Shown here one piece after another: positions 1-28,957 of a stretch of DNA of 28,957 nt. Every line of letters begins with the position of its first letter. Position 1 is the stretch's first letter. Under the pieces are notes generated by a model, which was not told the DNA's origin, did no database searches, and worked only from the letters and a program-made list of their open reading frames with translations. Origin of the DNA: a virus; IMG/VR virus record IMGVR_UViG_3300025896_000142, positions 1-28,957 of that record; one strand, 5' to 3'. Made by a program: the position numbers and the translations under genes.

Positions 1-104
1 AAGATGGGTAGTGCCTCTACCATAATAGGGTTATGCACAATTCTACCACCGAATCGTAGGTCGGCACAGTTAGTAACTCTGGGGATATTACAAAAGTTAC
101 AATC
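1..104. other. Non-coding start of tRNA region
   Basis: No reading frame or tRNA is recognisable here. A short hairpin (GGTAG / CTACC) lies near the left edge. The stretch probably belongs to the transcript of the tRNA group that starts at 105; its upstream part is outside the window. Confidence 0.4.
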
Positions 105-178
105 GGGGACTTAGCTCAGCTGGCTAGAGCGTCTGCCTTGCACGTAGAAGGTCGTGGGTTCGACTCCCACAGTCTCCA
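105..178 (+). tRNA. tRNA-Ala (TGC)
   Basis: Complete cloverleaf: 7-bp acceptor (GGGGACU/AGUCUCC with one G-U), D arm, anticodon stem UCUGC/GUAGA, loop CUUGCAC with anticodon UGC, and T arm GUGGG/CCCAC. Discriminator is A. CCA is not encoded, so the end must be added by a nucleotidyltransferase. Confidence 0.95.
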
Positions 179-179
179 C

Positions 180-215
180 AATAGAGTTAGTTTGGGCCCA
201 AAGAAAAACTCTATT
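180..215 (+). repeat. Inverted repeat between tRNAs
   Basis: AATAGAGTT (180-188) is complementary to AACTCTATT (207-215), and the loop contains the palindrome TTTGGGCCCAAA (191-202). A stable hairpin between two tRNAs is a likely processing signal in the polycistronic precursor, which is an inference. Confidence 0.6.
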
Positions 216-247
216 CGTTGAACCAATCGGAAGGTTGGGAATATGAA

Positions 248-319
248 AGTCATGAAGTATTTTAGGTAAGTATGCCCAACGGCCTTGGGTGGTTGCTGGT
301 TCAAATCCAGCCATGACTG
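248..319 (+). tRNA. tRNA-like gene, isotype unclear (apparent GGC)
   Basis: Acceptor AGUCAUG/CAUGACU pairs fully and the T arm GCUGG/CCAGC is canonical, with discriminator G. The D stem is weak. The anticodon stem GCCCA/UGGGU encloses loop ACGGCCU, which would give anticodon GGC but has C at position 33 instead of the near-universal U. The A1-U72/G73 end is unusual for Ala, so the isotype is unresolved; it may be a degenerate or modified-function tRNA. Confidence 0.65.
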
Positions 320-324
320 CAACT

Positions 325-443
325 AGCGGTATAGTTAAATGGTATAACAATGTTAAAAAAGTTAATCTGATTAAGAAGATTACGTTCAGCATTCAATATA
401 GCCTGTCACGCCATTGTTCTAGGTTCGATTCCTGGTGCCGCTG
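325..443 (+). tRNA. tRNA-Asp (GTC) interrupted by a 48-base insert
   Basis: Acceptor AGCGGUA (325-331) pairs with UGCCGCU (436-442), discriminator G443 as expected for Asp. D stem GUUA/UAAC and T stem CUAGG/CCUGG are normal. The loop CUGUCAC (403-409) carries anticodon GUC. The anticodon stem is perfect (AUGGC/GCCAU) only if 353-400 is removed, joining AUG (350-352) to GC (401-402), i.e. between positions 29 and 30. The insert has an A-run, a helix (363-368 with 377-382) and UUCAG (385-389). It is far shorter than group I or II introns. Confidence 0.9.
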
Positions 444-446
444 CAC

Positions 447-533
447 ATCTGGTAACCTCTGGTAATTTTATTTACAGAGAAAGGTTGAAAATACAGGTAT
501 TATAAATTCTATCTGGCAACCTCTGGTAATTTT
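447..533 (+). repeat. Direct repeat pair with hairpin
   Basis: A 23-base unit beginning ATCTGG and ending GGTAATTTT occurs at 447-469 and again at 511-533 with one difference. The first copy forms a hairpin with the following bases (CTCTGGTAA with TTTACAGAG). No gene is present in this spacer. Confidence 0.6.
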
Positions 534-605
534 GGGGAATACTTTAACTGGTTAGAAGACCACCTAAACGGGTGGTAGAGTAGGGTTCAAGTCCCTCTTC
601 CTCAA
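533..605 (+). tRNA. tRNA-like gene with aberrant anticodon loop
   Basis: Acceptor UGGGGAA/UUCCUCA, D stem CUUU/GAAG and a T arm (one U-C mismatch) are visible. The anticodon stem CCACC/GGUGG closes a loop of only six bases (UAAACG); opening one pair gives eight. No standard isotype can be assigned. It may be a decayed tRNA or one with non-standard decoding. Confidence 0.55.
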
Positions 606-756
606 CAACAAATATAAATGTTATGAAAAACACACAAAATGGGGGTGACCGCTTGGGAGCCCGTTAACAAGACAAGAACGTATAGAGTTACGTAAAAAGG
701 AAACTGGTAGCAGACATCAAAAAAAGCTAACCAAGTATTCCGATAATTTCAATGAA

Positions 757-1134
757 ATGTTCAACTTTTTCCTTAAATCAAATAGGAAAGGCATCCTATC
801 TTTTTGTGGTGCTATCGTAAAGGTTGAATTTGATGTCAACGAAACAGAAGGAAAATTCACATTCAGAAAATTTGACAATGGAGATTTTAGAAATGGAAAT
901 CCAATAGTATCAAGACATCCTAATATAGTAAAAGCTGTTATTGTAGGTAAAAAAGCTTGGGGTCTTTGGAGTGACCAATGGTCAGATGGGATTGTTGAAG
1001 GGACGTTTACACCTAAAGAAATCTTAGATATATTTGAAGATGAAGGAATTAAGATTCCTAGTTCACTGTTAACTGAGTTCTATAAAAGAATTGCTAAAAA
1101 ATTTGGAAAAAAACATAACACTTTGTTTGGATAA
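757..1134 (+). CDS. Conserved-looking phage protein, start uncertain
   Basis: A 125-residue protein if translation starts at this ATG; no function is recognised. It is mildly basic with a Lys-rich C-terminus and several aromatic residues around the middle. The same frame stays open upstream to 649 and that stretch reads like protein (rich in R, K, E and Q) but has no usual start codon. An ATG at 623 opens a different frame that ends at 665, so the true gene may begin at 623 with a frame change between 649 and 664, or an indel may have occurred. No promoter of the TTG-N20-TAnnTTTG type was found just upstream, so it is probably transcribed with the preceding tRNAs. Confidence 0.7.
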   Translation: MFNFFLKSNRKGILSFCGAIVKVEFDVNETEGKFTFRKFDNGDFRNGNPIVSRHPNIVKAVIVGKKAWGLWSDQWSDGIVEGTFTPKEILDIFEDEGIKIPSSLLTEFYKRIAKKFGKKHNTLFG

Positions 1135-1157
1135 TTAAAAACTAATTAGTACCTTTG
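1127..1157 (+). promoter_or_regulatory. Bacteroidota-type promoter
   Basis: TTG (1127-1129), 20 bases, TACCTTTG (1150-1157). The ATG of the next gene lies at 1162, so the transcript would be leaderless or nearly so. The -33 element overlaps the end of the previous gene. Confidence 0.85.
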
Positions 1158-1161
1158 TATC

Positions 1162-1317
1162 ATGAAAAGAAAGATATTACAATACATGGCCGATTACATC
1201 ATAGAGAAACTACGTATGGAAATTGGTGGAGACGAGAGAATATTCCAATTCTATTTAGAAATGGGAATGTGGTTAGACTTCTACGCTGTTCTTTGGTTTA
1301 ACATTGAACTAGAATAA
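1162..1317 (+). CDS. Small protein, 51 aa, unknown function
   Basis: A short frame from ATG 1162 to TAA 1315-1317 right after a strong promoter. The product starts MKRKILQYMADYI and has a Met/Trp/Phe-rich C-terminal half (MGMWLDFYAVLWFNIELE), which could be an amphipathic or membrane-touching helix. It resembles no family I can name. Support comes from the promoter, the good start context and an unbroken frame with codon use like its neighbours. Translation would be essentially leaderless. Confidence 0.65.
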   Translation: MKRKILQYMADYIIEKLRMEIGGDERIFQFYLEMGMWLDFYAVLWFNIELE

Positions 1318-1335
1318 AAAAAGTTTAAAAAAAAC

Positions 1336-1366
1336 TTGCACAAGTCAAAAACATTTCATACCTTTG
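1336..1366 (+). promoter_or_regulatory. Bacteroidota-type promoter
   Basis: TTG (1336-1338), 20 bases, TACCTTTG (1359-1366); drives the gene at 1414 after an A-rich leader of about 40 bases. Confidence 0.88.
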
Positions 1367-1413
1367 TAATCTGAAATATAAACAAAAACAATTTAATTTA
1401 AAACTAGAAAATT

Positions 1414-1761
1414 ATGAGTAAATTTGCACAAATGCTATCAGCGGATAGTTCAGCAACATTAGGAAACAGAGCGAAAAATTTAGCAGATGCTGCTGTATTG
1501 GAAGTTGAGTCTTTCATCGCAAACCTAAGAAAAGAGAAATTGCAATTGAATAGCAAGTTAAACGACTTGACTGACTTGGCTCCAGAGAATACTTACTCTC
1601 TACGTCCAGGTGGTGCTGATTTCAACGCTGCTAAATGGGTAGCTGAATTACACAGAACGAAAATGGATTTAGCTTTGAAAGAAGTTCAACTTGTGGAAGC
1701 ACAATCAATCTATGACGAATGGTTTGCTGACGAGGCTCCAGCTGCTAAAGCTAAGAAATAA
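1414..1761 (+). CDS. Small helical / coiled-coil protein
   Basis: A 115-residue protein that is almost entirely predicted helix, with Lys/Glu/Leu-rich heptad-like stretches and an Ala/Lys-rich tail. It has no signal peptide, membrane segment or catalytic motif. It has its own promoter and an A-rich leader, suggesting good expression. The stop codon overlaps the start of the next gene (TAATG), so the two are translationally coupled. Function is unknown; a structural or partner-binding role is only an inference from composition. Confidence 0.8.
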   Translation: MSKFAQMLSADSSATLGNRAKNLADAAVLEVESFIANLRKEKLQLNSKLNDLTDLAPENTYSLRPGGADFNAAKWVAELHRTKMDLALKEVQLVEAQSIYDEWFADEAPAAKAKK

Positions 1762-2246
1762 TGAACATACCAAAGGTTTATTTGGCGAAGTCTAATAGAG
1801 CTAACCCAGAAGTGGTTACTAGAGTTCGCCAAATTCTTAACCAATTTAATCTACAAACAGTTGAATTCAAAGGTGGTCAATATAGTCACAAAGACTTATT
1901 GGAATGTGAATACATGGTTGTAGTTCCAGATTTATCTAAAGAAGATGAATACATAATTGGTAAAGGATTATTTGAGCAAATAGGTGCTTTTAAATATAGG
2001 AAAGGTTATGAATCAATTTGTGTTATCAGTGATGAAGCCATAAATGTTAGAGATATTGATGAAATTGAAGCTTTTGATTCTGATGACAACTATATTGAAT
2101 ACGGTGCTATCTATTTTGAACATGGTAAAGGTTGTCCATTGGATAAAGTTCTAGAAGATTTATGTTTAGATAGAATTCCAAATCATGGCTACACTAACAC
2201 GAGTATTGGTTCGGAATACGAGTATATTTTAACTAGAAAAAGTTAA
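1761..2246 (+). CDS. Deoxyribosyltransferase/TIR-like Rossmannoid protein (tentative)
   Basis: A 161-residue protein whose opening KVYLAKSNRANPEVV resembles the first strand and loop of nucleoside 2-deoxyribosyltransferase-like folds. It is followed by a second strand ending in MVVVPD and then G-K-G-L-F-E-Q-I, which matches the place where that superfamily carries its G-x-x-x-E helix. Such proteins cleave or bind N-glycosidic nucleotides; phages use relatives in nucleotide salvage and possibly in sequestering NAD-derived signals. The fold call rests on pattern only. It overlaps the previous gene by one base and is followed by a promoter, so it ends its transcription unit. Confidence 0.6.
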   Translation: MNIPKVYLAKSNRANPEVVTRVRQILNQFNLQTVEFKGGQYSHKDLLECEYMVVVPDLSKEDEYIIGKGLFEQIGAFKYRKGYESICVISDEAINVRDIDEIEAFDSDDNYIEYGAIYFEHGKGCPLDKVLEDLCLDRIPNHGYTNTSIGSEYEYILTRKS

Positions 2247-2264
2247 AAAAAAGAATATAAAAGG

Positions 2265-2295
2265 TTGCATTTTTGAAAAAAGAATAGTATCTTTG
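2265..2295 (+). promoter_or_regulatory. Bacteroidota-type promoter
   Basis: TTG (2265-2267), 20 bases, TATCTTTG (2288-2295). It would transcribe the structured RNA that follows, tRNA-Phe and the genes from 2555. Confidence 0.85.
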
Positions 2296-2301
2296 TAGTA
2301 T

Positions 2302-2457
2302 AATTTGATAAGGTGTTTGAGAGGTGTAGTCAGATGGGAGTTCTTCCTCTTTATCGAAAGATAAATGAAACTTAGTACTGGCGGTGGTATCAAACACAGA
2401 GTCATAAGTCTCTGGGTCGGTAACGTCACGGAAAAAGACCTCGGATTCTATCCGAGG
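2302..2457 (+). ncRNA. Structured leader RNA upstream of tRNA-Phe
   Basis: No reading frame fits, but base pairing is extensive. GTGTTTGA (2313-2320) pairs with TCAAACAC (2390-2397); inside is TTTATC-GAAA-GATAAA (2350-2365), a GNRA-loop hairpin; then CAGAG/CTCTG; and the region ends with CCTCGGA/TCCGAGG (2439-2457). The 5' end is set by the promoter at 2288. It does not match a family I can name. It may be a stable small RNA, a tRNA-processing scaffold or a regulatory leader. Confidence 0.6.
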
Positions 2458-2462
2458 CAAAT

Positions 2463-2535
2463 GGTACCGTAGCTCAGTTGGTAGAGCACCGCACTGAAGA
2501 TGCGGGTGTCAGTGGTTCGAATCCACTCGGTACCA
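2463..2535 (+). tRNA. tRNA-Phe (GAA)
   Basis: Canonical cloverleaf: acceptor GGUACCG/CGGUACC, D stem GCUC/GAGC, anticodon stem CCGCA/UGCGG with loop CUGAAGA, T stem GUGG/CCAC region and A73. No CCA encoded. This uninterrupted gene is a useful contrast to the Asp and Asn loci. Confidence 0.96.
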
Positions 2536-2554
2536 CAAATAAATAAATTTAACT

Positions 2555-2728
2555 ATGGCAACAGCTGCAAAACGTTCTAGACAGTCTAGAGTAATCGAAA
2601 TGCTTGAGAAGCAATTAAAAAGTGGTGTGAAAACACAAAAGAAAACAACTGACGTTAAAGTTCCTTTGAATGATTCTGATATCAAAAGAATCAACAAAGA
2701 AATTGAAGTTCTAAAAAGTAGAACATAA
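2555..2728 (+). CDS. Small basic protein, 57 aa
   Basis: ATG 2555 to TAA 2726-2728, beginning MATAAKRSRQSRVIEMLEKQ. It is rich in Lys, Arg and Thr with a helical C-terminus. There is no recognised domain; its basic nature would allow nucleic-acid contact, which is only an inference. It lies 19 bases after tRNA-Phe and its stop overlaps the start of the following lipoprotein gene (TAATG), showing that it is part of a real translated unit. Confidence 0.75.
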   Translation: MATAAKRSRQSRVIEMLEKQLKSGVKTQKKTTDVKVPLNDSDIKRINKEIEVLKSRT

Positions 2729-3105
2729 TGAAAAAAATGTTTTTAGTAGCTTTGGTTTTAGGTTTAACTGTTTCATGTAAACCTAAAACTGAACAACCAA
2801 CAGAAAACGTTGAAACTTATGATGCTGTAATCCTTTCAGATTCTTCTGATTATCGCAATCATGACGAACCTACAGAAAGTGACGTTAAGGTATCTGATAA
2901 GCGTTATTGGTCAAGTTCTGAAACTAAATTACCAGTTGGTATTGTTGTAAATAAAGATTGTGCTAATTGTCGTTCAGAAAACGAAAAAGCAGATTTAAAA
3001 GACAACTACATTACAATCAAAAGGCCTAACGAAACGTTAACGATTAAAAAAGACATTGATGAGGATTTATTCTTAAATGTTGAAGTCGGAGATATCATAC
3101 AATAA
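2728..3105 (+). CDS. Putative lipoprotein
   Basis: A 125-residue protein with a classical lipoprotein signal: MKKMFLVALVLGLTVSC, with the lipobox cysteine at residue 17. The mature part starts KPKTEQ and is acidic and polar. A CANC motif lies in the middle, so two cysteines sit three apart. It would be exported and lipid-anchored in the cell envelope. Phage lipoproteins of this sort often alter the host surface or block superinfection, but nothing in this sequence proves a role. It is translationally coupled to the previous gene. Confidence 0.8.
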   Translation: MKKMFLVALVLGLTVSCKPKTEQPTENVETYDAVILSDSSDYRNHDEPTESDVKVSDKRYWSSSETKLPVGIVVNKDCANCRSENEKADLKDNYITIKRPNETLTIKKDIDEDLFLNVEVGDIIQ

Positions 3106-3127
3106 CATACGTAAAAAATAAATTCCA

Positions 3128-3490
3128 ATGAGAAGAAACGGAAACAGAACCATAAAGGTTAACAAAGCAGATTTAATTGCTAAGATTCAAGAAAATAAAG
3201 CACAACATATCGAAGCTTATACCAAAGCTGTTGTGGCTTATAAGAAAGAAGCTCTTAAACAATTAGCAGACATCACCAAAAAAGTTGAGGCTGGAGATAT
3301 GAAAGTTAGATTAGATTTAACTACACCAGTTGACAACAGCAATAACTATGACAAAATCATTGACATGTTCAATTGGGAAGTCGAAGATATCGTTGAATTA
3401 GAGCAATCTGAATTCAATGAATACGTCCAAGATGAGACCGATTTTGCAAGACATGCTTTGATGTCAAATAGTATGTATTTGGCTGGGTAA
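3128..3490 (+). CDS. Unknown phage protein, 120 aa
   Basis: A highly charged, helix-rich protein starting MRRNGNRTIKVNKADLIAKI. The N-terminal half is basic and the C-terminal half acidic, ending in a short aromatic-containing tail. No transmembrane segment or known motif is visible. The ATG sits about 20 bases after the previous stop in an A-rich context, so it is likely cotranscribed with the lipoprotein. No function assigned. Confidence 0.75.
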   Translation: MRRNGNRTIKVNKADLIAKIQENKAQHIEAYTKAVVAYKKEALKQLADITKKVEAGDMKVRLDLTTPVDNSNNYDKIIDMFNWEVEDIVELEQSEFNEYVQDETDFARHALMSNSMYLAG

Positions 3491-3549
3491 CAGCTTGATT
3501 TACAGCTTATTAAAAGTGTAAAAAAGATTAAAAAATATTCGTTTTTTAC

Positions 3550-3580
3550 TTGACTTTTAATGAAAAATGTAGTATCTTTG
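3550..3580 (+). promoter_or_regulatory. Bacteroidota-type promoter
   Basis: TTG (3550-3552), 20 bases, TATCTTTG (3573-3580); a long A-rich leader of about 55 bases precedes the ATG at 3640. Transcription would run on into the permuted tRNA region. Confidence 0.87.
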
Positions 3581-3639
3581 TAGTATAATAAGTAGAGAAT
3601 AATACAATAACATAATAAACAAAAAACAAAGAAAAAAAA

Positions 3640-4275
3640 ATGGCTGTAACAAAAACAACACCCGCAAAGAAAGCAAGTGCTAGCACAGAGATTGTCTTAG
3701 GACAAGCTGCACAACAAATTACTAAAGCAGTAAGCGAATTAGCTTCTGCAACTAACACAATCAATAAAATGGTTGAGCAAGCTGAAGAGTTAACTTTACA
3801 AGTTGCTAACAAAGAAGAAGCGATTATCTCTTTAGATGTAGCTTTTGCTGAAAAAGAGCGTCAATTGAAAGTTGATTTGGATTTAAGTTTCAGAGCTAAC
3901 ACAGACCGTGTTGTTAATGAGTACTTAACAAGCGTTGGGAAAACAGTAATTCCAGCTAGTGAATTGAATTCATTGCGTAAAGAGTTAGACGAGGCTAAGT
4001 CTAACACTGAAGGATTAATCAAAAGAGAAGTTGCTACGGTAGTTTCTAGCCTTAAATCTCAATATGAGAATGAAATCAAATTGATTCACTCAGAGAATAA
4101 AGCTATTGCCGCTGAAAACGCTGCTAAGATTGGTACTTTAGCTAACCAAAACGAGTTCTTAAGTGAACAAGTAACTAAATTGTATTTACAATTAGATGCT
4201 GAAAGAGCTGCTGGTATCGAAAGAGCTAAAGCTGGTTCAGTAGGGTCAATTAACGTTTCTGGACAAGGAAAATAA
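3640..4275 (+). CDS. Coiled-coil protein, 211 aa
   Basis: An Ala/Thr/Lys-rich N-terminus (about 25 residues) is followed by long helical segments with strong heptad character through most of the chain, ending in a Gly/Ser-rich tail. No membrane segment or catalytic residues are seen. Its own promoter and favourable leader suggest high expression. It may be a structural or scaffold-like phage protein. The stop codon lies only about 84 bases before the tRNA-Asn 3' half, so that RNA is probably made from the same transcript. Confidence 0.82.
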   Translation: MAVTKTTPAKKASASTEIVLGQAAQQITKAVSELASATNTINKMVEQAEELTLQVANKEEAIISLDVAFAEKERQLKVDLDLSFRANTDRVVNEYLTSVGKTVIPASELNSLRKELDEAKSNTEGLIKREVATVVSSLKSQYENEIKLIHSENKAIAAENAAKIGTLANQNEFLSEQVTKLYLQLDAERAAGIERAKAGSVGSINVSGQGK

Positions 4276-4358
4276 TACCCAAAAATATAAGCTAAGTGAG
4301 AAATTGCTTAGTTTGTAACTAGACATTGAAAGATTATTTCAGCAACAAAAAATCTATA
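4276..4358 (+). other. 3' part of the permuted tRNA intron
   Basis: Non-coding flank of the tRNA-Asn 3' half. It contains a hairpin (CTAAG/CTTAG), AAGATTA (4330-4336), UUCAG (4338-4342) and ends UCUAUA before the exon. The order helix strand, UUCAG, AU-rich, UAUA, exon is the same as in the tRNA-Asp insert. Confidence 0.65.
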
Positions 4359-4438
4359 GCCTGTTAAGCTCGTGATATGGGTTCGAATCCCATACTGTCC
4401 TAAGACACTGGGCGGTTAGCTTAATGGTTAGAGCACGA
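4359..4438 (+). tRNA. Circularly permuted tRNA-Asn (GTT)
   Basis: The 3' half comes first: 4359-4400 holds GC, loop CUGUUAA with anticodon GUU (4363-4365), stem GCUCG, T arm AUGGG/CCCAU and acceptor ACUGUCC. After a 9-base linker (4401-4409) the 5' half follows: 4410-4438 holds acceptor GGGCGGU, D stem GCUU/GAGC and CGA. Put in natural order, the acceptor pairs over 7 bp and the anticodon stem is perfect (CGA+GC with GCUCG), joined between positions 29 and 30. No alternative partner half exists on either side. The base after the acceptor is U, unlike the usual G73 of Asn. CCA is absent. Maturation would need joining of 4438 to 4359 and trimming of the linker. Confidence 0.9.
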
Positions 4439-4555
4439 AAAAGAAAAAAGTTAATCTTGTTGTCTAACATATTGTGTTGTTCCCTTGAGAAAGGAAAGCT
4501 AGAATTGTAATAGATGATGAATAGTCTACACAACATAGAGGCCTCAGCCTCAAAT
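4439..4555 (+). other. 5' part of the permuted tRNA intron and following spacer
   Basis: Directly follows the tRNA-Asn 5' half. Positions 4444-4457 are identical over 14 bases to 355-368 in the tRNA-Asp insert. TAATCTT (4452-4458) can pair with AAGATTA (4330-4336) on the far side of the gene. The rest holds a GAGA-loop hairpin (CCTT/AAGG) and GAGGC-CTCA-GCCTC before the next tRNA. Confidence 0.65.
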
Positions 4556-4672
4556 ACGGAGATAGCTTAGCGGTAAAGCACTCCCCCTTGAATTCGTGTG
4601 TAAGGTTCGATTCCTTTTCAGTTTGGAAGCATGACGTAGGGAGTTACGTAGGTTCGAATCCTACTCTTTGTA
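4556..4672 (+). tRNA. Interrupted tRNA, Gln-like (apparent TTG)
   Basis: Acceptor ACGGAGA (4556-4562) pairs with UCUUUGU (4665-4671); D stem GCUU/AAGC; anticodon stem CUCCC (4581-4585) with GGGAG (4639-4643); T stem GUAGG/CCUAC; A73. Between the anticodon stem strands lie 53 bases instead of 7. If the first seven (CCUUGAA) are the loop, the anticodon is UUG with an unusual C33, and 4593-4638 is a 46-base insert. The insert holds a hairpin AAGG-UUCGAUU-CCUU that mimics a T arm, followed at once by UUCAG, and ends GUA before G. Junction and isotype are uncertain. Confidence 0.7.
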
Positions 4673-4674
4673 CA

Positions 4675-4926
4675 AATAGGTTTGGTCCAATGTATGTATA
4701 TCATCCTTTGATGGTCTATGTAAAGCAGAATCAAATCAATTAATAAGAACATACTTACGTACTTTAAAGGTGGCTCCCTTTCCCACATTTGGGATATGAG
4801 AAAAAGAGCTGTGGCTGACCATGGGCATCTAATTGGGTTAAATCTCCAATGATACAGGGGGCGAAGTTGAAGGAACGATTTCTAGAATCAAGGTGAGATT
4901 CCCGTAAGTCACTGTTCTTAAAAAAT
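4675..4926 (+). other. Non-coding region, possible structured RNA
   Basis: No reading frame of note. Local hairpins are visible: CATC/GATG, CCCA-CATT-TGGG, ATTGG/CCAAT and GAATC/GATTC. G-rich single-stranded-looking segments lie between them. It follows a tRNA and ends at a terminator. It does not match tmRNA, SRP RNA or 6S RNA that I can recognise. Confidence 0.4.
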
Positions 4927-4960
4927 AAATGACATTATCTTTGGTAGTGTCATTTTTTTT
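4927..4960 (+). terminator. Intrinsic terminator with embedded promoter element
   Basis: AAATGACA (4927-4934) pairs with TGTCATTT (4948-4955), then a T-run. The loop contains the TTG (4941-4943) that is the -33 element of the promoter for the next gene. Confidence 0.85.
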
Positions 4961-4971
4961 ATGTACCTTTG
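4941..4971 (+). promoter_or_regulatory. Bacteroidota-type promoter
   Basis: TTG (4941-4943), 20 bases, TACCTTTG (4964-4971), interlocked with the terminator hairpin; ATG of the next gene at 4994. Confidence 0.88.
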
Positions 4972-4993
4972 TAATGTAAAAAAAAAATAAGTT

Positions 4994-5464
4994 ATGGGTT
5001 TAAATTACCAATTAGGTCAATATGTGGGTGAATATATCGTAGCGTTGCACTTGCCAACGTTAAGTACTGATATGTTAAAAACTAGAACAGTCATTGAAGT
5101 TTCTCCAGAAGAAACTGCTGAATGGGAAATATTAGAAAAACCACAACAAATTTATATTAGTAGCAAAGACCCAGACAGAGAAGCTAAAGAAGAAGCCAGA
5201 ACTAAACGTTTCTATGAAAACCGTAAATGGTATCATAAGCTAGAAGAAAAATATCTTAAAGAAACCATAGAAGTTCTAGTACCTAGAGTTGTACCTACCA
5301 ACATGAAACAATTTACTCAAGGAATCAAAGATACATTATGGGATTGTGATAGGTCACACTATAAAATTTTAGATGGATATTTCCAGCAAACAGACAGCTA
5401 CGCATGGTGTTCTAGAATTATTTTAACAAGACACATAGAAAAAATACCAGAAAAATTTGCATAA
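4994..5464 (+). CDS. Unknown phage protein, 156 aa
   Basis: A soluble, charged protein beginning MGLNYQLGQYVGEYIV. A Lys/Glu/Arg-rich central stretch of about 40 residues is probably helical; the C-terminus contains several aromatic residues and two cysteines (WDC, WCS). No family is recognised. It has its own promoter and the downstream promoter overlaps its stop codon, so it forms a one-gene unit just before the envelope module. Confidence 0.75.
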   Translation: MGLNYQLGQYVGEYIVALHLPTLSTDMLKTRTVIEVSPEETAEWEILEKPQQIYISSKDPDREAKEEARTKRFYENRKWYHKLEEKYLKETIEVLVPRVVPTNMKQFTQGIKDTLWDCDRSHYKILDGYFQQTDSYAWCSRIILTRHIEKIPEKFA

Positions 5465-5487
5465 GTCAAATATTATTCATACCTTTG
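5457..5487 (+). promoter_or_regulatory. Bacteroidota-type promoter
   Basis: TTG (5457-5459), 20 bases, TACCTTTG (5480-5487). The -33 element overlaps the end of the preceding gene. Confidence 0.88.
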
Positions 5488-5521
5488 TACTCAACAAGTT
5501 AAAAAACTAAAAAAATAAAAA

Positions 5522-6262
5522 ATGGGATTTAAAGATTTATTTATTGTTAGCGAAGAAACACCTACCGATAAACCAGTAGAACAAACAATACCTAGTCCAG
5601 CACCAACATCTGCTACTAAGTTTCCTAGTTCAACTCCTCAACCAGAGGAAACCAGTTCATTTAGTTCTTTTGGTTTTCCAAAAGCAGAACCAGTGACTGT
5701 TACACCTACATTTACTTCAACACCAACATCTTCTCAAGGTGTAAGTGAAGAACAATTAGCAAAAGCTTTAGCGACATATACCAATGGGTTTGATTCTTTG
5801 AATCAACCTGGATATGATTTCTATGAATTCTATCAAGCCGTTATCGGTGCTGGGGTTGATAACCCGCAGATTTATTCAATGGCATTTGCGATGGGTAATG
5901 GAATGGATAAAACAATTACCAAGAGTAAATTGATTTCTCAATCAGATTTTTATCTAACTGAAATCAATAAGGTTTATAATGATTTCGTAGCCAAAGGTAA
6001 TGCGAAAAGACAAGAAGTTATTGACCAAAAAAATCATGAAAACCAATCACTTATGGGTGAATTGGATTTGATGAAACAACAATTAGACCAATTACAAATT
6101 CAAATTGCTGACCGTCAAAATAAACTATCAGTAATCGATAGCAAATATGGTCCAGTAATTAGTGAAGTTGAAAATAAATTAACAGCCAATAACATGGCTA
6201 AAGATAAGATAGTTAACTCTATCGAACTAGTAAAACAAGGAATTAATAACAATTTAAAATAA
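5522..6262 (+). CDS. Pro/Thr/Ser-rich linker plus coiled-coil protein
   Basis: A 246-residue protein with a short start (MGFKDLFIV), a low-complexity Pro/Thr/Ser-rich segment over residues 12-75, a globular helical middle (75-150) and a coiled coil near 165-245 rich in Gln and Leu. No export signal. It is the first gene of a group leading to a two-membrane-segment coiled-coil protein and the OmpA-fused protein, 10 bases before the next gene, so the pair are probably partners in a membrane-linked assembly. Function is unknown. The layout recalls toxic-anion-resistance (TelA-type) neighbourhoods, but no defining motif is visible. Confidence 0.8.
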   Translation: MGFKDLFIVSEETPTDKPVEQTIPSPAPTSATKFPSSTPQPEETSSFSSFGFPKAEPVTVTPTFTSTPTSSQGVSEEQLAKALATYTNGFDSLNQPGYDFYEFYQAVIGAGVDNPQIYSMAFAMGNGMDKTITKSKLISQSDFYLTEINKVYNDFVAKGNAKRQEVIDQKNHENQSLMGELDLMKQQLDQLQIQIADRQNKLSVIDSKYGPVISEVENKLTANNMAKDKIVNSIELVKQGINNNLK

Positions 6263-6272
6263 AAAAAAGATT

Positions 6273-7406
6273 ATGCAAACACAAACACAAACAGCGACAC
6301 AAACTGCATTTAATGCGAATTTGATGAACCTACCTATGATGAAGAATTATAGTGAGAATGAAATTTCAACAAAGGTTGATACCTTTAGAAAAGGAGAGAA
6401 AAACATGTTCTGGTTCTTTAAATTAGCAGCACTTATCGGTGTTGGTTATTTAACATGGACATACGTGTTACCACCAGTATTCCAAGCAATTGGTCAATTA
6501 TTAGCAGTATTCGCTACGGGTGTATTTATTGTTGCTGGAGTTATTATGGCACCAGTAATTGTTAAGGGTATTCGTGTATTCACAAGAGCAATCCACAAAG
6601 CACTTATCAAGTATGACCCATTTGCACAGTTAGAAATTGAAAGACAAAAAATGCTTACAAATCAACAAACATTTAGAGTAGCAAAACAAAACATTGTGTC
6701 ATTGAAACAAGAAATGGAAGTTGAAGCTGATAGGTCAGAAAAAGAAGCTGAACAAGGTCAAACTAAAATCCTATCTTTGCAAGGTAAAGCTGGAACAATT
6801 AAACAAGCCATGGATGAGATGGTTAAAGAAAAAGGTGTTTCTGCCAAAGGTGAAGATGCTTATGTTGATTATGCTGCTAGCTTACAAAAGTTACTTGCTG
6901 AATCGCAACGTGTGGCTAACCAATTGAACCAATCAAAAGATTTCGTTCAAAAATATGGTTCTCGTGCTAACGTTATGAAGAAAATGGGTCAAAAGCTTAC
7001 ACTAGTTGAAACTGCAATGGATATTAAAATCCAAGACTTTGATGCAACTATCATCATGCTTAAAAAAGACTATGACTTTGGTCAAAAATCAAACGCTGCT
7101 ACGTCTGCCGCTAAATCAGCAATGGGCTTCGCTAAAGGTTGGGAATTTGATTATGCTTTGGATGTTGTTACATCTACGATTGCTGCTGATATCGCAATTA
7201 CTGCTGGTAACTTGAAAGATATCGAAAGTATCACAAGCAACTATACTTTGGATTCTGATGAATTGTATGCAAACTTAAACACTATCGCTGATAAGATTAA
7301 GGTTGGTGCTGACATCATTCCAGATGCTAAACAATACTCTAACCCAGAATACAACTTGTCATCAAGTGACAAATTGAAATCTGGTGGGTTCGGAGATATG
7401 TTCTAA
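6273..7406 (+). CDS. Membrane-anchored coiled-coil protein (377 aa)
   Basis: The polar, Gln/Thr-rich N-terminus (about 45 residues) is followed by two hydrophobic segments around residues 47-68 and 75-98, then a long helical coiled-coil region (about 125-270) and a soluble tail. The coiled coil is likely cytoplasmic and could bind the coiled-coil product of the gene 10 bases upstream. It resembles PspA/TelA-like helical architecture in shape only. The next gene encodes a periplasm-facing OmpA fusion, suggesting a shared job at the inner membrane. No catalytic motif. Confidence 0.8.
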   Translation: MQTQTQTATQTAFNANLMNLPMMKNYSENEISTKVDTFRKGEKNMFWFFKLAALIGVGYLTWTYVLPPVFQAIGQLLAVFATGVFIVAGVIMAPVIVKGIRVFTRAIHKALIKYDPFAQLEIERQKMLTNQQTFRVAKQNIVSLKQEMEVEADRSEKEAEQGQTKILSLQGKAGTIKQAMDEMVKEKGVSAKGEDAYVDYAASLQKLLAESQRVANQLNQSKDFVQKYGSRANVMKKMGQKLTLVETAMDIKIQDFDATIIMLKKDYDFGQKSNAATSAAKSAMGFAKGWEFDYALDVVTSTIAADIAITAGNLKDIESITSNYTLDSDELYANLNTIADKIKVGADIIPDAKQYSNPEYNLSSSDKLKSGGFGDMF

Positions 7407-7590
7407 GAAAAATTTAAAAAAACTGTTCGAGTAAGAATCATGACTCATTATCTGATTTGGAAGTGGTGAACAACTATATTAGTGGGATGGCCGAGCCTAA
7501 ACGAGTAAGAAGGTAGCTAAAAGAGTTTTAGGTCGATGAGGATAGTTTCTCCGATAGCGAAAAAAAAAATAAAAATAATTCATAATAAAT
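7407..7590 (+). other. Non-coding gap with pairing potential
   Basis: About 180 bases without a gene. CCTAAA (near 7494) can pair with TTTAGG (near 7527) and GAGT/ACTC forms a hairpin near 7430. A segment reading GGGATGGCCGAGC looks like a tRNA D-arm start but no T arm follows. An A-run near 7560-7569 precedes the promoter. Possible 3' UTR or small RNA. Confidence 0.35.
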
Positions 7591-7621
7591 TTGGTAGTGT
7601 CAAAAATTAATACTACCTTTG
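7591..7621 (+). promoter_or_regulatory. Bacteroidota-type promoter
   Basis: TTG (7591-7593), 20 bases, TACCTTTG (7614-7621). The -33 surroundings (TTTGGTAGTGTCA) are the same as at 4940, hinting at shared regulation or duplication. Confidence 0.88.
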
Positions 7622-7665
7622 TAGAGTTAAAATTAAATAGTATAAACTAAAAACAAAATTTAAAA

Positions 7666-9480
7666 ATGGGAGCAATCTTCAAACAACCAAAATTAACTAC
7701 CTTAGCTGAGGGGACAATCTTAGCATTAGGTCTAGCAATCGTATTAGGAATCGTTTATTTCGTATCACCTGGATTACGAGTTGCTGTATCAAAGCAATTA
7801 ACTTCATTAAGTATCAATACTGATGAATTAAACAACGTAACGAGTGGTGCCAAGTTACCAACTCCGTCTAATCAGCCATCAACAGCTGTAGCAAACAAAG
7901 GTCTTATCCGTATTGCAGAATATGCATGGAATGGTAACGCTGGTATGATTGTGGCTAATGGTGGTCCACGTACAACTCAAGGTTCTCTTATGGAAGCTTC
8001 TGGTGTTAACTTAGAAATCGTAAGACAAGACATGGTCGGTGGGTTACGTGATATGCAATTAAAATTCGTTGAGGAATTCTCTAAGGGTGCTCAATATCCA
8101 GTATCTGATAAGTCAGCGTTTGGTGTAAGTATTATGGGTGACGGTGTGCCGTTCTATATTACGACTACACAAAAAGCTTTGGATGAAAAATTTGGTAAAG
8201 GTAAATACCACGTACAAGTAATTGGTGCTTACGGTCTTTCATATGGTGAAGATAAATTAATCGGACCAAAAATCTGGAAAGAAAATCCACAATCAATGAA
8301 AGGTGCTGTAATATCTTCTGTAATCGGTGATGGTGACTGGGTTGTTGCAATCAACTATGCTTTCGCTAACAAGATTCCAGTAAATCCAGACCCAAGTACT
8401 TATGATGCTAATGCGATTAACTTCGTACCATCACAAGACGATGACTACATCAACTCTGTAAAAGAACTTATCAAGTCACAAAAAACAGGTTATACTGTTC
8501 CTTTAAAAGTAGTTGAGAATGGTAAATTAACAGGTAAAACAGTTAACCACAAAATTGATGGAGCAACTACATGGACTCCTGGTGATAAAATGGCTTTTGA
8601 TGCTTTGAGTGGTTTCACCGATGTAGTTTCAACTAAAGAGTTTGTTAACCAAATGGCGACAACACTAGTTGTGATTAAAGAATGGGCATTGCAACATGAG
8701 AAAGAAGTTGTTAATATCTTGAAACAAACATATACTGCTTCTAATCAAATCAAACAATATGATGAGTGGGCTGTTAAAGCATCTGAATGTGTTGCTAAAA
8801 CATATGACTTTGAAACACCTAAATACTGGTATGATTTATTCAAAGGTCAAAAAGGTACCAAAGATGGTTTAGATTACAATATCGGTGGTTCAAAAGTATT
8901 CAACTATGCTGATGCAATGCAATACTACGGAATTACAGATGGTAACAACAGATACAAAGCGGTTTATAACCAAGTATCAGTTTACTTGACAGACTTAAAC
9001 CCATGTGGTTTCAATGAAACATGTAAAGATGGTGTTGTACCTTACGAAGATGCGGTTAACTTATACTTCTTGAAATCAGTAACTGATGTTGCTTCTGGTA
9101 AAGCTGATAAAATAACTTATACTGACACTAAAACTAAAGTATTGGCTGATGGTCAATGGAACATTAGCTTTGCAACAGGTAGTTCGGAAATCGCTGGTTC
9201 GGAAAAAGATTTAGAAGCAATCTACAACTTACTAGTACAAGCTGAACAAACCAAGTTAAAAATTGTTGGTCACACAGATAACGTTGGTAACTCTGAATCT
9301 AACTTATCATTATCTAAGGGTCGTGCTAATTCAGTAGTAAACTACTTAACTGGTAGAGGTATTTCTAAAGACCGTTTCCAATTGGTTGATGGTAAAGGTG
9401 ATACTGACCCAGTAGCTGATAACAACACTGCTAGTGGTAAAGCTAAAAACAGACGTGTGGAAATCACTTTGTTAAACTAA
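7666..9480 (+). CDS. Substrate-binding-protein-like domain fused to OmpA peptidoglycan-binding domain
   Basis: 604 residues. An uncleaved-looking membrane segment (about residues 15-40) is followed by a Ser/Thr/Pro linker, a large periplasmic region (about 80-480) that resembles ABC transporter solute-binding proteins of the NitT/TauT/phosphate class, and a C-terminal OmpA-like domain (about 490-604). The OmpA part shows FATGSSEI, the GHTDNVG motif and NRRVEI. The protein would sit in the inner membrane, reach through the periplasm and hold peptidoglycan. A permease and an ATPase of the matching importer class lie 0.5-2 kb downstream, which supports a transport-linked role. Substrate is unknown. 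Confidence 0.88.
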   Translation: MGAIFKQPKLTTLAEGTILALGLAIVLGIVYFVSPGLRVAVSKQLTSLSINTDELNNVTSGAKLPTPSNQPSTAVANKGLIRIAEYAWNGNAGMIVANGGPRTTQGSLMEASGVNLEIVRQDMVGGLRDMQLKFVEEFSKGAQYPVSDKSAFGVSIMGDGVPFYITTTQKALDEKFGKGKYHVQVIGAYGLSYGEDKLIGPKIWKENPQSMKGAVISSVIGDGDWVVAINYAFANKIPVNPDPSTYDANAINFVPSQDDDYINSVKELIKSQKTGYTVPLKVVENGKLTGKTVNHKIDGATTWTPGDKMAFDALSGFTDVVSTKEFVNQMATTLVVIKEWALQHEKEVVNILKQTYTASNQIKQYDEWAVKASECVAKTYDFETPKYWYDLFKGQKGTKDGLDYNIGGSKVFNYADAMQYYGITDGNNRYKAVYNQVSVYLTDLNPCGFNETCKDGVVPYEDAVNLYFLKSVTDVASGKADKITYTDTKTKVLADGQWNISFATGSSEIAGSEKDLEAIYNLLVQAEQTKLKIVGHTDNVGNSESNLSLSKGRANSVVNYLTGRGISKDRFQLVDGKGDTDPVADNNTASGKAKNRRVEITLLN

Positions 9481-9500
9481 CAGAAACATAAACTTACAAA

Positions 9501-9532
9501 AATCCTTAACACATAGTTAGGGATTTTTTTTT
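9501..9532 (+). terminator. Intrinsic terminator
   Basis: AATCCTTAAC (9501-9510) pairs with GTTAGGGATT (9516-9525), loop of five, then a T-run. It separates the OmpA fusion gene from the ABC genes. Confidence 0.92.
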
Positions 9533-9565
9533 ATGTAAAAATTAGGTTATATCAAATATTAGTTG

Positions 9566-9573
9566 TACCTTTG
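9566..9573 (+). promoter_or_regulatory. Promoter -7 element, weak -33
   Basis: TACCTTTG at 9566-9573, but the expected TTG 20 bases upstream reads TAG (9543-9545). The site is well placed for the gene at 9602 and may be weaker than the others in the window. Confidence 0.7.
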
Positions 9574-9601
9574 TTGAGTAGAAATTATAAAACACTTAAA
9601 A

Positions 9602-9928
9602 ATGAAAGAAACTAGATTTTTAGCACATGTAGAAAATAAAGGTTTTTATGCTGATGAACAACCAAACTATCAATTTTCTTATACACATGACGAGTTAAAA
9701 GCAAAACCTTATAAAACTATGGATGGTGTTACCAATATCTTAGAAAGATGTGGTGATAAGAATGGAAAAAGAACCATAGTAAAAGTTGAACGCCAAATCA
9801 CAATCATCGAAAAAACAGCTTTTAAAGGTTCTATAAGAGCCAAAAAGAAAGAAGTAGATTTGGAAGCTGTTAGACAACAAATGATTAAAGACCGAGAAGC
9901 ATATAAATTAACACTTAAAAAAGATTAA
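9602..9928 (+). CDS. Unknown small protein, 108 aa
   Basis: A charged, soluble protein beginning MKETRFLAHVENKGFYADE with a Lys-rich C-terminal helix. No recognised motif. Its stop codon is directly followed by the ATG of the ABC permease gene with no gap, so the two are translated together and this protein may assist the transporter. Function is unknown. Confidence 0.75.
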   Translation: MKETRFLAHVENKGFYADEQPNYQFSYTHDELKAKPYKTMDGVTNILERCGDKNGKRTIVKVERQITIIEKTAFKGSIRAKKKEVDLEAVRQQMIKDREAYKLTLKKD

Positions 9929-10699
9929 ATGAAAAGATTATTTAAACCGTTTGAGAGTCTTAAAGGCTCTAGTAAAACGACAATACTAACATCATGGTTA
10001 GTAATTCTATTAACGTTTTGGGGACTTAACAGTTTTGGTGATACTCACCTTTTCCCAACACCACTACAAGTATTGCATGGATTAAAAGACCTTTGGGCCG
10101 ATGGGTTGGTCGTTCACATTGCAAGTTCAATTTGGTTATGCAGTCAAGCTGTAATGATTTCCATCGTGATTTCACTTATGTTTGCTTATTCATCTGCAAT
10201 TCCATTCTTTAAACCAGTTGGTACATTCATATCTAAGCTTAGATATCTACCTTTGACTGGTATCGCATTTTACATTGCAATTCTTATCAATGATGCTAGA
10301 ACACTTCAAGTCTGGGTTCTTGTTGTTTTTATGACAACATTCTTAACTACAAGTCTTATGCAAATGATTAAAGATATTCCAGAAGAAGAATTCGACCACG
10401 CTAGGACATTAGGTTGCAGCAGATGGGAATGTTTATGGGAAGTTGTAATCAAAGGTCGTATTGACTACGTATTTGAATTGGTTAGACAAAACTTGGCAAT
10501 CGTATGGATGATGCTTGTAACCGTTGAATCTATCCTTGTGGCCGCTGGTGGACTTGGATTCCTTATCAAGAACAATGATAAATTGGGTGATGCTGGTAAA
10601 GTAATCGCATTGCAAATCATAATCGTAGTTGTAGGTTTAACCTTAGACTTCATTATCACAAAATTAAGAAAATTAATCTTTAGATATTCAAATTACTAA
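9929..10699 (+). CDS. ABC transporter permease, NitT/TauT (SsuC/TauC) type
   Basis: 256 residues with about six hydrophobic segments. It carries the permease signature for ATPase docking (EAA loop) near residues 152-172, reading EEEFDHARTLGCSRWECLW, including the typical A-R-T-L-G-C-S core. The family imports nitrate, sulfonates, taurine, aliphatic amines and thiamine precursors; the ligand cannot be told from the permease. Gene order small protein, permease, ATPase with tight spacing is a standard importer operon, which is very unusual for a phage genome. Length is normal for the family. Confidence 0.92.
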   Translation: MKRLFKPFESLKGSSKTTILTSWLVILLTFWGLNSFGDTHLFPTPLQVLHGLKDLWADGLVVHIASSIWLCSQAVMISIVISLMFAYSSAIPFFKPVGTFISKLRYLPLTGIAFYIAILINDARTLQVWVLVVFMTTFLTTSLMQMIKDIPEEEFDHARTLGCSRWECLWEVVIKGRIDYVFELVRQNLAIVWMMLVTVESILVAAGGLGFLIKNNDKLGDAGKVIALQIIIVVVGLTLDFIITKLRKLIFRYSNY

Positions 10700-10702
10700 A
10701 CT

Positions 10703-11524
10703 ATGAGTTATAAAGCTGAACAAACGTTATTATACGTTAAAGACCTAAGTGCTGGTTACGATGGAAAAACAATCCTTAAAGATGTTTCTTTTGAAGAAAA
10801 AGACATCATAAGACAAGGACATGAATCAACTGGGCAAGTAATTGCTTTTATTGGTCGTTCTGGTAGAGGTAAATCTACCTTATTCAAAACACTAACTGGT
10901 TTATTGAAACCATTAAGTGGTCAAATGCTTATTAGTGACTTAACTACCGATGTTGCTGACGATGCAAAGAACTTGTCAGAGGGCGACATAGGGTTTGTAG
11001 ACCAAAAATACACCCTTTTTAGACACAAAACCATCACACAGATTTGTGAGTATGCTTTGAGAAAATCAACGCTTACAAAGGCTGAAAAAGAGGCTCAGAT
11101 TAAAGAGTATCTAACTGATTGGGGATTATTGGAACACAAAGATAAATATTCTTGTGAATTATCTGGTGGTCAAAGACAAAGAACTGCAATCATTGAGCAA
11201 ATGCTTTCATCTAAACACTTTATGATTTTGGATGAACCGTTCTCTGGGTTGGATGTTGGTAACATCGAAAAAGTGAAAGAATCATTTCTTAGAATTGGTA
11301 AAAGCAATGAATACAATACAATTATCTTTTCGACACATGATTTAAGACTTGCTGCTGAATTGGCAGATAGTATTTATATTGTTGGGTTTCCAGAAGGTGA
11401 AACATCGTATTCAACGATAGTTAAACACTACGACCTTAAAGCAATGGGGTTAGCGTGGGAACCATATGGTAATGGTCATAGAGAGTTGGTTAAAGACATG
11501 AAAGAATTGCTACTTAAATCATAA
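10703..11524 (+). CDS. ABC transporter ATP-binding protein
   Basis: 273 residues with all nucleotide-binding motifs: Walker A GRSGRGKST near 50-58, signature LSGGQRQR near 153-160, Walker B FMILDEPFSG near 172-181 and the switch histidine in STHD. The Walker A reads G-R-S-G-R-G-K-S-T. It is the partner of the permease three bases upstream and would power import at the inner membrane. All catalytic residues are intact, so it is expected to be active. The stop overlaps the ATG of the following gene. Confidence 0.95.
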   Translation: MSYKAEQTLLYVKDLSAGYDGKTILKDVSFEEKDIIRQGHESTGQVIAFIGRSGRGKSTLFKTLTGLLKPLSGQMLISDLTTDVADDAKNLSEGDIGFVDQKYTLFRHKTITQICEYALRKSTLTKAEKEAQIKEYLTDWGLLEHKDKYSCELSGGQRQRTAIIEQMLSSKHFMILDEPFSGLDVGNIEKVKESFLRIGKSNEYNTIIFSTHDLRLAAELADSIYIVGFPEGETSYSTIVKHYDLKAMGLAWEPYGNGHRELVKDMKELLLKS

Positions 11525-11844
11525 TGGTAGTAGTAAGTAGAAGAACCATTCGATTCTTTGAATGGGTATTGAATAGTGAGGGGATAAGAGGGTTAGCTTT
11601 CTTTCCCTTCATATTTATAGGTGATGCAAGTGATATATATCCAGAGCTAATAAATCACGAAAAGATTCATTTAAGGCAGCAATTAGAGCTAGGAATCTTA
11701 CCATTTTATATATGGTATTTGATAGCTTTGTATCGAGTTGGTTATATGAATATTTCATTTGAAAAAGAGGCTTATGCCAATGAAAATAACTTGACTTATC
11801 TTAAATCCAGGTGTATCTTTGGATTTAGAAAGTATTTAAAGTAA
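11524..11844 (+). CDS. Putative HExxH metallopeptidase-like protein
   Basis: A 106-residue protein with HEKIH at residues 45-49, matching the zinc-binding HExxH signature, and a downstream FEKEAYANE stretch that could supply the third ligand. Two hydrophobic segments flank the motif (about 22-33 and 56-68). Small HExxH proteins of this design occur in Bacteroidota and their phages, but no substrate is known. It overlaps the ABC ATPase gene by one base and probably belongs to that operon. Confidence 0.7.
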   Translation: MVVVSRRTIRFFEWVLNSEGIRGLAFFPFIFIGDASDIYPELINHEKIHLRQQLELGILPFYIWYLIALYRVGYMNISFEKEAYANENNLTYLKSRCIFGFRKYLK

Positions 11845-11902
11845 TGGTGGGGTACCAATAAAACCAAAAAATAACATATTTATAAACAAAAACAAAGACA
11901 AG

Positions 11903-12088
11903 ATGAAAAAAATGATTTTCGCATTAGCTTTATTAGTAGCAGTATCTTTTACTTCATGTAAAAACGATGTAACAGCTACTGATGCAACTGCTACTGATTC
12001 TACAGCTGTTGCTACTGATTCAGTTAAGGTTGACACTACAGCTACTTCTGTTGATACCACTAAGGTAGCAAAAGATTCTGTAAAGTAA
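11903..12088 (+). CDS. Small Thr/Ala/Asp-repeat lipoprotein
   Basis: 61 residues: a lipoprotein signal MKKMIFALALLVAVSFTSC with the lipidated cysteine at residue 19, then a low-complexity tail of near-repeats of T-D-S/T-A-T-x. Such short acidic lipoproteins are common in Bacteroidota envelopes and in their phages. It would be displayed on the inner or outer membrane; a decoy or receptor-masking role is only a guess. No clear promoter upstream; a hairpin (12097-12120) follows it. Confidence 0.78.
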   Translation: MKKMIFALALLVAVSFTSCKNDVTATDATATDSTAVATDSVKVDTTATSVDTTKVAKDSVK

Positions 12089-12096
12089 TTTAAACT

Positions 12097-12120
12097 GGTA
12101 ATGAGTTGATTCGCATTACC
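12097..12120 (+). terminator. Hairpin without T-run after lipoprotein gene
   Basis: GGTAATG (12097-12103) pairs with CATTACC (12114-12120). There is no following T-run, so it may stabilise the mRNA end or weakly attenuate transcription. The rest of the gap to 12194 holds nothing recognisable. Confidence 0.45.
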
Positions 12121-12194
12121 TTGTTCTAGAAAATAAGATGTCGTACATTTAATTGAGAGTGTGGGATATGTCCTAAAATAAAACAAAATGGATA

Positions 12195-12644
12195 GTGAAG
12201 AGAATAGTGACGAGAAAAGCGATGGGGACAGTATGTCTGATGATAGCGACTTTTCTAAACCCATTTGGGTTCGACATTTTAGTTTACAAACTGACACAGT
12301 TAACAAACGACTATTGGAGTACAATGCACGTTCTTTATGGGTTGGCATTCCTATCATTTTTATTGTCTTATGCCTTCTTTAAAATAGGTAAAAAAGCAAT
12401 AGGAAATTTATTGATAACGTTAGCGTTATTTTTAAACCCGTTAGGTTATGATATTGTAGTATATGGTATAATGACATTAACACATGATTACTGGATGACA
12501 ATGAGCATCATGTATGCTCTGGCTGCAACATTCTTTGGTATTTTTATGTATCTATATAGAATAAACCCAGTTGAATTATTCAAGTATCACGCAAAAGAAA
12601 CGCACACAAAAATTACTAATAAAATCAAAAAAAATGACAGATAA
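12195..12644 (+). CDS. Membrane protein with internal duplication
   Basis: Up to 149 residues from GTG 12195; an ATG at 12222 (residue 10) is an alternative start. There are four hydrophobic segments in two tandem units: the first reads FLNPFGFDILVYKLTQLTND and then YW, the second FLNPLGYDIVVYGIMTLTHD and then YW, clear copies of each other. The C-terminal 25 residues are basic and cytoplasmic. A two-fold repeat of a two-helix hairpin suggests a dimer-like membrane protein. Function unknown. Its end overlaps the start of the UVR-motif gene. Confidence 0.78.
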   Translation: MKRIVTRKAMGTVCLMIATFLNPFGFDILVYKLTQLTNDYWSTMHVLYGLAFLSFLLSYAFFKIGKKAIGNLLITLALFLNPLGYDIVVYGIMTLTHDYWMTMSIMYALAATFFGIFMYLYRINPVELFKYHAKETHTKITNKIKKNDR

Positions 12645-13056
12645 ATTTGACGAACTTTTTAATGACTTCTTAGGGAAGAACAATAAAAAAAAGATTTTAA
12701 GAAAAGACGCTAAGAATAAAGAATTCGATGCTGAAAAAGAAGAACAAATCAAAGGTCTTATCAACATGTTAGACAATATCGAACACGTAGATAGTATAGA
12801 TGAGCAACTAGGTGAACCAGATAAGATAGAAACATTTGAGGAAGATGGGTTCCATTTTGAGAAAAGAACATGGTACGCTTTCGGTGGTGAATTGGTAAAA
12901 GTGGTGATGGTTGACATTCCACATACAATAATAAGCCCAGAAAAACCTGTGTTTTCTCAAACACTTGAAGAATTATTAGCTGAAGCTGTAGATAATGAAA
13001 ACTACGAAATAGCAGCAAACATAAGGGATGATATTAAAAAACAAAAAAAAAATTAA
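12634..13056 (+). CDS. UVR-motif protein, 140 aa
   Basis: The start is placed at ATG 12634 (MTDKFDELFNDFL) rather than at an upstream TTG at 12571, because this ATG overlaps the previous stop in the usual way. The C-terminal ELLAEAVDNENYEIAANIRD matches the UVR motif shared by UvrB, UvrC and McsA, a helical hairpin used for protein contact. The N-terminal part is Lys/Glu-rich and the middle contains a small beta-rich section. It may bind a host UvrB/Clp-type partner, which is inference. No catalytic residues. Confidence 0.78.
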   Translation: MTDKFDELFNDFLGKNNKKKILRKDAKNKEFDAEKEEQIKGLINMLDNIEHVDSIDEQLGEPDKIETFEEDGFHFEKRTWYAFGGELVKVVMVDIPHTIISPEKPVFSQTLEELLAEAVDNENYEIAANIRDDIKKQKKN

Positions 13057-13074
13057 AAAAAAGTCATAAAAAAC

Positions 13075-13105
13075 TTGACTTATATTAAAAAAAGTAGTAC
13101 CTTTG
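13075..13105 (+). promoter_or_regulatory. Bacteroidota-type promoter
   Basis: TTG (13075-13077), 20 bases, TACCTTTG (13098-13105); drives the short frame at 13171. Confidence 0.88.
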
Positions 13106-13170
13106 TATAACTTTTAAGAATAAGAGTATATTTATTAGAAACGAGGTAAAACTCACAAATAAAAAAAATT

Positions 13171-13269
13171 ATGAAAACAACAGCAACATATCAAACGAAA
13201 CAGTATCAACCTAAAGGCGGAACGCCTCAAGGGACGACTGGGTATGTCATGTTGAAGGATATGATATAA
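13171..13269 (+). CDS. Short peptide gene, 32 aa
   Basis: ATG 13171 to TAA 13267-13269, starting MKTTATYQTKQYQPKGG. It has its own strong promoter, an A-rich start context and a strong terminator 30 bases after the stop, so it is a self-contained unit. It is polar with Gly/Thr/Gln repeats and resembles nothing I know. It might instead be a leader peptide or a small regulatory RNA with incidental coding capacity. Confidence 0.55.
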   Translation: MKTTATYQTKQYQPKGGTPQGTTGYVMLKDMI

Positions 13270-13301
13270 GGATAGAAAAATACGCAAGTATTAATTTATA
13301 C

Positions 13302-13336
13302 AACCCAGTTAGAGAAATCTAGACTGGGTTTTTTTA
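13302..13336 (+). terminator. Intrinsic terminator before the tRNA array
   Basis: AACCCAGT pairs with ACTGGGTT and, inside, TAGA with TCTA around a GAAA tetraloop (one bulged G), followed by a T-run. A strong terminator directly before the tRNA array means the tRNAs need either read-through or an unrecognised promoter. Confidence 0.92.
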
Positions 13337-13350
13337 TGTTCAAAAATTAA

Positions 13351-13423
13351 CTAGATGTGGGAAAGTTGGAAATCCGCTACACTTGGACCGTAGAGACCGC
13401 AAGTTCGAGTCTTGCCATTTAGA
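13351..13423 (+). tRNA. tRNA-Pro (TGG), first copy
   Basis: Acceptor CUAGAUG/CAUUUAG with C1-G72 and A73, both typical of Pro; D stem GGA/UCC; T stem GCAAG/CUUGC. Loop CUUGGAC gives anticodon UGG, but the innermost anticodon pair is A-C. A second copy with the same acceptor lies 130 bases downstream, and both are preceded by AAAATTAA. Confidence 0.82.
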
Positions 13424-13481
13424 CTGTCAGACCGTTATTAATTCATAGACCGTGTGCAACGGAGCGTAGAATTAAAATTAA

Positions 13482-13569
13482 CTAGATGTGAAGGCAATTG
13501 GAAGCCGACTCGATTTGGAATCGAGAATTGTTTAAAAGCATTATGCGGGTTCGAGTCCCGTCATCTAGA
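13482..13569 (+). tRNA. tRNA-Pro (TGG), second copy with long variable region
   Basis: Acceptor CUAGAUG/CAUCUAG, C1-G72, A73, anticodon stem CUCGA/UCGAG perfect around UUUGGAA (anticodon UGG), T stem GCGGG/CCCGU. The variable region is 19 bases and can form a hairpin (UGUUU/AAGCA), although Pro tRNAs normally have about five. Confidence 0.85.
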
Positions 13570-13637
13570 CGAGAAGAGACTGTTACTGATTCATAGGGGC
13601 CCATACGAAGTAAGTGTCTGCATAGAATTAGAATTAT

Positions 13638-13709
13638 TGGGATATAATGTAACGGTTAGCATTACTGGTTTTGAGCCAGTCCGTCTAGGTTCGAATCCTA
13701 GTATCCCAA
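13638..13709 (+). tRNA. tRNA-Gln (TTG)
   Basis: Canonical: acceptor UGGGAUA/UAUCCCA with the U1-A72 end typical of Gln, anticodon stem ACUGG/CCAGU with loop UUUUGAG (anticodon UUG), T stem CUAGG/CCUAG, A73. Confidence 0.95.
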
Positions 13710-13718
13710 CATAGATAA

Positions 13719-13778
13719 AGAGTGATTTCAGCAAGTAAACAAAAACAAACTTTTAATTTGAAACAACATATCACTCTG
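13719..13778 (+). repeat. Inverted repeat spanning a tRNA spacer
   Basis: AGAGTGAT (near 13719) pairs with ATCACTCT (ending near 13778), enclosing the Gln-Tyr spacer. The loop begins with UUUCAGCAA, the same motif found before the tRNA-Asn 3' half. Confidence 0.55.
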
Positions 13779-13786
13779 TTCTTAAT

Positions 13787-13867
13787 GGGTCTATTGAGCA
13801 ATTGGCTGGCTCGCTTGGTTGTAGCCCAAGTTTGAAAGACGTGGGGGTTCGAGTCCCTCTAGGCCCA
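13787..13867 (+). tRNA. tRNA-Tyr (GTA), first copy
   Basis: Acceptor GGGUCUA/UAGGCCC, D stem GAGC/GCUC, anticodon stem CUUGG/CCAAG, loop UUGUAGC (anticodon GUA), 13-base variable arm as in bacterial Tyr tRNAs, T arm and A73. Position 37 is G instead of the usual A. Confidence 0.9.
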
Positions 13868-14014
13868 CTGGCGAGTATGTAGTTTTATTGATTTCTGGAA
13901 AATGCTAGACAAAAAATCAAAAATGGGGTCTCGCCAAAGTTGGAGAGTTGGGGCGGTCTGTAACACCGTTGCGTAAGCTGAGTAGGTTCGAATCCTATCG
14001 GCCCCACTCGCTAG
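13868..14014 (+). repeat. Long-range inverted repeat enclosing the second tRNA-Tyr
   Basis: CTGGCGAGT (13868-13876) pairs with ACTCGCTAG (14006-14014) over nine positions with one G-U. A further inner/outer pairing (TCAAAAAT near 13916, ATTTTTGA near 14026) is possible. The tRNA-Tyr copy sits at the tip, as if presented for excision. Confidence 0.55.
13925..14006 (+). tRNA. tRNA-Tyr-like (GTA), second copy
   Basis: Acceptor GGGGUCU/CGGCCCC with a U-C mismatch at the base, D stem CCA/UGG, anticodon stem GCGGU/ACCGU, loop CUGUAAC (anticodon GUA), 12-base variable arm with a GUAA loop, T arm, A73. Less regular than the first copy. Confidence 0.82.
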
Positions 14015-14074
14015 GGTAGATTTTAAATTTTTGACCAGAACTTGGCTTTTCAAGTGGACAATAAAAATTACAAT

Positions 14075-14148
14075 GCCGCATACGCACAAAAGGTGGTGCA
14101 CTGGATTTGTAACCCAGAATAGAGTCGGTTCGATTCCGTCATGCGGCT
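14075..14148 (+). tRNA. tRNA-Thr-like (TGT), first copy
   Basis: Acceptor GCCGCAU/AUGCGGC, D stem GCAC/GUGC, loop UUUGUAA with anticodon UGU. The anticodon stem ends in an A-C mismatch and the T stem has a U-U mismatch. Followed within 60 bases by a GIY-YIG endonuclease gene. Confidence 0.82.
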
Positions 14149-14206
14149 CTGGTAACTTTTTTGTACTTTTTACTTTTTCTAGATATTTATTTAGAAAGAA
14201 AGTAAA

Positions 14207-14854
14207 ATGGGAAGAAAAAAAGCAAATATTCATTACATATATAAAACAACATGTAATGTAACAGGAAAATATTATGTTGGGATGCATTCAACATGTAATC
14301 TGGAAGATGGTTATATGGGAAGTGGGTTAAGATTAAGAAGAAGTATTAGGAAATATGGTGTAGAAAACCATACAAAAGAGATTCTAGAATATCTACCAAC
14401 AAGAGAAGAATTAGTTCTTAGAGAGATTGAGATTATCACAAAAGAATTGATTTCGGAAGATTTATGTATGAATTTAGTCGTTGGTGGTCAAGGTGGTTTT
14501 ATTAGTATTGAAGGAGCAACAAAAGGTGGTTTAACGTCTGGAAATATTCATAAAAATAAATTAATTAATGATGTTGAATATTTAAAGGAACGTCAAGAGA
14601 TTTCTTCAAAAACAATTAAAGAATCGTTTAAAAATGGTAAGATAAAATCATTTAATTGGAAAGGTTATCAACATACTGAAGAATCTAAAAAGTTAATGTC
14701 TAAATCGTCTAAAGGAATGGGTATTGGTGAAACAAACTCACAATATGGTACATGTTGGATAACAAATAATGGTATCAACAAAAAGATTAAAAAAGAAGAC
14801 CTTGAAACTTATCTAAATGAGGGTTGGTTAAAAGGAAGAAATTTAAAAAATTAG
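14207..14854 (+). CDS. GIY-YIG homing endonuclease (Seg-like)
   Basis: 215 residues. The N-terminal GIY-YIG nuclease domain (about 1-90) shows YIYKTTCNVTGKYYVGMH, the usual two-strand signature, followed by a conserved Arg/Glu region (REIEIITKEL). The C-terminal part contains a NUMOD3-like basic helix motif (YQHTEESKKLMSKSSKG, about 145-162) and a tail reading CWITNNGINKKI that likely binds DNA. It is free-standing, not within an intron, and lies between two tRNA-Thr genes. Such enzymes cut the matching site of a competitor genome and spread themselves with flanking markers. AT-richness is higher than for neighbouring coding genes, consistent with recent arrival. Confidence 0.9.
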   Translation: MGRKKANIHYIYKTTCNVTGKYYVGMHSTCNLEDGYMGSGLRLRRSIRKYGVENHTKEILEYLPTREELVLREIEIITKELISEDLCMNLVVGGQGGFISIEGATKGGLTSGNIHKNKLINDVEYLKERQEISSKTIKESFKNGKIKSFNWKGYQHTEESKKLMSKSSKGMGIGETNSQYGTCWITNNGINKKIKKEDLETYLNEGWLKGRNLKN

Positions 14855-14860
14855 AAATAA

Positions 14861-14929
14861 TGTTAACGTTAGAATAAGTTAATTCACTTGATTTCTGGAT
14901 AAAGGGATGGTTTAATAACCACGTTAACA
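14861..14929 (+). repeat. Inverted repeat before tRNA-Thr
   Basis: TGTTAACGT (14861-14869) is the perfect complement of ACGTTAACA (14921-14929). The hairpin ends five bases before the tRNA-Thr 5' end, a likely processing structure. Confidence 0.6.
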
Positions 14930-14933
14930 AAAT

Positions 14934-15006
14934 GCCTCAATAGCTCAGTTGGTAGAGCACTTGTTTTGTAAACAAGATGTCGTTGGTTCGACCCCGACTT
15001 GAGGCT
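14934..15006 (+). tRNA. tRNA-Thr (TGT), second copy
   Basis: Canonical: acceptor GCCUCAA/UUGAGGC, D stem GCUC/GAGC, anticodon stem CUUGU/ACAAG with loop UUUGUAA, T stem region GUUGG/CCGAC, discriminator U. Confidence 0.95.
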
Positions 15007-15011
15007 CAAAA

Positions 15012-15210
15012 AGTAGGATAGACGTGCAGCAATGTATGGATTACGCCAAATATGGGATAATGACCCATTGATGAAGGGATAGAGATGAGTGGTTCCCTTT
15101 AAGTCCTACTGACGTTATTAAAGTATACTGGTTTTTGATACCGCTTTACCGTTAGGAAAATCCTTATAAGGGCTGAGATTTAATATCAAGCGTAGCAAAC
15201 GGTCTTAGGA
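15012..15210 (+). ncRNA. Structured RNA: three-way junction and pseudoknot
   Basis: AGTAGGA (15012-15018) pairs with TCCTACT (near 15105-15111) and encloses two hairpins (ATGGG/CCCAT and AAGGGA/TCCCTT). Downstream, CGCTT (15142-15146) pairs with AAGCG (15188-15192), while ACCGTT (15148-15153) pairs with AACGGT (15198-15203): the interleaved order makes a pseudoknot, with AGGA-AAA-TCCT (15154-15164) between. No reading frame fits. It lies between tRNA-Thr and tRNA-Gly and matches no family I can name. Confidence 0.55.
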
Positions 15211-15261
15211 GATTAACAGAATACAAAGGGGGTATGACGGGTGCAGAGAGAGGCACAAATT

Positions 15262-15334
15262 GCAGAAGTAGCTCAATTGGTAGAGTGCTAGCCTTCCAAG
15301 CTGGATGTTGCGGGTTCGAGCCCCGTCTTCTGCT
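15262..15334 (+). tRNA. tRNA-Gly (TCC)
   Basis: Acceptor GCAGAAG/CUUCUGC, D stem GCUC/GAGU, anticodon stem CUAGC/GCUGG with loop CUUCCAA (anticodon UCC), T stem GCGGG/CCCGU and discriminator U as in bacterial Gly tRNAs. Confidence 0.94.
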
Positions 15335-15409
15335 CAAAGTAAAAATCGTTGCACATAGCGAAGATAGTAAAGATAACTATCACCCAGTTAAACGATTCTG
15401 GGTAAAATT

Positions 15410-15481
15410 GCGGGAGTAGCTCAGTGGTAGAGCAATGCATTACCAATGCATAGGCCGTGGGTTCGAACCCCATCTCCCGCT
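15410..15481 (+). tRNA. tRNA-Gly (ACC)
   Basis: Acceptor GCGGGAG/CUCCCGC, anticodon stem AUGCA/UGCAU perfect, loop UUACCAA giving anticodon ACC, T arm GUGGG/CCCAU, discriminator U. A34 in a Gly anticodon is rare in bacteria; the rest of the tRNA is canonical. Confidence 0.88.
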
Positions 15482-15488
15482 CTAATAT

Positions 15489-15564
15489 GCGTCCCATAGC
15501 TTAGTAGGAAAAGCGGAGCCCAGTGGGGGCTTATGGATGGAAGGTTCGAATCCTTCTGGGAGGC
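15489..15564 (+). tRNA. tRNA-His (GTG)
   Basis: G-1 (15489) opposite C73 (15564) is the hallmark of His tRNA. Acceptor CGUCCCA/UGGGAGG has one G-G mismatch. Anticodon stem GAGCC/GGCUU encloses CAGUGGG (anticodon GUG, with A at position 33 instead of U). T stem GAAGG/CCUUC. Confidence 0.85.
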
Positions 15565-15664
15565 CAAATAAAAAAAATTGATTAAAAAAGATATGAAAAC
15601 AATAAAGAACATAAAGAGTAAACAGTAACTGCCTTCAATGCGTTGAAGGGATAGTTACGACTAT

Positions 15665-15736
15665 GGCTTCAAAGCATTGATGGCGATGCACCCCGCTTTT
15701 AACGGGGGGAAATGGGTTCGATTCCCGTTGGGGCTA
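15665..15736 (+). tRNA. tRNA-Lys (TTT), first copy
   Basis: Acceptor GGCUUCA/UGGGGCU (several G-U pairs), D stem GCAU/AUGC, anticodon stem CCCCG/CGGGG with loop CUUUUAA (anticodon UUU), T arm AUGGG/CCCGU, A73. Confidence 0.9.
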
Positions 15737-15749
15737 CTAGATTAACAAA

Positions 15750-15824
15750 GCATCTATAGCCAAAATGGAATAAGGCACCATACTTTTAATATGGGCTGTC
15801 TGGGTTCGAGCCCCAGTGGATGCA
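15750..15824 (+). tRNA. tRNA-Lys (TTT), second copy
   Basis: Acceptor GCAUCUA/UGGAUGC, D stem GCC/GGC, anticodon stem CCAUA/UAUGG with loop CUUUUAA (anticodon UUU), T arm CUGGG/CCCAG, A73. Sequence clearly differs from the first copy, so it is not a recent duplicate. Confidence 0.93.
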
Positions 15825-15859
15825 CAAGTACTTGATTACTAGAACGATAAAGTAGAATT

Positions 15860-15895
15860 TGCATAATAAAGTTGATAGCTTTATTATGCATTTTT
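15860..15895 (+). terminator. Intrinsic terminator ending the tRNA array
   Basis: TGCATAATAAAG (15860-15871) is perfectly complementary to CTTTATTATGCA (15879-15890), followed by TTTTT. It closes the main array about 35 bases after the last tRNA-Lys. Confidence 0.93.
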
Positions 15896-15914
15896 AGGTT
15901 TATTACGATATTAG

Positions 15915-15945
15915 TTGTTTATATCAAATTAATTTAATACCTTTG
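15915..15945 (+). promoter_or_regulatory. Bacteroidota-type promoter (leaderless)
   Basis: TTG (15915-15917), 20 bases, TACCTTTG (15938-15945); the ATG at 15950 would lie at or beside the transcription start. Confidence 0.88.
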
Positions 15946-15949
15946 TATT

Positions 15950-16321
15950 ATGAAAACAGAACATTATAATAAGTTGGTAGAAGTTGTCGGTAAAGAAAAA
16001 GCTGACAAGATTAAAGATGCTATGATTGAAGCTGAATTAAGAAGAAAAGATGAAGATATCAAGGAAGCTAATCGTTTGATTAGAATGGTTGCTGTTATGA
16101 TACCTAAAGAAACCCTTATTGATGGTGCTTATTACAATGGTCATAGATGGAGAGCTGGTCATGTGGCTAAATGGGATGCTACCAAAGGAAAGTTCCTATG
16201 TATCAACTTTACAATGGGTGAGTTCTATTTGGAAGACTTGCCATATTTTGCTGATGTAGCTGAAACAAGGTTAGATGGTTTTTTACCATTTGAAATGATT
16301 AAAAAAATAGAAATAGAATAA
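15950..16321 (+). CDS. Unknown phage protein, 123 aa, upstream of RNase P RNA
   Basis: A Lys/Glu-rich N-terminal helical half (about 1-55) is followed by a small beta-rich half with Trp and Gly residues (GHRWRAGHVAKWD) and an acidic C-terminus. No catalytic motif or known family. Translation is probably leaderless. Its TAA stop is part of the first helix (P1) of the RNase P RNA that follows, so mRNA and RNase P RNA would come from the same transcript and translation to the stop would touch the RNA's 5' end. Confidence 0.8.
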   Translation: MKTEHYNKLVEVVGKEKADKIKDAMIEAELRRKDEDIKEANRLIRMVAVMIPKETLIDGAYYNGHRWRAGHVAKWDATKGKFLCINFTMGEFYLEDLPYFADVAETRLDGFLPFEMIKKIEIE

Positions 16322-16558
16322 CAAAGAAAGAGGATTCATCGCTGGCAACAGAGGAAGTTCACGACATCTCTCCAAGAGGTAGGAGATACCTACGAAGGCC
16401 TAAAAGTGGGACTGTCAACGAAGTATCGTTATTACTACCGCAACACGGGGTGCAACACATACAGTCTTAGCAAGGGAACTTGGATTGCTATGATAGACGG
16501 GTAGTGGCTTAGATAAATGATGAAATAAAACAGGAACGTGGCTACGCTCACTTTGTTA
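16319..16558 (+). ncRNA. rnpB: RNase P RNA (compact, phage-encoded)
   Basis: The catalytic RNA that matures tRNA 5' ends. The core elements appear in the right order. P1: 16319-16326 with 16551-16558, 8 bp. P2: UUCAUC (16335-16340) with GAUGAA (16519-16524). P3: CUG-GCAA-CAG (16342-16351). P4: 16356-16363 with 16537-16543, keeping the universally bulged U (16358). The GAGGAAG start of P4 strand, an AGCAAGG segment (16469-16475), a GGGUAG segment (16499-16504) and UUAGAUAAAUGAUG (from 16509) all match conserved bacterial RNase P positions, and ACAGGAACGUGGCU matches the conserved 3' P4 side. At about 240 bases it is far shorter than the usual 350-400. It ends three bases before a tRNA-Gly-like gene. 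Confidence 0.85.
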
Positions 16559-16561
16559 CAT

Positions 16562-16656
16562 GCAGAAATAGTTTAGTTGGTAAAACACCCAATCCCCAGG
16601 GACAAAAAGTCGTATAACTACGTGAAGATTCAGAGGTTCGATTCCTCTTTTCTGCT
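16562..16656 (+). tRNA. tRNA-Gly-like gene with extra internal sequence
   Basis: Acceptor GCAGAAA/UUUCUGC and discriminator U resemble the other Gly tRNAs; D stem GUUU/AAAC and T arm AGAGG/CCUCU are clear. In the middle, CCC/GGG encloses AAUCCCCA (possible anticodon CCC), giving only three anticodon-stem pairs. A further 28 bases lie before the T arm, with a hairpin CGUA-UAAC-UACG, CAAAAAGU and UUCAG. These resemble the insert motifs of tRNA-Asp and tRNA-Asn, so part may be an insert whose limits I cannot place. Confidence 0.65.
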
Positions 16657-16664
16657 CAAAAAAC

Positions 16665-16695
16665 TTGCAAACAGACAAATTAATTCGTATATTTG
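16665..16695 (+). promoter_or_regulatory. Bacteroidota-type promoter
   Basis: TTG (16665-16667), 20 bases, TATATTTG (16688-16695), start codon at 16711. Confidence 0.85.
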
Positions 16696-16710
16696 TAGAA
16701 AATAATCTAG

Positions 16711-17361
16711 ATGAAAAAACGAAACAAACATTATTTAAGGGAAAAAGAGATTATACGTCTTAAACTTAAAGACAAAGAGATTTCAGATGCCATAAGAAAT
16801 CAAGGCTACATTGAATTGGAAAAACCAATACCACATGGTTTTGATGCTGAATGGGTGCTTAGAGAAGATATACTTAGACGTGAAGATGCCTCAGCATTCC
16901 AAGAAGCTTTGGATGTATGTAAGCAAAAAATCTGGTCTAAAAAGAAAGACTTCAAGTCTAGAGATTATAAAACAAAAAAATGGTATATCATGTATCCTAA
17001 GTTAAATGAGATTAACAAGGAAAAATATGAAGCATTATCACCCACGGCTAAAAAGTTTTTCGTTGTATATGATGACTGGCGTAAGAAGTATTGGAAAAGT
17101 GGTTATAGTGATGTTCACTATCGTTGCACACTATCTTATGAGTTGGTTGTGAAAATTACTCAATCATATATCACACATCGTAGAGAACATGATAACATTC
17201 TTTATCAAATGGATGCAGAGAATGAGAAGATGCTTTACAAGGCAGCCAAAGGATTTCCGTGGGGTGGTTACAGTTATGGTAAATTTTGGAATAGACATGA
17301 GTTTAAGAAAGAGAAAACCATCGCTAAGAAAGAACTAAGACAACAACTAAACGAAGAATAA
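16711..17361 (+). CDS. Unknown basic phage protein, 216 aa
   Basis: A strongly basic, helix-rich protein beginning MKKRNKHYLREKEII. It contains a Trp/Tyr-rich central and C-terminal region (WYIMYPKLNE, WRKKYWKSGY, GFPWGGYSYGKFW) and many Lys/Arg residues, which would suit RNA or DNA contact. No catalytic motif recognised. It has its own promoter right after the RNase P RNA/tRNA unit and its own terminator. Whether it acts with the nearby RNase P RNA is unknown. Confidence 0.78.
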   Translation: MKKRNKHYLREKEIIRLKLKDKEISDAIRNQGYIELEKPIPHGFDAEWVLREDILRREDASAFQEALDVCKQKIWSKKKDFKSRDYKTKKWYIMYPKLNEINKEKYEALSPTAKKFFVVYDDWRKKYWKSGYSDVHYRCTLSYELVVKITQSYITHRREHDNILYQMDAENEKMLYKAAKGFPWGGYSYGKFWNRHEFKKEKTIAKKELRQQLNEE

Positions 17362-17385
17362 TCCATACCTAGTATGGATTTTTTT
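17360..17385 (+). terminator. Intrinsic terminator
   Basis: AATCCATAC (17360-17368) pairs with GTATGGATT (17372-17380), three-base loop, T-run; it overlaps the stop codon of the preceding gene. Confidence 0.92.
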
Positions 17386-17419
17386 GTTTCTTTTGGTATA
17401 TTTATATTAAAAGAAATAA

Positions 17420-18433
17420 ATGATAAAAAAATTATTAAGAGAAGGTATTATAAAAACTAGTTTAAATGAAGGTCCCGTTAAACTATTTGAAACGGTTAAA
17501 GACTATTTTCAATTTTCGGGTGATTTAGATGAAGACATACATAATTTGAATGAGCTTTATGTTTATTTAAGAGAAGAAGATGATTTTGACCCATTTGCAC
17601 ATGGTCAAGCAGCACCTACCGAAAAAGTAGATAAAAATATTTGTTTATTAACATTTTCAAATGCAAACGCTAAGTTAGATTGGCCTTATTTTTCTTTACC
17701 AGCTGGTTATACATGTCCATTCGCCACTGTATGTAAGAATTTTGCGTCTAAACCTGGACAAAAGTTTAAAGATAACAAATCTTTAAAACAAGCTAGTGAT
17801 AAAACAGAACACATGTGTTATGCCGCTAGAGCTCAAGCACAATATCCAGAAACAAACAAGAAAGCTTTTAGTAACCTATCATTATTGATGACAGCACAAA
17901 AAGATGGTGGAGTTAAAGGTATGGCAGATTTGATTATTGAGTCAATTACGTATGCTGGTTTAGACCGTAGCAATATCTTTAGAATACACGAGGGTGGGGA
18001 TTTCTTTTCTGACGCTTATTTCAAGGCTTGGATTGAAGTTGCAAATGCTTTCCCAAATATCAAATTTTACACACATACAACATCATTAAAATTTTGGATA
18101 TCAAATAGAGGTTCTGTACCTAAAAATATGAATTTAATAGCATCAATGGATAAAAATAACGAAGAAACAATCTTACAAAATAATCTAAGATATTCAACTG
18201 TAGTTTATAGTATTGAAGATGCTAAGAAATTAAGATTACCAATCGATTATGATGATTCATTAGCGTGTTGTAGTGATACTAATTTTGCGTTGTTATTGCA
18301 TGGTGGTCAGCCAGCTGGTACTGACGCTTCAAAAGCTTATATGGCAAATAAAAAAGCTGGAAATTATGATAAGTTAAAAGACTTACATAAAGCTAATAAA
18401 GGAAATCGACAAGATTTACTTAAGAACAAATAA
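17420..18433 (+). CDS. GP88-family phage protein
   Basis: 337 residues matching the phage GP88 (gene product 88) family: a cysteine cluster CPFATVC near residue 98, MCYAARAQ near 132, and downstream FRIHEGGDFFS and FYTHTTS motifs on a TIM-barrel-like pattern. The family is widespread in phages and its activity is not established. The N-terminus MIKKLLREGIIKTSLNEG is separate from the conserved domain and resembles the start of the next protein; both contain L-x-E followed by G, the cleavage signature of T4-type prohead proteases. That hints at packaging into the capsid. No clear promoter was found, so it may be expressed from a non-standard site. Confidence 0.82.
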   Translation: MIKKLLREGIIKTSLNEGPVKLFETVKDYFQFSGDLDEDIHNLNELYVYLREEDDFDPFAHGQAAPTEKVDKNICLLTFSNANAKLDWPYFSLPAGYTCPFATVCKNFASKPGQKFKDNKSLKQASDKTEHMCYAARAQAQYPETNKKAFSNLSLLMTAQKDGGVKGMADLIIESITYAGLDRSNIFRIHEGGDFFSDAYFKAWIEVANAFPNIKFYTHTTSLKFWISNRGSVPKNMNLIASMDKNNEETILQNNLRYSTVVYSIEDAKKLRLPIDYDDSLACCSDTNFALLLHGGQPAGTDASKAYMANKKAGNYDKLKDLHKANKGNRQDLLKNK

Positions 18434-18442
18434 AAGTTTTAT

Positions 18443-19006
18443 ATGAATATTAAAAAAGAATTAAGAGCCGCTTTATTAAAAGAAGGCAAACACAAAACCC
18501 ATAAAAATGAATATGGGTGTCTTATGGTTTACTTAGATGTGGCCAATGAAGATTGGGATAAGTTACAAGATATGATTGATGACGAAGACTTATATGTTGA
18601 TAAAGAAGACCCAAGCTATGGTAGAGAAACTGAGCCGCATGCGACAATATTATTTGGTTTCCATGCAGATGTACCAGATGAAGATATAGAACAAGAAATT
18701 GATAAAGTAAAAGAACCTAAGATAGGGTTCAAAGGTATATCAGCATTTAGCAATGAAAAGTTTGATGTTTTAAAGTTTGACGTTGATAGTGATGACATGC
18801 ATAAAATGAATACAAAGTTTAAGAAATTTCCAAATACAAATAACTTTCCAGATTATCACCCACACGTAACAATTGCTTATTTGAAACCTAAAACGGCTGA
18901 CAAATACATAAAAAAAATGAAAGGTATGGAAGACATGCCAATCAAAGTTGATAACTTGGTTTATTCAAAACCAAATGGTGAAAAAAAGACATACGAATTA
19001 AATTAA
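18443..19006 (+). CDS. 2H phosphoesterase (LigT/cyclic phosphodiesterase-like)
   Basis: 187 residues with the two catalytic H-x-T motifs of the 2H superfamily: EPHATILFGFH (His near residue 66) and HPHVTIAYLK (His near 141), spaced normally for the fold. Members open or form 2',3'-cyclic phosphates, join tRNA halves by 2'-5' bonds in vitro (LigT) or, in phages, degrade cyclic oligonucleotide defence signals (Acb1). Either tRNA end processing or anti-CBASS activity would make sense here and the sequence does not decide. The N-terminus MNIKKELRAALLKEG resembles that of the previous protein, again with L-x-E before G. It ends at a bidirectional terminator. Confidence 0.85.
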   Translation: MNIKKELRAALLKEGKHKTHKNEYGCLMVYLDVANEDWDKLQDMIDDEDLYVDKEDPSYGRETEPHATILFGFHADVPDEDIEQEIDKVKEPKIGFKGISAFSNEKFDVLKFDVDSDDMHKMNTKFKKFPNTNNFPDYHPHVTIAYLKPKTADKYIKKMKGMEDMPIKVDNLVYSKPNGEKKTYELN

Positions 19007-19032
19007 AAAAGGGCCCAATGGGCCCATTTTTT
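19005..19032. terminator. Bidirectional terminator
   Basis: A-run, GGGCCC (19011-19016), three-base loop, GGGCCC (19020-19025), T-run. It serves the plus-strand gene ending at 19006 and the convergent minus-strand gene ending at 19036. Confidence 0.9.
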
Positions 19033-19035
19033 GTT

Positions 19036-19176
19036 TTAACCTTGACCTACAGATTTTTTTAAGTAGTTCTTAGAATTTTTCATTTTTGATGATTTCGATT
19101 TCGAATGAATTCCAGGTCTCTTCTTATGAGTCTTTTCAAGTCTGCCAGAAGTTGTTGTTGATGTTGCTTTTGCCAT
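19036..19176 (-). CDS. Small basic protein, 46 aa, only minus-strand gene
   Basis: Read on the minus strand, it begins MAKATSTTTSGRLEKTHKKR and continues PGIHSKSKSS, ending GQG. It is very rich in Lys, Ser and Thr. Short proteins with this KKRPGxHSK pattern recur in Bacteroidota and their phages but have no assigned function; composition suggests nucleic-acid binding, comparable to small ribosome-associated proteins. It is the only gene against the prevailing direction, faces a bidirectional terminator, and would be transcribed from the region at about 19180-19220. Stop at 19036-19038. Confidence 0.82.
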   Translation of the reverse strand: MAKATSTTTSGRLEKTHKKRPGIHSKSKSSKMKNSKNYLKKSVGQG

Positions 19177-19200
19177 GTTAAATATTTTTTTAATAAATAC

Positions 19201-19231
19201 TTGTTTTTTAATAAAAAAATTAGTATATTTG
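19201..19231 (+). promoter_or_regulatory. Bacteroidota-type promoter
   Basis: TTG (19201-19203), 20 bases, TATATTTG (19224-19231). Because the promoter covers 19201-19231, the coding start of the next gene must be the ATG at 19249. Confidence 0.87.
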
Positions 19232-19248
19232 TAAAAAAAATAACTTAT

Positions 19249-19536
19249 ATGAAAAATTCAATCTTAATCGATATCGATACGGAAAGAGACCAACCAATAC
19301 TTATTGGGAAAGGTCAAGAAAATGAACCGCCTACTAATAGAGAAGAGGCGAAAGAAATGATACTAACTGACATATCTTGTTTATGTGAAGCGTTGATAAC
19401 CTTGATTCACGTGGCTGACCAAAATGAGTACGCACACAAAGAAGATATGGTAAACAAAGCCATAGAACAGTTAACTCTTTTATTAATTCCTTCAACTACA
19501 ACTGAAGAAACTACCGACAATAACGAAAAAGCTTAA
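19249..19536 (+). CDS. Unknown acidic protein, 95 aa
   Basis: The start is ATG 19249 (MKNSILIDIDTERDQP); an upstream TTG at 19201 lies inside the promoter and cannot be used. The N-terminal part looks beta-rich, followed by a helical segment containing a Cys-rich turn (ISCLCEAL) and a Thr/Glu-rich tail. Family not recognised. Likely cotranscribed with the nuclease-like gene 10 bases downstream. Confidence 0.75.
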   Translation: MKNSILIDIDTERDQPILIGKGQENEPPTNREEAKEMILTDISCLCEALITLIHVADQNEYAHKEDMVNKAIEQLTLLLIPSTTTEETTDNNEKA

Positions 19537-19545
19537 TCGTTATGT

Positions 19546-20055
19546 GTGGAAGAAATATTAATAACTGATGACCAAAGAAAAAGAGCCAAAGAGCTTTATG
19601 AGTTTAATGTATTAAACGGGTCTGTAACTGAAGGAAAAGGCAACGAGGTAGGTGCGTTGGGTGAAATAATTGTTTGGGATAAATACAAAAACAAAACCAA
19701 GTATGTCGGTTCTTACGACTACGATATGATAATTAAAGGTGTGAAGGTTGATGTTAAAACCAAAGCACAGAATTATCCACCAGCACCACACCATACCTAT
19801 AATATCTTCGCATTCAACACTAAACAGAAATGTGATTACTATTGCTTTGTCGTTGTTCATAATGACTTAACCAGAGCATGGATAGTTGGGTGGAAAGATA
19901 AAGAGAAATTCTTCAAAGAAGCTAAGTTCCGAAAGAAAGGTGAGTTAGATGATAACATTCCAAATGGTACATGGACATTCAAAGGTGATTGTTATTGCTT
20001 GAATATTGGTGAATTGGAAAATAAAATCAAAAAAGACTTGGAAGAAACAAAATAA
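19546..20055 (+). CDS. PD-(D/E)XK nuclease-like protein
   Basis: 169 residues from a GTG start (an ATG four bases earlier is out of frame and stops quickly). It shows a restriction-endonuclease-fold signature: G-E at residue 40 in a helix, D60 in YDYDMI and the D69-V-K71 pair in VDVKTK. The spacing fits the PD-(D/E)XK core of phage Holliday-junction and resection nucleases and of small restriction-like enzymes. Residues after 80 form a mixed region rich in aromatics. Nucleic-acid cleavage is likely; the substrate is unknown. Confidence 0.78.
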   Translation: MEEILITDDQRKRAKELYEFNVLNGSVTEGKGNEVGALGEIIVWDKYKNKTKYVGSYDYDMIIKGVKVDVKTKAQNYPPAPHHTYNIFAFNTKQKCDYYCFVVVHNDLTRAWIVGWKDKEKFFKEAKFRKKGELDDNIPNGTWTFKGDCYCLNIGELENKIKKDLEETK

Positions 20056-20068
20056 ATTAGTACCTTTG
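20038..20068 (+). promoter_or_regulatory. Bacteroidota-type promoter
   Basis: TTG (20038-20040), 20 bases, TACCTTTG (20061-20068). The -33 element overlaps the end of the nuclease-like gene. Confidence 0.88.
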
Positions 20069-20084
20069 TATTAAAATAGATATT

Positions 20085-20510
20085 ATGATTGTTGACAAGA
20101 CTCAAAAGAATAGATTAACTGCTGTACATTCGTTTACAGTGTTCCCACAAGATTTAAACTATGCCGATACACTTTTCGGTGGTAAGGTTATGGCCGAGAT
20201 GGATATAGCTGGTGTTAAGGTTGTTAGACGTGCTTTGTATGGTACAGGTGCTGATGGTGCGGTTACAGCGTGTGTTGATAGAATTGATTTTAAGAAACCC
20301 GCTTTCTTAGGTGATTTAATTACAATGATTGCTGAAATTAAAACGCTAGGTAAATCTTCAATACAAACAAAGATTAGTGTTAGTAGAGAAACCACTATGG
20401 GTGTAATCGAGGATATATGTGCTGCTAACTTTACGTTTGTTGCCATGAAAGATAAGAAGTCGTTCCCACATGGGCTAAGTTTTGAACTATTAGAAGCAAA
20501 AGATGAATAA
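20085..20510 (+). CDS. Acyl-CoA thioesterase, hotdog fold (YciA/BFIT-like)
   Basis: 141 residues of the hotdog thioesterase type: a start strand (HSFTVFPQDLNYADTLFGG) containing the conserved N-x-x-x-T-L-F-G-G turn before the central helix (KVMAEMDIAGVKVVRRA), and the later strands reading DRIDFKKP and GDLITMIAEI. These enzymes hydrolyse acyl-CoA to free acid and CoA. A thioesterase in a phage could change host lipid or CoA pools during infection. It overlaps the next gene by eight bases, so the pair is coupled. Confidence 0.88.
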   Translation: MIVDKTQKNRLTAVHSFTVFPQDLNYADTLFGGKVMAEMDIAGVKVVRRALYGTGADGAVTACVDRIDFKKPAFLGDLITMIAEIKTLGKSSIQTKISVSRETTMGVIEDICAANFTFVAMKDKKSFPHGLSFELLEAKDE

Positions 20511-20832
20511 GCCAGTTATAAAATTTAATGGTGGTAACCCAGTTTCGTTATGTAAAAAATGTTCGACAATAACGAGCTATGTTAAATACGATGAAGAAAA
20601 CAATTTTATTAATGTTGATGGTACCAAACCAAGTTTGTATTGTGATAAGTGTGCAGATTTGATGGCATCTAAAAAAGTTAGAGCAACTATCAAATCATGT
20701 GTTACATCTGAACATTTAGAAGGTGCCGTTAAATTCTTATATGCTTATCTTAAGGAATATGAAAATAATGATAGATACAACGAACTGGTTGGTTTATTAA
20801 CAGAAAAACGTAAACAAATTGAAAATGATTAG
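20503..20832 (+). CDS. Zinc-ribbon protein, 109 aa
   Basis: Two CxxC pairs, C17-K-K-C20 and C47-D-K-C50, form a treble-clef or zinc-ribbon module in the first half. The second half is helical (about 60-105). No enzymatic motif. Small phage zinc ribbons often bind DNA, RNA or RNA polymerase; here this is inference. It overlaps both the thioesterase gene and the following gene by a few bases. Confidence 0.8.
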   Translation: MNKPVIKFNGGNPVSLCKKCSTITSYVKYDEENNFINVDGTKPSLYCDKCADLMASKKVRATIKSCVTSEHLEGAVKFLYAYLKEYENNDRYNELVGLLTEKRKQIEND

Positions 20833-21109
20833 AGAAGTAGAATTTGACTTAGATGATTTCACGGAAGATGAAATGATTGAACACTTGGAATCATATGCTC
20901 ATCATTTGGATATGAAACAAATAAAACGTTTAAGAAATGTGATAAAAGAAGGTGAAGAAAACCTAGTTGATGACATCTTAAAAGAAAACGAAATCTATAC
21001 AATGGCTACATCATATTCAACGATAAATGATGAGATTAAAGTTAGAATGGTTTTAGAGAACTTACATAAATTTACGCTTACACAAATTAGCCAAATATTT
21101 GAGAAATAA
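20825..21109 (+). CDS. Small acidic helical protein, 94 aa
   Basis: The start is ATG 20825 (MIREVEFDLDDFTEDEMIEH), preferred to a TTG two codons earlier, and it overlaps the previous stop by eight bases. The protein is acidic and mainly helical with several Leu/Ile repeats. No family recognised. It is the third of four tightly overlapping genes (20503-21291) leading into the DHFR gene, and its stop overlaps the next ATG by one base. Confidence 0.75.
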   Translation: MIREVEFDLDDFTEDEMIEHLESYAHHLDMKQIKRLRNVIKEGEENLVDDILKENEIYTMATSYSTINDEIKVRMVLENLHKFTLTQISQIFEK

Positions 21110-21291
21110 TGAAAGGTACATTTAGAAAAGAAATACATGGTAAAGAACTTTATCTATTCAATGGTAAAGGTGAACTAATCTTCAAAAGATGGTTAGACCA
21201 AAAAAGGTCAGTGGTGTTTGACGTAATGACTTATGACAAAGCAACACTGGTTTCAATAACAGACGAAACAATAAAAAAAAGAAAAACATGA
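21109..21291 (+). CDS. Small basic protein, 60 aa
   Basis: Begins MKGTFRKEIHGKELYLFNGK. It is basic and beta-rich in prediction by eye, with alternating hydrophobic residues in VVFDVMTYD. No family recognised. It overlaps the previous gene by one base and the DHFR gene by four (ATGA), so it is part of the same coupled unit. Confidence 0.7.
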   Translation: MKGTFRKEIHGKELYLFNGKGELIFKRWLDQKRSVVFDVMTYDKATLVSITDETIKKRKT

Positions 21292-21782
21292 TTAATATTA
21301 TTGTAGCAGCATCAACCAATATGGTTATTGGTAAAGATAACGATTTGCCATGGCATTTGCCAACAGATATGAAACACTTTAAAGACATTACCAAAGGACA
21401 CATAGTTGTCATGGGTCGTAAGTGTTGGGAAAGTATTCCAGAGAAGTATCGACCACTACCAAATAGAGAAAATTTGGTGGTAACTAGAAATAAAGACTAT
21501 GTAGCTGAAGGTGCTGAAGTTCATACTGATTATACCAAACTATTAGAGTCATATAAAGAGAGTGATAAAGAACTTTTCGTTATAGGTGGAGCTGATTTAT
21601 ACAAAGAAGCCTTTGCTTATGCTGATAAATTGTTTTTTACACAGATTTATTCTAACGTTGAAGGTGATACCTACTTAGAAGGTTTAGATGTTAAAGACTG
21701 GAACCTAATTGACAGTGATAAGATACTGGAAGAGAACGGTTTAAAATTCAGATTTGAAGTTTATAAAAAATTAACCAAGTAA
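21288..21782 (+). CDS. folA: Dihydrofolate reductase
   Basis: 164 residues, normal length for bacterial DHFR. It reduces dihydrofolate to tetrahydrofolate with NADPH, supporting thymidylate synthesis. Visible signatures: MINIIVAAS, the W22-H-L-P substrate loop, catalytic D27 in PTDMKHF, VVMGRKCWESIP and the IGGADLY nucleotide-binding turn. All key positions are intact. Phages often carry it to raise dTMP supply. It ends the operon begun at 20085. Confidence 0.96.
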   Translation: MINIIVAASTNMVIGKDNDLPWHLPTDMKHFKDITKGHIVVMGRKCWESIPEKYRPLPNRENLVVTRNKDYVAEGAEVHTDYTKLLESYKESDKELFVIGGADLYKEAFAYADKLFFTQIYSNVEGDTYLEGLDVKDWNLIDSDKILEENGLKFRFEVYKKLTK

Positions 21783-21785
21783 AAG

Positions 21786-21816
21786 TTGCATTCAACCAAA
21801 AATTGTAGTACTTTTG
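21786..21816 (+). promoter_or_regulatory. Bacteroidota-type promoter
   Basis: TTG (21786-21788), 20 bases, TACTTTTG (21809-21816). Confidence 0.82.
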
Positions 21817-21833
21817 TAATATGAAAATAAGTC

Positions 21834-22319
21834 ATGGCAATAGAACGTAAAAAAGTTGAGAAAAAACCAGTAGTCGCTATAGAACCTAAAAAGAGAGAAC
21901 GACCAATCGAAGTTAAACCAGAAGTTAAGGTTGTCGAACCAGCGAAGGTTAAAGCAAAGGTTGAGAAAAAAGTAGAGGTTAAGGTTGTTGAACCAGTAAA
22001 AGCTAAGGTAGCCCCGAAACCTGTTCCAAAGGTGGAACCTAAGAAAAGGGTAGAACCAAAACCAGTAGTTAAGGTTCCAGTAAAGCCAGAGATTAAAAAG
22101 ATAACAGAAGAAGAACCTGTCAACTCAGAGTTGGTAATGGAATCAAAAAGAGTTAGAGCAAAGCCTAGTGATGACAAATATATTAGGTTTGCTTCTAGCC
22201 AATACAAAGATAACTTCAAGGTTATCTCAGAAAGAGTACAAAAAAATGAAATTAAGTTCGCTTATTTCGCAATAGATGGTGATGATTTTTATCACTATTA
22301 TATATTAACCAAAAATTAA
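21834..22319 (+). CDS. Lys/Pro/Val/Glu-repeat protein
   Basis: 161 residues. Residues 1-95 are a low-complexity, unfolded-looking repeat of short Lys/Pro/Val/Glu units such as KVVEPAK and KVEPKK. The C-terminal 60 residues are a compact domain rich in Phe/Tyr (YIRFASSQYKDNF, FAYFAIDGDDFYHYY). Repetitive K-P-V-E segments span distances in surface or periplasmic proteins (TonB-like), but there is no membrane segment here. Function unknown. Confidence 0.78.
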   Translation: MAIERKKVEKKPVVAIEPKKRERPIEVKPEVKVVEPAKVKAKVEKKVEVKVVEPVKAKVAPKPVPKVEPKKRVEPKPVVKVPVKPEIKKITEEEPVNSELVMESKRVRAKPSDDKYIRFASSQYKDNFKVISERVQKNEIKFAYFAIDGDDFYHYYILTKN

Positions 22320-22326
22320 GAACAAG

Positions 22327-22716
22327 ATGTCTTTAAAAGAAAAAATCAATGCTGACTTTATAACAGCATTCAAAGCAAAAGAAATGGAAAGAAAAAATTT
22401 CCTAGGTCTTTTAAAAAGTGAAATCCAAAACGAAGAAGGTAGAGGAACTGTAACAACTGATGGGTCAGTTTTGATTATCTTACGTAAAATGGAAAAATCT
22501 CTTAAACTAACCAACGACCCACAATCCTTGGTAGAGTTATCATACATGGAACCTTATTTACCAAGTCTTATGACTGAAGAACAAATCAGAACTATTGTTA
22601 AAGGGTATAAAGATGCTGGGTTAACAAATGCTGGTCAAATGATGGGTTTATTCAGTAGAGATTACAAAGGGTTAGCTGATAACAAATTAGTTTCATCAAT
22701 AATCGCAGAAGCATAA
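22327..22716 (+). CDS. GatB/YqeY-domain protein
   Basis: 129 residues of YqeY type, all helical, with MSLKEKINADFITAFKAKE as the N-terminal helix and a C-terminal tRNA-binding-like bundle (YKDAGLTNAGQMMGLF, close to the family's D-x-G-x-V-x-G-x-M motif). The same domain forms the tail of GatB in tRNA-dependent amidation of Glu-tRNA(Gln)/Asp-tRNA(Asn) and binds tRNA. Its role when free is unclear. In a genome with a permuted tRNA-Asn and extra tRNA-Gln this is suggestive but not proof. The stop overlaps the next ATG. Confidence 0.85.
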   Translation: MSLKEKINADFITAFKAKEMERKNFLGLLKSEIQNEEGRGTVTTDGSVLIILRKMEKSLKLTNDPQSLVELSYMEPYLPSLMTEEQIRTIVKGYKDAGLTNAGQMMGLFSRDYKGLADNKLVSSIIAEA

Positions 22717-23114
22717 TGGATTTAGTTACAATACTTTTTGGTTATGTTTTATACTTCCTATTAGTACATTGGGTGGGTGATTTTGTTTTACAAACCAGAC
22801 ACATGGCTATGAGAAAAAGCACTAGTAACTATTACTTAGGAATGCACGTAACAGTTTATACTGTAACGACTATACTAGCTTGGTGGTTATTATTTTTGAT
22901 AGTTGGGTTAAGCGTATCATCATGGTTATACTTAGCAGCTGGAATAGCGATATTTGTAATGCATTTCATAACCGATTATATTACTAGTCGTATGACTACC
23001 AAATATTATAAAGCTGAGAAAAACTATGCGTTTTTCACTACTGTTGGGTTTGACCAATGGTTACATTACGTGCAAATATTTATCGTCTTTAATTACATTA
23101 TTTTACATACATAA
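22716..23114 (+). CDS. DUF3307-like membrane protein
   Basis: 132 residues with four hydrophobic segments. Family-like motifs are HWVGDFVLQ in the first helix, GMHVTVYT, the H-F-I-T-D-Y motif and GFDQWLHYVQIF near the end; the conserved His/Asp pattern suggests a metal or proton site in the membrane. The family's function is not known. It overlaps the YqeY gene by one base. Confidence 0.8.
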   Translation: MDLVTILFGYVLYFLLVHWVGDFVLQTRHMAMRKSTSNYYLGMHVTVYTVTTILAWWLLFLIVGLSVSSWLYLAAGIAIFVMHFITDYITSRMTTKYYKAEKNYAFFTTVGFDQWLHYVQIFIVFNYIILHT

Positions 23115-23120
23115 AACACT

Positions 23121-23717
23121 ATGAATCAAGAACAAATTCACGCAAGCTTAGATAAAATGCTTGACAATCCGAAATCTAAAAATTTCCTTAATCACCTAGT
23201 TAGGTCTTACATGCCAATAACCAGCGTTGAAAAGGTTTGGGAAACACCAAAAGGTGATTTCAAATGTGTATTGACCAGAGAACCATTGTTTTCTTCAGAA
23301 GATATCCTAGAAGGTATTCACACTGAAGAATTCAAAAGTCAATTCATGAGCAATCTAAAGAATATGTTCAGTGAGAACGCTAAAGTAGAATCACCAATAG
23401 CTAAGCTTATAGGTGATAGAAAAATGGGTGTTACTGGTAAAGACACCAACACGTTCATGTCATACCAATCATTCCAAATCTTTTATGATTGGTTGATTAC
23501 AAAGGCCCTTAAAGGAGATAAACACATCAACTGGTTGCTTGGTTCAATTAGAAGAGAATCGTTTATCAAACGAGCTGAAAGCATCGATGACGTTGATGTG
23601 CAGCAAAAAATAAATAAAATTAACTCAGTTAAAAATAGAACAGCTACGTTCACATTAGGTGATTCTAGTTCTGCTCTATTGAAATTGAAAGAACAATTAG
23701 AAAAAGAAGAAAAATGA
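23121..23717 (+). CDS. Unknown phage protein, 198 aa
   Basis: A soluble, mainly helical protein starting MNQEQIHASLDKMLDNPKSK with a central region rich in Lys and Ser and a coiled-coil C-terminus. Elements such as TREPLFSSEDIL and YQSFQIFYDWLITKAL do not resemble a family I know. It overlaps the metallophosphoesterase gene by four bases, so the two are coupled. No catalytic motif. Confidence 0.78.
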   Translation: MNQEQIHASLDKMLDNPKSKNFLNHLVRSYMPITSVEKVWETPKGDFKCVLTREPLFSSEDILEGIHTEEFKSQFMSNLKNMFSENAKVESPIAKLIGDRKMGVTGKDTNTFMSYQSFQIFYDWLITKALKGDKHINWLLGSIRRESFIKRAESIDDVDVQQKINKINSVKNRTATFTLGDSSSALLKLKEQLEKEEK

Positions 23718-24307
23718 GAATAAAATTAGACCATCAAAGGGTTTTGTTTGCTTCGGATTTGCACTTTTGTCATACAAATGTGATTAAATACGACAAACGA
23801 CCTTTTGAGAGTGTCGAGGAAATGAATGAAACGTTGATTAACAACTGGAATTCGAAAGTTAGCGACAATGATGTCGTATTCTATTTAGGGGATTTATCCT
23901 TTGATAGAAATGGTAATGATACACAACGTATCTTAAAGGAATTGAAGGGTAAGATACACTTCATTCTTGGAAATCATGATGATGAGAGAGATATTCGTAA
24001 ATTGAATCGATTTGAAACAATCAGCGATTATGTTAATCTATCAATAAATGATAATGATATCCCTAGAAAAAAACAAGGGATTATGATGATGCACTATCCT
24101 ATTTTATCGTGGGACAAAGCACATCACGGAGATTGGCACTTGCACGGGCATTGCCATCAAAGCTTGGTAACTCAGAATCCAGAATACTATGAAAGAAAAG
24201 TATTAGATATGGGTTGTAATGGATGGGACTATGCTCCAGTTCATTACGATGAAATAAAAACAATAATGGCGACCAAGGGTATTGGTAATGTAGACCATCA
24301 TGTATAA
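23714..24307 (+). CDS. Metallophosphoesterase
   Basis: 197 residues with the full calcineurin-like set: D15-L-H17, G59-D60 with D64, G86-N-H-D89, H127 (MMHYP) and G145-H-C-H148. These residues bind two metal ions and hydrolyse phosphomonoesters or diesters. The size and the LGNHDD/GHCH pattern fit small phage phosphoesterases acting on cyclic nucleotides, nucleotides or RNA ends. Substrate cannot be told from the sequence. It is the last gene before the AAA+ ATPase. Confidence 0.92.
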   Translation: MRIKLDHQRVLFASDLHFCHTNVIKYDKRPFESVEEMNETLINNWNSKVSDNDVVFYLGDLSFDRNGNDTQRILKELKGKIHFILGNHDDERDIRKLNRFETISDYVNLSINDNDIPRKKQGIMMMHYPILSWDKAHHGDWHLHGHCHQSLVTQNPEYYERKVLDMGCNGWDYAPVHYDEIKTIMATKGIGNVDHHV

Positions 24308-24325
24308 TTAATAAAAACAAAAAAT

Positions 24326-25678
24326 ATGAGTGGTAGAAAAAAAGCAGTTAGAGCAACACCTAACGAGATTGAAAAAATTGTTAAAGAATTCCATAGCAAC
24401 TTTGGGATTAAAAGAATCGACTTTGGTGATTTAGATGGTGAAGAGATTTACATCGGTGAAGATGACGAAGTAAATGTTGGTTTCACTGGGACTGAAGAAG
24501 ATGATGATGAAGAAGAAGATTACATGGTAAATTCTTATACTGAAGAAATTAGCTTCATTGAATTTGCTATTATAAATTCTTACTTGCATGATGCTTTCAA
24601 AGGTAAACAAAAAGAATTGAATGTAAGAGCCTATGGTACTAGCGATAATATCGGTAGAATCGATTTCGGTGGTGGTTTTGAAGTAACTGGTTCGTACTGG
24701 TTTAGTACTACTATTGAAAATGATGAAAATGATTACATTTTCCAAACCAAAATGTTCTTAGATGGTCGTAATGAATTGGTTAATCAATTTCACCTTACAG
24801 CCAAAAAAGGTATTGACCATAAAGCTTTTGCTGAGTTGGTTAAGAAAATCAAAAACCTTTCATTTAACAACTCTGAATACAAAGGTAAATGTATCAAGGT
24901 TAAATTGAGAGAAGGTCGTTTCAAAGGGATTGAAATCATCAACATTAAAGATGCTAGTAACGAGCTTATCCTTAATGATGTACAAATGAAATACATCCAA
25001 CACTTTATCTCTCGTGTGGCTAGAGGTGGAAATGCGAGATACCTATTAAACGGAGAACCAGGAACAGGTAAAACTGAAAGCATACGTGAGATTGCTAGAA
25101 AGTTAATACCAAATGTTACTTTCGTTATTCCAGACTTCGGTAACTCGGAAGACCTAACATCAATCATGGAAGCGTGTGAGATTTTTGAGAACGCAGTTAT
25201 CGTAATGGATGATATTGACTTGTACTTAGGTTCAAGAGATAACGGAAGCTATACCAGACTATTAGGTCAGTTCTTATCATTCTTTGATGGTGTTAAGAAA
25301 CGTAAGATTAGTCTTTTGGCATCAACCAACGATAAAGGTCTTGTAGATAAAGCAGCAGAAAGACCTGGAAGATTTAACTTCACGTTAGACTACAGTTTCT
25401 TAGATGAAAACCAAATCATCAAGGTATGTAATATCCACTTGCCAGAGAAATGGCAAACAGAAGAAGTTTATTCTGCCTTGAATGGTAAGATAAATGGAAA
25501 GAAGGTAAATATTACTGGGGCCTTTATCGCTAACTTGGCTGATAACATTCGAGAAATGTCTGAGGACGATGAGAATTGGAGTGTTGAAGACACTGTGAGT
25601 CTTATCAACGAATCATACAAAGGGTTCTACTCAAGTCAAGTCGAAAAAGAGAAACAATCAATGGGTTTCAAAGTTTAA
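24326..25678 (+). CDS. AAA+ ATPase
   Basis: 450 residues. The N-terminal 220 contain an acidic low-complexity patch (Glu/Asp-rich, about 56-68) and a substrate- or partner-binding region. The ATPase core follows: Walker A GEPGTGKTE near 241-249, Walker B VIVMDDIDLYL near 290-300, the sensor LASTND near 331 and a PGRFNFTLD arginine-finger-like region. It resembles AAA+ proteins that unfold or remodel partners (FtsH/Bcs1/ClpX type). It is a single gene ending in a terminator. The partner is unknown. Confidence 0.9.
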   Translation: MSGRKKAVRATPNEIEKIVKEFHSNFGIKRIDFGDLDGEEIYIGEDDEVNVGFTGTEEDDDEEEDYMVNSYTEEISFIEFAIINSYLHDAFKGKQKELNVRAYGTSDNIGRIDFGGGFEVTGSYWFSTTIENDENDYIFQTKMFLDGRNELVNQFHLTAKKGIDHKAFAELVKKIKNLSFNNSEYKGKCIKVKLREGRFKGIEIINIKDASNELILNDVQMKYIQHFISRVARGGNARYLLNGEPGTGKTESIREIARKLIPNVTFVIPDFGNSEDLTSIMEACEIFENAVIVMDDIDLYLGSRDNGSYTRLLGQFLSFFDGVKKRKISLLASTNDKGLVDKAAERPGRFNFTLDYSFLDENQIIKVCNIHLPEKWQTEEVYSALNGKINGKKVNITGAFIANLADNIREMSEDDENWSVEDTVSLINESYKGFYSSQVEKEKQSMGFKV

Positions 25679-25688
25679 TAAAAATATT

Positions 25689-25720
25689 TCCCGATAATTT
25701 GGTTTATCGGGATTTTTTTT
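25689..25720 (+). terminator. Terminator overlapping the next promoter
   Basis: TCCCGATAA (25689-25697) pairs with TTATCGGGA (25704-25712), T-run to 25720. The TTG in the loop (25699-25701) is the -33 element of the promoter for NadM-Nudix. Confidence 0.92.
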
Positions 25721-25729
25721 GTACCTTTG
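25699..25729 (+). promoter_or_regulatory. Bacteroidota-type promoter
   Basis: TTG (25699-25701), 20 bases, TACCTTTG (25722-25729), interlocked with the terminator of the AAA+ gene. Confidence 0.9.
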
Positions 25730-25747
25730 TATTATAAAATTAGAAAC

Positions 25748-26731
25748 ATGAAAAAATTAAACGAAGCGGAAGCAATTGGAATTGTTATTGGTAGATTTGA
25801 AACTCCTTATCTACATGATGGTCATAAAGGGTTACTTAACCATGTAACCAGCAAACACTCAAATGTTATTGTATTTTTAGGTATCGCTAGAATCCAGAAT
25901 ACAAAAAGAAATCCATTAGACTTTCCTACAAGAAAGAAAATGATACAAAATATGTATCCAAATGTTATCGTTCTACCACAAGAAGATAATAGAAGTGATG
26001 AAAAATGGTCTACAAACCTAGACAACACTATCCGAACAATATTTCCAGATAAACCAGTTATCATCTATGGTAGCCGTGATTCTTTTATTCCTCACTATCA
26101 TGGTAGACATCATGTAGAAGAATTTACACCAATAGATTCACACAATGCTACAGAAATTAGAGAAGTTGCTGCTCAAACTGTTGAAGAAACTGAAGATTTT
26201 AGAGCGGGTGTAATCTATGGTATTGCAAAACAAAGACCAGTAACCTATGCAACCGTTGATGTTGTTGTAGCTAGAGAAGGACAAATCCTATTGGCTAGAA
26301 AGCCAGCAGAAACTCTTTTTAGATTTGTCGGTGGTTTTGTTGACCGTGACGATGTGAATTGGGAAATGGCTGCTCGTAGAGAGTTGATGGAAGAAACCAA
26401 ATTATCAGCATTGGGTATGACTTATATTTGTAGTCAAGCTGTTGAAGATTGGAGATATGCTAGAGAAGAATCTGGTATCATGACAACTTTGTTTATGACA
26501 TACGAATGGGACCAAATGGGTCGTCCAGAAGCTTCTGACGATATCGCTGAAGTTCGTTGGTTCGACTTAAAAGATTTGTTAAACGTAATCACAGAACCAA
26601 GTCAAGGTGATGGTCACATTCCAAAGGTTGATTACGGATTTAAAGTTGAAGATAAGATTGTTCCAGAACACGTTGAGTTAATGAAAACATTCTTGAAAAA
26701 AGTAGTAACTGATAAATTAATCAAATTCTAA
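25748..26731 (+). CDS. nadM: Bifunctional NMN adenylyltransferase/Nudix hydrolase
   Basis: 327 residues from ATG 25748; an in-frame TTG at 25727 lies in the promoter. The N-terminal NadM-type adenylyltransferase has GRF (15-17) and the H-x-G-H nucleotide site (23-26), with IDSHNATEIR as the ISSTxxR-like loop; it turns NMN plus ATP into NAD+. The C-terminal Nudix domain shows the Nudix box (GGFVDRDD, then ARRELMEET). With NAMPT encoded about 2.5 kb downstream, a two-step route nicotinamide to NMN to NAD+ is complete. It overlaps the next gene by one base. Confidence 0.94.
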   Translation: MKKLNEAEAIGIVIGRFETPYLHDGHKGLLNHVTSKHSNVIVFLGIARIQNTKRNPLDFPTRKKMIQNMYPNVIVLPQEDNRSDEKWSTNLDNTIRTIFPDKPVIIYGSRDSFIPHYHGRHHVEEFTPIDSHNATEIREVAAQTVEETEDFRAGVIYGIAKQRPVTYATVDVVVAREGQILLARKPAETLFRFVGGFVDRDDVNWEMAARRELMEETKLSALGMTYICSQAVEDWRYAREESGIMTTLFMTYEWDQMGRPEASDDIAEVRWFDLKDLLNVITEPSQGDGHIPKVDYGFKVEDKIVPEHVELMKTFLKKVVTDKLIKF

Positions 26732-28227
26732 TGAGAGATAAAATACTAGTATTTTTTATAGGTTGGACAATAGGTTTAGGTGTAATATCTTACATCGTTC
26801 AAAGCTTAGGTTTATGGTTATTAGCAACACTATTCCTAGTTGGGTTAATCGTAGTAATTCACGACATATTTCAAACCAAACACGCACTTCTTAAAAACTA
26901 TCCACTTGTCGCTAGACTTAGATGGTTATTTGAGTCGGAGCGTTCAAAGATACAACAATACTTTATTGAACACGACACCAACGGAACACCTTACAATCGT
27001 GAGAAACGTTCTGATGTCTATCAAAAAGCCAAGGGTGAAATCAATACAACACCCTTCGGAACTCAATTAGACGTATATAAAGAAGGTTACGAGTTCTTAG
27101 GTCACTCTATGTACCCTAAAGACATTTCATTGATTGCTGAGCCTCGTGTAACGATTGGTGGTGAAGACTGTCGACATCCTTATTCAGCTAGTATTTTTAA
27201 CATTAGTGCAATGAGCTACGGAGCGTTGTCAGATGCTGCTGTTAGAGCTTTGAATGGTGGTGCCAAGTTGGGTAATTTCTATCACAATACAGGTGAAGGT
27301 GGTGTTAGTCCTTATCATGTAGAGAATGGTGGGGATTTATGTTTCCAAATTGGAACTGGTTACTTTGGTGCTGGGAGAACAGTTGATGGTAGACGTGTAT
27401 TTTCAACACCTAGATTTTTTGATACTATATTAAATAATAAGAGTATCAAGATGGTAGAGATAAAATTATCACAAGGAGCCAAACCTGGTCATGGTGGTAT
27501 TCTCCCAGCATCTAAGAATACTCAAGAAATTGCTGACATACGTGGGGTAGAACCACATGTAGATGTAATGAGTCCCCCATACCATAGTGCATTTACTAAC
27601 CATAAAGAGTTATTAGAGTTCATAAGTGAGCTTAGAGACCTATCTGATGGGTTACCTATAGGTATAAAACTATGTCTAGGTGATGAAAGTGAGTTCATAT
27701 CGTTGGTATATACTATGAAAGAACTAAAAATATACCCAGATTTCATCACAATTGATGGTGGAGAGGGTGGAACAGGTGCTGCACCGATAGTTTTTACCAA
27801 TAATGTTGGTATGCCACTAGTAGATGCGTTGATTTTTGTTAATAAAACACTTAAACAATACGACTTGAGAGACAAAATTACTCTTATTGCATCTGGAAAA
27901 GCTAGCAACTCATTCGATATTATCAAATTATTGGCATTGGGTGCTGATATTGTTAACGCAGCACGTGCATTTATGCTTAGTTTAGGATGTATTCAAGCTA
28001 GAGAGTGTAATATGAACACATGTCCAGTAGGAATTGCTACTCAAAACAAGCATTTAATCAGTGCATTGAACCCAGAAGAGAAAAAAGTACGTGTTTTTAA
28101 CTATCATACAGCTGTAATCCATGAAATTCGTGAAGTTTTAGGTGCTATGGGGTTAACTAGTCCTAAAGAATTGAAACCTACTAGTGTTATTGTTAGAAAT
28201 AACAAGGGTACATTGAGTAATTATTAA
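26731..28227 (+). CDS. FMN-binding glutamate-synthase-family protein
   Basis: 498 residues. The first 45 residues carry two hydrophobic segments (membrane anchor), followed by a soluble linker and the central FMN-binding (alpha/beta) barrel of glutamate synthase: MSYGALSDAAVRALN, HNTGEGGVSPY, KPGHGGILPA, the GGEGGTGAAP loop and the C-x-x-N-T-C-P-V-G-I cysteine motif. No glutaminase domain is present, so it is the short single-domain form. The reaction of this type is not firmly known. Placement between two NAD+ synthesis genes suggests redox or NAD(P)H-linked function. Confidence 0.9.
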   Translation: MRDKILVFFIGWTIGLGVISYIVQSLGLWLLATLFLVGLIVVIHDIFQTKHALLKNYPLVARLRWLFESERSKIQQYFIEHDTNGTPYNREKRSDVYQKAKGEINTTPFGTQLDVYKEGYEFLGHSMYPKDISLIAEPRVTIGGEDCRHPYSASIFNISAMSYGALSDAAVRALNGGAKLGNFYHNTGEGGVSPYHVENGGDLCFQIGTGYFGAGRTVDGRRVFSTPRFFDTILNNKSIKMVEIKLSQGAKPGHGGILPASKNTQEIADIRGVEPHVDVMSPPYHSAFTNHKELLEFISELRDLSDGLPIGIKLCLGDESEFISLVYTMKELKIYPDFITIDGGEGGTGAAPIVFTNNVGMPLVDALIFVNKTLKQYDLRDKITLIASGKASNSFDIIKLLALGADIVNAARAFMLSLGCIQARECNMNTCPVGIATQNKHLISALNPEEKKVRVFNYHTAVIHEIREVLGAMGLTSPKELKPTSVIVRNNKGTLSNY

Positions 28228-28245
28228 ATAAAACATTGGATATAT

Positions 28246-28276
28246 TTGGTTATTAAAAATATTAGTAGTACCTTTG
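28246..28276 (+). promoter_or_regulatory. Bacteroidota-type promoter
   Basis: TTG (28246-28248), 20 bases, TACCTTTG (28269-28276), A-rich leader to ATG 28307. Confidence 0.9.
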
Positions 28277-28306
28277 TATCAAATAAGAACAAAAAATTTT
28301 AACAAT

Positions 28307-28957
28307 ATGAGTTTACAAACACAATTAGCTACGAATTTAGCAACTGCCATTCAAAATAAAGATTGGTCTAGTATTGAAGGTATGCAAAAATACCTTACTA
28401 AAATCATCACTAAGCCAGATAACTTGGTCTTATGTTCCGATGGTTACAAATATTCACACCACAAATTCTATGGTTCTGAAATGACCAAGATGGTTTCATA
28501 TATGGAATCAAGAGGTGGTAAATTTTCAGAAACCGTATTCTATGGTTTACAGATTGTACTTAAACAATACTTAGAGGGTATTGCTATCACAAAAGAAGAA
28601 GTTGATGAAGCTAACGAAATGTTAGGTAATGAATTAGGTATCTTTGGTCGTGATGGTGTATTCGATAGAAGTAAGTTTGATTACATCGTTGATAAATATG
28701 ATGGGAAATTACCTATCAGCATCAAGGCGGTTCCAGAAGGAACTATCGTTAACACTAAAAATGTGTTATTCGTAATCGAAAGTCTTGACCCAGAATGTGC
28801 ATGGTTGACCAACTTCTTAGAGTCAATATTGCTTCAAGTTTGGTATCCGATTACCGTTGCTTCACTTTCTAGAGAAGTAAGAAAAATCGTTACTGCCGCA
28901 TTCGTAAAAGGAACAGCGTATGATGCTGGTCTTATCGACTTCCTAGTTGATTTCGTA
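28307..28957 (+). CDS. nadV: Nicotinamide phosphoribosyltransferase (partial, 3' end outside)
   Basis: The frame runs off the window; 217 residues are present, under half of a typical enzyme of about 480. Family features: the N-terminal LCSDGYKYSHHKFYG, SYMESRGG, the FYGLQIVLK helix, IKAVPEGTIVN and the TNFLESILLQVWYP segment. The enzyme joins nicotinamide to PRPP to make NMN, the substrate of NadM upstream. It has its own promoter. Together they form the NAD+ rebuilding route known from phages (NAMPT plus NMNAT). Confidence 0.94.
   Translation, partial: MSLQTQLATNLATAIQNKDWSSIEGMQKYLTKIITKPDNLVLCSDGYKYSHHKFYGSEMTKMVSYMESRGGKFSETVFYGLQIVLKQYLEGIAITKEEVDEANEMLGNELGIFGRDGVFDRSKFDYIVDKYDGKLPISIKAVPEGTIVNTKNVLFVIESLDPECAWLTNFLESILLQVWYPITVASLSREVRKIVTAAFVKGTAYDAGLIDFLVDFV

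Follow-up and report, generated by a model that had tools for sequence, protein, structure and literature searches.

What is the 48-base stretch that interrupts a tRNA-Asp(GTC) gene at positions 325-443 of a 28,957-bp IMG/VR virus fragment (the window, meaning the whole stretch of DNA analysed here)? In Rfam, the interval is matched by the full RF00005 model at 42.3 bits (cut-off 29), and the alignment places a large insert within the anticodon arm. When all joins in the arm were tried, 352/401 alone restored five Watson-Crick pairs together with U33 and the GTC anticodon (rejoined arm ATG/GC CUGUCAC GCCAU, slash at the join), a score equalled by 15 of 5000 shuffled controls. This confirms the first-pass annotation, which had read the gene as split at position 29/30 and repaired by removal of 353-400. 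The spliced 71-mer folds with z = -2.8 and the unspliced 119-mer with z = -0.7; the tRNA fold was not recovered from precursors by single-sequence folding.

We consider it likely that the insert belongs to a phage-borne class of tiny tRNA introns lying outside every established intron class tested, with splicing inferred in the absence of RNA data. The tRNA introns so far known from bacteria and phages are group I, group II or unexplained cases. Group I introns carry a P3-P8 catalytic core of about 200 nt or more, and group II introns have domains V/VI and the ends GUGYG...AY. The insert is 48 nt long, its ends read TTAAA...ATA, and no Rfam group I or group II intron match was obtained in window positions 1-5000 at E<=1. 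Membership of either group was rejected on these grounds, and the earlier exclusion of both from the sequence alone stands. Group I introns in tRNA and phage genes are likewise RNA inserts in phage genes, and the permuted tRNA arrangement described below recalls the permuted intron-exon construct, but the inserts of the present family total only 41-53 nt, far below the group I core.

The insert contains a core made up of an A-rich strand, a helix strand, a GNNA-like loop, the returning helix strand and UUCNGCA. The same core is found in the tRNA genes of about 50 IMG/VR viral contigs (counts include near-duplicates) and, unrecognised there, in the cultured phages KVP40, Aeh1, phiAS5, CBB, GAP32 and APT65; the genes bearing it in other phages code for tRNA-Glu, Pro/Leu, Lys, Asn and Asp. 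IMG/VR pattern scans returned it in Glu, Pro/Leu and Asp tRNA genes, and more interrupted Asp and Glu genes lie in contigs reaching 364 kb. A model built on the family, R1, re-found the pattern-scan members within 1.08 Mb; the APT65, phiAS5, CBB and GAP32 members came from a search of named phages, and a second model, R2, built to cover some relatives that the narrower R1 missed, added those of KVP40 and Aeh1. R2 matches the tRNA-Asp intron at 353-395 with 44.6 bits and E 1e-9, although this sequence was itself in the R2 training set; both models give only approximate E-values, and their training sequences are bound to match. In KVP40, one intron sits inside the annotated 'tRNA-Pseudo-5' (R2 match 181143-181181), while the CBB copies are annotated tRNA-OTHER and tRNA-Phe; without its insert the latter reads as tRNA-Lys(TTT). 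Cultured phages with copies annotated as pseudo-tRNAs thus belong to the family. Searching a bacterial genome collection with an intron plus T-arm pattern gave 79 matches, none recognised as a core-bearing interrupted tRNA; matches to a census pattern of the CBB/phiAS5 type were mostly due to chance, with only KVP40 and phiAS5 themselves falling in tRNAs; and phage 121Q gave no R2 match.

Several lines of evidence indicate that the core structure is real. The six-pair helix, examined in 23 cis sequences, is paired to 93.5% and shows 29 changes affecting both sides; its covariation score is 0.611 against 0.182 for shuffled alignments (0 of 500 as high) and at most 0.147 for slid helices. A pattern of the core alone, without any tRNA letters, matched 18 contigs representing 15 distinct sequences, all 15 of which lie in tRNA genes by eye and 12 by a fixed rule with a background of 0.7%. 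Rejoining yields a perfect anticodon stem in 14 of 18 genes, although the stems differ in sequence. The best-join selection favours good fits, and the control with cross-joined anticodon stems is weak because CG at 27-28 is common to many genes. Recurring with covariation in the tRNA genes of many phages, the core takes the insert beyond chance, and the tRNA-Asp copy satisfies the structural criteria of the family: A-rich strand, covarying helix, GNNA-like loop, UUCNGCA and a position within a tRNA gene. In the loop-class introns (the Pro/Leu group, AS5-b, Aeh1-b and KVP40-a), U33 is often missing from the rejoined loops; here the splice sites are unresolved, or some copies have decayed.

The neighbouring tRNA-Asn meets our criterion for a permuted gene, its 3' half lying upstream of its 5' half and the halves being complementary. 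The elements between 4329 and 4459 follow one another as AAAGATTA-TTTCAGCA, Asn 3' half, linker, 5' half, A-rich strand and TAATCTTG, and the outer segments on either side represent the tRNA-Asp intron core (AAAAAAGTTAATCT ... AGATTACGTTCAGCA), split into its two strands by opening of the hairpin loop. Because a loop-opened version of the same core flanks the permuted gene, the link that the first-pass annotation had drawn between the two genes is stronger than it could have known. Its further point, that both are joined at the identical position, is compatible with the data but not forced by them: the Asn gene fits 28/29 and 29/30 equally well, and 28/29 is favoured in most relatives. Pattern scans recovered the permuted form in about 27 IMG/VR contigs, and in the flank helix of permuted genes both sides have changed at two positions. 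Within permuted units, the 5' and 3' acceptor strands form 6 or 7 of 7 pairs in 20 of 21 cases, compared with 7.8% for mismatched units; since the 1-7 strand was taken as the best-fitting one directly ahead of the D-arm, the own-partner score is inflated. CBB and GAP32 carry a tRNA-Lys in normal order with an intron at 28/29 (CG/AGC CUUUUAA GCUCG) that closely resembles the permuted genes; as these phages hold a linear counterpart, the comparison suggests, by inference, that the permuted form was derived from a linear interrupted gene through duplication and partial loss. The family, its conserved core, the helix covariation, the restoration of anticodon stems and the acceptor covariation in permuted genes are demonstrated by these comparisons.

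Table 1. Positions of the interrupted tRNA-Asp gene, the permuted tRNA-Asn gene and their core elements in the window
Feature	Position	Strand	Basis or remark
tRNA-Asp 5' exon, positions 1-29	325..352	+	RF00005 alignment; best join
tRNA-Asp 48-nt intron	353..400	+	Unique best excision; R2 match 353-395
tRNA-Asp intron core, A-rich 5' strand TTAAAAAAGT	353..362	+	Conserved in alignments A1 and A3
tRNA-Asp intron core helix, 5' strand TAATCT	363..368	+	Covariation in A3
tRNA-Asp intron hairpin loop GATTAAGA	369..376	+	GNNA tetraloop in many relatives; opening point in permuted relatives
tRNA-Asp intron core helix, 3' strand AGATTA	377..382	+	Covariation in A3
tRNA-Asp intron conserved CGTTCAGCA	383..391	+	Family consensus NNUUCNGCA
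tRNA-Asp intron 3' tail TTCAATATA	392..400	+	Ends ATA/GC (slash at the join), like tRNA-Glu of G002
tRNA-Asp 3' exon, positions 30-73	401..443	+	RF00005 alignment; best join
Permuted tRNA-Asn, opened core 3' strand AAAGATTA-TTTCAGCA	4329..4344	+	
Permuted tRNA-Asn(GTT) 3' half, positions 30-72	4359..4400	+	Start possibly 4358
Permuted tRNA-Asn linker, 9 nt, between tRNA 3' end and 5' end	4401..4409	+	
Permuted tRNA-Asn 5' half, positions 1-29	4410..4438	+	End possibly 4437
Permuted tRNA-Asn, opened core 5' strand: A-rich AAAAGAAAAAAGT + TAATCTTG	4439..4459	+	Pairs with 4329-4336; covaries in relatives

In three contigs a second permuted tRNA gene follows immediately after the first (L153:4870-5140, L158:7150-7330 and L185). 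These second genes have a CAATCTT/AAGATTG flank helix and Ser- or Tyr-like anticodons, and the 5' flank of the first gene could pair with the 3' flank of the second as well. L226, L248 and L030 may hold permuted tRNA genes in tandem, whose linker is very short and whose units are separated by a closed core hairpin.

Small tRNA introns and permuted tRNA genes invite comparison with the archaeal-type bulge-helix-bulge (BHB) introns, which are defined by a 4-bp central helix between the intron start and the 3' exon and by two 3-nt bulges. Archaea and algae possess both small tRNA introns and circularly permuted tRNA genes, the BHB motif of the latter being cut by the splicing endonuclease (Soma 2014, PMC3978253), and the phage genes share with these the 3' half before the 5' half, the short linker and a presumed circular intermediate. 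However, the central helix is absent from all 10 genes tested (no register gives more than 3 of the 4 pairs, and the strict one gives 1-2), and an EndA homolog (PF01974) was found in none of 17 records, many of them fragments, so that a BHB origin has next to nothing in its favour. Another reading treats the elements as decayed or non-tRNA in nature, that is, as interrupted pseudogenes that are never spliced or as Y-RNA-like (YrlA) RNAs with a tRNA-like module. KVP40 copies are indeed annotated as pseudo-tRNAs, and intact genes stand alongside in G004, a 233-kb sister phage in which most proteins common to the window are >90% identical. G004 carries three intact tRNA-Asn and two uninterrupted tRNA-Asp genes, and because of the latter the interrupted gene may be dispensable. 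The first-pass annotation would have taken an intact tRNA-Asp, with no constraint on the interrupted copy, as a refutation; the intact copies exist, but constraint across the family is clear. YrlA, a bacterial Y RNA (RF02553), also has a T-arm before a D-arm in one RNA with paired ends, and the permuted genes match it weakly. Unlike YrlA, they possess an intact anticodon arm and cis relatives that are not Y RNAs; their 24-41 bits fall below the gathering score of 69 and no Ro60 (TROVE) protein was found in 17 records, and YrlA membership was rejected on these last two counts. With helix, acceptor and anticodon stems covarying across phages, we regard decay or a non-tRNA identity as improbable.

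The nearest prior notice is a 2019 paper on Lak megaphages, within a literature search limited to open papers. In the accessible part of that article, inserts in large-phage tRNA genes are likewise described, as 'enigmatic' and without classification, and the authors state that to their knowledge phage tRNA introns had not been reported earlier; a shared core, covariation and permuted genes are not described in that part (Devoto et al. 2019, PMC6784885). Lak-A1 gave a single weak R2 match (E 0.014) outside any recognisable tRNA, and therefore the Lak introns may be of another kind. As far as the available portion of the CBB paper goes, 31 of its 33 tRNAs are treated as functional and tRNA introns are not discussed.

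That excision and exon joining do occur is, in our judgement and from sequence alone, very probable, and how excision happens is itself inferred. In the transcript, the tRNA arms would form, with the 3' strand holding the anticodon stem, and the intron would bulge out as the A-rich strand, a short hairpin and the UUCNGCA strand. Cuts at both exon ends would then be followed by exon joining. The chemistry that we favour is core-guided cleavage, carried out either by the RNA or by a nuclease not yet identified, which would leave 2',3'-cyclic-phosphate and 5'-OH ends; these could be healed and sealed by phage tRNA-repair enzymes (a T4 Rnl1-type ligase and a kinase-CPDase) or by a host ligase. In permuted genes, the core would be assembled from the sequence preceding the 3' half and that following the 5' half; since the opened core strands flank the gene, joining would yield a circular RNA, from which RNase P and a 3'-end enzyme might remove the short linker.

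A more specific form of this best explanation is splicing by proteins only, in which a phage nuclease recognises the core and phage healing and sealing follow as in fungal Trl1; we give it a nearly even chance. G004 encodes RlaP, CCA-transferase and a PARP in addition to the T4 Rnl1-type ligase and a fusion of a kinase with a fungal-Trl1-type CPDase; Rnl1 is present in many other intron carriers, and CPDase occurs in 8 of 11 large permuted-type phages as against 0 of 9 other large contigs. However, three of these nine (G028, G029 and G033) carry cis introns, Rnl1 was not found in APT65, Lak-A1, G014, G029 and G033, and it is present in 121Q, which had no R2 match, so that neither Rnl1 nor CPDase could be retained as a marker of intron carriers. 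Rnl1, moreover, has a known tRNA-repair role that requires no introns. Because the distribution of ligase and CPDase does not consistently follow that of the introns, the repair enzymes are plausible sealers and not established ones, and a pathway in which a phage nuclease cuts and phage proteins then seal remains a serious possibility that we hesitate to call probable. No candidate splicing endonuclease was identified in the carriers, and RtcB, Tpt1 and an EndA-type endonuclease were all absent from the carrier records searched. The lack of a shared nuclease, together with carriers without Rnl1, would also fit a self-splicing or self-cleaving RNA, the core being a miniature ribozyme that cleaves without protein, and so would the conservation of the unpaired A-rich strand and UUCNGCA, which extends over phages infecting Vibrio, Aeromonas, enterobacteria and probably Bacteroidota. 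Against this, the conserved core amounts to only ~30 nt, the distance from core to splice site varies (about 7-14 nt), and the intron regions scanned gave no match to any Rfam ribozyme family. We find a ribozyme rather unlikely, and the broader proposal of a new class of miniature self-excising RNAs with a ~30-nt core, acting in linear and permuted tRNAs across jumbo and T4-like phages, somewhat more doubtful still.

A compact family with its own core would add an intron class, would show that permuted tRNA genes exist in bacterial viruses and would suggest a natural use of phage RNA ligases beyond damage repair.

GIY-YIG/NUMOD3-like genes, probably for homing endonucleases, lie among the tRNA genes (window 14207-14854; G004 180660-181331), one of them in G004 directly upstream of the interrupted tRNA-Asp. 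Window 18443-19006 encodes a 2H phosphoesterase (LigT/Acb1-like), a possible RNA-repair or anti-CBASS protein.

Further unusual RNA elements were noted in the same region and its relatives. Odd tRNAs flank the Asp gene (window 248-319 and 533-606), one with a compressed anticodon loop and one with an 8-nt loop (ARAGORN 'aaac'). At 4556-4672, a tRNA gene called by ARAGORN as Ser(tga) with an intron, and conserved in G004 (L148:15994-16110), has an anticodon-loop insert of ~44-50 nt that contains a T-arm-like sequence and is without the family core. A tRNA match at 16562-16656, also conserved in G004 (L148:4295-4389), has a lengthy additional segment separating D-arm from T-arm. A weak match to RNase P RNA (RNaseP_arch, 25.4 bits, E 1e-4, against a gathering score of 84) at window 16324-16553 was not repeated in three related loci at E<=0.01; by our reading, its AGATAAATGAT stretch resembles a conserved RNase P segment. 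In L304 and L306, a GGATTA/TAATCC helix encloses a tRNA-like element whose hairpins resemble the D-, anticodon and T-arms and whose anticodons are TCA or TGA. Finally, the end of the window (25727-28957) carries NAD salvage genes, coding for a NadM-Nudix-like protein and a nicotinamide phosphoribosyltransferase.
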